A stretch of 64,000 bases of DNA, taken from NCBI RefSeq assembly GCF_000316645.1, contig NC_019684.1:5963501-6027500 (forward strand), read 5' to 3'. Below, in pieces: positions 1 to 64,000 of this stretch. The position numbers and the translations under genes were made by a program. Within the stretch, counting starts at the first letter, position 1. Each line of letters begins with the position of its first letter. The stretch is from Nostoc sp. PCC 7524 (GTDB lineage Bacteria > Cyanobacteriota > Cyanobacteriia > Cyanobacteriales > Nostocaceae). The notes under the pieces are model-generated. The model was not told the origin of the DNA. It worked only from the letters and a program-made list of their open reading frames with translations, and ran no database searches.

Positions 1-121
1 ATTCAGAATTCAGAATCTTAAATTTTTCCATTCTGCATCCTGACTCCTGAGTTCTGAATTCTTCGCCTTGACTTCCCAGTGCTGCGTTTTTCCTGTAATT
101 AAGACAGGAAAAGTATCATAA
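1..121. other. Non-coding start of window
   Basis: A gene-free stretch at the window edge. The first 60 bases hold direct and inverted copies of ATTCAGAATTC-like sequence, a common type of short intergenic repeat in this group. No gene or RNA is recognised. Confidence 0.4.
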
Positions 122-301
122 ATGTCATTCCCCCATCAGCCAAGGGTTCAAGTTAACCACTATCTTGGCTTGATAAATTACCACAAACTCAGGAGATCCC
201 GCTTGTCCATGAACAATCGGGAATGGGATGATGAAGATACCGCAGGGGAACCTCAATCAGTAGTTCAGTTATCAGTGACCAGTGATGCAGTTGATGCCTA
301 G
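122..301 (+). CDS. Small hypothetical protein (59 aa)
   Basis: An open frame of 59 codons begins with ATG and ends in TAG about 125 bases before the transketolase gene, on the same strand. A weak purine-rich stretch (AGGAAAA) lies 9 bases before the ATG. The product is hydrophilic: basic in the first half (HKLRRSR) and acidic in the middle (REWDDEDTAGE), with no membrane segment and no recognised domain. The ordinary-looking amino-acid composition suggests a real small gene, but chance is not excluded; there is no functional evidence. Confidence 0.35.
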   Translation: MSFPHQPRVQVNHYLGLINYHKLRRSRLSMNNREWDDEDTAGEPQSVVQLSVTSDAVDA

Positions 302-427
302 GGATTTCAACCCTGACAAATCACACTCATAAGTGTTCGCTGTTAATCTGTTAACTGTTAACTGTTAAACACAACCCCGGTCAGAGTAGCTCAAAGAGTG
401 CTAACCCGTCGTTAAACACAAGAGATT

Positions 428-2440
428 ATGGCTGTTGCAACCCAATCCCTCGAAGAACTTTCTATTAATGCGATCCGTTTCTTGGCTGTTGACGCTATAG
501 AAAAGGCAAAATCAGGACACCCAGGATTACCGATGGGCGCGGCTCCTATGGCTTTTGTGCTATGGAATCGCTTTATGCGGTATAACCCCAAAAATCCCAA
601 GTGGTTTAACCGCGATCGCTTTGTCCTGTCTGCTGGTCATGGCTCTATGTTGCAGTACGCCCTGCTCTACCTGACAGGCTACGACAGCGTAACCATTGAA
701 GATATCAAGCAATTCCGGCAGTGGGAATCCAAAACCCCCGGACACCCGGAAAACTTCGTGACCGCAGGTGTGGAAGTTACCACCGGTCCCCTAGGTCAAG
801 GTATCGCCAATGGCGTTGGTTTAGCCATAGCGGAAGCTCACCTGGCAGCTAAATTCAACAAACCCGATGCCAAGATTGTTGACCATTACACCTATGTAAT
901 TCTAGGTGATGGTTGTAACATGGAAGGTGTTTCCGGTGAAGCTGCTTCCCTCGCTGGCCATTTGGGATTAGGTAAACTCATCGCTCTGTACGACGACAAC
1001 CACATCTCCATCGATGGTTCTACAGATGTTGCCTTCACCGAAGATGTTTCTAAGCGGTTTGAAGCCTACGGCTGGCACGTCCTCCACGTTAAAGAGGGTA
1101 ACACCGATTTAGAAGCGATCGCTAAAGCCATTGAAGAGGCTAAAGCTGTCACCGATAAACCCACCATGATTAAGGTGACAACCACAATCGGTTACGGTTC
1201 CCCCAATAAAGCCAATACCGCCGGTGTTCATGGTGCAGCTTTAGGTGCAGACGAAGTAAAACTGACTCGTGAAAGACTGAATTGGGAACACGAGCCTTTT
1301 GTAGTTCCAGAAGATATCCTCAGCTACACCCGCAAGGCAATAGAACGCGGTGCAGGCTACGAAGCTGACTGGAATCAAGCATTTGCTGATTACAAAGCTA
1401 AGTATCCCCAAGAAGCAGCTGAATTTGAGCGTTACCTAAGCGGCAAACTAGCTGAGGGTTGGGATAAAGTATTACCTACCTACACCCCAGAAGATAAAGG
1501 ATTGCCCACCCGTAAGCACTCAGAAACCTGCCTCAACAAATTGGCGGCGGTTGTACCTGAACTCATTGGTGGTTCGGCTGACTTAACCCACTCCAACCTG
1601 ACCGAAATTAAGGGCAAAGGCGACTTCCAAAAAGGACAATACCAAAACCCCAACATCCACTTTGGTGTGCGGGAACATGGTATGGGGGCAATTTGTAACG
1701 GTATTGCCTTACATAGTTCAGGCTTAATTCCTTATGGTGCTACCTTCTTAATCTTCACCGATTATATGCGGGCTGCTATCCGCTTATCTGCCTTGTCTCT
1801 AGCTGGCTCGATTTGGGTGATGACTCACGACTCCATCGGTCAAGGTGAAGACGGCCCCACCCACCAACCTATTGAAACTTTGGCTTCCCTCCGCGCGATT
1901 CCTAACCTGACAGTGATTCGCCCCGCCGATGGTAACGAAACCTCCGGCGCTTACAAAGTGGCAATTGAAAGAGCAAAAGCCAATGCTCCCACTCTGTTGG
2001 CATTCACCCGTCAAAATGTCCCCAACTTGGCTGGTACATCTATTGAGAATGTAGCTAAGGGTGGTTACGTATTAGTAGATTCTGAAGGTACACCAGACTT
2101 AATCCTGATTGGTACTGGTTCAGAATTGAGTCTCTGTGTTACAGCAGCTGAAAAACTCACAGCCGAAGGTAAGAAAGTCCGTGTTGTTTCTTTACCTGCT
2201 TGGGATCTGTTTGAAGCACAAGATGCAACTTACAAAGAGTCTGTGCTGCCTAAAGCTGTTACTAAGCGTTTGGCTGTAGAAGCTGCTAGTAGCTTTGGTT
2301 GGCATAAGTACGTTGGTACTGAAGGCGATACTGTAACTATTGACCGCTTTGGTGCTTCGGCTCCTGGTGGTGTTTGTTTGGAGAAATTTGGCTTTAGTGT
2401 TGATAATGTGTTAGCTAAAGCTAAACAATTGTTGGGTTAA
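428..2440 (+). CDS. tkt: Transketolase
   Basis: Thiamine-diphosphate enzyme that moves two-carbon ketol units in the Calvin cycle and the oxidative pentose phosphate pathway, in the cytoplasm. At 670 aa it has the usual full length. The N-terminal TPP-binding part contains [13 protein letters not shown] near residue 158, and the pyrimidine-binding part contains [10 protein letters not shown] and the GEDGPTHQP loop. It stands alone, followed by a likely terminator. Upstream (about 340-375) is a short run of TGTTAAC heptamers. The Shine-Dalgarno match before the ATG is weak. Identification rests on strong family similarity over the whole length. Confidence 0.97.
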
Positions 2441-2469
2441 TAGCAACAGAATATTCTCTTACTTGAGTT

Positions 2470-2501
2470 AGAGGGTGGGCTTGATGTCTGCCCTTTTTTT
2501 T
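2470..2501 (+). terminator. Likely rho-independent terminator after tkt
   Basis: About 36 bases after the transketolase stop, GGGC and GCCC arms (2477-2480 and 2490-2493) enclose a nine-base loop and are followed directly by eight T residues. The stem is short, so termination efficiency is uncertain. Confidence 0.55.
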
Positions 2502-2905
2502 ACGCCAAGGAGCGCACAGAGAAGAATCTCTAGTGCCAATTCTGAACAGGCTGCTGGTTAGCAAGTACATGAAAATTGCAACAAATATATAAAATCTTTG
2601 ACTGATTTTACGGTTGGCTGATTAAAATTGGGTATTTGGTTAAGAGTTAATATTCATTGCTTTGCCTTTCCGCGTGTTTTCTGGCTTAAAAGTGCTGTTA
2701 GCGGTAGCACTGGGTTGAGCCGATGGTGTTAGCTTTCTTCGGGGCGTTGAGCCGCGTGCTGAATACTGAGTAAAATTCCATTCCCCACTCCCTAGTCCCT
2801 AATCTCCAATGTTGTAGTTCTGAGGAATGTACTAATTAACACGAATAATGGGTCTGATGAATGCCAAGATCAAAATAAGGATGTCATAAGGGTATTGTAA
2901 GTAAT
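2502..2905. other. Intergenic repeat-bearing spacer tkt-sagB
   Basis: No gene is seen here. It contains a small hairpin at 2692-2710 (GTGCT / AGCAC around GTTAGCGGT). A related GTTAGCGGTAGCG motif recurs at 17665 between ndhF4 and ndhD4, so this is a dispersed short repeat. Copies of CCCCACTCCCTAGTCCC-type sequence follow near 2783. Confidence 0.4.
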
Positions 2906-4438
2906 ATGCCAGAAATACACCAATCAATTGCACAGCATTATCACGAACGTACTAAATACGACCCTGAGACCCTTGCCTCTAAAAGTCAAAGGCTAGATTG
3001 GGCTAAACAGCCAGTACCGTTTAAAGAGTACAGAATCGGTTCTGACATCGACCTGAAACCTTATATCCAAGAAACACCAGAGGGATTTGCCAATGATCCT
3101 CATGCTCAATGGTGGCAAAGACTTTCGCGGTTACTGTTTCGCAGTTATGGGCTAACAGCTAGAATGCCTTCTATGGGTAGTACGGTATATTTACGTTCTG
3201 CTCCTAGTGCTGGGGGATTGTATCCTGCGGAAGTGTATGTAGTTTCTCGTGGTACGCCCTTATTGCCAGCTGGTCTGTATAACTACCAATGTCGGACTCA
3301 TTCTTTGCTTTGTTTTTGGGAAAATGATGTTTGGCAAGCATTACAAGAAGCTTGTTTCTGGCATCCTGCTTTAGAAAGTACCCAATTAGCCATGATTGTA
3401 ACGGCGGTTTTTTACCGTTCTGCATGGCGTTATGAAGACAGAGCTTACCGTCGAATTTGTTTAGACACAGGACACCTATTAGGCAATATCGAGTTAGCGG
3501 CGGCGATTACCGATTATCGCCCACACTTGATTGGTGGTTTTATCGATGAAGCGATTAATGATTTACTATACATCGATCCAAAACAGGAAGGCGCGATCGC
3601 AGTCTTACCTCTGGCAGACTTATTAGATATCCAGCAAAATTTACCCCCAGGATGTACCGCCCTCCCCTCCGCCACAGAAACCAATTATCCTGACATCCCC
3701 GATGGTGAATTGTTGAAGTATTTTCATAGCCATACCGAAATTCAGGCAGGTATCACTGGCAAGCTCAATTTACCAGCTGTAAAACAACCAAAATCTTTAG
3801 AAGATAAATATAATTTTCCTTTTTGTTTAAAAATTCCTACCACTACCACACCGATTTACTGGGGAGAAAAGCTCTCAGATTTAGAACTTGCTATCCACAA
3901 GCGACGTTCTACCCGTGCCTATAATGGTGAGGATTTAGCTTTTGATGAACTCAAAGCTTTACTCGATTTCACCTATCAACCCCAAAATTATATTGATCAA
4001 AGTTTAGACAATGCTCCAGATTATTTTGACTTGAACTTAATTCAAACATTTATTGCTGTCTGTGGAGTTAACGGATTAGAATCTGGCTGTTACTACTACG
4101 CACCCAAAGCCCAAGAATTACGACAAATTCGCTTTAAAAACTTCCGGCGAGAGTTACACTTCCTCTGCTTGGGACAAGAACTTGGCAGAGACGCAGGAGC
4201 AGTGATTTTTCATACGGCTGACCTCAAATCAGCTATTGCCCAATATGGCGATCGCGTTTATCGTTATTTACACATGGATGCTGGTCATTTGGGCCAACGT
4301 CTGAATTTAGCTGCAATTCACCTAAATTTGGGTGTGAGTGGCATTGGTGGCTTCTTCGATGACCAAGTAAATGAAGTTTTAGGGATTCCTGCTGATGAGG
4401 CCGTGTTGTACATTACAACATTAGGTAGACCAAGATAA
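2906..4438 (+). CDS. SagB-type dehydrogenase / nitroreductase-family protein, two tandem domains
   Basis: FMN-dependent nitroreductase-fold protein of the SagB/ThcOx group, whose members oxidise azolines in peptide natural products, although many have unknown substrates. The 510 aa protein has two tandem units. The first (about residues 70-240) contains RSAPSAGGLYPAEVYVV, and the second (about 325-505) opens with AIHKRRSTRAYNG, the usual start of a nitroreductase domain. It ends with IGGFFDDQVNEVLGIP and LGRPR. No precursor peptide, YcaO cyclase or transporter gene lies nearby, so a natural-product role is not supported by context. An orphan oxidoreductase is the safer description. Confidence 0.85.
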   Translation: MPEIHQSIAQHYHERTKYDPETLASKSQRLDWAKQPVPFKEYRIGSDIDLKPYIQETPEGFANDPHAQWWQRLSRLLFRSYGLTARMPSMGSTVYLRSAPSAGGLYPAEVYVVSRGTPLLPAGLYNYQCRTHSLLCFWENDVWQALQEACFWHPALESTQLAMIVTAVFYRSAWRYEDRAYRRICLDTGHLLGNIELAAAITDYRPHLIGGFIDEAINDLLYIDPKQEGAIAVLPLADLLDIQQNLPPGCTALPSATETNYPDIPDGELLKYFHSHTEIQAGITGKLNLPAVKQPKSLEDKYNFPFCLKIPTTTTPIYWGEKLSDLELAIHKRRSTRAYNGEDLAFDELKALLDFTYQPQNYIDQSLDNAPDYFDLNLIQTFIAVCGVNGLESGCYYYAPKAQELRQIRFKNFRRELHFLCLGQELGRDAGAVIFHTADLKSAIAQYGDRVYRYLHMDAGHLGQRLNLAAIHLNLGVSGIGGFFDDQVNEVLGIPADEAVLYITTLGRPR

Positions 4439-5088
4439 ACCAGATGTGTGTACCTCTGGCATGAAATTAGCAAATAAAGATTTTTTATCCTCATTGTGGG
4501 CTTCTATCTGTGGGAGTCTCTACCGCTTCGCTAACGCGAACGCCTAACAATTCATCTCATCGCCTCCCTACCCTTTGCTACGCAACGCTAGCGCGAACGG
4601 GAACACTTCATGAACAGGTAGGTGAGAGGCTTCTTTTTGTTTAAGCTAACCGCTAAACACTAGCATCTGAATTCAACGAGAGGTACTTCACTAAAACTAG
4701 AAATACTATAAATTCTTGTATATCAACATCATAGATGTAACTCTAGGAAATTTCACCTCTTTAATATCCCTAATGTAATTGAGAGATGAGATCAATCTGC
4801 CGTAGGTAAAAACTTTGGTTAAACATCATGCTTATTAAGTAAAATTTTTCACAAGAATTATTGTTTATATTGCAAAAGCTCATAGAATTCTGCTAAAAGT
4901 GCTGATATGAGAATATTTAGTTATTTCAGCAACCACTATTGATGAACGCTATTCCTAACGGAGATACTACCAAAAATTCTTCTTGTTCATTTCATACAGT
5001 TATGCCTAAGTATGTATTATACAGATGAGATTATTAGATAATTTTTATCATCCCAGTCTATCAATGTTTATTGATAAATAAAGCAGCA
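4439..5088. other. Intergenic region with palindromic short repeats
   Basis: No gene is recognised. Between about 4510 and 4610 there are two related palindromic short repeats (TACCGCTTCGCTAACGCGAACG, and CTACGCAACGCTAGCGCGAACG), a type scattered through Nostocaceae genomes. The rest is AT-rich and presumably carries the promoter of the kinase pair, but no convincing -35/-10 pair is assigned. Confidence 0.4.
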
Positions 5089-7536
5089 ATGTTGTTACCC
5101 GAAAACGAAAATAAAAGATTAGAATTACTCCACCAGTATCAGATTTTAGATACACAACCAGAAGAAGTTTTTGATGATCTGGCACAACTTGCTGCTAACA
5201 TTTGTGAAACACCGATTGCTGTAATTAGCCTTGTAGATACTCAACGGGAATGGTTCAAATCAAAGGTAGGTGTAACTGAATCAGAAATACCTCGCAGTAT
5301 TGGCTTAGGTACTCATACTATTTTGCAAAGTGAAATATTGATTATTCCAGATATTTTACAAGATGAAAAATTCGCAAAAAATTCTTTGGTACTGTCAAAA
5401 TCTCATGTGCGCTTCTATGCAGGAATTCCACTAATTACCTCAGATGGTTGGGCATTAGGTAGTCTAGCTGTAATGGATTTTGTCCCACGTCATTTGAGTT
5501 TAAAAGTACAAACTTCATTACAAAGAGTGGCACGTCAGGTAATGAGGCAGTTGGACTTACACCAAGATACAATAATTCATATCCAAGAACGTGAAACAAT
5601 TGCCCACGCACTACAAACAAGTGAAGCTAAACTTAAAGGGATTATTGAATCTATTCCTATTCCACTAATTATTTCACGGTTAACAGATGGCTTAATTTTA
5701 TATATTAATTCCGAATTTATGCGGAAATTTCGGTTTACTACAGATGATTTAGGAAATCGTTATATTTATGATTTATATCAAAATCCAGATGTTCAACAAA
5801 CTATTTTGGCAGCTCTTGCTCAAAATGGTTCCCTAGAGAATTACGATATCCAATTTAAGAGAGCCGATGGTACTTTTTTTTGGGCGATCGCTTCACTACA
5901 GTATTTGAATTTTAATAATGAATATGCAATCTTAACTGCCCTACATGACATCACTGAGCGTAAAAATGCTGAAGCCAAACTGCAAGAAGAAAATTCATTC
6001 TTGCAAGGTATTTTCGCTCATATTCCTTTAATGATTGCACTGTTAAATTCTGACGGTAAAGTTCATTGGGTTAACCAAGAAATAGAACGTGTTCTGGGTT
6101 TCAGCTTACAAGAATATCAAACTCGTAATGTGCTAGCAGAATTATATCCAAATCCTGAATATTATCAGTCTGTTATCAACTTTATGCAGTCCGCGGACCG
6201 CTCTTGGCGTGATCTCAGAACTCAATTACAGGACGGTCGGATACTGGATACAGCTTGGACAAATATTAGATTGCCAAATGGTCAAGTTATCGGTATTGGT
6301 CAGGATATCACAGAACGCAAGCAAACTGAGCGGGCGCTGCAAGCTCAAGCTGAGAGGGAGCAACTCATGCGAACTGTTGCTCAAAGAATTCACCAATCTC
6401 TGAATCTCCAACATATTCTCAACGCTACAGTTCAAGAAGTGAAAGATTTACTTCAGGTTGATCGAGTGATAGTGTATCAGTTTGCCGCAGATATGAGCGG
6501 TAAAATAGTAGCAGAATCAGTCCAACCTGGATGGCAAGTTACTTTGGGTGTAGATATTGAGGATACTTGTTTTCAAACAGGAGCAGGAACTGAGTATTAT
6601 CAGGGACAGAAAAGAGCGATCGCTAATATCTATGAAGCTGGACTCACGGATTGTCATATTAAGTTATTAGAACGGTTTCAAGTCAAAGCTAACTTAGTTG
6701 TACCAATTCGATTAGAAGTAGGTGAGGAACTAACTAGACCTCGCCTTTGGGGTTTGTTAATAGCGCACCAGTGTTCTGCTCCTAGACAATGGGAAGGACA
6801 TCAACTAGATTTGCTTGACCAACTTTCCATACCGATTGCGATCGCCATTCAACAATCGAGCATATTTCAGCAAGCACAAAATGAATTGGCTGAACGACAA
6901 AAAGCTGAAATTAAATTAAGAAGCGCCTTGGCTGAAAAAGAAGTTTTATTAAAAGAGGTTCATCACCGGGTAAAAAATAATTTACAAATCGTCTCAGGAC
7001 TTTTACAACTCCAATCTCAAACCCTCAAAGACCCGGAATTAATTAAAACCCTCAGAGAAAGCCAAAACCGTGTTGAGTCAATCTCTCTGATTCATAAAAA
7101 CTTATACACTTCGCCAAATATTGGGCAAATTAATATTGCGGAATATATCGATAACCTAGCAACTAGCATCCTGATTTCCTATCAAATAGAATCTGGAAGA
7201 ATTAGCTTAGAAACTCATATTCAAGCCATTAATTTGAATGTTGACCAAGCTATAGCCTGTGGCTTAATCATTAACGAATTAATCTCTAATTCTCTTAAAC
7301 ACGCTTTTACACGGGAACAGGGCGGCAAAATTATGATTGGTTTGCATAGAGTTGGTAACAATATTGAAATGATTATTCAAGACAATGGTATTGGTTTACC
7401 AGATGACATAAATTGGAATAATACAAACTCTTTAGGTCTTTCTTTAGTTTATGACCTGGTGACAGAACAACTAGAAGGAACTGTTACCATAGAACGTCTA
7501 CAGGGAACATTATTTAAAATTCAATTTCCCCAGTAA
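5089..7536 (+). CDS. GAF-PAS-PAS-GAF sensor histidine kinase (HisKA_2 type)
   Basis: Cytoplasmic multi-sensor kinase of about 815 aa. Order: N-terminal GAF (about 1-155), PAS (about 180-295), PAS (about 300-415), a phytochrome/CBCR-like GAF (about 425-610), then a HisKA_2 phosphoacceptor region with LKEVHHRVKNNLQIVSGLL and a C-terminal HATPase domain (IINELISNSLKHAF, DNGIGLP). The second GAF has AHQC where bilin-binding GAFs carry Cys-His, so covalent chromophore attachment is doubtful. An upstream TTG at 5071 is possible, but the ATG at 5089 (MLLPENENKRLE) fits the family better. It lies 21 bases before a response-regulator kinase gene and is probably cotranscribed with it. Confidence 0.85.
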   Translation: MLLPENENKRLELLHQYQILDTQPEEVFDDLAQLAANICETPIAVISLVDTQREWFKSKVGVTESEIPRSIGLGTHTILQSEILIIPDILQDEKFAKNSLVLSKSHVRFYAGIPLITSDGWALGSLAVMDFVPRHLSLKVQTSLQRVARQVMRQLDLHQDTIIHIQERETIAHALQTSEAKLKGIIESIPIPLIISRLTDGLILYINSEFMRKFRFTTDDLGNRYIYDLYQNPDVQQTILAALAQNGSLENYDIQFKRADGTFFWAIASLQYLNFNNEYAILTALHDITERKNAEAKLQEENSFLQGIFAHIPLMIALLNSDGKVHWVNQEIERVLGFSLQEYQTRNVLAELYPNPEYYQSVINFMQSADRSWRDLRTQLQDGRILDTAWTNIRLPNGQVIGIGQDITERKQTERALQAQAEREQLMRTVAQRIHQSLNLQHILNATVQEVKDLLQVDRVIVYQFAADMSGKIVAESVQPGWQVTLGVDIEDTCFQTGAGTEYYQGQKRAIANIYEAGLTDCHIKLLERFQVKANLVVPIRLEVGEELTRPRLWGLLIAHQCSAPRQWEGHQLDLLDQLSIPIAIAIQQSSIFQQAQNELAERQKAEIKLRSALAEKEVLLKEVHHRVKNNLQIVSGLLQLQSQTLKDPELIKTLRESQNRVESISLIHKNLYTSPNIGQINIAEYIDNLATSILISYQIESGRISLETHIQAINLNVDQAIACGLIINELISNSLKHAFTREQGGKIMIGLHRVGNNIEMIIQDNGIGLPDDINWNNTNSLGLSLVYDLVTEQLEGTVTIERLQGTLFKIQFPQ

Positions 7537-7557
7537 ATTTTTGTTAAAAAATTAGCA

Positions 7558-9066
7558 ATGGAAACAGTGAAAATTTTAGTTGTTGAAGATGAGGTCATTG
7601 TGGCTAGAACGATTGCTAGCCAATTGATTCAACTAGGTTACACCGTTGTAGGTACGGCTTCTTCTGGAAAAGCAGCGATCGCTAAAGCATTAGAGACTCA
7701 GCCAGAACTCATTTTAATGGATATTATCATCAAAGGTGAGATCGATGGTATCGACACCGCTAGTTACATTCGGGAACATTTAGATATTCCGATCATCTTC
7801 TTAACTGCCTATGGTGACGACGATACCGTGCAACGGGCAAAAATCACGCAACCCTTTGGATATATTGTTAAACCCTTCACTTCAAAAGATTTACGCATAG
7901 CGATTGAAATTGGTCTTTTAAAACATCGCCTAGAACGTGATCTGCGGGAAAATCGCGATCAGTTAGCAACTCTCTTAAACTCAATTAGTGATGCTGTTAT
8001 TGCCACTAATGAACATGGCATGATCACATTTATCAATCCAGCCGCCGAAAAATTGACTGGATGGCATCAAGCAGATGCTTTGGGGAAAGATATTTCCACA
8101 GTTTTTCATATAGTTGATGAAGTGACAGAAACTACTCTAGAAAATCCAGTCACAAAAGTTTTAAGAGAACAAAAGGTGGTTTATTTAGAAGAATTTACAT
8201 CTTTGATTGCTAAAAATGGTCAAAGAGTACCGATTGGTGATAGTGCTTCACCAATCAGAATCAGACCTAATCAAGTTGATGGTGTAGTTATTGTTTTTTG
8301 GGATCTCAGCGAACGGCGCAAAACGGAATTATTAGAACAAGCTTTAAATAAAGAGAAAGAACTTAATAATCTCAAGTCATTATTTATTTCTACAGTTTCT
8401 CATGAATTCCGTAACCCTTTGAGCGTCATTCAAACCGCAGTAGAACTGATAGAGCTACAAGGAGCAAATTTAACAGAAACAAAAAAAAATACCTATCTCA
8501 GAAGAATTAAAGGTGCTGTGCAATCCATGAAACAACTAATGGAAGATGTGTTGTTTATGGGTAGAACTGAAGCCGGAAAACTCGAATGTAATCCCATCCC
8601 CTTGACATTGAAAGAATTTTGCCAAGAGCTAATTGCCGAATTTACATCTGTGACAACTAGCGGGCATGAAATTATTTTTACTTGTAATAATGAAAATACA
8701 GAAGCTTGTATAGATGAACGGCTGTTAAATTGTATCTTGGTCAATTTACTTTCTAACGCAGTTAAGTATTCACCCCAAGGCAAAGCTATTAGGTTTGATT
8801 TAATTTGTGACCAAACTGAAGGCATAGCAACTTTTTGTATTCAAGATTTAGGTATTGGTATTCCTCAGTCAGAGCAAGCCCACTTGTTTGAATCATTTTA
8901 TCGAGCTTCAAATGCCAAAACAATCCAGGGAACTGGACTAGGTTTAGTCATAGTTAAAAATTGTGTTGATGCTCACCAAGGTACAATTAGTGTCAGTAGC
9001 CAAGAAGGTAAAGGTACTACATTTACAATCGTATTACCATTAAATTCCGAATCCCAATCGTTATAG
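7558..9066 (+). CDS. Response regulator - PAS - histidine kinase hybrid
   Basis: A 502 aa protein with an N-terminal receiver domain (residues 1-125, likely phospho-acceptor Asp55 in LILMDII, with the conserved TAY and KPF positions), a PAS domain (about 130-255), a HisKA domain with FISTVSHEFRNPLSVIQT near residue 280, and an HATPase domain (about 375-495, with GTGLGLVIVKN). It follows the HisKA_2 kinase by 21 bases. A likely arrangement is that the upstream kinase phosphorylates this receiver, which then controls its own kinase part. No DNA-binding output domain is encoded, so the target is unknown. Confidence 0.85.
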   Translation: METVKILVVEDEVIVARTIASQLIQLGYTVVGTASSGKAAIAKALETQPELILMDIIIKGEIDGIDTASYIREHLDIPIIFLTAYGDDDTVQRAKITQPFGYIVKPFTSKDLRIAIEIGLLKHRLERDLRENRDQLATLLNSISDAVIATNEHGMITFINPAAEKLTGWHQADALGKDISTVFHIVDEVTETTLENPVTKVLREQKVVYLEEFTSLIAKNGQRVPIGDSASPIRIRPNQVDGVVIVFWDLSERRKTELLEQALNKEKELNNLKSLFISTVSHEFRNPLSVIQTAVELIELQGANLTETKKNTYLRRIKGAVQSMKQLMEDVLFMGRTEAGKLECNPIPLTLKEFCQELIAEFTSVTTSGHEIIFTCNNENTEACIDERLLNCILVNLLSNAVKYSPQGKAIRFDLICDQTEGIATFCIQDLGIGIPQSEQAHLFESFYRASNAKTIQGTGLGLVIVKNCVDAHQGTISVSSQEGKGTTFTIVLPLNSESQSL

Positions 9067-9251
9067 CTGTAGCTAATGAGATTAGGACATCAGGGAATCA
9101 TAAAACCATTACCATCAGAGGCTTTTAAACTTGTTACCCTTATCTACGAAACTCTTTCAGCGAACGGGTTAGCCACTTGCTATATGCCACGGAATCCGTC
9201 CAACGCAGTACCTCACCTGTAACCTGTCACCATATTTTAGGGGAAACAGTG

Positions 9252-9306
9252 CAGTGATTCCAGTCCTGTAGGTAGGTTTCCCAACCTAGGTGACTGGTGT
9301 TCACTG
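9252..9306. other. Long imperfect hairpin between convergent genes
   Basis: Three stacked perfect 6-bp arms can pair: CAGTGA (9252-9257) with TCACTG (9301-9306), CCAGTC (9260-9265) with GACTGG (9292-9297), and TAGGTT (9273-9278) with AACCTA (9283-9288), closing on a four-base loop. There is no T-run on either side. It lies between the 3' ends of the hybrid kinase and the LysR gene, so it may act as a bidirectional transcript end or be a degenerate repeat element. The 9067-9370 spacer holds no gene. Confidence 0.5.
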
Positions 9307-9370
9307 TACCCTTGAACAGAGTATTCGGAGGGTATACACAGTTGATCAGGACTGCCTCCTAGCTCAAAAT

Positions 9371-10309
9371 TTACTCAACCTGAGTGTATTCGGAAGCAAC
9401 AGTTTGCTGAGTTTGCTCTATGAACTTCTTGGCCGCATCTAGCAGATACTCATAGTAAGTACGAGCCACGATAGATAACTGTTTACCAGCCGGATAAACT
9501 ATGTACCAAGTCCGTTTAATCGGAAAATTCTGCACATCTAAAATGCTGAACTCTGAAGCGTCAGACAATAGAGTATGTTGAGATAATACCGAAATTCCCA
9601 AACCTCCTGCGATCGCTTGTTTAATGGCCTCATTACTACCTAATTCCAGCTTCACTTTGACTGTCACCCCATGTTCATCAAAGAGATTCTGCACAGCGCG
9701 ACGTGTTCCTGAACCAGGCTCCCGCATAATAAAAGGCTCATTACATAAACTCTGAATGGGAATATTTTTTTCTTTTGCCAAGGGATGATTTACAGGTGCA
9801 AATACCACCAAAGGATTATCTAAAAATCGTTGGCAATTGGCATCTAAGTGTTCTGGAACTTGACTCATAATATACAAGTCATCCATATTATTCATCATCC
9901 GTTCTAGGATGCGTTCATGATTTGTCACTTGTAGCGAAATGTCAATTCCTGGATAAAGTTGACAAAAAGGCCCTAGTAACCGTGGTATTAAGTATTTTGC
10001 AGTGGTAATTACTGCCAACCGTAATTGTCCTTGTTTCAAACCTTTGAGGTCTGCCACCTTCATTTCAAACTGGGCGATATTATCAAAAATTTGTCTACAC
10101 GTTGCAAACAATTCCCGCCCTGCTTCTGTTAAATAGAGGCGCTTTCCTACCTGCTCAAATAATGGTAAACCTACCGATTTTGTGAGCTGCTTGATTTGCA
10201 TGGAAACAGTTGGCTGGGTGAGAAATAATTCCTCAGCAGCACGAGTAAAACTGCCATGCCGTGCTGCCGCCTCGAACACCTTCAACTGGTGTAGGGTCGC
10301 CTGATTCAA
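9371..10309 (-). CDS. cmpR: LysR-type transcriptional regulator (CmpR/CcmR/RbcR group)
   Basis: A 312 aa LysR-family regulator with an N-terminal winged HTH (residues about 6-65, with FTRAAEELFLTQPTVSMQIKQL) and a periplasmic-binding-like effector domain (about 90-300). The family controls inorganic-carbon genes in cyanobacteria in response to metabolites such as 2-phosphoglycolate, RuBP or 2-oxoglutarate. It lies 290 bases downstream of ccmO on the same strand, which supports a role in carbon regulation. From memory, the cmpR gene of Anabaena PCC 7120 has this position beside the ccm genes; that is the basis for the symbol. RbcR or CcmR/NdhR remain alternatives that only a phylogeny can exclude. 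Confidence 0.75.
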   Translation of the reverse strand: MNQATLHQLKVFEAAARHGSFTRAAEELFLTQPTVSMQIKQLTKSVGLPLFEQVGKRLYLTEAGRELFATCRQIFDNIAQFEMKVADLKGLKQGQLRLAVITTAKYLIPRLLGPFCQLYPGIDISLQVTNHERILERMMNNMDDLYIMSQVPEHLDANCQRFLDNPLVVFAPVNHPLAKEKNIPIQSLCNEPFIMREPGSGTRRAVQNLFDEHGVTVKVKLELGSNEAIKQAIAGGLGISVLSQHTLLSDASEFSILDVQNFPIKRTWYIVYPAGKQLSIVARTYYEYLLDAAKKFIEQTQQTVASEYTQVE

Positions 10310-10599
10310 GGGTGATTCTCCTCTAATAGCGATTTATCAATATAAAACTTGTATCACTGAACACTCATACATGACACAGCTTCACTCATACGAAAATTAT
10401 GAGTTTATTATAGATAAAAATCTATCCTCGCTATTAGAAGAAAATTATTTTATTTATGGTCTGAAGAAGTTATCATCAAAAAAACAAGCAAAGCGTAAGA
10501 TGCCTTCCAGCTGCAAGATGAATGCTGAATCCTGAATGTTGAGTTGAGGATGAAAATTTCTTGGAATTTATCTTTCTTCAATTAGCAATTCATAATTCA
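10310..10599. other. Spacer between ccmO and the LysR gene
   Basis: AT-rich spacer that should hold the LysR promoter (minus strand). Its ccmO-proximal end (about 10510-10610) is made of degenerate ATGAATGCTGAATCC- and ATTCATC-type short repeats. No gene is seen. Confidence 0.4.
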
Positions 10600-11388
10600 T
10601 CATTCATCATTCCATACTTCTTCTGTAATTTTTACAGGCAGGGTAGCTAAATCTGGCAACTGTAACACTTCCACTTCGGCAACTTGTTCTTTGATGTTCA
10701 CTGGTAGTCTTAATGGCTGGCGTTCTTCGATCCAGCAACTGGCTATGGGCAGGGTTTGCTCTAATTCATCTAGGGGTCGAGGAATTACCATGACTGCATT
10801 TAACTCCCCAATCCGTTCTGCTTCGTACATTCCAGCTTCTACTGCTACTGCCACGTTAGCTACAGAGCCACGAATAATGGCTGTGCATAAACCCGCACCG
10901 ATTTTTTCATAGGATGCTAGTTGGACATCAGCAGCTTTGAGCATAGCATCACAGGCACCTACCATAGCTGGGAAGCCCCGCGTTTCTACTAAACCAATGG
11001 CTTGGTTACTCAAACGGCTGTATCTTCCCTCCTCCATGAACTGACTCAGACGGTTCGTAATGGGTAGCACTACATCTAGGTTAGGAAAAGGTCGGGGAAT
11101 CACTAAGCTAGAAACTAACTGACCAAACTGTTCGGCAGTTTGCACACCAGACTCTACCGCCAGCCTAACATCAGCAATGCCACCCCGGACGATCGCCGTA
11201 CAGTGACCACTGCCAATCTTTTCATAACCAACTAGGTGAACCCCAGCCGATTTTAACATCATGTCAGCTGTTCCCACGATCGCCGGAAAACTAAGAGTGG
11301 ATACTAACCCTAGGGCAGTATCCTTGAGGTTATCTCGACGACGCGATGTCTGATTGGTGCTAATAGAACGTTGATTATATGTCTCCAT
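10600..11388 (-). CDS. ccmO: Carboxysome shell protein CcmO (tandem BMC domains)
   Basis: Beta-carboxysome shell protein of 262 aa with two bacterial-microcompartment domains in tandem. Each has the alanine- and valine-rich BMC core: first [23 protein letters not shown], then GACDAMLKAADVQLASYEKIGAG, the two parts being about 125 residues apart. Such fused BMC proteins form pseudohexameric trimers in the shell. A GGAG Shine-Dalgarno site lies 7 bases before the ATG. It is the last gene of the ccmK2-K1-L-M-N-O series and starts 32 bases after the ccmN stop. Confidence 0.95.
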   Translation of the reverse strand: METYNQRSISTNQTSRRRDNLKDTALGLVSTLSFPAIVGTADMMLKSAGVHLVGYEKIGSGHCTAIVRGGIADVRLAVESGVQTAEQFGQLVSSLVIPRPFPNLDVVLPITNRLSQFMEEGRYSRLSNQAIGLVETRGFPAMVGACDAMLKAADVQLASYEKIGAGLCTAIIRGSVANVAVAVEAGMYEAERIGELNAVMVIPRPLDELEQTLPIASCWIEERQPLRLPVNIKEQVAEVEVLQLPDLATLPVKITEEVWNDE

Positions 11389-11420
11389 GTGAATTCTCCA
11401 GGATATTCACAACTTAACAC

Positions 11421-12167
11421 TTACTCAGACTGATCGTCAGAGACTGGGGTGTTTAGGGCTTGTCTATGGGGAAACAATGTCACCAAAAGTCTTTGGATGC
11501 TTCCCTGCCCATAAATTTGAGTCCTGAAGCCATTAGGGGATTCAGTGACAGGTTGATCAGATGTTGAATCTTCAGGGCTGAGTTCTGTCAGGTTAGTGTC
11601 AGTCTCAGGCGTATTTTCTTCTCCAGCAACAAACTGATTTTCTGGTGTTGTTGCAGGTTCTGATCCAGAAATGGACTGGTGTTTAAATTCCACAGAGGCT
11701 GACGCTGAGAGGCTAGTTGAGGTGATTAATTGGCTCTCGTTTGTTTGAGGTTGTTGGGTATCTGTAGAAGCAGTGGTATTTGTCGATGATATCGTTGGTT
11801 CAGCTAAACTAATCTGCTGAGTGTTATCTCCCAAAATCGAACCGGGTGGTACTACTAATCCTGGAGAAACAGAACATTTAAACACTGTTGTTGCTGCACC
11901 AATACAAGCATTTAAGCCAATTGTGCCTTGACCAACCATCAAAAAACCAGCCCCCAAGTTTACACCTGCTTCTACCTCTATAGTTCCCTCATCAACTTGG
12001 AGAATTGACCCCATACCAATACAGACCCCTGCCCCAATGATGATCTTACTGTTTGTAGCCGCTTGGAGTATCACCCCTGGTGCAATGACTGCACTAGGAT
12101 GAATTGTCACCTCGCCACTAATGTAGGAATCAAAGTTATTGTGGAGGCGTAGTGGCGGCACAGACAT
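11421..12167 (-). CDS. ccmN: Carboxysome assembly protein CcmN
   Basis: Adaptor of about 248 aa that joins the CcmM/Rubisco core to the carboxysome shell. The N-terminal half is a left-handed beta-helix of hexapeptide repeats (IHPSAVIAPGVILQAA, GAGVCIGMGSIL). This is followed by a long Ser/Thr/Glu-rich linker and a C-terminal amphipathic encapsulation peptide (QIYGQGSIQRLLVTLFPH). The start at 12167 (MSVPPLRLHNNF) is chosen because the longer frame runs through a tandem-repeat spacer and would add Pro/Ser-rich repeat-derived residues. Confidence 0.93.
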   Translation of the reverse strand: MSVPPLRLHNNFDSYISGEVTIHPSAVIAPGVILQAATNSKIIIGAGVCIGMGSILQVDEGTIEVEAGVNLGAGFLMVGQGTIGLNACIGAATTVFKCSVSPGLVVPPGSILGDNTQQISLAEPTISSTNTTASTDTQQPQTNESQLITSTSLSASASVEFKHQSISGSEPATTPENQFVAGEENTPETDTNLTELSPEDSTSDQPVTESPNGFRTQIYGQGSIQRLLVTLFPHRQALNTPVSDDQSE

Positions 12168-12198
12168 GGAAATTTTAACCTCGGAAGCCGATATCAAG

Positions 12199-12345
12199 TG
12201 GGGAGAAGGGAATGGGGAATGGGGAATGGGAAATGGTGATTGGGTATTGGGTACTGGGTACTGGGTTAAAAATTTCCCCCTACTTCCCTTACTTACCACT
12301 CCTCTTACTTCCCCTACTCCCTACTCCCTACTCCCTACTCCCTTC
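12199..12345. repeat. STRR heptamer arrays between ccmM and ccmN
   Basis: Three short tandem arrays stand side by side: GGGGAAT units (about 12199-12235), GGTACTG units (about 12241-12265) and CTACTCC units (about 12314-12342). Such heptanucleotide repeats are typical of heterocystous cyanobacteria. They separate ccmM and ccmN by 180 bases within an otherwise compact operon and account for the frame that seems to extend ccmN upstream. Confidence 0.85.
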
Positions 12346-12347
12346 TA

Positions 12348-13997
12348 CTATGGACGCTGAATAATGGTTTCCAATACCCGACGCTTGCCTTTGGGGTCAA
12401 TACCAATTAACCGCACGTATTCTCCAGCATATTCAGCTAAGGCAGATTCTACTGCGGCGATCGCTTCTCTTTCAGAGTTAGCTGCAATTGTCCCGCTACT
12501 ATTCCACGAACCTGTGCGGAAACGTCGCTGGTCTACGTGTTCTAAGCTCAGTTTATACCCACCAGCCAAAATTTGCCGAATCTGATCTACTACTTCCGCA
12601 TTTAAGCGGGTAGCGGTAGCTGTGGCAGTTGCTGTGGCAGATGGCGCACTGGCAAAGCTTCTTTGGCTACTACCAGAGGTGACTACTTGGCCGTTAGGTC
12701 TTTGGATAATTGATTCTAGGACACGCCGTTTAGCTTTGGGGTCAATACCGATTAACCGCACGTATTCGCCTTGGTGGCTGTCCATACATTCTTCTAAAGC
12801 CGAGACAATTTCACTGGTGGAAGTGGCTTCGATGGGCTTGCAGCTATTCCAGGAACCAGTCCGGAAACGACGCTCATCTACGTGTTCTGTGCCGATTTTG
12901 TAACCACCTGCTAGGAGTTGACTGATTTGTTGTACAGTTTCAGCTGCTAGTTTGCCACTGCCAGAGCCGTTGCTATAGCTAGCGCCGTTGCCGTTGCTGT
13001 AACTGCCATTGGTACTAGCAGGCGCTTTAAAGCTAGTGGAAGTTGCCACTACACCATCGGGACGTTGAATGATGGTTTCTAATACCCGTCGTTTACCTTT
13101 GTCAATACCAAACAGACGCACATACTCGCCACTGTGGTCTGTCAAACAAGATTCCAACGCTGCCACGGCTTCGCCTACGGATCTAGCTTCAATTGGTTGA
13201 CAGCTAGTCCAAGAACCTGTGCGGAATCTTCTTTGATCTACGTGTTCGGTACCAATTTTATACCCTTGCTCTAATAAATAGCGTACCTGCTCTATGGTTT
13301 CTGCACCCAAGCTGCTTGCCACTTCATTACTCCTTTCTAATCCATTAACTTTATTAGTTGTATAAGATTTAACTTGCTCTTTGAGAAGGGGAGAAATACA
13401 CTTGCTATCCGCAGCACAAAGATATCCAGCCCGCAATGCTTGATTAATGCCTATGACGTGATGAGCAAAATCTTTGTCTTGGGGTTGCACATCTGGCAAG
13501 CGATCGGCCTGCTTTTGGGTAGTAATTATCGCTCCTGAAGGAACATACTTACCAGGGGGAACTTCTACATCCTTAATCAAAGCGTGCATCATCACGATGC
13601 AACCTGCTCCTACCTTGGCATTAAATACTGTAGAGCGAAAACCAATAAATGAATTATCCCCAACATAAGCAGGGCCATGAATCAGCGCCATGTGGGTCAA
13701 GGATGCGTTATTACCTACCCAAACCGAGTATTCTTGCCCATCATCGCCAACTACTCGGCCTTGCTCTAAGCCATGAATGACTACACCATCTTGAATATTG
13801 GTATTTTCTCCAATGTAAAAGGGTGTACCTTCATCGGCTCTAATTGAAGTTCCTGGTGCAATGATCACATTTGCACCAATCACAACATCCCCAATAATGT
13901 TAGAAAAAGGATGTACAAATGCGGTTGCGTGGATTTTGGCTTCAGCTAAACTCCTCGACCACGGGGTTGGGGGTGCCGCCGTGCTGCGGACTGCCAT
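12348..13997 (-). CDS. ccmM: Carboxysome scaffold CcmM (gamma-carbonic anhydrase plus three SSUL domains)
   Basis: The 549 aa scaffold condenses Rubisco inside the carboxysome. Residues about 20-215 form a gamma-carbonic-anhydrase beta-helix with hexapeptide repeats and a cysteine pair ([10 protein letters not shown]) that could form the activating disulfide. Three Rubisco-small-subunit-like (SSUL) domains follow, each with a [12 protein letters not shown] motif and ending in RRVLExIIQRP. SSUL1 and SSUL2 each have two cysteines (one after GSWxS, one in ESC or EEC) suited to redox-controlled Rubisco binding; SSUL3 has none. Linkers are Ser/Gly/Asn- or Ala/Thr-rich. An internal start that would give the short form is listed separately. 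Confidence 0.97.
13320..13336 (-). promoter_or_regulatory. Internal ribosome-binding site and GTG start for the short CcmM (M35) isoform
   Basis: On the minus strand, inside ccmM, AAAGGAG (13336-13330) is followed after 7 bases by an in-frame GTG at 13322, which is Val226 of the long protein. Translation from here would give 324 aa, beginning just before the first SSUL domain, about 35 kDa. It is known for Synechococcus PCC 7942 that the short CcmM arises from an internal start at a valine codon just before SSUL1. The site seen here matches that in place and quality. Confidence 0.8.
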
Positions 13998-14090
13998 TGC
14001 GAGATTCCTCCTGATTTAAGCTTTTGTCTGGAGTCCATTATCTATAGTCCATAGTCCATAGGCTGTTGACTAATGGCTATTGACTAATGA

Positions 14091-14393
14091 CTACCTATAT
14101 TGGTCTTTTTTGCTGTAAACGAGACGATCTTCCAGGTGAATAGTATCAATTATCGCCACCACTGCTGCATCTAAAGGGCGCTGTTCATTACCCAGCACTT
14201 GACGAGCAGCACTACCACGACTAATCAGTACCCACTCATCGACTCCTGCACCTACGCTATCTGCTGCTACTTCGTATTTTTGCAGGAGGTTTCCTTCTTC
14301 ATCTACTAATTGCAACAAAAGTAGCTTCACACCTCTAAGACTGGGATCTTTTTGTGTGCTAACTACTGTGCCACGAACTTTGGCAATTTGCAT
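14091..14393 (-). CDS. ccmL: Carboxysome vertex protein CcmL
   Basis: Pentameric BMC-P protein (100 aa, the family's usual length) that caps the twelve vertices of the carboxysome shell. Typical features are MQIAKVRGTVVSTQKDPSL at the N-terminus and the DEWVLISRGSAAR segment followed by PLDAAVVAIID. It lies 6 bases after ccmK1, so translation is probably coupled, and precedes ccmM by 93 bases. Part of that gap consists of TAGTCCATA and GACTAATGGC-type short repeats. Confidence 0.97.
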   Translation of the reverse strand: MQIAKVRGTVVSTQKDPSLRGVKLLLLQLVDEEGNLLQKYEVAADSVGAGVDEWVLISRGSAARQVLGNEQRPLDAAVVAIIDTIHLEDRLVYSKKDQYR

Positions 14394-14399
14394 TACTAA

Positions 14400-14747
14400 T
14401 TACGGTCTTCTACCGCCAAAGGGACGAATTGCATTCACATTTTCCCGGAATTGCTCTACATCTTCGGTATATCGAATTGGAAGCACATATTCTAAGTTCT
14501 CGTGAGGACGAGCGATGATGTGGGTAGACAACACTTGTCCACCGTTAACTCGCTTGACTGATTCAATGCCTGCTGCCACTGAAGCTTGAACTTCAGACAC
14601 ATCTCCTCTCACAATAACTGTCACACGACCGCTACCGATTTTTTCGTAACCAACCAAAGTTACACGCGCAGCTTTTACCATTGCGTCTGCTGCTTCTACT
14701 ACGGCTGGAAAACCCAGCGTTTCTACCATTCCAACTGCAATTGACAT
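14400..14747 (-). CDS. ccmK1: Carboxysome shell hexamer protein CcmK1
   Basis: BMC-H shell protein of 115 aa that forms the facets of the carboxysome. It has the standard [23 protein letters not shown] start, the pore loop KIGSGRV, and a C-terminal extension ending GGRRP that is longer than in CcmK2. A purine-rich AAGGAACAAAAGGA sequence directly precedes the ATG. It is the second gene of the operon. The name follows the common K2-K1-L-M-N order; K1 and K2 differ little, so the numbering is less certain than the family. Confidence 0.95.
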
Positions 14748-14834
14748 TCCTTTTGTTCCTTGATCAAATTTTTAGCTCTGGACTTAAATGATGCTCAAGA
14801 AGGCAACCCCGTTAATTACTTTTTTTATCAGCTT

Positions 14835-15143
14835 TTAGGTACGGAACTGTTCGACAGCTTCCGTGTACCGAATCGGTAAGACGTACTCTAAGTTTTCGTG
14901 GGGACGAGCGATGATGTGAGTCGATACGACTTCACCGCCATTAACTCTTCTGGCTGCTTCAATCCCAGCTGCTACTGAGGCTTGTACCTCAGATACATCT
15001 CCCCGCACAATTACTGTGACTCTGGCACTACCAATTTTTTCATATCCTACCAAAGTTACGCGTGCAGCTTTCACCATCGCATCTGCTGCTTCTACTACTG
15101 CGGGAAATCCCTTAGTTTCAATCATTCCAACTGCAATTGGCAT
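14835..15143 (-). CDS. ccmK2: Carboxysome shell hexamer protein CcmK2
   Basis: BMC-H shell protein of 102 aa, first gene of the carboxysome operon. It is very close to the neighbouring CcmK1 over the first 95 residues but has KIGSARV in the pore loop and ends soon after [10 protein letters not shown]. It starts 657 bases away from ndhF4 on the opposite strand, so both promoters must lie in that shared region. Confidence 0.95.
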
Positions 15144-15800
15144 CCCAGAACTCCTAAAAAATTTAATCCAATTAATACTGTGGTGGGAAATTTTGGACGG
15201 GGAAGCTCATCTTGAGCTACAAAAACACTTCCAAACTAAGCATAGGAAAGCTTGGCGTTCCTGGCAATATAAATTAGTATAATAGTTTATAATAAAAAAG
15301 TTTTAAAAAACTTAACAAAAATTTGTACCTGTGTTCTATGCAATCAAAGTCCATTGATTTCTGGAGCAACCACTTATGCTTTATAATTTTTTTATGACAT
15401 TCATTAACAGATATTGATAACTAAGACAAATTGTGTCTAGGGAGGAATGGTCAGAGGCTGTATGTTTTGCTGTCTCTGTCTTTCCTTAATTTTATACTGT
15501 AAATCAAAAGTATAGAAAAAACTTATAAGCTTTTCTTATGTTTGCTATAAAGTTCTTTTCTCAAGTTAGCAATAGAAAACTTAGCATACATGAAGACGTA
15601 GTAACAACAAATGTTTTTGAGTTAATCAACCTATGTCTAATTAAACATTAATCGGAGGAGCTAAGTAAAAAATAGTTATTTAAGTTTCATCAAAAGAAAA
15701 TTAAAAAAAGCATAGTTTTTTGGAGAAATGATTTTTTTTAGTAAATGATTGTTTTAAGAGTTTAAAAAAGATTAAGGCTGAGTCGTCAAGGGAAATCTAA
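15144..15800. promoter_or_regulatory. Divergent control region between ccm and ndhF4 operons
   Basis: A 657-base AT-rich spacer between divergently transcribed carbon-concentrating operons. It has no open frame of note. TTA-N11-TAA at 15404-15420 has the general form of a LysR-family site, which is a weak match by itself. A lone GGAGGAG near 15653 has no start codon at a useful distance. Promoters cannot be fixed from sequence alone; the long spacer suggests long leaders or several operator sites. Confidence 0.5.
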
Positions 15801-17657
15801 ATGAATCAATTTCTTTTTGCAACAAGTTGGTGTGTCCCTTTATATAGCTTGATAGGCGCACTTTTAACATTGCCGTGGGGAATAGGAATAATTCGACGCA
15901 CAGGGCCAAGACCTGCGGCTTACTTGAACTTGTTGACAACCCTTTTGGCTTTTGCCCACAGTCTCTTGGTATTTAAAGATATTTGGAGCCGAGAACAAGA
16001 AAATTTAATTGTGACATGGTTTCAAGCTGCGGACTTAAATCTATCCTTCGCTTTGGAACTATCATCAATCAGTATTGGGGCATCAGTATTAATCACAGGG
16101 TTGAGTTTGCTAGCGCAAATTTATGCCCTAGGTTATATGGAAAAGGACTGGTCTTTAGCTCGGTTCTTTGCCCTCATCGGATTTTTTGAAGCAGCATTAA
16201 GTGGTTTAGCAATCAGCGATTCCTTGTTTCTCAGCTACGCATTGTTGGAAGTTCTGACCCTTTCTACTTATTTGCTAGTGGGATTCTGGTATGCTCAACC
16301 TTTGGTAGTCACAGCAGCTAGAGATGCGTTTTTGACAAAGCGAGTCGGAGATTTGATGCTGTTGATGGCTGTGGTGACGCTTTCCACCTTAGCAGGTAGT
16401 TTAAACTTTTCTGATTTGTATGAATGGGTGCAAACAGCCCAGTTAGATTCACTGACTGCAACGTTGTTGTGTTTAGCCTTAATTGCTGGCCCTGCTGGTA
16501 AATGCGCTCAGTTTCCCCTGCATTTGTGGCTAGATGAAGCAATGGAAGGCCCCAATCCAGCTTCTGTGATGCGGAACTCGTTGGTGGTAGCTGGTGGTGC
16601 GTATATGTTATATAAATTGCAGCCAATTTTAGTATTGTCACCAGTAGCCTTGAACGCCTTAATCATCATCGGTGGGGTGACAGCCGTAGGAGCTAGCTTA
16701 GTTTGTCTAGCTCAAACAGATATTAAGCGGGCGTTATCCCATTCAACAAGTGCATATATGGGATTAGTGTTTTTAGCTGTGGGGTTAGAACAAGGAGGTG
16801 TGGCGTTGATGTTGCTGCTCACCCATGCGATCGCTAAAGCATTATTATTTATGAGTTCTGGCTCGATTATTTTTACCACCCACAGTCAAGACTTGACAGA
16901 AATGGGTGGTTTATGGTCTAAAATGCCAGCCACTACCACCGCTTTTATAGTGGGTGCAGCCGGGATGGTGACACTCCTACCACTGGGTAGCTTTTGGGCA
17001 ATGCTAGCCTGGGCTGATGGTTTAGTTAGAGTTAGCCCTTGGGTGATAGCAGTTTTAATCTTAGTCAATGGCTTAACAGCTTTAAACTTGACCAGGGTAT
17101 TTAGATTAGTATTTTGGGGGAAACCACAACAAAAAACTCGTCGCGCCCCGGAAGTTGGCTGGCCGATGGCTTTCCCAATGGTGTCACTGACAATTGTGAC
17201 TTTATTATTACCCTTAATGCTCCAGCAATGGTATTTACTACCAACTTGGGAAAGCATTGATTGGTATGTAGTTTTAGTGTTGGTTTCTTCTACTGTCGCT
17301 GGTGTAGTCATTGGCTCCACTATTCATCTCCACAAAGCTTGGTCGAGATCAAGAGTCATGGTGTGGAGATTGTTGCAAGACCTATTAGGCTATGATTTTT
17401 ACATAGACCGGATTTATCGCCTCACCATAGTTAGTGCCGTAGGCATACTATCAAAAATTTCTGCATGGAGCGATCGCTATTTAGTTGATGGCTTAGTTAA
17501 CTTAGTGGGATTTGCAGCCATCTTTGGCGGACAAAGTTTGCGCTACAGCGTTTCAGGTCAATCCCAAGGTTATATGTTAACCATCCTAGTAGTTATCAGC
17601 GCCCTAGGATTTTTCATCAGCTGGTCATTAGGCTTACTAGATAAACTGCCTTTTTGA
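15801..17657 (+). CDS. ndhF4: NDH-1 subunit NdhF4 (CO2-uptake NDH-1MS' complex)
   Basis: Proton-pumping, NuoL-like membrane subunit, 618 aa, with some 14-16 hydrophobic segments and the conserved KCAQFPLHLWLDEAMEGPNPASV region and a lysine/histidine-bearing TM7-8 area. The combination with ndhD4 and cupB directly downstream identifies the variant belonging to the constitutive CO2-hydrating NDH-1MS' complex in the thylakoid. AGGGAA lies 6 bases before the ATG. It is first in the operon and opposite to the carboxysome operon. Confidence 0.92.
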   Translation: MNQFLFATSWCVPLYSLIGALLTLPWGIGIIRRTGPRPAAYLNLLTTLLAFAHSLLVFKDIWSREQENLIVTWFQAADLNLSFALELSSISIGASVLITGLSLLAQIYALGYMEKDWSLARFFALIGFFEAALSGLAISDSLFLSYALLEVLTLSTYLLVGFWYAQPLVVTAARDAFLTKRVGDLMLLMAVVTLSTLAGSLNFSDLYEWVQTAQLDSLTATLLCLALIAGPAGKCAQFPLHLWLDEAMEGPNPASVMRNSLVVAGGAYMLYKLQPILVLSPVALNALIIIGGVTAVGASLVCLAQTDIKRALSHSTSAYMGLVFLAVGLEQGGVALMLLLTHAIAKALLFMSSGSIIFTTHSQDLTEMGGLWSKMPATTTAFIVGAAGMVTLLPLGSFWAMLAWADGLVRVSPWVIAVLILVNGLTALNLTRVFRLVFWGKPQQKTRRAPEVGWPMAFPMVSLTIVTLLLPLMLQQWYLLPTWESIDWYVVLVLVSSTVAGVVIGSTIHLHKAWSRSRVMVWRLLQDLLGYDFYIDRIYRLTIVSAVGILSKISAWSDRYLVDGLVNLVGFAAIFGGQSLRYSVSGQSQGYMLTILVVISALGFFISWSLGLLDKLPF

Positions 17658-17724
17658 GAGTGCCGTTAGCGGTAGCGTGGCGATAAGCCTTCCCAGTCCC
17701 CAGTCCCCTTCCTCATGTAGTTCT

Positions 17725-19227
17725 ATGCTAAGTGCCTTAATTTTTGCCCCTTTATTGGGTGCGCTATTAGTTGGTTTATTTCCTGCTGGCGAGAATGGCA
17801 AAATTTCCCGTGGTATGGCTTTAGTTGTTGCAAGTTTAACTTGCTTGTGGTCAGTGATCATAGCTAGCCAATTCAATCCAGGGGAAGTTAGTCAGCAGTT
17901 TACAGAGTTTCTACCCTGGATAGATGTCTTGGGATTAAACTATAATCTGGGAGTAGATGGCTTATCTCTACCGTTGCTAGTGTTGAATGGATTATTGACT
18001 GGCATAGCCATCTACAGCAGTGATGAATCTCTGCAACGTCCTCGGTTTTATTACTCTTTGATACTGCTGTTAAGTGCTGGAGTATCAGGCGCTTTTCTCG
18101 CCCAGGATTTACTCCTATTTTTCTTATTTTACGAGTTAGAACTAATTCCCCTGTATTTGCTGATTGCGATTTGGGGTGGTGCTAAACGGGGTTATGCAGC
18201 TACAAAATTTCTGATTTACACTGCTGTTTCCGGGATATTAATTCTAGCCAGTTTCCTCGGCTTGGTGTGGTTGAGTGGTGCAGGTAATTTCGCCTTAGCA
18301 ACTTTAAATGCTAAGTCACTACCCTTAGCCACACAATTGCTACTGTTGGGGGGAATTTTAATCGGTTTTGGCATCAAAATGCCCTTAGTTCCTTTGCACA
18401 CTTGGCTACCTGATGCCCACGTTGAAGCTTCGACACCGATTTCTGTGTTGTTGGCGGGTGTATTGTTGAAGTTAGGAACCTATGGCTTGTTACGCTTTGG
18501 GATGAACTTATTACCAGAAGCATGGGGATATTTAGCCCCTTGGTTAGCAGTTTGGGCAGTGGTGAGCGTGTTGTATGGTTCATCTTGTGCGATCGCGCAA
18601 ACTGATATGAAGAAAATGGTAGCCTATAGTTCTATTGGACATATGGGTTATGTATTGCTAGCCGCCGCCGCCGCCACACCATTAAGTACCTTGGGCGCTA
18701 TCATGCAAATGATTAGCCACGGTTTAATTTCGGCTCTCCTGTTTTTATTGGTGGGTGTGGTGTATAAAAAAACTGGTAGCCGTGATTTAAACGTGGTTCG
18801 CGGATTGCTAAACCCAGAACGGGGTATGCCGATGATTGGCAGTTTAATGGTGTTAGGAGTGATGGCTAGTGCTGGAACTCCAGGAATGGTAGGGTTTATT
18901 TCGGAATTTATTGTATTTCGGGGGAGTTTTCCAGTTTTTCCTGTACAAACGCTGTTATCAATGCTGGGTACGGGTTTAACGGCAGTGTATTTCTTGATTC
19001 TGGTTAACCGGGCCTTTTTTGGTCGCTTGTCTGAGCCAGTAATGAACCTACCTAGAGTTTACTGGAGCGATCGCGCCCCGGCAATGATTCTCGCTGCCCT
19101 AATTTTAATTTTCGGTATCCAACCCGCTTGGTTAGTACATTGGACTGAACCAACAGTCACAACTATGGTGAGTGTAGAACATCCGGTTGCTACTGTTTCT
19201 TTAGACCAAATCAAAAGCAAAAGCTAA
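17725..19227 (+). CDS. ndhD4: NDH-1 subunit NdhD4 (CO2-uptake NDH-1MS' complex)
   Basis: NuoM-like proton-pumping membrane subunit of about 500 aa with 14 or so hydrophobic segments. Conserved parts are YELELIPLYLLIAIWG (with the essential Glu), KMPLVPLHTWLPDAHVEA and MKKMVAYSSIGHMG. An earlier GTG at 17677 would add residues encoded by a GTTAGCGGTAGCG/CCCAGTCCC repeat, so the ATG at 17725 (MLSALIFAPLLG) is preferred. It lies 67 bases after ndhF4 in the same operon. Confidence 0.92.
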   Translation: MLSALIFAPLLGALLVGLFPAGENGKISRGMALVVASLTCLWSVIIASQFNPGEVSQQFTEFLPWIDVLGLNYNLGVDGLSLPLLVLNGLLTGIAIYSSDESLQRPRFYYSLILLLSAGVSGAFLAQDLLLFFLFYELELIPLYLLIAIWGGAKRGYAATKFLIYTAVSGILILASFLGLVWLSGAGNFALATLNAKSLPLATQLLLLGGILIGFGIKMPLVPLHTWLPDAHVEASTPISVLLAGVLLKLGTYGLLRFGMNLLPEAWGYLAPWLAVWAVVSVLYGSSCAIAQTDMKKMVAYSSIGHMGYVLLAAAAATPLSTLGAIMQMISHGLISALLFLLVGVVYKKTGSRDLNVVRGLLNPERGMPMIGSLMVLGVMASAGTPGMVGFISEFIVFRGSFPVFPVQTLLSMLGTGLTAVYFLILVNRAFFGRLSEPVMNLPRVYWSDRAPAMILAALILIFGIQPAWLVHWTEPTVTTMVSVEHPVATVSLDQIKSKS

Positions 19228-19400
19228 GAGGGTGTTTGAAAAGTGTTCGGCTGTGACTTTAAGTACATTCAGATCCCCCCTAACCCTCCTTAAAAAGAGG
19301 GGAATAAGAATTAAAGTCCACGGCAGTTGCTTTAAGTCGGCAGAGCCGCCCAACGCACTGCCTCCCCTTTTTAAAGGGGATTTAGGGGGATATAAACTGA
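19228..19400. repeat. Dispersed GATCCCCC-type palindromic repeat, copy A
   Basis: The element starts right after the ndhD4 stop. Near-palindromic outer arms (AGATCCCCCCTAACCCTCC... and ...TTTAGGGGGATAT) enclose a core with CCACGGCAGTTGC and AAGTCGGCAGAGCC. A related copy lies inverted at 63635-63765, sharing the TGTTTGAAAAGTGTT-like edge, the CCCCC arm and the core. It separates ndhD4 from cupB by 278 bases without interrupting the operon's direction. Confidence 0.8.
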
Positions 19401-19505
19401 TTTGATACATCGTTAACGGTAATGAGAATAGCCCAACGATTACCAGTTACCAATTATTAACCAACAATTTAAAAAAATATTTTTATTTTATTTGGAGAAG
19501 CAAAA

Positions 19506-20636
19506 ATGGTCACTCTTAAAAACAAGCAGAAAAACCATCCATTATCCGAGTATATTAAACGCCTACAAACTGGAGAAGCTTTACTGGCAGACAGTCCAGA
19601 AAATGTCTTAGAAGTTGTCGGTATCCTGAAAAGCTACGGGGTAGTTTTAGATGCTTACTCTAAAAATCTTATTTACATAGCAGAAAATCAATTTCTAGTA
19701 TTTTTCCCGTTTTTCAAATATTTTAATGGTGAAATCACCTGGCAAAAATTACTGCGTCATTGGTGGCACGACAGAATTAATTTTGAATATGCCGAGTATT
19801 GCATGAAAGCCATGATGTGGCATGGTGGCGGTGGTTTAGATGCGTATTTAGATACCAAAGAATTTCAACAAAGAGCGCAAGCAGTAATCAAAGCAAAATT
19901 TGCGAACAATCCCTTAGTCATGGGTTTGAATCAACTGTTTCCCGACTTTTTAATTGAACAGTTACGTGTGTCTTCCTACTATAGTGGTTTAGGTCAATTT
20001 TGGCGGGTGATGGCTGATATTTTCCTCAACTTATCAGACCGTTATGACCGGGGTGAAATTCAAACCATTCCTCAAGTTGTAGACCATATTAAAGCCGGTT
20101 TAGTAGCAGATGCCTTAAGACCAATTACTTACGCTGTAAAAATTAACAAAAAAGTCTATGATATTATTCCTAAAAGTTTAGGGTTGACTTTTTTAGCAGA
20201 TACTGCTTTACCCTATGTAGAAGCGGTTTTCTTTAGAGGCACTCCATTTTTGGGAACAGTTTCATATAATGCCCAAGCATATCAAATTCCACCGGATCAA
20301 GCTCGATTCCAGTACGGGGCATTATATGCTGATCCTTTACCCATTGGTGGTGCGGGTATTCCTCCTACCTTGCTCATGCAAGATATGCGCCATTATTTAC
20401 CAGAGTATCTGCATGAAATTTATCGCCGCAGTCCCAGAGGTGAAGATGATTTGCGCGTGCAGATTTGTATGACGTTCCAAAAATCAATGTTTTGTGTGAC
20501 GACAGCCGCGATTTTAGGATTGATGCCTTATCCTGCGGATACACAAGAGCCATCAGAACAGAAAGCCAATCAAATTTATCTAGAAAAATGGATGGATAGA
20601 TTTACAACATCGCGGTTGGTTGATGTTAACAGTTAA
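19506..20636 (+). CDS. cupB: CO2 hydration protein CupB (ChpX)
   Basis: Peripheral subunit, 376 aa, of the NDH-1MS' complex. The Cup proteins are thought to hydrate CO2 to bicarbonate vectorially on the thylakoid, driven by the attached NDH-1 pump. The protein is His/Cys-containing and largely helical, with family features such as RHWWHDRINFEYAEYCMKAMMWHGGGGLDAYLD. GGAG lies 7 bases before the ATG. It follows ndhF4 and ndhD4, the order known for the constitutive, lower-affinity CO2 uptake system. CupA is excluded by the partner genes rather than by a diagnostic residue. Confidence 0.9.
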   Translation: MVTLKNKQKNHPLSEYIKRLQTGEALLADSPENVLEVVGILKSYGVVLDAYSKNLIYIAENQFLVFFPFFKYFNGEITWQKLLRHWWHDRINFEYAEYCMKAMMWHGGGGLDAYLDTKEFQQRAQAVIKAKFANNPLVMGLNQLFPDFLIEQLRVSSYYSGLGQFWRVMADIFLNLSDRYDRGEIQTIPQVVDHIKAGLVADALRPITYAVKINKKVYDIIPKSLGLTFLADTALPYVEAVFFRGTPFLGTVSYNAQAYQIPPDQARFQYGALYADPLPIGGAGIPPTLLMQDMRHYLPEYLHEIYRRSPRGEDDLRVQICMTFQKSMFCVTTAAILGLMPYPADTQEPSEQKANQIYLEKWMDRFTTSRLVDVNS

Positions 20637-20688
20637 GTGCCAGAAAACAATTATAATTTTGTACTAGCTGTTAACAGAAACATGGCAA

Positions 20689-21546
20689 ATGCAACAAGGT
20701 CGCTATAAAAATCTTCATTTGATTCAGCAACTAGACCCAGTAAACGACCATTGCCAGATTTATCATTGGATGGACGGCTATGAGTTTCCTTGGGACATAA
20801 CGCGTTCCCTGGAAGTTGCACTGATGCGAACTTACTGTATTCCTAGCATTTCTAAATTACTGAATCAAACAGGGGAATTTATTCATCGTCCCCAAAAACG
20901 CTATGATGATACAACTATAATTATGGTTGAGATTGTCAAGTGGGGATATGATAGCGATCGCGGTAAGCAAGCCTTAGAACGGATGAATGCCATCCACCGC
21001 CGCTTCAAGATTGATAACGCTGATTTTCTGTATGTGCTTTCGACTTTTATTTACGAGCCTATCCGGTGGAATGAGCGTTTTGGTTGGCGGTTAATGTGTG
21101 AACAAGAAAAATTAGCCGCTTTTTACTTCTGGTGCGAAGTAGGTAAGCGCATGGATATTCAAAATATCCCCGAAAGCTATGCAGAATTTGAACGCTATAA
21201 CTTAGACTACGAACGCCAAAACTTTCACTATTCAGAGACTAATCGACGTGTGGGGGAAGCAACCCGTGATTTGTTTTTGAGTTGGTTTCCTGGGTGGATG
21301 CGATCGCTCTTAGCGCCCATGATTTATGCTTTACTAGATGATACAATGCTCGATGCTTTTGGCTTTCCCCATCCCTCGCCGTTTCTGCGTTCTACTGTAG
21401 CTAATATTTTGAAATTACGCGCTAGATTACTGCGGTTATTACCACCACGCACTCAGCCAAACTTTTATATTGATTCTCCCATCCGCACCTATCCCAATGG
21501 CTATGAGATAGGGAAGTTAGGGCCAGCAGAAAATATCAGCAGATAA
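20689..21546 (+). CDS. MpaB/DUF2236-family oxygenase-like protein
   Basis: A 285 aa protein of the oxygenase MpaB (latex-clearing-protein-like, DUF2236) family, whose studied members are heme proteins that oxidise or cleave organic substrates. Visible family features are a WNERFGWRLMCEQEKLAAFYFWCEVGKRM helix and a C-terminal TRDLFLSWFPGWMR segment. It starts 52 bases after cupB on the same strand and may share its transcript. No link between this family and CO2 uptake is known to me, so its substrate is open. An overlapping ATG at 20682 is in another frame. Confidence 0.75.
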   Translation: MQQGRYKNLHLIQQLDPVNDHCQIYHWMDGYEFPWDITRSLEVALMRTYCIPSISKLLNQTGEFIHRPQKRYDDTTIIMVEIVKWGYDSDRGKQALERMNAIHRRFKIDNADFLYVLSTFIYEPIRWNERFGWRLMCEQEKLAAFYFWCEVGKRMDIQNIPESYAEFERYNLDYERQNFHYSETNRRVGEATRDLFLSWFPGWMRSLLAPMIYALLDDTMLDAFGFPHPSPFLRSTVANILKLRARLLRLLPPRTQPNFYIDSPIRTYPNGYEIGKLGPAENISR

Positions 21547-21549
21547 TAA

Positions 21550-22314
21550 TTATACATCTGGTTCAACGCCAAGAGCGCGCAATTGAGCAATCAGGCGATC
21601 GCTTCTTTGACGTTCCTGTTCTGCTCGTTGACGTTCCTGTTCTGCTCGTTGACGTTCCTGTTCGGCTCTCTCTTCACCAGTCAGCAACAAATTACCTTGC
21701 AAATCCCACCAACGTAGCCAGGGTAATTCAGCATTTTGATATTCACCCTCCCATATACCTAACTCAACTCCCAAGGGTGTGATAGGATAACGTCCGCGTT
21801 CATTGGCTGATAATAGCTGATATCTACCACCAATTAATTCATAAACTTCTACACTGGCCTTTTTCACTTCATAGATACCGTAAAAAGCCGGATGAATCAC
21901 CTGCTCATAAATCCAAAATTTACCCTTCCAGGGAGTTTTGTCTCGTTCTTCTGTACCATCGCCAGAGACAAATTCCAAAGCAATTGATGGAGCAATAAAC
22001 TCACGCCATAATACATAAGACCTGCGTGTTTGTCCATCAAGTAAAGGCGGGACATTTCCTACGTAAAACCAATCCGGTGCTTCTGCGCCTTTCTCTGGGG
22101 GGTCAGTTAAACGCCAATAAATGCCTAAGTCCTGACCAATACAATATTGACCATCAGGATGTAATTGTTTGAGGACGGGTTGAATTGAGTCCGTCAATAA
22201 AATACTTTGAGGATGTTCTTGCCAATTTTTCACAAAAGTGCCGTCGGACTCTGGTAGCTGCGTATGGTCGGGAAATGGGGTGAGGTCAGTGTCTAGATTA
22301 GTTGCAGAGGTCAT
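21550..22314 (-). CDS. Uma2-family (DUF820) nuclease-like protein, intact copy
   Basis: A 254 aa protein of the Uma2/DUF820 family, a restriction-endonuclease-like PD-(D/E)XK fold that is very abundant in cyanobacteria and of unknown function. The core (about residues 25-200) has SYVLWREFIAPSIALEFVSGDG and GKFWIYEQVIHPAFYGIYEV, in which the spaced acidic residues and Glu-Val would form the catalytic site. The C-terminus is a coiled coil made of three repeats of RAEQERQ followed by LIAQLRALGVEPDV. A second, decayed copy lies at 30572-31305. Confidence 0.85.
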   Translation of the reverse strand: MTSATNLDTDLTPFPDHTQLPESDGTFVKNWQEHPQSILLTDSIQPVLKQLHPDGQYCIGQDLGIYWRLTDPPEKGAEAPDWFYVGNVPPLLDGQTRRSYVLWREFIAPSIALEFVSGDGTEERDKTPWKGKFWIYEQVIHPAFYGIYEVKKASVEVYELIGGRYQLLSANERGRYPITPLGVELGIWEGEYQNAELPWLRWWDLQGNLLLTGEERAEQERQRAEQERQRAEQERQRSDRLIAQLRALGVEPDV

Positions 22315-22381
22315 AAGATCACCTTTGCACAGGGTAAGGGTTGTTGTTTAGTTTAACAGTCGGGGACTATTAAGCGCAGCG

Positions 22382-22432
22382 CAACCCAACATTAATCTCG
22401 GAAACTTAACTATAGATATTGGTGTTGGGTTG
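22382..22432. repeat. Inverted repeat CAACCCAACA / TGTTGGGTTG
   Basis: Perfect 10-base arms at 22382-22391 and 22423-22432 with a 31-base spacer. They lie between the start of the Uma2 gene and the end of the NACHT gene. GTTGGGTT-type repeats are common in cyanobacterial intergenic DNA. The arms could fold as a hairpin at the 3' end of the NACHT transcript. Confidence 0.6.
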
Positions 22433-22573
22433 ACGTAAGGAAAACCAACCTACAATTTTTTGCTTTTGACTTCCCCAACGGGGTTGCTAGGTATCAGATT
22501 TATGAAATGTTAATTCTTGCGTGGGGAAGGAGGCTATGATAAACGTTTACAAAATTTCTGGAAGTTTTATATG

Positions 22574-25357
22574 TTAACTTTGACAGGCTTCAACACGAGA
22601 TAAAAAACTCATTACTGTAGTCCACTCCGTCGCAAAATCGATACTATCTCTAATTGTAGGCAAGTGTCCCTTTGGAGCAATTGTACTATAATTTACTTTT
22701 GAACTGTCTATAAACCTGATATTTGTTGGGTCTATCGACCAAATTGCAGACATATTCCAACCCACAATATTACTGAAGCGTTGATAAGCTTTGTAAGCTT
22801 TGTTTATTTCATCTTCCTTATCCCTTACTCTACCACCAAAACGGGTATATATCCATTGGAAGGGAACAAGAACCTTTTTGAAAGGTGAACTTGTTCGACT
22901 TCCTTCTAAAATTCCGCCTACACTGAGATAAATGTCTTTCTGAACACTAAACCCAAAGTGTCCATTGCTGTAATTGACCCATAATTGATCAATAATTCTC
23001 AAATCTTCGCAGGGGAATTCCCGAATGTCTTCTAGTTCCAGAAAGCCATGTTTTTCACTTCCCGCAGCTTCCAACATCACCTGAAATGTTTCCTCGTCCG
23101 CTTCTTTCCATTTACCTGCTGCTAGGTAGTAAGCAAGTTGTGCATAGCGAGTAGGTATTTGAAACCGCAGCAGTTGAATTTTACCATCAGCATTTTGTTC
23201 TGGTTTTAATGCTTGTCTATAACAAATTCCTGGTTCAGCTAATTCTTGGCGACTTCTTAAACTCAACCAAGCACAAAACCGATTAGCATCCCAAAAGCTA
23301 ATATTAGTAACAGGCTGTTGAGCTTGTCTTTTATTGGCTAAGGTACTTGGTGTACTTGTTTCATTGAAAAATAGTTGATATTCTGCCCAAGTTATATAAC
23401 TACTATCAACTGTAATGCTGTCTTGTTCAACATTAATTTCATCCAAGAAATCATGATTTAGCTGACTCATCCTATCAGCAAGTTTAACTTCAGCCGCCAA
23501 AGTAAATTCAGCTAAATTATTAGATGCTAAACCTTGTTCTAATTTAGCTGTTAACTGCTGTTTTACAGAAGGTTCTAGTTCTTGAGCTTCTTTGCTGCAC
23601 TGATAAGCCAGAGCTAATACAGATATATTGGCATGATTAAGAGCATTGGCAATTAATTGGCTAGCATCTGTTTGGGCGGCATAAAATCGAATTGTTTCTC
23701 GCCACCAAGCCAGCTTAGTCTCATCATTAAATGCCTCCAGTAATAAATTCTCTTGTCGAGAGTCTTTGATTTCAACGGCTGCGAAATATTCTTGAAAGGT
23801 TTTATGAGCAAATTCATAAATACCCTCTTGTTGTTTATCACTCAGTAACTCGCGCACGCCTATATCATCTTTTTTAATAAAGTCTTCTGGCGTAATTGTG
23901 ACTTGAGGAAATCTATCTAATTTGTCTTTGATAAGAGACTTCGCCTGTTTGTATGTCTTTTCACGACGGGAAAATTCATCTAAAGTAAATGCTTGGGTAT
24001 TTTGTTGCATTAACTCTAGAGCCAGAGACTTTAAAACAGATTGCTTTTGTTCGGCAGAAAGTAGCGTAGTTTGTCCTTTAACTCGTTGTCTACCTTCTAA
24101 CAATACTCGACAAATTTCTTTATATAAATCTACACGTTTATTAGATAAAGTCTGATGTGGTTCATGGGTGATGGCAATCATATTTAACAATAAAGGATTT
24201 CTTGCCATCAGTTTTAAAGATGAGGATACTTCGATTTGTTCAATGAGATTATTAGCCTGTTTTTTGGCGCGATCTCTGACACCCAAATCTACCTTATTGT
24301 TATATTCTCGTTTAACACGATGAAAATACCAATCTTGAATAAATTTATCTCGTTGTTCACGGATAAATGGCTGTACTTCCAACTGACAGACATTTTGTGT
24401 TAGTGGTGCTTGGCGATAACCTTCTGGGCGAGAAGTGAGAATAAAACAACTATCAGGATATATCCCAATTTGTTTATCAACCCATGCACTCACATTTTGC
24501 CTTTGCTCATCATCTGGAATTTCATCTAGTCCATCCAGCATGACTAAACATTTACTTTCACGCAGGCGTTTAGCAAACCAATTTTTACGCGGTTGCAGAG
24601 GTTCACTAGCTTGGAGTTTTTTAACTGTGTTCTCAATAATTTCTGCTAAAGGTATCTCAGGATTTTGAATTATTTCTTGGTAAATGTCTCGCAATTGCAG
24701 CAAAACCGGAATTAATTTCGGTGCTTTGGGATGTAAACGCCGTTGTTTGCGCGTCGCATACATTAAAATAATGTGTCTAAGGAGAGTAGATTTACCACAA
24801 CCAGGCGCACCTAAAATAGCTAATCTTTTAAAGTAAACATCCCTTTTCATTTGTACTAGCAAGTTACCAATTTCTTGCTGTTCCAGTGGATTAATTAATT
24901 CTCGCGGATAATTAATATCTTGTGGTATTTGTTCCGCTACTTTCTGCGCCATTTTGAGGGGAACAAACACATTTTCTAATTGTAAAGCACCGCGATTAAT
25001 TCCCCGGATTTCATATTCTCGACAGTCAAATTTTAATCTTTGATAATATTTACCTTCAAAATCTGAGGTGAGCTTTGCCCACAAATCCAAAGCTAATCTT
25101 TCAGCATTACTGAATATCCAGTCTAGTAGTTTATCTATGCGTTGATCGATGCGTGGAATGAGTTTTTTAACAAACCAGACAGCAACAGCCGCTACTGCAC
25201 ACAACCCCGCTTTTTTCCATTCCGAGTTGCGGGCGAAATGAACTGCAAGCAAGAGCAAAGCCCCAGAAATACCGAAATTAATCAGTTTGGACTTAACGAG
25301 TTGCTTAACACTTTCCGGCGTTATGGATATGTTTTGGTCTTGTGGGTTTTGTGTCAT
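22574..25357 (-). CDS. NACHT STAND NTPase fused to FGE-like and GUN4 domains
   Basis: A 927 aa protein with an unusual domain order. Residues about 28-66 hold two hydrophobic segments. The NACHT NTPase follows, with Walker A GAPGCGKS (183-190) and Walker B LVMLDGLDEIPDD (about 271-283), then helical winged parts to about 640. Residues about 645-735 resemble a formylglycine-generating-enzyme/SUMF1 domain (SSYITWAEYQLFF, QPVTNISFWDANRFCAWLS, FQIPTRYAQL). Residues about 738-912 are a GUN4 domain (GKWKEADEETF, FPCEDLRIIDQLWVNYSNG, FGFSVQK); GUN4 binds (Mg-)protoporphyrin in chlorophyll synthesis. The whole suggests a membrane-associated, NLR-like signalling or defence switch with a porphyrin-type sensor, which is inference. 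Confidence 0.85.
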   Translation of the reverse strand: MTQNPQDQNISITPESVKQLVKSKLINFGISGALLLLAVHFARNSEWKKAGLCAVAAVAVWFVKKLIPRIDQRIDKLLDWIFSNAERLALDLWAKLTSDFEGKYYQRLKFDCREYEIRGINRGALQLENVFVPLKMAQKVAEQIPQDINYPRELINPLEQQEIGNLLVQMKRDVYFKRLAILGAPGCGKSTLLRHIILMYATRKQRRLHPKAPKLIPVLLQLRDIYQEIIQNPEIPLAEIIENTVKKLQASEPLQPRKNWFAKRLRESKCLVMLDGLDEIPDDEQRQNVSAWVDKQIGIYPDSCFILTSRPEGYRQAPLTQNVCQLEVQPFIREQRDKFIQDWYFHRVKREYNNKVDLGVRDRAKKQANNLIEQIEVSSSLKLMARNPLLLNMIAITHEPHQTLSNKRVDLYKEICRVLLEGRQRVKGQTTLLSAEQKQSVLKSLALELMQQNTQAFTLDEFSRREKTYKQAKSLIKDKLDRFPQVTITPEDFIKKDDIGVRELLSDKQQEGIYEFAHKTFQEYFAAVEIKDSRQENLLLEAFNDETKLAWWRETIRFYAAQTDASQLIANALNHANISVLALAYQCSKEAQELEPSVKQQLTAKLEQGLASNNLAEFTLAAEVKLADRMSQLNHDFLDEINVEQDSITVDSSYITWAEYQLFFNETSTPSTLANKRQAQQPVTNISFWDANRFCAWLSLRSRQELAEPGICYRQALKPEQNADGKIQLLRFQIPTRYAQLAYYLAAGKWKEADEETFQVMLEAAGSEKHGFLELEDIREFPCEDLRIIDQLWVNYSNGHFGFSVQKDIYLSVGGILEGSRTSSPFKKVLVPFQWIYTRFGGRVRDKEDEINKAYKAYQRFSNIVGWNMSAIWSIDPTNIRFIDSSKVNYSTIAPKGHLPTIRDSIDFATEWTTVMSFLSRVEACQS

Positions 25358-25444
25358 CGATCGCTTGTGAACTAAAACCTGCTGCTAGGAGTATAAGCGA
25401 TCGCAGCTTACGAAAAAATACTGAGTGAGATTTTATTCTCTTAA

Positions 25445-28400
25445 TCAATCTTGAATGGTATTGTTTGTGAGTAAAAGTTGCTGAATTGTCGCTGCCAGTT
25501 GTTTGAGTTGAACGGGTTTAGCCAGATAGTCAGTTGCTCCAGAGGCCAGACATTTTTCCCGATCGCCTGTCATGGCTAATGCTGTCAGGGCAATAATGGG
25601 TATTGAGGCTAGTTGGTGATTTTGACGAATTTTCTCAATGGCTTGCAGTCCGTTGACTCCTGGCATCTGGATATCCATTAAAATCAAGTCGGGACGATGG
25701 GTTTGGGTAAGATTAATTGCCTCCTCTCCATTGTTCGCTACCAAGATACGATAGCCTTTAGCCTCCAGGTAGCTAGAGATGGTGCTGACATTGGCTTCGT
25801 TATCTTCTGCTAAGAGGATGAGGGGTGGATGGACACTACTGGGGGCGGCGACTACTTCCGGTGGGGCGATCGCTACTGAGTGGGAAGATAAGGGTAAGCT
25901 GAGAGTTGGCCTATCTGCAACTTGACAAGTGTAAGGTAAGCGCACAGTAAAGCAGCTACCCTGATTAAGTTCACTACGAAGGCTGACATCTCCCCCATGT
26001 AGTTCAATGATGCGTTTTACCAGTGCTAACCCCAGCCCTGTACCTTCGTATTTACGGTTGAGGCTGCTGTCAACCTGGACAAAGGGTTGAAATAGTTTGG
26101 CTTGATCGGCGGGAGCAATACCGATGCCTGTATCTATGACGGAAATACAGAGGTAGTAACCGCAGCCAGGAGGACAGTTATCTGGTGTGGGGACGAGATT
26201 CAATAGCCCATGTGAACGAATGATCGGCACGCGCTCTGCTAGGTTAAGTTCCATTGGTTCATAGTGTGCCTCTAGCGTGACCCTACCACCGATAGGGGTA
26301 AACTTAATGGCATTGGTCAAGAGATTGATTAATACTTGCCGGATGCGGCGCTCATCCACAGCGATTTCTCCCAGGTGTGGCGGTAAGGACATATGCAGTT
26401 GAATCTGTTTTTTCAGTGCCTGTTGCCTGACAAAAGTCAAGCTAGATTTGCACAATTGAGAAATAGCAACGGTAGAAATATCCAGTTCCAGTTTACCTGC
26501 TTCAATTTTGGAGATTTCTAGAATGTCGTTAATCAAGCCCAGGAGATGCTCACCACTACGTTCAATGGTGGCGATCGCTTGTTGTTGTCGGTCGTTCAGT
26601 TCACCCAATACCTCCTCCAGTAAGCTCTCAGACATTCCCAGAATCGCATTGAGGGGAGTACGTAGTTCATGGCTCATATTAGCGAGGAACTCATCTTTCA
26701 GGCGGGTAGCGCGGAGCAGTTCAGCATTAGTTCGCTCTAGGCGCTGTTCATATTCTTTGTGAACCCGCATATCTCGCATGATGGTTGAGAAAAATTCTAC
26801 TTTTCCTTGGGGTGATTTATGCGCCAGCAGCAATTGGGAGACGGGAATTTCTTCTCCTTGAGCGTCTAGCAAGACGTTTTCTCCCAGCCAGCTGCCATTG
26901 GCGATCGCACTTGGTACAGCCTGCTGCTCCAGCAATTCTACAGCCCATTGCGGATGATAATCAATGGGTTTTTTCTGGTTGGATGCTACATTACCATCTT
27001 GCCCCCGCATCCGTTTAAGTGATGAATTACTCCAGATGACATTACCCTCTAAGTCTGCAATCAGGATGTAGTCGGTCGAGGCTTCTAGGATGGCAATCAA
27101 GCGATTTTGTTCTTGTTCCAGGCGTTTGCGATCGGTGATATCTGTTAAGGTACCAATATAGCCAATCACTTTACCAGCCGCATCAATTTCCTGCGCCACC
27201 TGCACATAGTACCAATTAATGCTGCCGTCTGGGCGTAGATGCCTACCTTCAGTATGGTTGAGAGTGATGTCTCCTGGAGATGCTTGAATCAATTCTCCAG
27301 ACCATTGGGCGAGCAGCTCATCACGCTCATCTGGATGTAGAGATGCGATCCATCCCTTGCCCAAAGCAGATTCTTTCGGTCTGCCTGTCATTTCGCTCCA
27401 GCGATCATTGACATAGACACAGTTTAAAGGTTGATCAAAGCGGAAAATGGCGACTGGAGCGGCGGCGGCTAAGGTGGCATAACGGCGTTCACTTTCTCGC
27501 AGGGCAGCCTCAGCCAACTTGCGCTGGGTGATGTCGGTTTCAGAACCGCTCATGCGAATTACCTGCCCAGATTCATCGCGCAATGCCTGGGCGCGATCCA
27601 ACACCCACATATAACTACCATCTTTACGTTGAGTGCGATACTCAACTTCAAAAAACTCCGTTCTACCACCAAAGTGGTCGTCAACGGCAGCCATAACGCG
27701 ATCATAGTCATCAGGGTATATGCGGCTTAAGCACTCATCCGGTGAATCACCAATTTCATCGTCGGTGAAGCCGCGCATTTGCTTCCAGCGACTAGAAAAG
27801 AAAATTTTGTGGTTTTTGAGATCCCAGTCCCAAATGGCATCATTTGCTCCCTTCAAGGCTAACTGCCAGCGTTCTTCACTGGCTTGCAGGGCAGCAGTGC
27901 GTTCCTGAACCCGGCGTTCTAAGTCCTGGTTTAATTGCTCCAGAGCTTCTTCAGCCTGCTTAATCGCGGTGAGGTCGTGGGTGCTGACAACAACCCCGGT
28001 AATCTTACCATCTTGTTCAATGTAGGGAGAATAGGTAACTCTGACAAACCGCCGAGCGCCATTTTGATATTCCAACCAAGCTTCATGTTGCTGAATTTCC
28101 CCAGTTAAACACCGTTCCAAGCATGGCTGTACTAAAGTCTCGAAGACGGTTTTACCCAAGAGTTCCTCAACGGAGTGACCAACAATCTCCTCTTGTGATT
28201 TTTCATATCTATCCAGGTAGACATCATTAACTAGCCGATAAACATAGTTGCAATCCAGCAGGGCAATGCCATCGGTAGTAGCAGATACCACCCGCTCATA
28301 CTGACGGAGCATGGACTCAGTGACTTTGCGATCGCTGATATCCGTGAGCATTGCTAATGAGCCGATATAGTTACCGGCATCGTCATACAAAGGATTTGTG

Positions 28401-30166
28401 GAAATCAACGTCCATACATCCCGTCCCGTTTTAGTTTTGAAGCGGAAGTCATGCTGTTCCTGAATCCCCTGACGGCGACGTTCCAAATAAATATGGGCTT
28501 GTACTTGCGCTTCTGTATCCATGAAGTCAAACAGCGTTTTGCCTAGCATCTCGTCTATGGTGTAGCCCAGCATTTCGGACATACGTGGGTTAACGTAGCT
28601 AGTGCAGGTTTGGGTATCAATGATCCAAACCCCTTCCAGAGTCGTCTCAATAATCTTACGAAAGCGTTCCTCACTGGCTCTCAGAGCTGCTTCGGTGCGT
28701 TGGCGTTCTGCTAGTTCGGTTTGCACCTGTTGGTAAGCAGTAGCTTGCTGAATAGCGATCGCTAGTTGTACAGCAATTTCATCCAGCAAAGTCAGATCCG
28801 CCTCTTGCCAACAACGATACTCGGCACACTGATGACCAATCAACAAACCCCACAGTTGACCAGAGACTAAAATAGATACTACTAATTTAGCTTTTACCTG
28901 ATATTCCTCTAACAGGCTTAGGTAACACTCAGGATAGCCATAGGTATAGATATTATCGATGGCGATCATTTTCCCGTCCCGATACAGCACAGCCGCTTGG
29001 TAACGAAAACAGGGATCGTCAATCATATCGTGTAACGATGCTCTGCATCCCTCACCCACGGACTCTGCAACTACGATACCACTCCAATCCGACTGGAACT
29101 GATAGACCAACAGGCGATCGCACTGTAAAAACCCTCTCACTGCGGTCACAGCAGCATCTAAGACTTCTGACAGATTCAGGGAAGCGCGAATCTGGGTGGC
29201 AATTTGAGTCAGTAATTTTTCCCGTGCTACCTGCTTGTGTATCCGGCTGGTGCGTTCCTGCACCAATCGCTCTACCAATCCGTAGATTGCCATCGGGTTG
29301 AGTACACTCAATAACGATGTTTGGGTGACAATGCCCAGCAAATTACCCTCATTGTTGGTAATTACCACCTGATTGATTTGCCGCTCTTGCATTAACTGTT
29401 GAACCACCCACAAAGAGATGTCTGCATTCACAGACACCACGGGCATACTCATGATTGTCTCCGCTATGACGGTGACGAAATCTAGTTCCAAAGATAACAA
29501 CTGCACAATATGCCGTTCAGTAACAATACCAACAGGGATAAGGTGGGTAGCAGTATGATTCACAATGACCACCGAACTGACACGATGGGTGGAAATTAAC
29601 TGAGTGAGTTCGGCTAGCGTCGCAGTTGGTGGAGCATGAACCACAACCTGAGTCATGACATCGGCAGTGGTGATTAAATGTAACAGATCGAACGTGGTCA
29701 ACAGTTGCCGGAGGCTGTCATGGGTGAGCAATCCTACCACTCTGTCCTGTTCATCCACCAAGGGTAAATGACGGATGGGATGGTGCTGAAATAGACTTAG
29801 GGGAACAAAGATATCGGTGAAGTTTGCTGCCTTGAGGGTAATTACCGGGGAAGACATGATATCTGCGATCGCCACCTCTGCCAAATTTAACCCGGCAGCA
29901 CTCAGACGCACCAGATCCCGCTCTGTGACAATCCCTACTGGGCGATCATTTTCTATTACCAATACACAACTACGTCGCGTTTGGGATAGCTGTAGGTGAG
30001 ATGCAGGATCTATCTCACAGATAAAATTGCAAGTGCTACTGCCAGCACTCATCAGAGCAATGGCATCCACCACACAAGCATCTGGAGCGATCGTCAGAGG
30101 GTGAGGGACGATCGCCTTTGCCAGATCAGCTAATGTCAACACGGTTGCAGGGCTAAACATGAGCAA
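25445..30166 (-). CDS. CBS-GAF-multi-PAS hybrid histidine kinase with C-terminal receiver
   Basis: A 1573 aa cytoplasmic sensor. The order is four CBS motifs in two pairs (about 1-300), a CBCR-like GAF (about 320-480), five PAS/PAC units (about 505-1150), HisKA with FLANMSHELRTPLNAILG near 1165, HATPase (about 1275-1395, with GTGLGLALVKRIIE) and a receiver domain (about 1435-1555, with LILMDIQMPGVNG). The GAF has GHQC rather than Cys-His at the bilin site, so it probably lacks a covalent chromophore. CBS pairs often bind adenine nucleotides. It stands alone; the output partner is not in the window. Confidence 0.9.
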   Translation of the reverse strand: MLMFSPATVLTLADLAKAIVPHPLTIAPDACVVDAIALMSAGSSTCNFICEIDPASHLQLSQTRRSCVLVIENDRPVGIVTERDLVRLSAAGLNLAEVAIADIMSSPVITLKAANFTDIFVPLSLFQHHPIRHLPLVDEQDRVVGLLTHDSLRQLLTTFDLLHLITTADVMTQVVVHAPPTATLAELTQLISTHRVSSVVIVNHTATHLIPVGIVTERHIVQLLSLELDFVTVIAETIMSMPVVSVNADISLWVVQQLMQERQINQVVITNNEGNLLGIVTQTSLLSVLNPMAIYGLVERLVQERTSRIHKQVAREKLLTQIATQIRASLNLSEVLDAAVTAVRGFLQCDRLLVYQFQSDWSGIVVAESVGEGCRASLHDMIDDPCFRYQAAVLYRDGKMIAIDNIYTYGYPECYLSLLEEYQVKAKLVVSILVSGQLWGLLIGHQCAEYRCWQEADLTLLDEIAVQLAIAIQQATAYQQVQTELAERQRTEAALRASEERFRKIIETTLEGVWIIDTQTCTSYVNPRMSEMLGYTIDEMLGKTLFDFMDTEAQVQAHIYLERRRQGIQEQHDFRFKTKTGRDVWTLISTNPLYDDAGNYIGSLAMLTDISDRKVTESMLRQYERVVSATTDGIALLDCNYVYRLVNDVYLDRYEKSQEEIVGHSVEELLGKTVFETLVQPCLERCLTGEIQQHEAWLEYQNGARRFVRVTYSPYIEQDGKITGVVVSTHDLTAIKQAEEALEQLNQDLERRVQERTAALQASEERWQLALKGANDAIWDWDLKNHKIFFSSRWKQMRGFTDDEIGDSPDECLSRIYPDDYDRVMAAVDDHFGGRTEFFEVEYRTQRKDGSYMWVLDRAQALRDESGQVIRMSGSETDITQRKLAEAALRESERRYATLAAAAPVAIFRFDQPLNCVYVNDRWSEMTGRPKESALGKGWIASLHPDERDELLAQWSGELIQASPGDITLNHTEGRHLRPDGSINWYYVQVAQEIDAAGKVIGYIGTLTDITDRKRLEQEQNRLIAILEASTDYILIADLEGNVIWSNSSLKRMRGQDGNVASNQKKPIDYHPQWAVELLEQQAVPSAIANGSWLGENVLLDAQGEEIPVSQLLLAHKSPQGKVEFFSTIMRDMRVHKEYEQRLERTNAELLRATRLKDEFLANMSHELRTPLNAILGMSESLLEEVLGELNDRQQQAIATIERSGEHLLGLINDILEISKIEAGKLELDISTVAISQLCKSSLTFVRQQALKKQIQLHMSLPPHLGEIAVDERRIRQVLINLLTNAIKFTPIGGRVTLEAHYEPMELNLAERVPIIRSHGLLNLVPTPDNCPPGCGYYLCISVIDTGIGIAPADQAKLFQPFVQVDSSLNRKYEGTGLGLALVKRIIELHGGDVSLRSELNQGSCFTVRLPYTCQVADRPTLSLPLSSHSVAIAPPEVVAAPSSVHPPLILLAEDNEANVSTISSYLEAKGYRILVANNGEEAINLTQTHRPDLILMDIQMPGVNGLQAIEKIRQNHQLASIPIIALTALAMTGDREKCLASGATDYLAKPVQLKQLAATIQQLLLTNNTIQD

Positions 30167-30409
30167 AGTCTTGCTGCTTCAGCTAGGTATTTCTCTTTCT
30201 TGCGTTTTGCGTCAGTATATTGCGGTCAGCCTCAGAAATACCTATGCTACTTAATATTTATATATGACTTTTTTTGTTAAGTTAAAAGACTAGGATTATC
30301 ACGTAACGTTATTTGAGCAAAGCCAAAACATCTCTTAGCCAACCGGAACGCGCTCGACTAGAGACTATGTTTTGGCAAGAAGCTGTCAAACTTAGTCGAT
30401 ATAAAGATT

Positions 30410-30556
30410 CTGTCGTTAGGACACTAAGTTCTGTCGTTAGGACACAAGTTACTGTCGTTAGGACACAAGTTACTGTCGTTAGGACACAAGTTACTGTCGT
30501 TAGGATACAAGTTACTGTCGTTAGGATACAAGTTACTGTCGTTAGGACACTAAGTG
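30410..30556. repeat. Seven tandem copies of a 21-bp repeat
   Basis: Seven units of exactly 21 bases, each starting CTGTCGTTAGGA. Units 1 and 7 share ACACTAAGT ends, units 2-4 have ACACAAGTTA and units 5-6 have ATACAAGTTA, so the array seems to have grown by duplication of neighbouring units. It lies directly after the decayed Uma2 copy and upstream of the hybrid kinase gene. No unique spacers occur, so it is not a CRISPR array. A frame read through it gives TVVRTQV repeats and is thought to be spurious. Confidence 0.95.
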
Positions 30557-30571
30557 TAAAATCTCAGACTT

Positions 30572-31305
30572 CTGGTTCAACGCCGAGAGCGCAATTGAGC
30601 AATCAGGCGTTCATTTCTTTGACACTCCTGTTCGGCTCGTTGACGTTCCTATTCTGCTCTCTCTTCACCAGTAAACAACAAATTACCTTGCAAATCCCAC
30701 CAACGCAGCCACGGTAATTCCATATTCTGATATTCACCCTGCCAAATACCCAACTCAACACCTAATGGATGTATGGGATAATGACCGCGCTCATTTGCTG
30801 GTAATAATTGATATTGTCCATCAATTAAGTGATAAACTTCCACACTGGCTTTATTGACTTCATAAATTCCGTAAAAAGCTGGATGAATTACCTGCTCATA
30901 TATCCAAAATTTACCCTTCCAAGGAGTTTTGTCTCGTTCCTCCGTACCATCGCCAGAAACAAATTCTAAAGCAATTAATGGGGAAATAAACTCGCGCCAC
31001 AGCACATAAGACCGACGTGTTTGTCCATCCAGCAAGGGCGGTACATTTCCTACATAAAACCAATCCGGTGCTTCCGCGCCTTTTTCTGGGGGATCAGTCA
31101 TCCGCCAGTAAATACCGCTATCTTGACCTATGCAGTATTGTCCATCAGGATGGCGTTTTTGTAATACGGGTTTAATCGAGTCAGTGAGTAGAATGCTTTG
31201 GGGATGTTCCTGAAAGTTCTTCACGAAAGTACCATCGGACTCTGGTAGCTGCGTATGGTCGGGAAATGGGGTGAGGTCAGCGTCTAGATTGGTTGCAGAG
31301 GTCAT
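30572..31305 (-). pseudogene. Uma2-family (DUF820) gene, copy with a broken C-terminus
   Basis: A close paralogue of the gene at 21550-22314, on the same strand. The first 218 residues are intact and include the whole nuclease-like core. The coiled-coil tail is then broken twice: a TAG (30651-30649) replaces the CAG that follows RAE in the intact copy, and further on two bases of the GCGCGC run are missing, which would break the frame before LGVEPxV. Recognisable homology continues to about 30572. The core may still be made as a truncated protein (31305-30649). About 45 bases upstream of the start are also conserved between copies, so the promoter was duplicated too. Confidence 0.8.
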
Positions 31306-31434
31306 AAGATCACCTTTGCAGAGGGTAAGGGTTGTTTTTTAGTTTAGCAGTGAGAAGGGGAGGAGAGCGATGTATACGACCAGCTATAACTGTATATTGT
31401 TTTACAGTGACTACTTACTATAATACTTGTTTAA

Positions 31435-32388
31435 CTATTGTATTTTTGTTCCAATATATCCAATGATGATTTTACCAGGGCCTAACTCTGTAGAGAAATG
31501 AAGTCGCCAAGCCCCTGCGCCAGTCATTCTAAGATGCAAACTAAAAATGCGATCTTTACCATCAGGGCATTTAAAAGTTAGTTTCTGCACTAACTTGTGC
31601 AGCCTAGATTCGCTTTCTGGAGTTGCTTTACTGGCAATACCTTCTACATTAAAACCCCCTTCAGTCCAAGTTTTACAGTAGTTTTCTAATTCAAGCAACT
31701 TGTTTACAACCTGTGTAAGAATTGGAGTTCCATAATAAAGATTTTGGATTTGCTTACTGACATTTTCGCAAAACTCCAAACTAGGAAATAACTCATCTCT
31801 CCGATTCCAAAGATCCTCACCATCTATAACACCCAGGCGAATGCGGTTTTTGAACCATTCGGTGTGTTCTTCAACATGATTGCTACGACTAGTATGAACT
31901 ATATTGACAATCTCATCGATTACTACTCCATCTTCATCAATTGTTTGAGCTTCAATTGATAAAAAACTTCTATCCCAGCATTCTGCTGACATCAAACTTA
32001 CGGACATAGTGTCTAGGATATAAGCAACACCAAGACCAATTGCTGTTTCTCCCTGATACCAAAATTCCGATAAACCACAATTATTCTCGATATCTTTAAT
32101 ATCTACATTTGCAATATTTGTTGAGAAAGGATTTCCTGTTGCTAGTGTTCTAATAAAACCTCGTTCAACTTGATCTACTTCCTGATCATTAAGCCAACGA
32201 CGTAACGGATAATCAGGTGCAAGTATAGTTGTATGAAAATTATCTTTGGTGCGAAGATATACTTTTACACCCTGAGCTTTTATTGCTTTTATAGTTTGAA
32301 TAAAGTTTGACATCCAATAACGCGCTGTTTGCTGATCAGAAGCGGGATTTTTGAGAGACAGTTCATTTAATAATAAGTCAATCTCCAC
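31435..32388 (-). CDS. Unknown protein, third gene of the DUF262/DUF3696 cassette
   Basis: About 317 aa; I do not recognise the family. The N-terminal part (about 1-120) looks like a compact alpha/beta domain (VYLRTKDNFHTTIL, PLRRWLND). The C-terminal part ends in predicted beta-strands rich in hydrophobics (FSLHLRMTGAGAWRLHFSTEL, GKIIIGYIG), a strand pattern like small RelE-type toxins, which is only a suggestion. The GTG start at 32388 is chosen because GGGAG lies 7 bases before it and it begins 2 bases after the stop of the ATPase gene. An upstream ATG at 32436 would overlap that gene. Tight coupling suggests it is the effector or partner of the ATPase. Confidence 0.7.
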   Translation of the reverse strand: MEIDLLLNELSLKNPASDQQTARYWMSNFIQTIKAIKAQGVKVYLRTKDNFHTTILAPDYPLRRWLNDQEVDQVERGFIRTLATGNPFSTNIANVDIKDIENNCGLSEFWYQGETAIGLGVAYILDTMSVSLMSAECWDRSFLSIEAQTIDEDGVVIDEIVNIVHTSRSNHVEEHTEWFKNRIRLGVIDGEDLWNRRDELFPSLEFCENVSKQIQNLYYGTPILTQVVNKLLELENYCKTWTEGGFNVEGIASKATPESESRLHKLVQKLTFKCPDGKDRIFSLHLRMTGAGAWRLHFSTELGPGKIIIGYIGTKIQ

Positions 32389-32390
32389 TT

Positions 32391-33518
32391 TTATTCTCCC
32401 GCCGGTTCTAACAAAGCATCCAAGCTCTTTTCCCATTCATCAAAAAATCCATCAGGCCATCGGTCAATTCTACCGTTCCGATCAATACATGGTGATACTA
32501 CTTGTGTAACAGTTTGCTTTCTGCCCTCTTGTCGCCGAAAATAATGTAACTGAACATCATCAGGTTTAAGTTTTCCTCCATGAACAGCAAGACGAATACC
32601 ATTTAAAATATGATCACTATGAGTTTCTAATACTAATTGAACTCCACAACTAGCTGCAAGAGACAATAATTCACCCATTCTAACTTGTCCTTTAGGATGC
32701 AGATGTGCTTCTGGATTCTCAATAAGAATTATAGTACCAGGAGAAGATGCTAAAACTGCTACAATAATCGGTAATGTATAACTAATTCCAAATCCGACGT
32801 TCGTAGTACGATACGGGTTACTATCTCCATAAAAATACTGCAAACTCATCAAACCTATATCTGAGTTTGAGTTGATTCTAATTCTCGTACCAGGACTAAC
32901 TTCTCTCATCCATCCTTCAACCTGGCTACTCAGAGTATTTGATTTTGCCATTGGATGTCTTAGTTTACTTTGAAGAACATCTTTATCTTGATTAATTGCT
33001 AAAAAATGTGCGGTGTATTCACCTCTAGAACCTAGTTGTCCTAGTCGTCGGGCTTGATAATCTGACATATCGTAAGATGTTCTTGGGCCAAGACGTTCTG
33101 CTTGTAAATAGTGAAATCGCTTATTAAAAATGCTTTTTGATTTATAAACACCTGCATCAACTGATGATTGGTTATCTAGATTATTTAAGATGTCTGCTTC
33201 TGTTTTAATTGGGTCATAACTAAAATACCAAGTCCCTTTTTTCTCATCATTCCAAACAATTTCAAAACCAAGATAGTCCTCTTTAGCTCTTTCGCAGAAA
33301 GCATCTTTGGCAGTACCAATCTTTACTAATTCACCATTTAATGCTAAACCGATATTTGGTAATAATTCTTGTTGATAAGATTGACGCAACAACAATAACG
33401 ATTGCAGTACAGAAGATTTTCCTGTGCTATTTAGACCAGAAAGGAACGTAAGTGGTTTAAATCCAAGTAGCTGGCTTTCAAAAGCTTTATAATTTATCAA
33501 TTTCAGAGAGCTAATCAT
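32391..33518 (-). CDS. AAA/ABC-type ATPase with DUF3696
   Basis: A 375 aa SMC/OLD-like ATPase, second gene of the cassette. Walker A is GLNSTGKSS (28-36), a signature-like TTNVGFGISYTLP segment lies near 238-250, Walker B is IILIENPEAHLHP (263-275) and the His-switch is LETHSDHIL (297-305). The C-terminus GRIDRWPDGFFDEW (349-362) is typical of DUF3696. Such ATPases are common sensors or motors in antiphage systems and are usually coupled to a nuclease or toxin. Its ATG overlaps the stop of the DUF262 gene by four bases (ATGA), so the two are translationally coupled. No TOPRIM domain is present, unlike in true OLD nucleases. Confidence 0.88.
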   Translation of the reverse strand: MISSLKLINYKAFESQLLGFKPLTFLSGLNSTGKSSVLQSLLLLRQSYQQELLPNIGLALNGELVKIGTAKDAFCERAKEDYLGFEIVWNDEKKGTWYFSYDPIKTEADILNNLDNQSSVDAGVYKSKSIFNKRFHYLQAERLGPRTSYDMSDYQARRLGQLGSRGEYTAHFLAINQDKDVLQSKLRHPMAKSNTLSSQVEGWMREVSPGTRIRINSNSDIGLMSLQYFYGDSNPYRTTNVGFGISYTLPIIVAVLASSPGTIILIENPEAHLHPKGQVRMGELLSLAASCGVQLVLETHSDHILNGIRLAVHGGKLKPDDVQLHYFRRQEGRKQTVTQVVSPCIDRNGRIDRWPDGFFDEWEKSLDALLEPAGE

Positions 33519-34663
33519 GATAATACTTTTTTGATAATTTTCTCAACTGTTGCAAACCTATACTCTATTTTATTTTTTACTTGAGATATTGATACTAGAA
33601 AATCTGCATCATTATCAACATGATTAACAAAAATATTTATAAGTTTTTGTCTTCTATGTTTTAATATTTCAATTTCTTCTATGCTTAGACGGCTAAGATT
33701 TACAGACCAAACCTCAAACAAAGATTTATTGAGTGGGAATTTTCTTTTATTTTTATAAGATATTTTACGAAAAGCATTATTATCGAAAATTTCAAAGGCT
33801 GCAACCATAGCCTTTTTGAAATTTTCTTCTATTTTTATCACATCTTCATGATTAAGATTGTTAATTTTTGATAATGCCTTGCTAAAGAATGACTCTCTAG
33901 TTTCATCTTGATATTCTTTATAAGAAATTAAATAAAAAGCAAGAAAGCCTAGCACAAACTCCCTATCATCCATCCTCTTTTTCTTTGAATCACTGAGATT
34001 AACAACAAGTTGAAACTCTGAAAAAGAAGCTAATTTCGCAACCAATTTGATAGCTTGACCTGGATTCAAAGCATGACGTAATTCTTGATTAGAGAGAGGT
34101 ACTCCACCCGTATTAATCCGTTTAAATATATTATATTTTACTTCCAATGGTGTACCTTTCTCAATTAAAAATACTGTAACTTGAGTTTCTAGAATACGAC
34201 GTTGATATCTCCTTTCTAATTCATCATAAGTTTTATTATTAAGCTCCTTCAAGTATTCTAAACCAACTAATTTAAGTCTTGTTTTGTCACTTTTATCAAT
34301 TACAAATTGTTTGAGAGCAGACAATCTCTGTAATCCATCCACAACTACCCATTCATCTTCATTAGTAGCATCTATATAAAAAGCAGGCAATGGAATTCTA
34401 ATTAAAATAGATTCTATCAATTTACTTTTTGCTTCTGGAGTCCATATATTTGCTTGTCTTTGGAAGTCGGGTGCTAAATCAAGTGCTGCTTCATCAATTC
34501 TTCTCAATAATTGCTCAATAGTTGGCTCTCTAGTAACAATGTTAATTTTTTCAGGATCATACTGAAAGGTAAATTTTTCCTCTAGTTCTTCATCATTATC
34601 TTCATCATCATCTAAAGTTTCTTCATTTGCTAATTCTAATCTGTAGTTATTTAAATCGGTCAC
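33515..34663 (-). CDS. DUF262 (GmrSD-N/ParB-like) protein
   Basis: A 382 aa protein with an N-terminal DUF262 domain: PDFQRQ (65-70), VVDGLQRLSAL (107-117) and FKRINTGG (180-187). DUF262 domains resemble ParB-type nucleotidases and form the N-terminus of the type IV restriction enzyme GmrS/GmrD; here the DUF1524 HNH nuclease part is absent. Residues 14-31 are very acidic. The start is a GTG with AAGGAGT placed 7 bases before it, which decides the start well. A hairpin lies just upstream. First gene of a three-gene unit; AT-richer than the surrounding housekeeping genes, as often seen for transferred defence modules. Confidence 0.85.
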   Translation of the reverse strand: MTDLNNYRLELANEETLDDDEDNDEELEEKFTFQYDPEKINIVTREPTIEQLLRRIDEAALDLAPDFQRQANIWTPEAKSKLIESILIRIPLPAFYIDATNEDEWVVVDGLQRLSALKQFVIDKSDKTRLKLVGLEYLKELNNKTYDELERRYQRRILETQVTVFLIEKGTPLEVKYNIFKRINTGGVPLSNQELRHALNPGQAIKLVAKLASFSEFQLVVNLSDSKKKRMDDREFVLGFLAFYLISYKEYQDETRESFFSKALSKINNLNHEDVIKIEENFKKAMVAAFEIFDNNAFRKISYKNKRKFPLNKSLFEVWSVNLSRLSIEEIEILKHRRQKLINIFVNHVDNDADFLVSISQVKNKIEYRFATVEKIIKKVLS

Positions 34664-34670
34664 AGTAATT

Positions 34671-34699
34671 ACTCCTTAGTGTTAAGACTGTTACACTAA
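34671..34699 (-). promoter_or_regulatory. Inverted repeat abutting the ribosome-binding site of the DUF262 gene
   Basis: On the minus strand TTAGTGT and ACACTAA form perfect 7-base arms (34699-34693 and 34682-34676) around a 10-base loop, and the second arm runs into the AAGGAGT Shine-Dalgarno site (34677-34671) of the GTG start at 34663. As DNA this could be a repressor site; as RNA, a hairpin that partly hides the ribosome site. Either would limit expression of the cassette. Confidence 0.6.
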
Positions 34700-34782
34700 A
34701 TGACTAGTTATGCCTGGGGTGACTATATTATTAAATAGAGCTTGTTGAGGAAGCTATTTCAATCCTACTATTTTCTCAATTT

Positions 34783-34810
34783 ATAGAGACGCAAAATTTT
34801 GCGCCTCTAT
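34783..34810 (-). terminator. Hairpin downstream of the MTHFR gene
   Basis: A 28-base near-perfect palindrome (ATAGAG.CGCAAAATTTTGCG.CTCTAT, one mismatch) starts 21 bases after the stop of the methylenetetrahydrofolate reductase gene. It has no T-run on the minus strand. AGAGACGCAAAATTTTGCGTCTCT-type palindromes are dispersed in cyanobacterial genomes, so this may be a mobile repeat now acting as a transcript end. Confidence 0.5.
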
Positions 34811-34830
34811 CTAGATAGTCTATTACTAAC

Positions 34831-35766
34831 CTACTTCGCTAACACCTGATTAACTGGTGTAACTCCAGCTAAATCTAAGATTTTGGGAATCAAATCTTCC
34901 CGCTTCACCGCCATCATGTGGACACCATGACATAATTGCCTTGCAATCTGCACTTGCTCGCCAGCAATTTTTACACCTTCTTCTAAGGGGTGTTTGGCTT
35001 TTGCTAACCTATCAATAATGTGTTCAGGTATATTTACACCCGGAACGCATTTATTAATAAATTGAGCATTTTTCGCTGATTTCAACAGAAAAATTCCCGC
35101 TAAAATCGGTTTATTATGGACGGATGCTATCTTATCCATGAATTTTTCTAGTCTTTCAAAATCAGTAATTAGCTGACTTTGGAAAAATTGCGCGCCCGCT
35201 TCAATTTTACGTTCAAAGCGACTTTGCAAACCTGACCAACTGTCAGATTGAGGATCTACAGCTGCACCTGCAAATAAATCTGTTGCACCATCAGTTAAAG
35301 GTTTATCATGGCTATCGACACCTTGATTCATGTTCCGAATCAGTTGTAGTAGTCGCACAGCTTCCAAATCAAATACAGCTTTGGCTTCAGGATGATCACC
35401 TGCTTTTACTGGGTCGCCAGTTAAAGCTAAGATGTTACGAATTCCTAAAGCGTGCGCGCCCATGAGGTCGGCTTGTATACCAATACGGTTGCGATCGCGG
35501 CAAGCCATCTGACAAATTGGTTCAATCCCATGTTGCAACAAAATCGCTGATGCTACCAACGAAGACATCCGTAACACAGCACGGCTACCATCGGTAATAT
35601 TGACAGCATGAACCCTCCCCTTAAGGGTCGCCGCCATTTCAATCATGTGTGTGGGATTTCCCCCTTTTGGTGGTGCTACCTCGGCGGTAACTAAAAATTC
35701 ACCTGCTTGCGCGGATTTACGGAAATTATTCAATGTACTGTAATTGCAGCTATGGCTATGTTCCAT
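34831..35766 (-). CDS. metF: Methylenetetrahydrofolate reductase-family protein
   Basis: TIM-barrel flavoprotein of about 311 aa in the MetF family (reduction of 5,10-methylene-THF to 5-methyl-THF for methionine synthesis). It has the expected TAEVAPPKG (with the catalytic Glu), HAVNITDGSRA, QMACRDRNRIGIQADLMGAHALGIRNILALTGD and AGAQFFQSQLI segments. It lacks a C-terminal regulatory domain, as usual in bacteria. The first good in-frame ATG is at 35766; a GTG at 35808 overlaps an AAGGAG run and is less likely, though that run's placement is odd. It lies beside trpS and 1.5 kb from the Hdr-like operon. Confidence 0.85.
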   Translation of the reverse strand: MEHSHSCNYSTLNNFRKSAQAGEFLVTAEVAPPKGGNPTHMIEMAATLKGRVHAVNITDGSRAVLRMSSLVASAILLQHGIEPICQMACRDRNRIGIQADLMGAHALGIRNILALTGDPVKAGDHPEAKAVFDLEAVRLLQLIRNMNQGVDSHDKPLTDGATDLFAGAAVDPQSDSWSGLQSRFERKIEAGAQFFQSQLITDFERLEKFMDKIASVHNKPILAGIFLLKSAKNAQFINKCVPGVNIPEHIIDRLAKAKHPLEEGVKIAGEQVQIARQLCHGVHMMAVKREDLIPKILDLAGVTPVNQVLAK

Positions 35767-35824
35767 AACGTTGATAATTGGGTTCTCTTTAAGGGTATTA
35801 TGAATCACTCCTTAAAGAGAAGTC

Positions 35825-35932
35825 TGGGGACTGGGAGGCAGGGGGCAGGGAGCAGGGAGCAGGGGGAGAAAATCCCATACCCAATGCCCAATGCCCAATG
35901 CCCAATGCCCAATGCCCAATGCCCAATGCCCA
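35825..35932. repeat. STRR heptamer array (CCAATGC x 7) and GGGGCAG-type repeats
   Basis: Seven perfect tandem CCAATGC units at 35881-35929, preceded by CAGGGGG/CAGGGAG units at about 35838-35867. The array lies between the metF start and the trpS stop, both minus-strand genes, and so falls in the trpS-metF spacer. Confidence 0.9.
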
Positions 35933-35935
35933 AAT

Positions 35936-36943
35936 TTACAAAGGCATTGAATAACCCAATGCAGCTTTCACATCTTTTAGGGTTTGGTTGGCGATCGCTT
36001 CCGCTTTTTCTCTCCCATCACGTAACACAGACTCTAAATAGCCTTTGTCATCCATGATTTGCTGATATTTCTCTTGGATTGGTTTGAGGGCATTAATTGC
36101 TGTTTCCGTGAGCAATGGTTTAAATTGTCCCCAGCCCATGTCTTGACACTCAGCCGCTACTTCTTCCTTCGCCTTGCCCGACAATAACATATATAAAGTT
36201 AGCAAGTTGTTGCACTCTGGCCTTTCTGGGTCATCAAAGGTTAAACCCCGTACTGGGTCAGTTTTACACCGCTTAATTTTATTCGCAATTTGGTCTGGTG
36301 TATCTAAAAGATTAATCCGGCTTAATTCTGAAGGATCAGACTTAGACATTTTGCGTGTCCCATCCGTCAAACTCATTACCCTCGCGCCTTCCTTGCGAAT
36401 TAAAGGATCTGGCAGTTTCAGCACAGGATTATCCTTGGCGAATTGGTGATTAAATCTGTTGACAATATCCCGTGTCAGTTCTAAATGTTGTTTTTGGTCT
36501 TCACCTACCGGTACTTTATCAGCTTGGTACAACAAAATATCAGCCGCCATCAACACGGGGTAGATTAATAAACCTGCACCTACATTTTCCCCTTGCTTGA
36601 GGGCTTTCTCTTTAAACTGAATCATGTCTTGCAGCCAATTCAGGGGTGTGATGCAGTTGAGCAACCAAGCAAGTTCACTGTGGGCTGAGACGTGGGATTG
36701 AATAAAGATATTCGAGTATTTTAAGTCAATACCACAAGCTAAATAAAGTGCAGCAATTGTGTAACTATCTGCTGCCAATGTCGCTGGATTATGCGGTACT
36801 GTAATCGCGTGTAAATCTACGACACAAAAGAAATTATCATACTGTTCTTGAATCTCCACCCAGTTGCGAATTGCACCTAAGTAGTTACCCAAGTGTAAGT
36901 TACCAGTCGGTTGAACTCCCGAAAGAACACGCTGCTTACCCAT
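35936..36943 (-). CDS. trpS: Tryptophanyl-tRNA synthetase
   Basis: Class I aminoacyl-tRNA synthetase that charges tRNA-Trp, 335 aa, normal length. The HIGH-type motif is GNLHLGNYLG (near residue 15) and the KMSKS motif is RKMSKSDPS (near 198). An ordinary housekeeping gene, flanked on both sides by heptamer repeat arrays. Confidence 0.97.
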   Translation of the reverse strand: MGKQRVLSGVQPTGNLHLGNYLGAIRNWVEIQEQYDNFFCVVDLHAITVPHNPATLAADSYTIAALYLACGIDLKYSNIFIQSHVSAHSELAWLLNCITPLNWLQDMIQFKEKALKQGENVGAGLLIYPVLMAADILLYQADKVPVGEDQKQHLELTRDIVNRFNHQFAKDNPVLKLPDPLIRKEGARVMSLTDGTRKMSKSDPSELSRINLLDTPDQIANKIKRCKTDPVRGLTFDDPERPECNNLLTLYMLLSGKAKEEVAAECQDMGWGQFKPLLTETAINALKPIQEKYQQIMDDKGYLESVLRDGREKAEAIANQTLKDVKAALGYSMPL

Positions 36944-37035
36944 AAATTACCAGTTTATTGATCTCAAATGCCCACTGTGTAAAGTGGCAATGGCAAAACA
37001 CCTTTCATTTTGACATTTTCCAGGGTAACTGTCTT

Positions 37036-37236
37036 GAGAGTGCTGAGTGGGGAGTGCTGAGTGCTGAGTGCTGAGTGCTGAGTGCTGAGTGGGGAGTGTG
37101 GGAGGTGTGGGGAGTGTGGGGAGTAGGGAGTGCTGAGTCAAGAGTTTTTCTCCTCTGCTTCCCCTGCCCCCTGCCCCCTGCCCCCTGCTCCCTGCCCCCT
37201 GCCCCCTGCCCCCTGCTCCCTGCCCCCTGCCCCCAA
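37036..37236. repeat. STRR heptamer arrays upstream of trpS
   Basis: A GTGCTGA array (about 37048-37090), GTGGGGA-type units, and a long CTGCCCC array (about 37157-37234, with some CTGCTCC units) occupy most of the spacer between trpS and the Hdr-like operon. An apparent 98-codon frame on the minus strand here is only the translation of the repeats. Confidence 0.9.
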
Positions 37237-37283
37237 TCCCCACTACAATTTTAAGAAACGTAACAAAAGAATCCCTAATGGGA

Positions 37284-37312
37284 TTGATAATATTACTATA
37301 TAGTTATATAAT
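37284..37312 (+). promoter_or_regulatory. Sigma-70-type promoter of the Hdr-like operon
   Basis: TTGATA (37284-37289) and TATAAT (37307-37312) are separated by exactly 17 bases, a near-consensus pair. It lies 54 bases upstream of the hdrC1 ATG, placing the transcript start near 37319, just before the inverted repeat at 37332. Confidence 0.7.
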
Positions 37313-37331
37313 GGAAAAACATTCAAGGGAT

Positions 37332-37353
37332 GTCATTCAGTTAGTCGAATGAC
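37332..37353 (+). promoter_or_regulatory. Inverted repeat (possible operator) in the hdr leader
   Basis: Perfect 7-base arms GTCATTC (37332-37338) and GAATGAC (37347-37353) with an 8-base centre, between the predicted transcript start and the hdrC1 ATG. Size and position fit a repressor operator or a leader hairpin. No regulator gene is adjacent. GAGGT at 37354-37358 serves as ribosome site. Confidence 0.6.
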
Positions 37354-37365
37354 GAGGTTTTATTT

Positions 37366-38064
37366 ATGGGGAAATTATTTAACGAGCTGAAGAAAGATAT
37401 TTTATATCAGCATGGAATGAATGCCTGTTTAAATTGTGGTGTATGTACTGCGGTATGTCCGGCGGCTGAGTTTAGCGATTACTCTCCTAGGGAAGTAATG
37501 AACACGGTGCAGTCGGAAGATGACGAAATGATTGAGGAATTACTCAAGTCAGACAAAATCTGGTATTGCGGACAGTGTTTTTCTTGTAAAACCCGGTGTC
37601 CTAGAGGTAACAGCGCAGCTTCGGTAATTCTCGCTTTACGTCGCCTTTCAATTAGACATGGTTACTTTGCTGAGTCAGAAAAAGGCAGACAGCAATTAAT
37701 CGCCAAGCGGGTGTTTGGGGAAAATATGCTCAAACGGGGTTACACCTTGCTGGCGGAAAATATTTCGCCTTCCCACTTCCCTGAACTCGGTGACAACTGG
37801 GAATACTATTACAACCATATGCAAGAAATGCGGCAATGGTGGGATGTCCCCATGAATCTGGAAAATAGCGCAGGTTCGCATCGGGTGATTCCAGAAAAAG
37901 ATATGGAAGAAGTACGGGCAATTTATCAAACCACTGGTGCAGTTTCTTTGATGGATGCTGTGGAACAAGGCATGGAGAAGAAACTAGGTAGCAAGAAAGA
38001 AGTAGAGGAATATTGGCAAACCTGGCTAGAAACCGGCGATAGCAGAAATTACGAATTGAAATAA
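37366..38064 (+). CDS. HdrC-like iron-sulfur protein, first copy (sHdrC1-like)
   Basis: Electron-transfer subunit of 232 aa with two CxxCxxCxxxCP motifs (Cys 21/24/27/31 and 68/71/74/78), each binding a [4Fe-4S] cluster. The C-terminal two thirds is helical without further cysteines. It heads the Hdr-like operon in the order C1-B1-A-C2-B2 and is 20 bases before the hdrB1-like gene. It would carry electrons between HdrA and HdrB subunits. The length and C-terminal extension distinguish it from the second HdrC copy. Confidence 0.85.
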   Translation: MGKLFNELKKDILYQHGMNACLNCGVCTAVCPAAEFSDYSPREVMNTVQSEDDEMIEELLKSDKIWYCGQCFSCKTRCPRGNSAASVILALRRLSIRHGYFAESEKGRQQLIAKRVFGENMLKRGYTLLAENISPSHFPELGDNWEYYYNHMQEMRQWWDVPMNLENSAGSHRVIPEKDMEEVRAIYQTTGAVSLMDAVEQGMEKKLGSKKEVEEYWQTWLETGDSRNYELK

Positions 38065-38083
38065 CTACATAGGGTGAAAAATA

Positions 38084-39130
38084 ATGAAACTGGCAGGAAA
38101 AAATCAGGCTTGGGAAAGACACCAGAAAAATGTCCCCACTGTAGATGATGAAGGTGGGAAGTTGTGGGGATGCTTTCGCAGTTGTTTTCTTCAAAGTGCT
38201 GCCCCTTACACAGAAGGCATTGCATATAAAATTTTGAAAAATGATTTAGGTATGGAACTGCGGGAAGCAGCCGGACATACTTCCTGTGGTGCTATTGGCT
38301 ATCACGGGGATGTGTCGAACCTGGAAACGCAAATGGTGATGGCGGCGAGGAATTTTTCTGTGGCGCATCATGAACTGGGTGTAGATAATCTTTTCTCATT
38401 TTGTGTGACCTCTTTCGCTAACTATACAGAAGTGATTAAACTTTGGGAGGAAGAACCAGAGTTAAAAGAATATACAGAAAAGACTTTGAAGGAAACTACC
38501 GGAAGAGAATTTTGGATTCCTCACGTTTCTGGGGGTAGACCTTCTGTGGTTCATGCTTCGGATGTGTTCTTTGCAAATCGCCATAAGTTAGCCGCAAAAG
38601 CTAAGTACAGTCTCAAGGGTATTAAAGCTACAGACCATGTTGGATGTCACTATGGGAAGATTTTCCCAGGTGAGGCGATGGGTGGGGCTGAGTTCCCACA
38701 GGTGCTAGTTGGGTTGTTAGAAGCTTTTGGTGCAGAGATTGTTGATTATCCTGAACGCAGACATTGCTGCGGGATGGGCTTTCGTCAGTGTGCTTTTCCA
38801 GAAAATAGAGATTACACCGCTAGCAGTGTTTATAAGAAAATGGTGAGTTTGAAGGAGGCGCATCCAGACTGTAATTTAATTCTCACTAATTGTCCGGGGT
38901 GTACGGTGTTTCTTGATGCGGAACAAGGAACGATTAAAGAGGTGTTGGAAGAGGAGTTTAATGTCAGTATTCTTGACTATGCTCAGTTGACTGGGTTGTT
39001 GTTGGGTTATGACCCGTTTAAGGATTGTGGGTTGAATGCTAAGGCTGTGCCGATTGAGCCTTTGTTGGATAAGATTGGTATTCCTTATGACAGGAGTAAG
39101 ACGGCGGAGGAGCGTCGGAGGCCGTTTTAG
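38084..39130 (+). CDS. HdrB-like CCG-domain protein, first copy (sHdrB1-like)
   Basis: A 348 aa HdrB-family protein. The second CCG unit is complete (Cys188, Cys228-Cys229-Gly, Cys270xxCys273) and should hold a non-cubane-type Fe-S site. The first unit is altered: Cys30/Cys34, then Ser67-Cys68-Gly in place of CCG, and Cys107xxSer in place of CxxC. In methanogenic HdrB the two noncubane clusters perform disulfide reduction, so this subunit probably has only one standard site. It follows hdrC1 by 19 bases. Confidence 0.83.
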   Translation: MKLAGKNQAWERHQKNVPTVDDEGGKLWGCFRSCFLQSAAPYTEGIAYKILKNDLGMELREAAGHTSCGAIGYHGDVSNLETQMVMAARNFSVAHHELGVDNLFSFCVTSFANYTEVIKLWEEEPELKEYTEKTLKETTGREFWIPHVSGGRPSVVHASDVFFANRHKLAAKAKYSLKGIKATDHVGCHYGKIFPGEAMGGAEFPQVLVGLLEAFGAEIVDYPERRHCCGMGFRQCAFPENRDYTASSVYKKMVSLKEAHPDCNLILTNCPGCTVFLDAEQGTIKEVLEEEFNVSILDYAQLTGLLLGYDPFKDCGLNAKAVPIEPLLDKIGIPYDRSKTAEERRRPF

Positions 39131-39186
39131 GTTGGGGATTTTTTCACGCAGAGACGCAGAGGCGCAGAGAGTAGGAGAGTTTAGAG

Positions 39187-40260
39187 GTGAAGGTTATGGG
39201 TAAGAATGTAGTAGTGATTGGGGGCGGTGTTGCTGGGATGGCGGCGGCTGGGAGGTTGCAGGATTTTGGGTATGAGGTGGTGTTAGTTGAGAAGGCGGCT
39301 GCTATTGGGGGTCATGTTAAGAATTGGTATAAGGTGTTTCCTGATTTTACTGATGCTACGGAAATTATCGGTAATTTGAAGGGTAATCTGGGTAAGACTA
39401 GGATTTTAACTGATTGTACGGTGACTGGGATTGCTGGGTCAGCACCTCATTTTCAAGTGACTACTTCGACGGGTGAAATTATCAATGCGGCTGCAATTTT
39501 GGTGGCGACGGGATTTAAGCCGTTTGATGCTGCTTTGAAGGAAGAATATGGTTATGGTATCTACGATAATTCTTTCACTTCTATTGAGTTAGATGCCATG
39601 CTGAAACATCACACGGTGAAGACGGCTGCTGGGAAAATACCTAAGAAGGTGGCGATGATTCACTGTGTGGGTTCTAGGGATGAGAAGGTCAATAATAATT
39701 ACTGTTCTAGGGTCTGTTGTACGAACACGATTAAGGTAGCCATTGAACTTAAACAGCAGATTCCTGATTGTGAGATTTATTGTCTCTACATGGATATTCG
39801 GGTGTTTGGTCGCGGTTATGAGGAACTGTATCGCACTTCTCAGGAAGATTATGGGATTCAGTTTATTCGCGGTCGGTTGTCGGAGGCGAATGAGAAAACT
39901 GACGGTAATTTATTGTTAAGGCTGGAAGATACACTCACCGCTAGACCGATGCGTTTGACTGTGGATATGTTGGTGTTGATGGTGGGGATGTGCGCCAATA
40001 CGGAATTATCTGATGTGGCGGGGTTGAAGGTTGGTGCAGACCGTTTTTATGAAACTGCAAATATGCAATACTCTAACAATTCTTCGCCCAGAGAAGGGAT
40101 TTTTCTGGCGGGGACAGCTACAGGGCCGAAAGCAATTGTGGAATCTATTACTGATGGACGTTCTGCTGCGGCAGAAATTGCAGGATTTTTAGCTAGTCAG
40201 TCTGTGGGTTCTCAAAATGGTTATTCAGCAGTGACGGAAATTGCAGCTTCACTTCATTAG
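39187..40260 (+). CDS. HdrA-like FAD/iron-sulfur protein (short form)
   Basis: Flavoprotein of about 357 aa. The N-terminal dinucleotide-binding motif is VVVIGGGVAGMAAAGRL (8-24), and the C-terminal FAD part is GIFLAGTATGPKAIVESITDGRSAA. One Cys set (160, 173, 177, 178) probably binds a [4Fe-4S] cluster. The protein lacks the extra ferredoxin and thioredoxin-reductase-like insertions of longer, electron-bifurcating HdrA proteins and matches the compact sHdrA type. The start is either GTG 39187 or ATG 39196. The 56-base gap before it carries an ACGCAGAGACGCAGAG-like short repeat. Confidence 0.85.
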   Translation: MKVMGKNVVVIGGGVAGMAAAGRLQDFGYEVVLVEKAAAIGGHVKNWYKVFPDFTDATEIIGNLKGNLGKTRILTDCTVTGIAGSAPHFQVTTSTGEIINAAAILVATGFKPFDAALKEEYGYGIYDNSFTSIELDAMLKHHTVKTAAGKIPKKVAMIHCVGSRDEKVNNNYCSRVCCTNTIKVAIELKQQIPDCEIYCLYMDIRVFGRGYEELYRTSQEDYGIQFIRGRLSEANEKTDGNLLLRLEDTLTARPMRLTVDMLVLMVGMCANTELSDVAGLKVGADRFYETANMQYSNNSSPREGIFLAGTATGPKAIVESITDGRSAAAEIAGFLASQSVGSQNGYSAVTEIAASLH

Positions 40261-40271
40261 GGTGTAAAAAA

Positions 40272-40853
40272 ATGGCAGCGAAAAAGTGTTTCTTTGGGTT
40301 AAAGGTCGATCGCCAGGTGGATGGCGACAAGATGAACCGCGAGTTTCTTAAGAAAGTGCTGGCGGAGGGTGGTGATTATGCCGCGATCGCAAGTTGTATG
40401 CAATGTGGTACTTGTAGCGGTGGCTGTACCAATGCTGATCGGATGGATATTTTACCGCGCAGCTTGGTATTGATGATTCAAAGGGGTGAGTGGGAAAAAG
40501 TTCTGCAAAGTCAGGCTTTGTGGTTGTGTACTTCCTGTCAAATTTGTACTTCCCGATGTCCGCGTGGGGTGCGTCCGGCGGATGTGATTGAAGCGGTAAA
40601 GGCGATCGCTATTCGGGAAGGGATCAAAAATGATTCTGTCAGGTTCAATCAGATATTTGTGGAGTTAATCAAGAAACGCGGTATTCTCTTTGAACCGGAA
40701 TTAATGCAAGAGTACGGGGGTATGTCTGCCGTGCTGGAACAAGCGCAATTAGGTATCAAATTAGCTTTACGGGGCAAAATCTCTCCATTCCCCGCCAAAG
40801 TCAAAGACCCCAAACAATTTAGTGCAGCATTAGCAAAGGCAGTTGAACAATGA
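40272..40853 (+). CDS. HdrC-like iron-sulfur protein, second copy (sHdrC2-like)
   Basis: A 193 aa protein with two [4Fe-4S] motifs (Cys 42/45/48/52 and 86/89/92/96). It starts 11 bases after hdrA and overlaps the next gene by four bases (ATGA), so it is coupled to the second hdrB. It shares the motifs but little other sequence with the first HdrC. Its likely role is electron relay between HdrA and the second HdrB. Confidence 0.87.
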   Translation: MAAKKCFFGLKVDRQVDGDKMNREFLKKVLAEGGDYAAIASCMQCGTCSGGCTNADRMDILPRSLVLMIQRGEWEKVLQSQALWLCTSCQICTSRCPRGVRPADVIEAVKAIAIREGIKNDSVRFNQIFVELIKKRGILFEPELMQEYGGMSAVLEQAQLGIKLALRGKISPFPAKVKDPKQFSAALAKAVEQ

Positions 40854-41722
40854 AATTTTCTTACTATCCGGGATGTAGTCTGCACACAACTGCTAAAGAG
40901 TTTGATATCTCCACTAAAGTTGTGATGCGGGAGTTGGGAATTGAACTTGAGGATTTACATGATTGGTCATGTTGTGGGGGTTCTGTTGCTGGTGCTGTCT
41001 CCCATGATGTGGGTATGGCTTTGGCGGCGAGAAATGTGGCTTTGGCACAGAAACAAAATCTCGATTTGTTAGCATCTTGTTCTGGTTGTTATAACAAATC
41101 AGCTAGGGCAGCACAAGCATTAGAAAAAGAGACAGAACGAGATAAAATCACCGCGATTTTGTCACAAATGGGGATATCTATTACTGATTCCCACATTAAA
41201 GTTAGGAATGTGGTAGATGTTTTACTCAATGATGTTGATATCTCCACCCATATCAAAAAACCCCTCAAAGGTTTGAAGGTGGCTTGTTATTATGGTTGTC
41301 TGCTAACTAGACCAGCAGACATTACTGGATGGGATTCTCCTTTATTCCCAATGTCAATGGATAAATTAGCTCAAAAGTGTGGGGCTGAGGTCGTTGATTT
41401 CCGATCCAAAACCAAATGTTGCGGCGGTTCTATGGTCATCCCTAAAGAAGATGTCGCCTTAGATTTGACTAAGCAAATATTAGATGAGGCTAAATCTCTG
41501 GGGGCTGATTGTATAGTTTTGGCTTGTCCGTTGTGTGCTACCAACTTAGAAATCAAACAACCAGATATTGAGAAGAAATATCATGTTAACTATGGGCTAC
41601 CAGTTATCTACATTACGGAGTTAATTGGTTTAGCGTGTGGGATTTCACCGAGGAAATTAGGCTTGCATCAGCACATAATTTCTACTAAGTCGGTTTTACA
41701 AAAATTGAATACTTATGAGTAA
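40850..41722 (+). CDS. HdrB-like CCG-domain protein, second copy (sHdrB2-like)
   Basis: A 290 aa HdrB-family protein with both CCG units complete: Cys9, Cys41-Cys42-Gly, Cys77xxCys80; and Cys146/Cys150, Cys190-Cys191-Gly, Cys226xxCys229. It should therefore carry two noncubane-type Fe-S sites, like classical HdrB, and is the best candidate for the disulfide/thiol catalytic subunit. Its start overlaps the stop of the second hdrC. No lipoate-binding protein (LbpA) gene, which usually accompanies sHdr clusters, follows. Confidence 0.88.
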   Translation: MKFSYYPGCSLHTTAKEFDISTKVVMRELGIELEDLHDWSCCGGSVAGAVSHDVGMALAARNVALAQKQNLDLLASCSGCYNKSARAAQALEKETERDKITAILSQMGISITDSHIKVRNVVDVLLNDVDISTHIKKPLKGLKVACYYGCLLTRPADITGWDSPLFPMSMDKLAQKCGAEVVDFRSKTKCCGGSMVIPKEDVALDLTKQILDEAKSLGADCIVLACPLCATNLEIKQPDIEKKYHVNYGLPVIYITELIGLACGISPRKLGLHQHIISTKSVLQKLNTYE

Positions 41723-41738
41723 GTAGGAGACATCAATT

Positions 41739-41999
41739 ATGAAATTAGAATATCAATTGAGCAAGGCATTAACTAGAAATCCTCTATTTGGTAAATACTG
41801 CCTATTTCCTGGTATGACAAAATTACTACTTGTTGGTGTTACTGGTTTTATTCTCGTACCAATACTGCTACCAGCCGTCAAGAAACTTGGTAAGTCCATC
41901 GCTAAGGAAACCATCAAAGGCGGAATCATTGCCTATGAAGGTAGTCAAGAACTGATCTCGGAAGCTAAAGCAGAAATCGCTGCTAAAACCTCTACCTAA
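41739..41999 (+). CDS. Small membrane protein (86 aa) behind the Hdr-like genes
   Basis: One hydrophobic segment (about residues 28-46, LLLVGVTGFILVPILLPAV) followed by a lysine/glutamate-rich, probably helical tail (KKLGKSIAKETIKGGIIAYEG). The pattern resembles the small DUF5132-type membrane proteins, without certainty. AGGAG lies 8 bases before the ATG, and the gap to the hdrB2 stop is only 16 bases, so it belongs to the operon. It could anchor the Hdr-like complex to a membrane; this is inference from position. Confidence 0.7.
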   Translation: MKLEYQLSKALTRNPLFGKYCLFPGMTKLLLVGVTGFILVPILLPAVKKLGKSIAKETIKGGIIAYEGSQELISEAKAEIAAKTST

Positions 42000-42109
42000 A
42001 AGTTTCATATTCACACTTTCATTAGATGGGCATATTATCTTTATGGTCTAGAATGTAGTGAAAAAATACGTCCTAATTGATAATCGAAAACACTAGCTAA
42101 ATCTAGACC

Positions 42110-42631
42110 ATGAAATATCAAAGGTTTTTGGCAATTTTACTAGCAATAGGCATATTTTTCTGTATTCTTTTTAGTGTCACATATAACTTGCCAGCCTTAG
42201 CATTGACTCAAACTATATCTAACCCAATTACAAAAGTCTCAACCGTGTTAAATTCAGATTCAGACATACAAACAGCAGTTGATCATTATCTTAATTCTCT
42301 TCCCAAAGGTTATTACACCGTGGGTAATGTAGAAGAATTGCAACGGTTACTCAGAGAAGATAATATGCTTTTGGTTGATGTCAGAGAGCCTTCTGAGTAC
42401 GCGACTGGACATATTGGTAATGCGATTAATATTCCTTTGCCAAAACTGACGCAAAACCTAGATAAAATTCCGCAAAATCAGCCTGTGGTAGTTTACTGTA
42501 CATCTGGTTATCGTTCAGCAATGGCAGTTATGTCTTTACGTTTGTTGGGCTATGAAAATGTCCGAGGTTTTCCCCCCAGCATCAATGGTTGGAAAGCAGC
42601 AGGCCAAACTTTAAATACTTCCTCTAGCTAA
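42110..42631 (+). CDS. Exported rhodanese-family sulfurtransferase
   Basis: A 173 aa protein with an N-terminal hydrophobic signal (about residues 5-27, ending near PALALTQ) and one rhodanese domain (about 65-168). The active-site loop is VVYCTSGYRS with the persulfide-forming Cys130; VDVREPSEYATGHIGNAINIP is the usual N-terminal half. It would act in the lumen, periplasm or membrane surface. It lies 110 bases after the small membrane protein and may have its own promoter. Rhodaneses often accompany sHdr gene clusters, which makes the neighbourhood notable. Confidence 0.88.
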   Translation: MKYQRFLAILLAIGIFFCILFSVTYNLPALALTQTISNPITKVSTVLNSDSDIQTAVDHYLNSLPKGYYTVGNVEELQRLLREDNMLLVDVREPSEYATGHIGNAINIPLPKLTQNLDKIPQNQPVVVYCTSGYRSAMAVMSLRLLGYENVRGFPPSINGWKAAGQTLNTSSS

Positions 42632-42731
42632 TTTGTTTTTTTGCAGCAAAAACTATATCCTTAAGTTACCTACATTGTATTTTGTATACTTTGTAGGCTT
42701 ATTAATATGTAGAAAATCATCACAGATAAAA

Positions 42732-43670
42732 ATGCGTGAACTTTACCCACCGATTGAACCTTACAACGAAGGGAAATTAAAAGTTTCAGAATTGCATACA
42801 ATTCATTTTGAAGAATCAGGAAACCCCCAAGGTAAGCCGATAGTTTTACTGCATGGAGGCCCTGGTGGTGGGTGTCCGCCATATTATCGCCAATATTTTT
42901 ATCCTGAGAAATGGCGATTAATTATGTTTGATCAACGTGGCTGTGGTCAAAGTCAACCCCATGCAGAGTTAAGAGAAAATACGACTTGGGACTTAGTTAA
43001 TGATATTGAAAAGCTGCGCGAGCATTTAAATATAGAAAAGTGGGTAGTTTTTGGTGGTAGTTGGGGTAGTACCTTATCATTAGCCTATAGTCAAACTCAT
43101 CCAGAACGTTGTTTAGGATTAATTTTACGTGGTATATTTTTGTTGCGACAAAAAGAATTACGTTGGTTTTATCAAGAAGGGGCTAGCTATATTTTTCCTG
43201 ATGCTTGGGAAGAATATCTCAAACCAATTCCTGTAGATGAGCGTGATGATTTACTGACTGCTTATTATCAACGTTTAACTAGTCCAGACTTGGAAACTAG
43301 GCAAGAAGCAGCGCGGGCGTGGTCAATTTGGGAAGCTAGCACCAGTAGATTATTTACAGATACACAATTAATGCAAACTTTTGGTGAGGATAAATTTGCG
43401 GAAGCTTTTGCACGGATTGAATGTCATTATTTTATGAATCAAGGATTTTTAAATCCTGACAATCAATTATTATTAAATGTTGACTGCATTCGTCATATTC
43501 CCGGTGTGATTGTGCAAGGGCGTTATGATGTAGTTTGTCCGATGATATCAGCTTGGGAGCTACATCAAGCTTGGCCAGAAGCCGAATTTATCGTTATTCC
43601 TGATGCGGGGCATTCTATGAGTGAAATCGGAATTCGTAGTGCTTTAATTGAGGTGACAGATAATTTTTGA
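42732..43670 (+). CDS. pip: Proline iminopeptidase
   Basis: Alpha/beta-hydrolase peptidase (S33 family) of about 312 aa that removes N-terminal proline. Visible are the oxyanion HGGPGGG, MFDQRGCGQS, nucleophile GGSWGS, acid GRYDVVCP and base DAGHS. The ATG at 42732 (MRELYPPIEPYNEG) is chosen; the earlier in-frame start at 42633 would add 33 residues, mostly hydrophobic, that are not part of the family. It is a housekeeping-type gene between the rhodanese and the methyltransferase. Confidence 0.93.
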   Translation: MRELYPPIEPYNEGKLKVSELHTIHFEESGNPQGKPIVLLHGGPGGGCPPYYRQYFYPEKWRLIMFDQRGCGQSQPHAELRENTTWDLVNDIEKLREHLNIEKWVVFGGSWGSTLSLAYSQTHPERCLGLILRGIFLLRQKELRWFYQEGASYIFPDAWEEYLKPIPVDERDDLLTAYYQRLTSPDLETRQEAARAWSIWEASTSRLFTDTQLMQTFGEDKFAEAFARIECHYFMNQGFLNPDNQLLLNVDCIRHIPGVIVQGRYDVVCPMISAWELHQAWPEAEFIVIPDAGHSMSEIGIRSALIEVTDNF

Positions 43671-43726
43671 TGTATTGTAGACTATATGTCTCATTCAAGC
43701 ATTTATTTCAGAGAATTAAGCAACTA

Positions 43727-44920
43727 ATGCAAGGTACACAACTTTCTTTTTTTAGCAACGAAGAAGGGTTTAATCCTACCAAAAAGGAGAAAAAACCAAA
43801 ATTAGGACGTTATGAACGTATCAAACGTAATTTAGAGAAAAATGATCAAGATCCATACAAGATATTTATTGATGTTAATACCCCACTAATACCAGCATCT
43901 CAATATACTTTTGTGGATCTGTTCTGTGGTGCAGGAGGAATTACACAAGGATTAGTACAGGCTGGATTCCAGGCCTTAGCTAGTGTGGAAATTAGTCCAA
44001 TTGCTTCTGCTACACATCAAAGAAATTTTCCTCATTGTCATCATTTTTGTGGAGATATAGAACAATTTTATCCAAAAAGTTGGTTGCAACAAATTGGCTA
44101 TCCTGAAGTAAATCTGGTGGTTGGTGGTCCTCCTTGTCAGGGGTTTTCGGTAGCAGGTAAACGCGATCCCAAAGATCCGCGTAATCGTCTATTTTATGAA
44201 TTTGTACGTGTGGTATCAGAAATACGTCCGTGGTATGTAGTTATGGAAAATGTACCAGGAATTCTAACCATTCAAAATGGAAATGTGAAGCAAGCTATTA
44301 TTGAAGCTTTTGAATCTATTGGTTATCCTCATGTTTCTGTAGCAATTCTAGAATCTGCTGACTATGGAGTACCACAGATTAGACCAAGAGCTATCTTTAT
44401 TGCTAATAGATTCGGAATGCCAAATCCATATCCTAAAGCTCAGTTATTACCAGAAGAATATAAACCCATCGAATCAGCTATTTCTGATTTACCAGAATAT
44501 ACTCCAATTCCAGAAATTAATCACCAATGGACTAGACATTCACCAGAGTATATGGAGCGTATTGCAAAAGTACCCCCTGGTGGTTCTTTATATCAAAAAT
44601 ATGTTGATGCCTTTAAGCGTCAATATCCAGGTAAACCAAGTATGACTGTTAAAGAAAATCATGGCGGTACTCATATCCACCCATATTTAAATCGGGTAAT
44701 TTCATCTCGTGAGATGGCAAGATTACAAAGCTTTCCTGATTCATTCATTTTTGAAGGGACTATGAAAAAAGCCATGTGGCAAATTGGGAATGCAGTCCCA
44801 CCTCGTTTAGCAGAGTGTATTGGTTATGCGCTCATACCTTATTTAAACAAGATTGCACTTAACACTGATCATCAAGTTGATATTACTTATGTTGATCAGA
44901 CTGAGATAGTTTTTGATTGA
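43727..44920 (+). CDS. DNA (cytosine-5) methyltransferase of a type II RM system
   Basis: C5-methyltransferase of about 397 aa that protects host DNA. Conserved motifs in order: I (FVDLFCGAGGITQGL), IV (GGPPCQGFS with the catalytic Cys), VI (MENVPG), VIII (QIRPRAIFIA), then a target-recognition region, and X (IGNAVPPRLAE). Start choices are 43670 or 43727; the second (MQGTQLSFF) is preferred. Its 3' end overlaps that of the convergent nuclease gene by 38 bases, so the two genes form a compact unit. The recognition sequence cannot be read from the protein. Confidence 0.93.
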   Translation: MQGTQLSFFSNEEGFNPTKKEKKPKLGRYERIKRNLEKNDQDPYKIFIDVNTPLIPASQYTFVDLFCGAGGITQGLVQAGFQALASVEISPIASATHQRNFPHCHHFCGDIEQFYPKSWLQQIGYPEVNLVVGGPPCQGFSVAGKRDPKDPRNRLFYEFVRVVSEIRPWYVVMENVPGILTIQNGNVKQAIIEAFESIGYPHVSVAILESADYGVPQIRPRAIFIANRFGMPNPYPKAQLLPEEYKPIESAISDLPEYTPIPEINHQWTRHSPEYMERIAKVPPGGSLYQKYVDAFKRQYPGKPSMTVKENHGGTHIHPYLNRVISSREMARLQSFPDSFIFEGTMKKAMWQIGNAVPPRLAECIGYALIPYLNKIALNTDHQVDITYVDQTEIVFD

Positions 44921-45617
44921 GCGCATTACGCCACGCTTCAAAATTATACCAACCACATCCGACACAACCTTCTTCAGCTTCATCACCACGCTGATGTACA
45001 GAAGGCCAGTTTTCATCTCCTTGATACCAAAAATGAATCCCGAAAGGCGCACCTCGTTTACCAGTTTTGATACATCGCTCACAGCTTCTTGATTTTAAAA
45101 GATTGTGATTGCCAGAGGTATCTTTCTTCAACAATTGAAACTTTCGCTTGATTTCATTATCACTCATAGATGTTAAGTGTGGAGGCTCACTAGCTCCCCA
45201 TCTTTCCATCGGAAATCTATGATCAATTACTAATTCATGTTTCTCTCTTTGCCTTTGTTCTATTACATCTGTATAAGAATAAACTTGTAAAATTTTTTCG
45301 ACTAAAGAAGCGGGTATATTTGATGCAGAATTAGCTGATTTTATCTCACCTGTCCACCTATCTCCTAAGCGTGTCTGCTGACAAGTTTGACAGTAGTTTT
45401 TGGTTGTTTCAATTACAAGACCAGGACGACTCCTTGTTCCACGTTGTAATCCCTGAATACCTCCACCACCAGCGTACTGATTTGATCCTATTTTCTTTCC
45501 TTCACACTCTCTACAGTGCCATTGTTGATCTGACAACAGCTTAAAGACTTGTAGTTGAGTTGAATCTTGTCTGAACTGGCTCTGAATTGTCTGTACTAAA
45601 TTTTGTTCCTTGCTCAC
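44883..45617 (-). CDS. HNH-type restriction endonuclease (candidate)
   Basis: A 244 aa protein with an HNH-like centre: ELVIDHRFPMERW (128-140) and SGNHNLLKSRSCERC (168-182), the His, Asn and second His/Lys positions of a beta-beta-alpha metal nuclease. Four CxxC pairs (35/38, 76/79, 179/182, 218/221) should hold zinc. An N-terminal helical part (about 20-35) precedes the first zinc pair. It is linked by an ATGA overlap to the controller gene and is convergent with the C5-methyltransferase. These facts, rather than close similarity to a known enzyme, identify it as the restriction partner. Confidence 0.82.
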   Translation of the reverse strand: MSKEQNLVQTIQSQFRQDSTQLQVFKLLSDQQWHCRECEGKKIGSNQYAGGGGIQGLQRGTRSRPGLVIETTKNYCQTCQQTRLGDRWTGEIKSANSASNIPASLVEKILQVYSYTDVIEQRQREKHELVIDHRFPMERWGASEPPHLTSMSDNEIKRKFQLLKKDTSGNHNLLKSRSCERCIKTGKRGAPFGIHFWYQGDENWPSVHQRGDEAEEGCVGCGWYNFEAWRNALNQKLSQSDQHK

Positions 45618-45862
45618 TGTATTCTATTGGCTTCTATTTCCAGATGTTCAAGAAGAACAGAAACACTTATACCTAGGCCATTAGCAAGGCTGACAAGAGC
45701 AGTTAGTGATGGATTTCTGACTCCACGTTCTACACCAGATATGTATGTACGGTCTAAATTGGCGCGTAGTCCTAGTTCCTCTTGGGATATTCCCTGCTCT
45801 ATTCTGCGTTGTCTGACAAGATAGCCTAAAGCACTAAGAATCTTTTGTTTCGGTTCATTCAT
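45614..45862 (-). CDS. Controller (C) protein of the RM system, XRE-type HTH
   Basis: An 82 aa helix-turn-helix protein (LGYLVRQRRIEQGISQEELGLRANLDRTYISGVERG), the size and family of RM controller proteins. In C.PvuII-type systems the C protein activates its own operon and then represses it, delaying the nuclease until methylation is complete. The stop of this gene overlaps the ATG of the nuclease gene by four bases, and a C-box lies 23 bases upstream of its ATG. Confidence 0.9.
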   Translation of the reverse strand: MNEPKQKILSALGYLVRQRRIEQGISQEELGLRANLDRTYISGVERGVRNPSLTALVSLANGLGISVSVLLEHLEIEANRIQ

Positions 45863-45884
45863 GTGCCGATTTTCAGCTTCTATG

Positions 45885-45910
45885 GACTATCAGTCTACGG
45901 ACGATGTGTC
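45885..45910 (-). promoter_or_regulatory. C-box operator of the RM controller gene
   Basis: Two 11-base palindromic half-sites with a 4-base spacer: GACTATCAGTC (45885-45895, exact GACTNNNAGTC) and GACGATGTGTC (45900-45910, a weaker version). Read on the minus strand the order is weak box, CGTA, strong box, then the C gene 23 bases on. This is the known layout of C.PvuII-family operators. Confidence 0.85.
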
Positions 45911-45978
45911 ACATTGCAACTTACTACCTAGCAATTTCGAGACAATGTGAGAATGAATAAACTCTTAGATTTAAAACC

Positions 45979-46716
45979 ATGAAATTTATTGGTGTTGATT
46001 TGGGTTGGAAATCACAACCTAGTGGGTTATGTTGCTTACAATTGGCAGAAGGAAAATTAAAATTAGTTGATTTAGAACGGCAAGATGCGATCGCACACAT
46101 CCTAACTTGGATAGATAACTGGGTAAAATCAGCCGAATCAGCAATCATCGCCGTAGATGCGCCTACTCTCATCCCGAACCCTACAGGTAGTCGTCTACCT
46201 GATAAGCTGACTCACAAATACTTTGGGAAATATCATGCTGGCTGTTACCCCGCTAACCAAAATCTCCCCTTTGCAGAACGGACGATCAATTTTGGCTTAG
46301 AATTAGAATCCCGTGGTTTTGCCCATGCACCAAGTATTGAACCACAAACACCGGGTAGATATCAGATAGAAGTCTTTCCCCACCCCGCCATAGTGCATTT
46401 ATTTGGCTTAGAACGGATTTTAAAATACAAAAAAGGGCGCATCAGTGAGCGCCGCTTAGAATTAATCAAACTTTATCAATATATTGTGGAGATGTTACCT
46501 ACCTTGGAACCTGCTTTACATCTGGGTAGTAAGTTCTCTATGGAGATTCCCCATACAGGTGCAGCACTCAAAGCCACGGAAGATAAACTAGATAGTCTTA
46601 TCTGTGCTTATGTCGCTGCTTACTGGTGGTATTGGGGAGAACAACGGAACTTGGTATTAGGCGATCGCACTACCGGTTACATTGTCATCCCGCAAGCAAT
46701 GGGGACTGGGGATTAG
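45979..46716 (+). CDS. DUF429 protein
   Basis: A 245 aa protein of the DUF429 family, predicted to have an RNase H-like fold: MKFIGVDLGWKS at the start, AIIAVDAPTLIPN in the middle, and EVFPHPAIVHLFGL followed by KATEDKLDSLICAYVAAYW at the end contribute acidic residues. The biochemical function is not established. It is transcribed divergently from the RM controller gene and converges on glgP. Its last codons run into a GGGGACT repeat. Confidence 0.85.
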   Translation: MKFIGVDLGWKSQPSGLCCLQLAEGKLKLVDLERQDAIAHILTWIDNWVKSAESAIIAVDAPTLIPNPTGSRLPDKLTHKYFGKYHAGCYPANQNLPFAERTINFGLELESRGFAHAPSIEPQTPGRYQIEVFPHPAIVHLFGLERILKYKKGRISERRLELIKLYQYIVEMLPTLEPALHLGSKFSMEIPHTGAALKATEDKLDSLICAYVAAYWWYWGEQRNLVLGDRTTGYIVIPQAMGTGD

Positions 46717-46770
46717 GGACTGGGGACTGGGTAAAAGTTTTTCTCCCCTGCACCCCGCACCCCTGCACCC
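46699..46770. repeat. GGGACTG heptamer repeats between DUF429 gene and glgP
   Basis: Units of GGGACTG/GGGGATT at 46701-46730 and a CCCTGCACCC run at about 46746-46768 fill the spacer between two convergent genes. Confidence 0.75.
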
Positions 46771-49335
46771 TTACTCTGCCCAAGCAATCAATCTTGGTTC
46801 ATAAAGGCTAGAAAGATATGGGTGTTTGGGCAGTACCCGCAAAGACAAGCCTTGTAAACCAGAATTGGTGTATATGATATCAGCAGTATAAACACTCAAC
46901 CCTTGTGTATCCTGTCCTTGGTAATCCATAACTACAGGTACAGCGTTAACAATCTCGCCGTTGGCATCAATTGAGCCTTGATATAGTTCTACTTGCACAT
47001 CTTCATTTGTTAAAGTTGCCAAGTCAACCTTAGCTTTTACGCCCACGGTTTGATTAACTTCTATATCTGCACCTACAGATACGTCAATATCTTTGATTCT
47101 GATATTAAACCAGTGAATACTTAGTTTTGCTTTCCAATCTGCTAATTCTTTAGCTGGAGCATAGTTGTCAGAATTTAAGGTATGGTAGCGATCGCTAGCC
47201 GGGAAATAAGCTCGTTGAGCATATTCTCTCACCATCCGCGCTGTATTGAAAAAGGGACAATTCAACCGGATAGCGTCTTTCATTTTGGCAACCCAAGGGC
47301 GGGGTAAACCATCGACATCACGGTGATCATAAAACAATGGTACGACTTCTTTTTCTAGTAAGTCGTAGAGAGCATTAGCTTCGACTTCATCCTGGTAATT
47401 AGGATCATCGTAATTCTCGCCGTGGCCAATTGCCCAACCTGTGCGGACATAATCAGCTTCATCCCACCAACCATCTAAGACGCTCAAATTAGGCAATCCA
47501 TTCATGGCTGCTTTCATCCCGCTAGTACCAGAGGCTTCACGGGGACGACGGGGTGTATTTAACCAGACATCACAACCAGCTACCATCAACCGGGAAATAT
47601 GAATGTCGTAATTGGGAACAAACACTATGTGTTTTTCTAAGTGTTGTTCAGTGATAAAGTGGTTGATTTCGCGGATGAGTTCTTTACCGGGAAGATCTTT
47701 CGGGTGTGCCTTACCAGCAATTACAAATTGCACCTTGCGGCCTTTGTTACCTAGTAAAATCCGCTTGATGCGTTCAATGTCACGCATCCACAGGGTAGCA
47801 CGTTTGTAGGTGGCAAAACGACGGGCAAAGCCAATAGTCAAAACATTAGGATCAAGGACTTCCTGGGCTTGAGCAATGTCGGAAGGGGAAGCACCGCGAT
47901 CGTGTAAATGCTTGACTAGATGTTCGCGCACATACAAAATCATGTCTAAGCGGCAACGTTCATGATTGCGCCACAATTCTTCATCAGGAATGGCTTCCAT
48001 CCGTTCCCATAATGGGCTATCTGGTGATGCTGATGACCAATTCGGCCCCAAGTAGCGATCGTATAACTCCTGAGTTGATTTAGCTACACAACTTCGGGCA
48101 TGAACACCGTTGGTAATCGCTGTAATTGGTACTTCCTCTACGGGGACTTTTTTCCACAACCCTTGGAACATTTGGCGGGACACTACACCGTGCAGTTGGG
48201 CAACACCATTGGAAGCAGTTGCCATCTTCAAGGCTAGCACTGCCATACTAAAGGGTGCGGACAAATCGCCTGTATTCTCTCTTCCCAGTCCCAAAAATTG
48301 CTCTTTGGGTAAGTCAAAAATATCTGCGTAGTAACCCAGGTAGTGAAGAATTTTATCGGGAGGGAACAAGTCAATCCCAGCCGGCACAGGTGTGTGAGTG
48401 GTAAAGATATTACTGGACATCACCACCTGTTTCGCTTCCGAGTAGCTTAATCCCTGTTCTTGAATCAAGATGCGGATGCGTTCTAGGGCGGAAAAGGCAG
48501 CATGACCTTCATTCATGTGGTAGGCTGTGACTTCATACCCCAAAGCTTTTAATAGTTGTACACCACCGATACCCAGCATAATTTCCTGGTGAATACGCAT
48601 ATCGATATCACCACCATACAACTGATCGGTGATGTCGTGGTCGTAGGGGTTGTTTGGTTCAATGTTAGTGTCCAGCATATACAGGGGTACTGTTCCCACC
48701 TGTACCCGCCAAACTCTGGCGTACACCTTACGCCCTGGATAATCTACGGCAATCCGCAGTTCTGAACCGTCAGGATTACGCTCCAGATGCAAGGGCATAT
48801 TGTAAAAATCATTAATCGGGTAGCGTTCTTGCTGCCAGCCATCCACATTGAGATACTGAGCAAAGTAGCCTTGCTGGTACAACAAACCGATACCGACTAG
48901 AGGTAAACCCAAGTCGCTGGCAGATTTGAGGTGATCCCCCGCCAGCACACCCAAGCCACCAGAATAAATAGGCAAACAATCTACCAGTCCAAATTCAGCC
49001 GAAAAATAGGCGTAACATTCTTTTGGCTTTTGACTGCGTTGTTTGTGATACCAAGTGCGCTCTTGTAAATAATCTTCTAACTGACGAGCCGCACGATCCA
49101 TCTGCGCTAGAAAGCCTTCATCTTCGACTACTTCCGAAAGTCGCGCTTGAGAGATCGTACCCAGCATCAATACTGGGTTGTGATGACTAGATTCCCATAA
49201 ATCTGGGTCTAAGCGCCGAAATAAATCTTTAGTCTCAACATTCCAGTCCCAATGTAAGTTATACGCCAACCGCCGCAATGGTTCTAGTCGTGGCGGCAGG
49301 GAAGGAGAAACGTTGAATGTACGAATTGGCTGCAT
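46771..49335 (-). CDS. glgP: Glycogen (alpha-glucan) phosphorylase
   Basis: PLP-dependent enzyme that releases glucose 1-phosphate from glycogen, 854 aa, of the shorter bacterial alpha-glucan phosphorylase type. The N-terminus RRLAYNLHWDWN, the centre HMNEGHAAFSALERI and ITNGVHARSC, and the PLP-lysine region REASGTSGMKAAMNGLPN are diagnostic. The C-terminal 120 residues form a beta-rich domain seen in this subfamily. Upstream are two perfect palindromes (49516-49563). Glycogen use in the dark or in heterocysts is the likely role. Confidence 0.95.
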   Translation of the reverse strand: MQPIRTFNVSPSLPPRLEPLRRLAYNLHWDWNVETKDLFRRLDPDLWESSHHNPVLMLGTISQARLSEVVEDEGFLAQMDRAARQLEDYLQERTWYHKQRSQKPKECYAYFSAEFGLVDCLPIYSGGLGVLAGDHLKSASDLGLPLVGIGLLYQQGYFAQYLNVDGWQQERYPINDFYNMPLHLERNPDGSELRIAVDYPGRKVYARVWRVQVGTVPLYMLDTNIEPNNPYDHDITDQLYGGDIDMRIHQEIMLGIGGVQLLKALGYEVTAYHMNEGHAAFSALERIRILIQEQGLSYSEAKQVVMSSNIFTTHTPVPAGIDLFPPDKILHYLGYYADIFDLPKEQFLGLGRENTGDLSAPFSMAVLALKMATASNGVAQLHGVVSRQMFQGLWKKVPVEEVPITAITNGVHARSCVAKSTQELYDRYLGPNWSSASPDSPLWERMEAIPDEELWRNHERCRLDMILYVREHLVKHLHDRGASPSDIAQAQEVLDPNVLTIGFARRFATYKRATLWMRDIERIKRILLGNKGRKVQFVIAGKAHPKDLPGKELIREINHFITEQHLEKHIVFVPNYDIHISRLMVAGCDVWLNTPRRPREASGTSGMKAAMNGLPNLSVLDGWWDEADYVRTGWAIGHGENYDDPNYQDEVEANALYDLLEKEVVPLFYDHRDVDGLPRPWVAKMKDAIRLNCPFFNTARMVREYAQRAYFPASDRYHTLNSDNYAPAKELADWKAKLSIHWFNIRIKDIDVSVGADIEVNQTVGVKAKVDLATLTNEDVQVELYQGSIDANGEIVNAVPVVMDYQGQDTQGLSVYTADIIYTNSGLQGLSLRVLPKHPYLSSLYEPRLIAWAE

Positions 49336-49515
49336 AGGTTAGTAAAGTTCCTAGTTTAGCTAAGGTTATTGTTGACTGTCTTTACCCAATGTTGCCAATT
49401 CTTTATACTATGTTTGTAAAATTATCATGACTTTGTTAAGTCTGGAAAAACACAGCTGTTCTGTTGCTAAAGTTTATGCTCAGGGTATTTTTCATTATCT
49501 GTTTACCCCTGAAGC

Positions 49516-49563
49516 TTAAAATTTAATGTATTAAATTTTAATTATTCTCCGAGAATATTCTCG
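49516..49563. repeat. Two adjacent perfect palindromes upstream of glgP
   Basis: The first has 11-base arms TTAAAATTTAA (49516-49526) and TTAAATTTTAA (49531-49541) around TGTA. The second is a 14-base palindrome CGAGAATATTCTCG (49550-49563). They lie about 180-230 bases before the glgP ATG and about 130 bases beyond the stop of the next gene. They may be regulator sites or a transcript end. The rest of the 49336-49691 spacer shows nothing. Confidence 0.6.
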
Positions 49564-49691
49564 CTTTAATCTTACTTGCTATCTTTTTATATCAGCGATC
49601 CCAAAATTATCATGAGATTTCTTTAGATTATTGATGAAATCTGCTAACGGTTATTTTATTTAGCGATCGCTTCCCTAGTAGTTGTTAAATT

Positions 49692-50015
49692 TCATGTACC
49701 CAAAGAGGGCTGATCTTGACTATTCTTGTGCATAGTCAAAGCTACTGCTATGGCAAAAGTCATCTCTGCTGCTACTTGATAAGCCTGTTTAATGTTGTCT
49801 TTAGATTCTTTGCTATGAGCAGGGAAGTAAGCTTTGTGACGACGTGACTCTCGTTGTACCTTACCAGAGGCGATCGCTCGTTGCAAAATAATCAAAGCAT
49901 CCACATCTTCTGAATCATAATTAGTTTGCAGTAACATTTGAATTTGTTTTTGGGTATCAATACTTAAATAACCAATATTTAAAGCTTGTTGAGCAATTTC
50001 TTTAATTAAAGCCAT
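49692..50015 (-). CDS. Small hypothetical cyanobacterial protein (about 107 aa)
   Basis: A soluble, helical protein without recognised domain. Notable are ALNIGYLSIDTQKQIQMLL and DVDALIILQRAIASGKVQRESRR, followed by a Lys/His-rich stretch. The preferred ATG is at 50015 (MALIKEIAQQ), since the longer form from 50054 starts with residues from untidy upstream DNA. Function unknown. It is monocistronic, upstream of glgP and on the same strand. Confidence 0.6.
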   Translation of the reverse strand: MALIKEIAQQALNIGYLSIDTQKQIQMLLQTNYDSEDVDALIILQRAIASGKVQRESRRHKAYFPAHSKESKDNIKQAYQVAAEMTFAIAVALTMHKNSQDQPSLGT

Positions 50016-50054
50016 AACTTCCGCCAAGGGTGACAGTGAACAGTGATATCTCAA

Positions 50055-51550
50055 ACAACATCTTCCTTGTTGTCCTTGAGAATATCATGGATGCAAGTTA
50101 TATCTGGATTGTTTTCAAAATTTATAATGTATAGTATCAGGCTCACATCACCCAATTGGATCACCTGATAGGGTGATTTACTAATTGTCTGTTATCAGTA
50201 ATGATGTTAGTTTTAGCTAATTCTTAAATTAAACTTAATAGTGTAATCACAATATCATTTTGAGTGTAGCGCAATTATTCACCTGATCAATACCTGCTCA
50301 TACCAAGTTGCTGAGTATCAGGAATTGTCTACTGATGCAGCCAGGTAGTTTCAAAGTTTAGAAATTCATCAGGACTTACGGAGGTGTCACACTCAACCTA
50401 TCTTGTAGGGTGCGTCAGATGCCAAACATCTGTCGAGAATCACGAAAAACTCAAATCTGACGCACTCTACGAATGTGCCAGTTGCGTAAGTCCTAATTCA
50501 TATGGTTTTAGTTCTTTAGATTTTAGTCTAGAAAATTTGTATTTTCCAAAATGTAATTTTGTTTACAAATAAAAATCATTATTTGTTGTTTATTTAGCTA
50601 GTACAATATTGTCTTGGTGGCAAATTTATCAGATGTCAGAAAAATTAAATTAAACTGATTTATAAGAAAGACTCGACATCAAAAAAAAGTGTGTTATGCT
50701 GGTGAGCAATTATTGTCAAAAGCCATTCATGTAAAAATGAAGCGTGATTGGGTTGGTTTGTAAATCATCAATGTGCAACATGATTAGAGCAGCATACTCT
50801 AGAAATCCGTTGCAAGAAAGTCGCCATAACAATCGGGGAAGTGCTTACTTGTTTGCACCAATGGTGAATTTTAATGTCATGGCTGACGTAGGAGATACTC
50901 CACCATAACTTGCTCGTATAAAGGTAGACACAACAAGCTAAAATCAACACAAATTACATTTTTTTGGGCAGGTAAAACCTTTGATATGATTCATATAACT
51001 TGCTCAAAATGTATTATTGTTGACACAAATTTGGACAAATTGAGTTGTGAAAAAATCAACTGGCTGGACAATAAATAGCCATAAGAGCAAAAATTTATGA
51101 GCAGTCAGATGAAAAGCCGTTGCAATTAACTCACAACAGCCTATTTAGCCTGTCTACAAAATTCAATTTCACAATTTAATAGTCTGAGGTAGACGTTGTA
51201 ATTACCTACATATTGGCTTGGGTATTCAGGAGTATTAACAGTAACTGGGTTGGCATTCAACGCGAAACCCTGTCACTAAATCATCGTGTAGTTTTACACA
51301 AATTCACAATCTTATATGCAAAAAGCCGTTAATCAATGATGGATTTTTTGACAATTTACTGATGTCTTCCACCTGAAACTTTAAGTTTACCTAGACTAAA
51401 AAGCATCACTAAAACTTGTGGGTAGTTTTAGATCACTATCCCATAATTAGTGATTTGGGCAATATCAGAATCAGTGTTACTACCAACACCAAGAATACAT
51501 CGCTAACACAGATTCAGCATTATTAACACCATTCACCTGATAATTTGGTC
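50055..51550. other. 1.5-kb AT-rich region without recognised genes
   Basis: No frame here has the length or composition of a gene. It includes a weak hairpin at about 50162-50179 (ATCACC / GGGTGAT) and the MITE-like element at 50371. The part from about 50500 to 51540 has no repeat or gene that I can identify. It precedes the acyltransferase gene and may hold a long leader, a small RNA or the remains of decayed genes. Confidence 0.4.
50371..50494. mobile_element. MITE-like element, copy A
   Basis: A 124-base element with perfect 10-base terminal inverted repeats, AGGACTTACG (50371-50380) and CGTAAGTCCT (50485-50494), and a subterminal pair GTGCGTCAGAT / ATCTGACGCAC. The 7-base sequence AATTCAT lies on both sides (50363-50369 and 50495-50501), a possible target duplication. 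It has no coding capacity. A second, more degenerate copy lies in the same orientation at 52268. Confidence 0.8.
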
Positions 51551-52255
51551 ATGAATAACCAACGACATAACTCAAAATGGCAGAGATTTCAAGAACTTTT
51601 GCTAATCACTCTGCTCGGAGATATGCCCACACTAACACTTGGGCCAAAATTAAGAAATCTGGTATATCGGCAAATTTTTGCTCAGATGGGTAAATCAGTT
51701 TATATTCAACATGGAGTGGAATTTCTCAACGCTGCTGGGATAGAACTTGGCAGTGGAGTATACCTGTTTAAAGGTGTGCGTCTAGATGCTAAAGGACATC
51801 CTAATAATAGAATTTGCTTAGGCGACGGCGTAGCGATCGAGCGCAATGTTGATATAGGATGCTTGGAAGATTCTTATATACAAATTGATCAGGAAACTTT
51901 CATTGGACCTAATGTTGGTATCGCCGGGCCAGGAAATATCAAAATTGGTAAACGCTGCATGATTGCATCCCATTCTGGTATCTATGCCAACCATCACATT
52001 TTTACAGACCCCACACTACCCATTAAATACCAAGGTGTTTCTCGTCAAGGCATTGTGATTGAGGACGATTGTTGGCTAGGACATGGAGTAACAGTATTAG
52101 ATGGTGTCACTATCGGTCAAGGCAGTGTCATTGGTGCAGGAGCAGTCGTCAACAGAGATATTCCGCCGTTTTCTGTGGCTGTGGGTATGCCTGCACGCGT
52201 GATTAAGAGCCGAATTGCGAAGGATCTGGTGACATCTAATAAATCTCAGGATTGA
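51551..52255 (+). CDS. Hexapeptide-repeat acyltransferase (WcaF/LbetaH family)
   Basis: A left-handed beta-helix O-acyltransferase of about 234 aa with hexapeptide repeats (IELGSGVYLFKGVRL, GDGVAIERNVDIG) and the active-site region ANHHIFTDPTLPI, followed by IVIEDDCWLGHGVTVLDGVTIGQGSVIGAGAVVNRDIPP. Such enzymes acetylate sugars of exopolysaccharide, O-antigen or glycolipids; the heterocyst envelope is another possible setting but unproved. The start is ATG 51551, a TTG at 51545 being less likely. It is alone, flanked by two copies of the MITE-like element. Confidence 0.85.
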   Translation: MNNQRHNSKWQRFQELLLITLLGDMPTLTLGPKLRNLVYRQIFAQMGKSVYIQHGVEFLNAAGIELGSGVYLFKGVRLDAKGHPNNRICLGDGVAIERNVDIGCLEDSYIQIDQETFIGPNVGIAGPGNIKIGKRCMIASHSGIYANHHIFTDPTLPIKYQGVSRQGIVIEDDCWLGHGVTVLDGVTIGQGSVIGAGAVVNRDIPPFSVAVGMPARVIKSRIAKDLVTSNKSQD

Positions 52256-52267
52256 TACTTAACTAGA

Positions 52268-52389
52268 CAAGACTTACGCAGGTGTCACACTCAACCTATC
52301 TTGTAGAGTGCGTCAGATGCCACGAATCTTTTGAGAATAGCGAAAAACTCTAATCTGACGCACCCTAAGAATGTGACGGCGGTGTCTTG
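52268..52389. mobile_element. MITE-like element, copy B
   Basis: Closely matches copy A at 50371: GACTTACG, GGTGTCACACTCAACC, GTGCGTCAGATGCCA, TCTGACGCACCCTA all recur in order. Terminal repeats are worn to CAAGAC / GTCTTG. No flanking duplication is clear. It starts 12 bases after the acyltransferase stop and could form its transcript end through the GTGCGTCAGAT / ATCTGACGCAC stem. Confidence 0.75.
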
Positions 52390-52965
52390 ATACAGCGAAA
52401 AAATTTTTTGTCAGTTTTCGCTGGAATAGGAAACCTCTGGCTTTGGCAAACGTCACAATATCAACCAGTAAATAACTATGACACCAGGGACATTTACCAA
52501 ATTAGAAAGTCACATATATCAGCCCACACAAAACCTGAAAATCAGATTTTGAGGTGAAGCTAACCGTAGCATCAGATCAAAATCCAACTCAACCTATTAA
52601 TTGCTGTTAGAGTATATGGTGCTTAACTACCACCGTAGTCTTCTCCAAAAGGAACGAGATGTGGGTAATATAAAGTAGCTATCTTTTCTGCATCGCAGTC
52701 CCTGTAACAAAAATTCACCACCATGAATGTAAAGAGGGACTGGGGACTGGGGACTGGGGAGCCAGCCGCGTGGGCGGGTTTACCGCGCCACTTGCTACAA
52801 CGGAGGAAACCTCCGCAACGCAATGGCTTGACTTGAGCGGACCGGCGTGACTGGGATTTTTACTCAGCACGGGCTAAACGCCCCGCTTCCGCTAACAGCA
52901 CTCAGCACTTTCAAGTCAGATATGAAGAAAGAGCTTTTTCGTCATACCCTTTGGAGAAATCGCCG
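52390..52965. other. Repeat-rich spacer before psbI
   Basis: No gene is supported. It holds GGGACTG heptamers (52736-52761), a GGAGGAAACCTCC hairpin (about 52802-52814) within a GC-rich patch (GCCGCGTGGGCGGGTTTACCGCGCC) that looks like a dispersed repeat, and a GCTAAACGCCCCGCTTCCGCTAACAGCACTC-type repeat. The psbI promoter is presumably near 52915-52950. Confidence 0.45.
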
Positions 52966-53082
52966 ATGGTAACTTTAAAAATCGCTGTTTATATTGTGGT
53001 TGCTTTCTTTGTGGCTATTTTTGTTTTCGGATTTTTGTCTAACGACCCAGCTCGTAACCCCGGTCGTCGGGATTTAGAGTAG
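52966..53082 (+). CDS. psbI: Photosystem II reaction-centre protein I (PsbI)
   Basis: A 38 aa protein with a single membrane helix ([23 protein letters not shown]) and the conserved tail [14 protein letters not shown]. It has the exact size and pattern of PsbI, a thylakoid subunit at the edge of the D1/CP43 side of photosystem II that helps assembly. GGAG lies 10 bases before the ATG. It stands alone, about 200 bases before the DUF3769 gene. Confidence 0.96.
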
Positions 53083-53288
53083 AAACTAGACAAATCATCT
53101 GTGAGTGCCGGAAGCTAGAAAACACCAGATGTTACAGACACTAGCTGCTATGGTTTTTCCTTTGCAGTTGGGTGTCTATCTCCGGAAAGCTTGCTGCATA
53201 CAGGCAGAAAGTAGAAGTCGGAAGGCAAAAGGTGAATTCATCCTTCCGGCTATTAATTGCCTATTTGTTAGGTTGATTGTGTTCCCAT

Positions 53289-55772
53289 ATGCTTCATCCA
53301 GTTTTGCCACCTGCACCGCCTTCTCTTGTTGAACCCATACAACCAGCAAATTCCAGCTTATCTGCTAGCAATACTCAGTTTCCTAGTGTGGGCGAAATTG
53401 ACAGCAGTACCCAACTACAACCGGAATCGCCACAAAAATCGATTGTAGAAAAAACGATTGCTGATAGTAACACCCAAAAAGATAAGAGTTTATTAGTTAC
53501 TAGAACTCCAGCATCATCTGCCAGTACACCAGAAACTTTCACTCCAGAATTTTCTCCCCTCGCAGCTACTAGCAATGCTACTAATTTGGGACAGCCTTTG
53601 GAAATTGGCTATCCCATTCAGAAAACTTCAGCTAATATTCAGGAATTATCACCACCCCCACAGCCAGATGTTACCGCCAATCTGACCAAGGAAGAACAAA
53701 AAGATCAGATTACAGTAGAAAAGTCTGGGGATAGCATTAATCTCTCAGTATCTAATGCTGATAACGCACCCAGTAACCAAGCAATTCAAAATGTAATTAA
53801 ATTTAAATCTCGCACAGACAGCCAACAGTCGGTGCCATCAACACTCAAATTCATTCCCAGCAACCCCCAAGCCCAAACTCCACCATCTGGCACACCCGCC
53901 ACTAACCCTCCACCTGTGAGAGACAGAATTGTGGAGGTGACATCAGATAGGCAAGAATACGACCAACAACGGCGGATAGTTACAGCTGAAGGTAATGTAG
54001 TCGTGCGATTTGATGGCGCGGTAGTTGATGCCGATCGCGTGCAAGTGAATTTAGACAATTTAATTGCCGTTGGGGAAGGTGATGTTGCCTTAACACGGGG
54101 TGATCAGGTATTACGGGGACAACGCTTTACCTATAATTTTCTCCAAGACAGTGGAGATTTGGAAAATGGCAGTGGGGAAATTTACATACCCTCAACCTCA
54201 AGAGATTTTGCCTTCTTACCTACTGATGTAACAGCCGGGGGAGTGCCGCAACAACCACCCAGCGATCGCATCAGACAGAATCAACCAACTACAGGTGTCA
54301 GCAGTCCCGGTGGGATTGACTTTACAATTGGTGGTACAGCAGACGCAAGGAATTTACCACCACCAAAGGCTGGGGGTGAAGTCAAACGCCTGAGATTTGA
54401 AGCCAGACAAATTGAATTCTATCCCCGTGGTTGGCAAGCTAGAAATGTCCGCATTACCAATGATCCATTTTCTCCCCCAGAATTAGAGTTACGAGCTGAT
54501 CAAGTCACCTTAACGCGGGAAGCACCCTTAATCGACCGTATTACCACCCAGCGTCAGCGCCTAGTATTAGACCAAAACGTAGTCATACCCATCCCCGTCA
54601 ATCAGCAGACAATTGACCGTCGAGAACGAGAAACCAGCCCGTTTATCGTCTCCCCTGGCTACGATGGAGATAAGCGGGGGGGTTTATTCGTTGAGCGTGG
54701 CTTTACAGTCATTAATACAGAACAGACACGCTTGGGGATTACACCGCAGTTTTTTGTGCAGAGAGCCATCCAAGGCAGTGATAATTTAGCATCACTGTTT
54801 GGTGTCAAAGCTAGGTTGAATGCTGTGTTGAGTCCCACAGCTACACTTCAAGGTTCTGGAGAGTTAACTAGCTTTGACTTCGACACCATAGATGAAAATT
54901 TAAAAGCCAGTTTGCGGTTACGCCAAACTTTAGGGAATGTTAATCCCCACGTTGTGAATTGGGAATATAGCTACCGCGATCGCCTTTATAACGGTACACT
55001 TGGTTTCCAAACCGTTCAAAGTAGTTTGGGTGGTGTGATCACATCGCCAGTGATTGCTTTAGGCCAAAGCGGTGTTAACCTCAGCTATCAAGCAGGCGCA
55101 CAGTATATTAACGCCAACACCGATCGCCAAGACTTATTAGATGTTAACCGGGATAACGATCGCATCTCCCTAGGTCGTTTACAAGGTAGTGTGGCTCTCA
55201 GTAAAGGATTCTTACTGTGGCAAGGAAAACCCCTAGCACCCACCGCCACAGAGGGATTAAGATACACTCCCACACCTGTAGTTCCTTACTTACAGGCGGT
55301 TGCTGGTGTGACTGGTACTACTAGCTATTACACAAATGGCGATAATCAAAATACTCTAACTGGCTCAATTGGTTTGTTAGGGCAGTTAGGCAACTTTTCT
55401 CGCCCATTTTTAGACTATACCGCTTTTAATGTCACTTATTCCCAAGGCTTAAACAGTGGTCTCTCACCCTTTTTATTTGACCGCTCCGTGGATAATAAAG
55501 TCCTCAGTGCGGGAATTTCTCAACAGATTTATGGCCCTTTGCGTTTAGGCTTTCAAACATCAATTAACTTAGATACAGGTCGAGAAAGTAGTACGGACTA
55601 CATCGTAGAATACAGTCGTCGCACCTACGGCATTACCTTGCGCTACAACCCCGTACTAGAATTGGGTGGGTTAAGTATCCGCATTAGTGACTTTAATTGG
55701 ACTGGTGGTACAGATCCCTTTTCTGGTGATGACGTGACTCCAGTTGTCAGAGGCGTGCGTCAGGGGAATTGA
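53289..55772 (+). CDS. DUF3769 protein, OstA/LptD-like outer-membrane protein
   Basis: About 827 aa. Residues about 1-205 are Ser/Thr/Pro/Gln-rich and probably unfolded. An OstA/LptA-like beta domain follows (about 210-285, RIVEVTSDRQEYDQQRRIVTAEGNVVVRFDGAVVDADRVQV), and the remaining 500 residues are rich in beta-strands and aromatic ends (YSYRDRLYNGTLGFQ, GITLRYNPVLELGGLSIRISDFNW), as in a beta-barrel. DUF3769 proteins are thought to be the cyanobacterial version of LptD for lipopolysaccharide export. Start ATG 53289 (MLHPVLPPAPPS) is preferred over TTG 53277. No typical signal peptide is visible. Confidence 0.85.
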   Translation: MLHPVLPPAPPSLVEPIQPANSSLSASNTQFPSVGEIDSSTQLQPESPQKSIVEKTIADSNTQKDKSLLVTRTPASSASTPETFTPEFSPLAATSNATNLGQPLEIGYPIQKTSANIQELSPPPQPDVTANLTKEEQKDQITVEKSGDSINLSVSNADNAPSNQAIQNVIKFKSRTDSQQSVPSTLKFIPSNPQAQTPPSGTPATNPPPVRDRIVEVTSDRQEYDQQRRIVTAEGNVVVRFDGAVVDADRVQVNLDNLIAVGEGDVALTRGDQVLRGQRFTYNFLQDSGDLENGSGEIYIPSTSRDFAFLPTDVTAGGVPQQPPSDRIRQNQPTTGVSSPGGIDFTIGGTADARNLPPPKAGGEVKRLRFEARQIEFYPRGWQARNVRITNDPFSPPELELRADQVTLTREAPLIDRITTQRQRLVLDQNVVIPIPVNQQTIDRRERETSPFIVSPGYDGDKRGGLFVERGFTVINTEQTRLGITPQFFVQRAIQGSDNLASLFGVKARLNAVLSPTATLQGSGELTSFDFDTIDENLKASLRLRQTLGNVNPHVVNWEYSYRDRLYNGTLGFQTVQSSLGGVITSPVIALGQSGVNLSYQAGAQYINANTDRQDLLDVNRDNDRISLGRLQGSVALSKGFLLWQGKPLAPTATEGLRYTPTPVVPYLQAVAGVTGTTSYYTNGDNQNTLTGSIGLLGQLGNFSRPFLDYTAFNVTYSQGLNSGLSPFLFDRSVDNKVLSAGISQQIYGPLRLGFQTSINLDTGRESSTDYIVEYSRRTYGITLRYNPVLELGGLSIRISDFNWTGGTDPFSGDDVTPVVRGVRQGN

Positions 55773-55777
55773 GGATT

Positions 55778-55868
55778 GGGGAGCAGGGGAGCAGGGGAGC
55801 GGAGGAGAATTACTATTGCCTATTGCCCATTGCCTATTGCCTATTGCCTATTACCTATTACCTAATAA
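55778..55868. repeat. STRR arrays after the DUF3769 gene
   Basis: GGGGAGCA units (55778-55803) and CTATTGC/CTATTAC units (about 55813-55868) fill the spacer between two same-strand genes. Confidence 0.85.
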
Positions 55869-55951
55869 CTAACTCCAGTTGCTTGACGGCGTAGACCTTA
55901 AACCTATAAAAATTAACCAACAGCGTTATTTAACACAGGAAAAAACTGGCA

Positions 55952-57583
55952 GTGGTTAACCCGGAAGTACCATCTTGGCGAACAACAGTACAAAGTCAGA
56001 TTGTATCTGTGACGGTGTATAGCGATAAAGCCCTGGTGACACGACAGGGTAAAGTGTCCCTCACAGGCTCGGAACGGGAATTATTGATTTCTTCATTGCC
56101 AGCAACTATAGAGCCTGAGTCTGTCAGGGTAAGTGGTAAAGGTACGGTAGAGGTACATCTGTTGGCAGTGAGTTGCGATCGCATCTACACTACTGAACCT
56201 GTAGCCGAACGAGTCGCCCAATTAACTAGACAAATTCAGCAGCTAGAAACAGAAAAACGCCATCTCCAAGCTCAGGTAGATGCTTTAACTTTACAATCTC
56301 AGTTTATTGCAGGCTTACGGGAAAAAACAGAAGAACCTTTTGCCCAAAGCTTATCACGGAAAAATCTTAGCCCCAGTGAAACCCTAGATTTTCTCAATTT
56401 TTTAGGTAGCCAGTATAGCGAGTATGCGATCGCCTCTGGTGAGTGTAAAAGCCAGCAGCAAGAATTAGATAAGCAAATTCAAGCACTGCGTAACTCATTA
56501 CAGATGATCCAAGCACCCCATGCCAAAGAAAGTTTTAACTTAGTTGTTGGTGTAGAAGTTGCAGGTGCAGGAGAGTTTGATTTAGAGGTATCATACACGG
56601 TAACTCGTGCTAGTTGGACTCCGTTATATGATTTGCGCTTAAATAGTACCAACAAGACAGTCAATTTGAGCTATCTAGCAGCAGTTACCCAAAATACTGG
56701 CGAAGATTGGCTAGATGTCAATCTTACTCTTTCTACGGCTAAACCAGGATTAGGCACACTCCCACCTCAATTAAACCCTTGGTATATTGACACCCTCAAG
56801 CCCCAAGTAGTGCGATCGGCACGAAGACAAGCTAGTCCATTGTTACCCCCAATCACGGCTATGTCTGCTCCTGCTACGGAAGAAACGCTACCAGAACCAG
56901 AAGCAGAAATTATAGAAGATAGTTTTATTCCCGCACAAAACATGGGGGCAGAAGTATCCACAACAGGGAGTATTGTCACCTTTAAACTCAATGGCGGTGG
57001 TAATATTCCCAGTGATGGTACACCTCATAAAACCACAATTTTTAATGATGATTACCCCTGTAATTTGCGGTACGTAGCCATACCGCGCCTAGTGAGTTTT
57101 GCTTATCTCGAAGCCTATGTCAAAAATAGTTCTGATGGTGCAACTTTATTAGCAGGTACAGCCAATATCTTCCGTGATGATATGTTTGTTGGCACAACTG
57201 AATTAGCAAATATTGCCCCAGGACAGGAATTTATACTGAATTTAGGCATTGATGAAGGGTTAAAAATTGAACGTAATTTAGTTGAGCGTCAAGTAGATAA
57301 AAAACTTATTGGCAACCAACGCCGAACTACTTACGCTTATCGCTTAATCATTACTAACTTGCTTAATCAAGAAACCTATTTGAAATTAACCGAACAATTG
57401 CCAGTTAGCCGTAACGAACAAATCAAAGTTCGCCTCCTGCGTAGCAACCCACAAATACAACTGGGTGAAATGAGCATTCTAGAATGGAATTTAACTATTC
57501 CACCCCAAGAGAAGCAAGAAATATACTACCAGTTTACTGTTGAGCATTCCCCAGAGTTAATAATCACAGGGTTAGATATTTAA
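55952..57583 (+). CDS. MuiA-family protein (DUF4140/DUF4139)
   Basis: A 543 aa protein of the mucoidy-inhibitor MuiA family. The N-terminal DUF4140 unit (about 15-120: VSVTVYSDKALVTRQG) runs into a coiled coil (about 85-115), then the DUF4139 unit (about 190-540: SYTVTRASWTPLYDLRL, NTGEDWLDVNLTLSTAKP). Function is not known; in Pseudomonas a related protein influences alginate production. No signal peptide is apparent. Start is GTG 55952, with AGGA 12 bases upstream. Confidence 0.85.
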   Translation: MVNPEVPSWRTTVQSQIVSVTVYSDKALVTRQGKVSLTGSERELLISSLPATIEPESVRVSGKGTVEVHLLAVSCDRIYTTEPVAERVAQLTRQIQQLETEKRHLQAQVDALTLQSQFIAGLREKTEEPFAQSLSRKNLSPSETLDFLNFLGSQYSEYAIASGECKSQQQELDKQIQALRNSLQMIQAPHAKESFNLVVGVEVAGAGEFDLEVSYTVTRASWTPLYDLRLNSTNKTVNLSYLAAVTQNTGEDWLDVNLTLSTAKPGLGTLPPQLNPWYIDTLKPQVVRSARRQASPLLPPITAMSAPATEETLPEPEAEIIEDSFIPAQNMGAEVSTTGSIVTFKLNGGGNIPSDGTPHKTTIFNDDYPCNLRYVAIPRLVSFAYLEAYVKNSSDGATLLAGTANIFRDDMFVGTTELANIAPGQEFILNLGIDEGLKIERNLVERQVDKKLIGNQRRTTYAYRLIITNLLNQETYLKLTEQLPVSRNEQIKVRLLRSNPQIQLGEMSILEWNLTIPPQEKQEIYYQFTVEHSPELIITGLDI

Positions 57584-57746
57584 TAACAATTCCGCAAAAG
57601 CGATCGCTCGACCATTGTAAATTATGAAGTGCGATCGCATTGTCCAAAAGTGGGATCATCTTCATTGTTTAGAGAAATTGTACATTAAGGTATAAAGCAG
57701 ACAGAACAAGCATGATATGAATTGTTTAAGATAGATACATACAAAA

Positions 57747-58337
57747 ATGAAACCAGGGTACATTTATTTAATTCATAGCGTAGGCACAAATAGATACAAA
57801 ATAGGACTAACTGTAGCACCACGAACCCCAGAGAATAGGTTAAAAGAACTGAATAGTCGTCAAAGTCCTTACCCGTTGAAACTTATTCATTATGTATTTG
57901 TTACTGACGTTTACAAAGTAGAGAAAGAAATTCATCAAGCTTGTAAGTCATTTAATGTTTATAGGGAGTGGTTTGAATTTTCAAATAAAATATCTTTGCA
58001 ACAAGTTATTCAGTTGATGGAGCGTAGCAATATAGAGCCAAGACAAAACAATAATTATCAAGTTTACAGTCAACGCCAGAGGCAAATAAATCTTTCTCTG
58101 CCTATAATTCCTAGAGATATTAAATGTGCTAGTAAAGAGAGACAGGAAATCCAAAAACATTTAAGAGAGAGACGCTATGAAATCAACAGAGGGGTAAGAA
58201 AAGGCATAGGAGGGAAGAAAATCAAGAAGGGTAAAGCTATTGTTGTAGGTAAAAGTTTAAATAATAATTTTCTATTTTTAGTAGTAATAGTCATTTGTAT
58301 TATTTTATTTTTATTTTTTATGACCATATTAGCTTGA
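57747..58337 (+). CDS. T5orf172/GIY-YIG-like domain protein with C-terminal membrane helix
   Basis: A 196 aa protein. Residues about 3-90 form a T5orf172 (MUG113) unit related to GIY-YIG nucleases: GYIYLIHSVGTNRYKIGLT, RLKELNSRQSPYPLKL, EKEIHQACKSFNVYREWFEFS. A basic linker (KERQEIQKHLRERRYEINRG, GGKKIKKGK) leads to a single hydrophobic helix (about 172-194). Membrane attachment of such a nuclease-like domain is unusual. The gene is AT-rich compared with its neighbours and stands alone; a defence or mobile-element origin is possible. Confidence 0.75.
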   Translation: MKPGYIYLIHSVGTNRYKIGLTVAPRTPENRLKELNSRQSPYPLKLIHYVFVTDVYKVEKEIHQACKSFNVYREWFEFSNKISLQQVIQLMERSNIEPRQNNNYQVYSQRQRQINLSLPIIPRDIKCASKERQEIQKHLRERRYEINRGVRKGIGGKKIKKGKAIVVGKSLNNNFLFLVVIVICIILFLFFMTILA

Positions 58338-58548
58338 AAACTTTATACATATAATATTTTGATATTTATTTTACTGTATCCTATCCAATAAAGTGCTTAA
58401 GTTACAATTAATAGCTAAATCAACATACGCGTCAATGATCGTATGCGATCGCTGAGGATTGGGTAAAAGCGATCATGCTTGATTAATACCAAGTAAAAAA
58501 ACAGTAGAAAAACAATCTTTATTAATTCTTACGCCAGCTTTTTTATTA

Positions 58549-58929
58549 TTACTTAGCATTTAAAACAGGAACACCATATTGTCCAAATCTACTATCAGAA
58601 GTAACAATAACCATCTTTTCTAATATGGCTTGTGCTATTAACAACCTGTCGAAAGGGTCTTTATGATAGTCAGGCAAATTAGCTGCTTTCAAAGCGTGAT
58701 GTTCTGTTACTGATAAAAACTTAAATTGAGTTAAAGAAATAGCTTCTAATAAATTTTCTGGAACTTTTAACTGCCCTTTTTTTCGTTTTATTTCTATTTC
58801 CCAAACACTAATAGCACTAATAAAGACTGAGTTTAATTGATCTGAAATTTGCCGACGGGTTTCAGGTAAAAGACAGGGATTATCCTCAAGTGACCATATT
58901 AAAGCACAGGTATCAAGTAACAATTTCAT
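58549..58929 (-). CDS. PIN-domain toxin (VapC-like)
   Basis: A 126 aa PIN nuclease: MKLLLDTCALIWSLEDNP supplies the first Asp, AISVWEIEIKRKKGQL the Glu, and DPFDRLLIAQA and IVTSDSRF the remaining acidic residues. Such proteins cut RNA and act as toxins. Its ATG overlaps the stop of the upstream gene by one base (TAATG), the usual layout of antitoxin-toxin pairs. Confidence 0.88.
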   Translation of the reverse strand: MKLLLDTCALIWSLEDNPCLLPETRRQISDQLNSVFISAISVWEIEIKRKKGQLKVPENLLEAISLTQFKFLSVTEHHALKAANLPDYHKDPFDRLLIAQAILEKMVIVTSDSRFGQYGVPVLNAK

Positions 58930-59354
58930 TATTCTTCTATGCCGAATTCTGAAAGAATATCGTTTGTTGTTTCATAGAAGTCTTCCGATATTTCTACTTT
59001 TCCTTTCCAAATACCTAATGGCCTAGGAATTTCTTGAATAGCTTCTTTTTTTTCAGCTTTATTATCTGTTGCATCTTTAATTGAAGATAAATTGAGAACA
59101 CCAGAAGGTTCGCTAATATCCTCATTAATTTGTTGGTATTCTTCTTCTAATTTAACCTCAGAAGTTGATTCTTCTAAGTTGCTATCTTTTAGAACAACCT
59201 GTGCAGGAACTATTTTGAATGGATCGGGTATGCGGATTGTTGTCCCTCTTTCTTTAAGAATAGAATCAATTTCTTCTTTCACTGTTCGTAATTCGGTAGA
59301 GGGTAAAGAACGCAATAGGTTCAATATTGAAGATATATCGTAGCTAAGAGACAT
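58929..59354 (-). CDS. Probable antitoxin of the PIN toxin, extended form
   Basis: About 141 aa, acidic. The last 31 residues (RPLGIWKGKVEISEDFYETT...) match the toxin-binding tail of DUF2281-type antitoxins that accompany PIN toxins. The first 90 residues are unusually long for this group, with a short helical N-terminus (SSILNLLRSLPSTELRTVKEEIDSILKERG) and an acidic, probably disordered middle. ATG 59354 is chosen over a TTG at 59372. Antitoxin role is inferred from the tail and the 1-base overlap. Confidence 0.75.
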   Translation of the reverse strand: MSLSYDISSILNLLRSLPSTELRTVKEEIDSILKERGTTIRIPDPFKIVPAQVVLKDSNLEESTSEVKLEEEYQQINEDISEPSGVLNLSSIKDATDNKAEKKEAIQEIPRPLGIWKGKVEISEDFYETTNDILSEFGIEE

Positions 59355-59526
59355 AAGATTTTTAGATATCAAATTAACTACAGTTAATCACTAGGAAACA
59401 AAATTTCCATCTCATCAACATTTTAATCTATATCAGTTCACTGATATAAAAAAAATAAAAATACAGTTACGTACTTTTATCACCAAATCTGTCTGTTTAC
59501 TTAAGGTAATTAGTGACTATATCTGT

Positions 59527-61278
59527 TCAACTTTGCTGGCTACGACGATGATTAGCAGCTTGCATTAACAACGATTCCGCAAAAGCGATCGCTTCACTCG
59601 CAGATTTACCACCAGCTAACTGTGCTAATTCATCCCGACGGGTAGTCAAATCATCTAAGTTTGTCACACGCACAACGGTACGCTGTTCCGCACTACCATT
59701 GTTAGCTTTCTTACCCTTTCCTTGGGTAATAATTTGCTTATCCACGCGGAAGTGCCTATCTGCCATCGCTGCGACTAAAGGCTGGTGAGTCACACATAAC
59801 ACTTGATGATATTGACTCAACTGGTGTAATTTTTCCGCGATCGCCTGGGCGACTCTCCCTGAAACCCCTACGTCAATTTCATCAAATACCAGCGTTCCTG
59901 CCGCATCAGCTTGGGTAAAACAGGCTTTAAGTGCCAACAAAAACCGACTCATTTCACCACCCGAAGCAATTTCTGTCAATGGTTGCAATGGTTCGCCAGG
60001 GTTGGGACTAAACATAAAGGTGATTTTGTCTGCACCCGCAGCCGTCGGCGCAGTCGGGACAATTTCCACTTGAAACTGTACCTTTTCCATTGCTAAAGGC
60101 TTAAGTTCAGCGATTAATTTAGATTCTAAAGTGGCGGCGGTTTTTTGACGCAACTGGGTTAACTTCCCACAAGCCTGGGTAAGTTTTGCTAAACAGACTT
60201 GCTCTTGCTGTTCTAAACTTTCTATAGTTTGTTCGCTATCATTTAGTTCTGCTAATTCTGCTTGGATGCGTTCGTAGTAGGCGATCGCTTCTGTTAAGGT
60301 GGGGCCATACTTACGGACAATTTGTTTTAATTCCCGGATACGTTCTTCTACTTCCTCTAATCTTTGGGGATCAGCTTCTAATCCTTCCCCGTAAGCGTTA
60401 ATTTGTCGTGCGACTTCTGTTAATGCTGTTTGAGCATCTCTAATTAAATCTAAGAGTGGTTGCAGTTGGACATCATACTCCACCATGTCATTTAATACAG
60501 CTTCACTGTCACCCAACAAATCGGCGGCGGCTGGGGTTTCATCGTCGTTTTGATACAAAGCTTGGTAAACTTTGTAACTCATCTGTTGCAAATCAACGAC
60601 ATGATTTAACCGTTCCCGTTCTTGCTGGAGTTGTTCTAATTCCTGGGGATCATTGAGGTTGGCGGTTGATAATTCTTGTACTTGATAGGTGAGTAAATCC
60701 AGTTGTTGCAACCGTTCCCGTTCTGATGTGCGCCGCTTTTCTAGGTTGGCGTGGGCTTGTTGGTAAGCACTAAAGACTGTGGTGATGAGTTGACGCTGCT
60801 TAATGAGGGAGTCACCACCATACATATCTAACCAATCACGGACTTGGGCAGCTTGTCCTACCTGCACCGTTTGGCCTTGGGCGGTGATTTCCACCAAGCG
60901 ATCGCGCAATCCTGACATAATCTGCCGATTCACCACCACCCCATTCACCCGTGATCTACTACGGATATTACTGGATGTCGCTGTAATTTCTCGACTTATG
61001 ACTACGGAACTATCATCGATTAAATCAATTTCCTGTTCAGTTAACCAAGCTGCTAAAGGTGGTGTAGAAGCGAAAGTTCCTTCTACCATAGCCCTACTTG
61101 TCCCCGTGCGAATGACGCGACTTGAGACTTTACCACCCAAAACAGCATCAATAGCATCTAAAATAATCGATTTCCCCGCGCCGGTCTCACCTGTCAAAAC
61201 ATTCAGTCCCGCGCCAAAGTCCAGTTCCAGTTGATCAATCAGGGCAAAGTTTTCTATGCGTAGGCAGAGCAACATCAA
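59527..61278 (-). CDS. recN: DNA repair protein RecN
   Basis: SMC-like ATPase for double-strand-break repair, 583 aa, normal length. Walker A is GETGAGKSIILDAI near residue 32, the ABC signature is ASGGEMSRFLLALKA near 440, and Walker B is TLVFDEIDVGVSG near 460. The middle is two long coiled coils. The start MMLLCLRIENFALID is typical. Confidence 0.96.
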   Translation of the reverse strand: MMLLCLRIENFALIDQLELDFGAGLNVLTGETGAGKSIILDAIDAVLGGKVSSRVIRTGTSRAMVEGTFASTPPLAAWLTEQEIDLIDDSSVVISREITATSSNIRSRSRVNGVVVNRQIMSGLRDRLVEITAQGQTVQVGQAAQVRDWLDMYGGDSLIKQRQLITTVFSAYQQAHANLEKRRTSERERLQQLDLLTYQVQELSTANLNDPQELEQLQQERERLNHVVDLQQMSYKVYQALYQNDDETPAAADLLGDSEAVLNDMVEYDVQLQPLLDLIRDAQTALTEVARQINAYGEGLEADPQRLEEVEERIRELKQIVRKYGPTLTEAIAYYERIQAELAELNDSEQTIESLEQQEQVCLAKLTQACGKLTQLRQKTAATLESKLIAELKPLAMEKVQFQVEIVPTAPTAAGADKITFMFSPNPGEPLQPLTEIASGGEMSRFLLALKACFTQADAAGTLVFDEIDVGVSGRVAQAIAEKLHQLSQYHQVLCVTHQPLVAAMADRHFRVDKQIITQGKGKKANNGSAEQRTVVRVTNLDDLTTRRDELAQLAGGKSASEAIAFAESLLMQAANHRRSQQS

Positions 61279-61414
61279 GCCAAATTCTCCTTGCAGGGCA
61301 GATGCGAGGCATTTTTAGGTTACAAGACATTAAGCATCATCTTTCGGCTACTAACAATACCTACTACCATTGAGTTAGCAAACACATTTAAGTGTAGCAA
61401 AAAGCAAATGGTCA

Positions 61415-61506
61415 TTAGTTAGTAGGCAATAGGCAATAGTTATTCTCCCCCATCTCCCCCATCTCCCCTATCTTTCCCAGTCCCCAATACCCAATCCCCA
61501 CTCCTA
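61415..61506. repeat. CCCCCATCT/AGGCAATAG short repeats
   Basis: Tandem CCATCTCCC units (61445-61470) and CAATACCCAATCCCC-type sequence occupy the region just before the AarF-family gene, which supports starting that gene at 61552 rather than at an upstream TTG. Confidence 0.7.
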
Positions 61507-61551
61507 TTGTTACAATACTTAACATATTCAATCCGACCGGTAGCTTTCTCC

Positions 61552-63600
61552 ATGAATGTCAAGACACTTCCCACTCACTCCCGACCGATTGAAGGCGAAC
61601 TACAAAACGATACAAAAACCTTGATTGTGCGTTCCCCTACGATGGAGCCTAGCCCATCAACCAGTCTAGTCACAACTCATAAACAGCAGGTGTCAATCAC
61701 ACCAGATGTTGAACCTGAAACATTACTGTATGATCCTGGAGAGATAGCAGCCCATTATCAAGCTAGACCTCTGCAAGTTTTCCGCAGGATTTTGGCAGTA
61801 TTGGGGCCGACTATTTCATTTTGCCTGGGGTTGTGGTGGGACAGTAAACGAGGAAAAGTTGTTAAAAATGACCGCCGTCGAGCTACGCAGTTAAGAGAAT
61901 TACTAACCCAATTAGGGCCGGCTTATATCAAAATTGGACAAGCTTTATCTACTAGACCAGATTTAGTTCCTCCCATATATTTAGAAGAACTCACAAGATT
62001 ACAAGACCAGTTACCGCCCTTTCCTAACGAAATTGCTTACCAGTTTATTGAAGAAGAATTAGGACAGCCTCCAGAAGAAGTTTACACAGAACTCTCAGCC
62101 CAGCCGATTGCTGCTGCTTCTTTAGGGCAAGTTTACAAAGGCAAGCTGAAAACTGGGGAAGAAGTGGCTGTAAAAGTGCAACGCCCTGACTTAAGGGAAC
62201 GAATTACTATTGACTTGTATATTTTGCGTCGTCTGGCGGCTTTAGTACAAAGAAAAGTCAAACGGGTACGCAGTGACTTAGTAGGGATTTTAGATGAATT
62301 AGGCGATCGCATTTTTGAAGAAATGGATTATATCCACGAAGGCGAAAATGCTGAACGCTTTTTTGAGCTATATGGTCACATAAAAGACATTTATGTACCG
62401 AAGATTTACTGGGAATATACCAACCGTCGTGTATTAACGATGGAGTGGATTAACGGCACAAAGTTAACCCAAACAGCAGAAATTAAAGCCCAAGGTATAG
62501 ATGCGCGTTACTTAATTGAAGTGGGTGTCCAGTGTTCTTTGAGACAACTTTTAGAGCATGGATTTTTCCACGCTGATCCCCATCCAGGTAACTTGTTAGC
62601 TACACCCGACGGCCAACTAGCTTATCTTGACTTTGGGATGATGAGCGAGATTAAACCACCCCAACGTTATGGTTTAATTGAGGCGATCGTTCACGTTGTT
62701 AACCGTGACTTTGAAGGGTTAGCGCAAGACTACGTTAAGCTAGATTTTCTATCCCCAGAAACAGATTTAACACCGATTATTCCAGCCTTTGGTAAAGTAT
62801 TTGCGGATGCTCAAGGAGCTAGTGTAGCTGAACTCAACATTAAAAGCATTACAGATGAACTATCAGCTTTGATGTATGAGTATCCTTTCCGCGTACCTCC
62901 CTACTACGCTTTAATTATTCGCTCTCTGGTGACACTGGAAGGTATAGCTATATATATAGACCCCAACTTCAAAGTTCTCAGTGAAGCTTACCCTTACGTT
63001 GCTAAACGTTTGCTCACCGACCCTGCGCCAGAATTAAGATCATCACTGCGAGACTTGCTGTTTAAAGAGGGTAAATTCCGGTGGAATCGTTTAGAAAACC
63101 TGTTACGCAATGCGCGGAAAAATCAAGACTACGACCTCAATTTAGTAGTCAATCAAGGCGTAGACTTTCTGGCTTCTGAACGCGGCGCTTTCATTCGCGA
63201 CAAGTTGGTAGATGAATTCTTTAACGGCATCAACGCTTTAGGTAAAAACGTTCTGCACAACTTCACCTATCTACTTAGAGAGCGTGTAGGTATTACAGCC
63301 ATCAACGAAACTCCCGCAGCCACGGTTGAGCAACAACAAACTTTAGAGCATATCAAAAATATCTCTAATATTCTGAGAGAAACCCGTGGTTTTGACCCAG
63401 TGCAACTTGCACCGCAAATAGGACAATTGTTGTTCAATCCAGATGTGCAACGTTTAGGTCAACAAGTGACTAATCAATTAGTGCAGAAAGCTATCATTCG
63501 GCTGATTCGGGAATTACTCGCAGCAGATGAACTTAATCGCACTGAAAATAGTGATTTAATTCCATCTACAAGATTATCTTTGTCTGCAAAAAGAGTATAA
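61552..63600 (+). CDS. AarF/ABC1/UbiB-family kinase-like protein
   Basis: About 682 aa. The atypical kinase core has IKIGQALSTRPDLVPP (the KxGQ motif), AAASLGQVYKGKL (an A-rich loop replacing the glycine loop), VAVKVQRP, HGFFHADPHPGNLL and AYLDFGMM. These proteins are ADP/ATP-binding and are linked to quinone synthesis, here plastoquinone or tocopherol, at membranes. The N-terminal about 60 residues look unstructured and the C-terminus extends by some 200 residues beyond the core, as in other cyanobacterial members. Confidence 0.92.
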   Translation: MNVKTLPTHSRPIEGELQNDTKTLIVRSPTMEPSPSTSLVTTHKQQVSITPDVEPETLLYDPGEIAAHYQARPLQVFRRILAVLGPTISFCLGLWWDSKRGKVVKNDRRRATQLRELLTQLGPAYIKIGQALSTRPDLVPPIYLEELTRLQDQLPPFPNEIAYQFIEEELGQPPEEVYTELSAQPIAAASLGQVYKGKLKTGEEVAVKVQRPDLRERITIDLYILRRLAALVQRKVKRVRSDLVGILDELGDRIFEEMDYIHEGENAERFFELYGHIKDIYVPKIYWEYTNRRVLTMEWINGTKLTQTAEIKAQGIDARYLIEVGVQCSLRQLLEHGFFHADPHPGNLLATPDGQLAYLDFGMMSEIKPPQRYGLIEAIVHVVNRDFEGLAQDYVKLDFLSPETDLTPIIPAFGKVFADAQGASVAELNIKSITDELSALMYEYPFRVPPYYALIIRSLVTLEGIAIYIDPNFKVLSEAYPYVAKRLLTDPAPELRSSLRDLLFKEGKFRWNRLENLLRNARKNQDYDLNLVVNQGVDFLASERGAFIRDKLVDEFFNGINALGKNVLHNFTYLLRERVGITAINETPAATVEQQQTLEHIKNISNILRETRGFDPVQLAPQIGQLLFNPDVQRLGQQVTNQLVQKAIIRLIRELLAADELNRTENSDLIPSTRLSLSAKRV

Positions 63601-63634
63601 CCAGGAAACTCATTCTTTGTTATGGAGCAAGGAA

Positions 63635-63765
63635 TGAGGCTCTGCCGACTTGTAGCAACTGCCGTGGAAATTGAATCAAAGTCCCCCCTTTTTAAGGGGT
63701 GTAAGGGGGGATCAATAAGTTTCTAAAATCACAGCCAAACACTTTTAAAACAACCTCTTAATCAG
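63635..63765. repeat. Dispersed GATCCCCC-type repeat, copy B (inverted relative to copy A)
   Basis: The reverse complement of this stretch matches 19229-19370: a TGTTTxxxAAGTGTTxGGCTGTGA edge, GATCCCCC, a TTAAAAAGGGG part and CCACGGCAGTTGC...AAGTCGGCAGAGCC. The second half of the palindrome of copy A is missing. It lies 35 bases after the AarF-family gene. Confidence 0.75.
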
Positions 63766-63811
63766 TAATCATTAATAAACAAGCTATGATATAAAGCAAG
63801 GTTTATTATTT

Positions 63812-64000
63812 ATGCTAATAGTTTTGCCAGCTATTTCAATCATAATTGGATATTATCTATTTTTTCAAACTAATAAATGTTGGCGTAGTGCAGTATTATC
63901 CACATCTGTTGTATGGGGTGTAATCGTTACTGTAATTACAGAATCGCTCAGTTTTTTTCATGTACTGAATTTCAATTTTGTAGTATTTTCGTGGCTGCTA
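63812..64000 (+). CDS. Membrane protein, N-terminal part (cut by window end)
   Basis: An open frame of 63 codons runs to the end of the window from ATG 63812. It is strongly hydrophobic with at least two membrane segments (about 2-18 and 27-44), separated by a short FQTNKCWRS loop. The pattern suits a polytopic membrane protein. The family cannot be named from this piece. Confidence 0.6.
   Translation, partial: MLIVLPAISIIIGYYLFFQTNKCWRSAVLSTSVVWGVIVTVITESLSFFHVLNFNFVVFSWLL

Follow-up and report, generated by a model that had tools for sequence, protein, structure and literature searches.

Organization of the locus

The window, that is the whole stretch of 64,000 nucleotides analysed, contains a minus-strand gene in which a NACHT NTPase and a GUN4 domain are fused in one frame (Table 1), as an earlier note on this DNA had proposed. 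Both domains scored above their Pfam cut-offs, and the GUN4 domain that the note had placed at residues 738–912 gave a significant match of 109.9 bits and has the Gun4 fold. The Walker A and B motifs are both in place and the membrane segments that had been noted correspond to two hydrophobic stretches in the hydropathy profile. The FGE/SUMF1-like unit of the note shrank to a fragment, as the FGE-sulfatase profile reached 21.2 bits over 36 residues against a cut-off of 23.3 bits. From its sequence, the gene can fairly be read as encoding an NLR-like (STAND) switch that is tethered to the membrane, resembles the immune receptors of plants and animals and uses the GUN4 fold as sensor scaffold. 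The note's layout, a STAND switch whose C-terminal sensor is GUN4, is thereby kept, while its tetrapyrrole reading is weakened as the ligand-binding end is absent.

Table 1. Features of the NACHT-GUN4 gene and its immediate surroundings (window positions)
Feature	Position	Strand	Basis
NACHT-GUN4 ORF, whole gene, 927 aa	22574..25357	(-)	ORF list and Pfam profiles
Two hydrophobic stretches, residues 24–68, likely 2-TM membrane anchor	25154..25288	(-)	Hydropathy
NACHT NTPase, residues 179–344; Walker A 183–191, Walker B 271–279	24326..24823	(-)	Pfam, 53.8 bits
FGE-like fragment, residues 648–735, kept among NACHT relatives	23153..23416	(-)	Pfam match at 666–701 only, below cut-off
GUN4 core, residues 736–900, last motif GHLP	22658..23152	(-)	Pfam, Gun4 fold
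Hypervariable stretch, 54–55 nt, from GHLP to the element; replaces LxNxLR and the canonical last helix	22604..22657	(-)	
Copy of the 118-nt element, decayed, across the stop codon; 76–82% identity to consensus	22485..22603	(-)	
Uma2-family gene	21550..22314	(-)	Pfam and neighbour comparison

Upstream of the gene lies a 1573-aa hybrid histidine kinase (25445–30166, minus strand) with four CBS stretches, a GAF, several PAS domains and a response regulator. The kinase and NACHT-GUN4 genes are bracketed by two Uma2-family sequences, the one in Table 1 and another at 30667–31305, with 90.6% identity over 213 aa. On the other side, an ndhD-like subunit gene (recognised by eye) and a ChpX/Y CO2 hydration protein (17677–20636, plus strand) are followed by an MPAB/Lcp oxygenase-like gene (20689–21546).

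NACHT relatives and their C-terminal modules

The search for further STAND-GUN4 fusions suggested by the note yielded a whole family of NACHT-GUN4 relatives. Those found in 59 genomes include L008 in the congener G001, which matches over its full length with 85% identity, and L009, with 46% over residues 13–904. A two-pattern scan of named genomes gave 272 relatives. Classified with our own profile and tail patterns, the best 80 of these comprise 36 with a GUN4 ending, 16 in which GUN4 or what remains of it precedes an FGE-type end, 10 with an FGE-like ending and no GUN4, and 18 that are truncated or of another kind. Since relatives end in GUN4, in GUN4 plus FGE or in FGE, they suggest one membrane-NACHT chassis with exchangeable C-terminal modules.

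In L071, L074, L086, L091, L100, L107 and L111 the FGE end that follows NACHT and GUN4 or its remnant is of the GFRVVC type, as in the targets of diversity-generating retroelements (DGRs); such proteins hold two kinds of variable module in a single chain. Among other GUN4 proteins, a kinase (L049) has two tandem GUN4 matches and one host GUN4 gene (L005) carries an N-terminal domain that by eye resembles an LRAT/NC papain-like fold. Two relatives (L118 and L122) lie on contigs labelled as Syntrophomonadaceae and Rhodothermia MAGs, which would reflect misbinning or transfer.

The GUN4 ending and the lost ligand motif

Canonical Gun4 continues after GHLP with LxNxLR and then its last helix. The window gene instead reads TIRDSIDF, so that all four LxNxLR positions are mismatched and none of the four residues expected of a functional, bilin-binding Gun4 is present. 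Of the full GUN4 domain with FGFSVQK described in the note, the fold, FGFSVQK and GHLP stand, and completeness is lost together with LxNxLR. The motif L.N.LRG occurs in 30 of 129 distinct GUN4 ORFs, all of them short (139–331 aa), and is absent from the other 99, which include every NACHT fusion of this set; the canonical and non-canonical classes used below are defined by the motif itself. In the predicted model, the tail loop (250–275) had pLDDT values of 51–58 and the helix that follows (276–292) values of 88–89, which describe a single tail and are not informative on others.

These observations bear on the proposal of the earlier note that GUN4 reads a tetrapyrrole and signals the photosynthetic state to the NACHT switch. 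The GUN4 fold is conserved, and excerpts of PMC7159879 already interpret the GUN4 of cyanobacterial conflict systems as sensing tetrapyrroles; GUN4 likewise appears in excerpts of PMC8195603. As LxNxLR, the bilin-proximal motif of Gun4 (PMC10156173, in excerpt), is lost and the last segment is replaced by variable sequence, tetrapyrrole sensing by the window GUN4 is weakened, and it is improbable as the main function. Porphyrin binding could persist, since an Asn-to-Gly change in Gun4 abolished bilin binding and left porphyrin binding in place (same excerpt). Most fused GUN4 genes that carry the DNA element described below have a hypervariable tail where LxNxLR would be. This suggests that the recognition surface is diversified and is not a single conserved pocket, and a GUN4 annotation on fusion proteins does not have to imply chlorophyll sensing.

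A PADLOC match to PD-T4-6 was rejected as evidence for defence. The model, PDLC04062 (kinase-plus-GUN4), was matched via its C-terminal GUN4 part; the same model gives canonical Gun4 114.7 bits and accordingly flags it as a defence protein.

A conserved element follows non-canonical GUN4

Three protein tails recur after the variable stretch, LFSRVETCKL, SSLASRLVNCNI and LLSRRDL. They proved to be three readings, one per frame, of the same DNA, a conserved element of 118 nt that sets in before the stop codon and extends roughly 90 nt beyond it. In most copies the stop codon comes 26, 33 or 19 nt after the element begins, corresponding to three frames, each of which is closed by a stop within the element. 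It was found at 61 of the 99 non-canonical GUN4 ORFs versus 0 of the 30 canonical ones, in 31 of the 59 genomes of relatives and in at least 82 of 388 genomes of the class, a lower bound as two candidates were scored per genome. Its left edge often carries a small hairpin, of which at least three different sequences occur. At least four pairs are formed in 74 of 112 copies, versus 11 after shuffling and 12–40 in other windows of the element.

GUN4 lies within 900 nt upstream of 109 of the 112 distinct copies, and a free-standing mobile element was for this reason rejected. The exceptions, L240, L267 and L248, are perhaps truncated or decayed; one of them sits after the start of a kinase-like gene, as though the middle had been deleted. 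Rfam gave no match for the four element loci scanned, and the exact pattern CTCTCGCGYMGAGACTTGTARA gave 0 matches in IMG/VR. The element is also present on three Nostoc plasmid records, next to genes annotated as WD-40 or AAA-like that all have GUN4 by our own profile (95–117 bits). On plasmid1 of Nostoc sp. HK-01 (L314), the ATPase-GUN4 gene and element are followed by a gene for an NspV-like restriction enzyme and then, after one hypothetical gene, by a TIR-protein gene.

The stretch between GHLP and the element is hypervariable

The stretch that separates GHLP from the element spans 15–153 nt and is often G/T-rich. Because gapped global alignment of G/T-rich pairs yields partial matches (e.g. 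L227–L228), stretches were compared by a shuffle test of local similarity against shuffled letters, drawing on 118 distinct copies from all sets. Fifty pairs have at least 85% identity in the 330 nt upstream. In none of them was the stretch similar at p≤0.01, and in 2 it was at p≤0.05, which is about chance level; the last 60 nt before it were similar (p≤0.01) in 48 of the same pairs. The element was at least 85% identical in 34 of the 50 and less so in 16; in an earlier list the corresponding numbers were 30 and 10 among the 40 pairs listed. Identities upstream and in the element were, for example, 92.6% and 98.3% for L056/L133, 91.3% and 95.9% for L051/L052, and 91.5% and 96.6% for L246/L270, which share one genome. 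Pairs from other genomes, a set from which four loci without the GHLP pattern were left out, gave 95.4% and 98% (L369/L371) and 91.7% and 95% (L399/L405). Based on these comparisons, we are highly confident that targeted hypervariation of GUN4 3' ends is real.

Stretches were cut by a GHLP DNA pattern, which left 83 of the 112 copies usable for pair identities, 77 for composition and 64 for frame and stops, the rest being dropped, and 27 of 46 loci of a newly fetched set adjacent to RAYT transposase genes (described below). An in-frame stop interrupts 2 of 64 stretches, whereas the two alternative frames are interrupted in 40 and 42 (p 4.5e-18); in the second set the numbers are 1 of 27 versus 5 and 12 (p 0.004). 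Given this depletion relative to other frames of the same DNA, the tails are, by sequence comparison, kept open in the GUN4 frame. Stop codons are scarce in every frame of A-poor DNA, and together with the three-frame stops of the element this would amount to a design that tolerates random tail lengths.

A G+T content above 0.70 was found in 28 of 77 stretches versus 0 of 333 control windows of 60 nt from the same genes, and in 20 of the 27 RAYT-adjacent stretches. Several RAYT-adjacent stretches of Nostoc are not G/T-rich (L053 0.44, L056 0.48, L133 0.33). An unconstrained linker in neutral drift could be suspected from the window copy, as it adjoins a decayed element, but conserved flanks around a dissimilar middle, a composition unlike that of the gene and the depletion of in-frame stops leave this reading next to no probability.

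To find a donor or template, 15 stretches were searched in their own 7 genomes, at a sensitivity that would miss copies shorter than about 25 nt. All 15 returned themselves and the next best match had an E value of 0.03. Gene conversion from silent cassettes and template copying were rejected on this account, and the lack of a donor together with variable length speaks against both a DGR and silent-cassette conversion. A DGR would reverse-transcribe a template repeat with adenine mutagenesis, and such elements are known from excerpts of PMC7517822 to diversify the C-terminal CLec/FGE domains of cyanobacterial signalling proteins. Against this origin, the search detected no near-identical, template-like second copy, the stretches vary in length where a DGR variable region has a fixed one with substitutions at template adenines, related tails are dissimilar, and element copies almost never occur without GUN4. 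Inspection by eye of the 14 largest ORF families at 108 element loci revealed no reverse transcriptase. We consider a DGR origin of the GUN4 tails highly improbable.

A RAYT transposase lies convergent to GUN4

Clustering of ORFs around the 108 element loci surfaced a Y1/RAYT gene. It was present in 18 of these loci, 151–804 nt past the element and convergent in all 18, and the one RAYT protein scanned matched Pfam Y1_Tnp (E 3.7e-19). The gene was then viewed from its own side at 80 fetched places, 64 of a near and 16 of a more distant sister subfamily, leaving out fragments and a few others (e.g. G073, G114, G234:C24 and G356). In 58 of the 64 near copies a single ORF contains both the HUH (NHVH) and the Tyr (Y.NP) motif. 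GUN4 is convergent within 1.2 kb in 49 of these 64, and in no other orientation, versus 0 of 16 in the sister subfamily. As nine of the 64 have less than 1 kb of flank on the GUN4 side, the fraction is 49 of 55 where the flank suffices; GUN4 is absent beside the remaining 6. Two full-length RAYT genes (L291, L292) have neither GUN4 nor element. The spacing between RAYT and GUN4 is similar across copies (378–1027 nt). In 9 of 50 the RAYT reading frame terminates within the element, and the median gap is 12 nt beyond it.

The linkage can be explained in two ways. RAYT may be a mobile hitchhiker that prefers the GUN4 3' end, the hypervariable tails being made by other repair or replication processes or as scars of imprecise IS excision. 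This would fit the several genomes in which elements and diverse tails occur and no RAYT was found, as well as the partial copies of their own flanks inside the stretches of L052, L075, L078, L080 and L115. Searches for RAYT found none in the window genome, none in G001, which has a different tail from the window gene, and none in G010, G016 and G023 despite 4–6 element copies in each of these three. Co-occurrence was weak among the 59 relatives' genomes, with the element in 11 of 16 with RAYT versus 20 of 43 without. A hitchhiker is however less readily reconciled with the restriction to one subfamily, one orientation and a similar spacing in 49 of 64 copies, or with tails that are kept open in frame. 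We regard it as the unlikelier explanation, albeit one with a real share of the probability, and find it somewhat probable from gene arrangement that RAYT is part of the tail-making mechanism. Where it is missing, RAYT may act intermittently and then be lost, or may be a passenger.

The window copy illustrates such an absence. Compared with L008, 252 of 291 positions are identical upstream and 94 of 121 in the element, and the middle gave p 0.56. Divergence from G001 starts near position 22800, some 140 nt before the stretch, identity per 60-nt bin being 0.87–1.00 from 25080 to 22861 and 0.69–0.89 below. At L056 and L317 the order is GUN4, RAYT, Uma2; in the window GUN4 is followed after about 260 nt by Uma2, and RAYT is absent. 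With its element decayed and no RAYT found in the genome, the window tail is probably an old copy that is no longer renewed. A second trace of the element in the window genome follows a kinase-GUN4 gene whose stretch has a G+T content of 0.80.

Proposed mechanism

Building on what the comparisons gave, i.e. hypervariation, openness, the element and the RAYT linkage, we infer the following sequence of events. RAYT would nick single-stranded DNA at the hairpin on the element edge, TCT/TCTCTCGCG, and leave a 3'-OH on the GUN4 side. This end would be extended without a genomic template, which would account for G/T-rich sequence and for flank copies made by slippage. Its rejoining to the element would create junctional diversity comparable to CDR3. 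The tail would occupy the place of canonical Gun4's ligand loop and last helix on the GUN4 scaffold, so that its renewal would change what the module recognises. Engagement would then lead to NACHT oligomerisation, with the membrane anchor as putative effector. To our knowledge, untemplated synthesis is not among the activities of HUH enzymes, and we know of no immune phenotype for NACHT-GUN4 proteins.

RAYT-driven tail renewal on an NLR-like GUN4 sensor is, as a whole, the best explanation we can offer, and we lean slightly towards it. That the tail serves recognition is rather likely; for an immune role of NACHT-GUN4 proteins we see even chances. More tentatively, and somewhat short of even, the system could be somatic-like or act at the population level: RAYT would open GUN4 3' ends, and STAND-type receptors, among them NLR-like proteins and kinases, would receive untemplated, G/T-rich, CDR3-like tails in whichever frame results. 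It would stand beside DGRs and V(D)J junctional diversity as a counterpart that needs no template.

Comparison with known systems

In its effector-NACHT-sensor layout the window gene resembles the bNACHT anti-phage proteins, which are bacterial NLR-related proteins with an N-terminal effector, NACHT and a C-terminal sensor; it differs in its 2-TM anchor and hypervariable-tailed GUN4. With V(D)J junctional diversity, taken as an analogy, the tails share random length and frame at a fixed junction, whereas neither segment recombination nor a TdT homologue is in evidence. Canonical Gun4, the Mg-chelatase cofactor, has the same fold, FGFSVQK and GHLP, but in the window gene LxNxLR and the C-terminal segment are lost or replaced and NACHT takes the place of the N-terminal helical domain. 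The RAYT gene shares the Y1_Tnp profile and the NHVH and Y.NP motifs with RAYT/TnpA_REP (class 2 Y1 HUH) proteins; here it is convergent to hypervariable GUN4 3' ends, a role absent from the excerpts of PMC6006769.

No paper on a GUN4-RAYT link or on GUN4 tail hypervariation was found in a search that covered neither preprints nor most subscription papers and included excerpts of PMC7159879, PMC8195603, PMC10156173, PMC2853523, PMC7517822 and PMC6006769. The differing tails, together with the adjoining transposase-like gene that may replace them, hint at a bacterial way of diversifying a recognition surface that has so far gone undescribed.

The closest parallel is found in the DGRs of cyanobacteria, which diversify CLec/FGE domains fused to kinases, caspases, vWA and others (PMC7517822, in excerpt); DGR-diversified lectin-like or FGE modules in STAND-linked proteins are likewise described (excerpts of PMC7159879 and PMC7517822). 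Both systems combine 3'-end hypervariation of a ligand-binding domain with signalling or STAND modules, and FGE-ended sisters share the NACHT chassis of the window gene. The GUN4 tails differ in that no template was found, in variable length, three frames and an adjoining RAYT, and in that GUN4 is not a C-type lectin. If the proposal is true, they would represent a new class of targeted mutagenesis, its template undetected, tied to an HUH transposase and acting on a different fold from DGR targets. A RAYT subfamily would thereby gain a job, and cyanobacteria a second route of hypervariation beside DGRs on NLR-like receptors.
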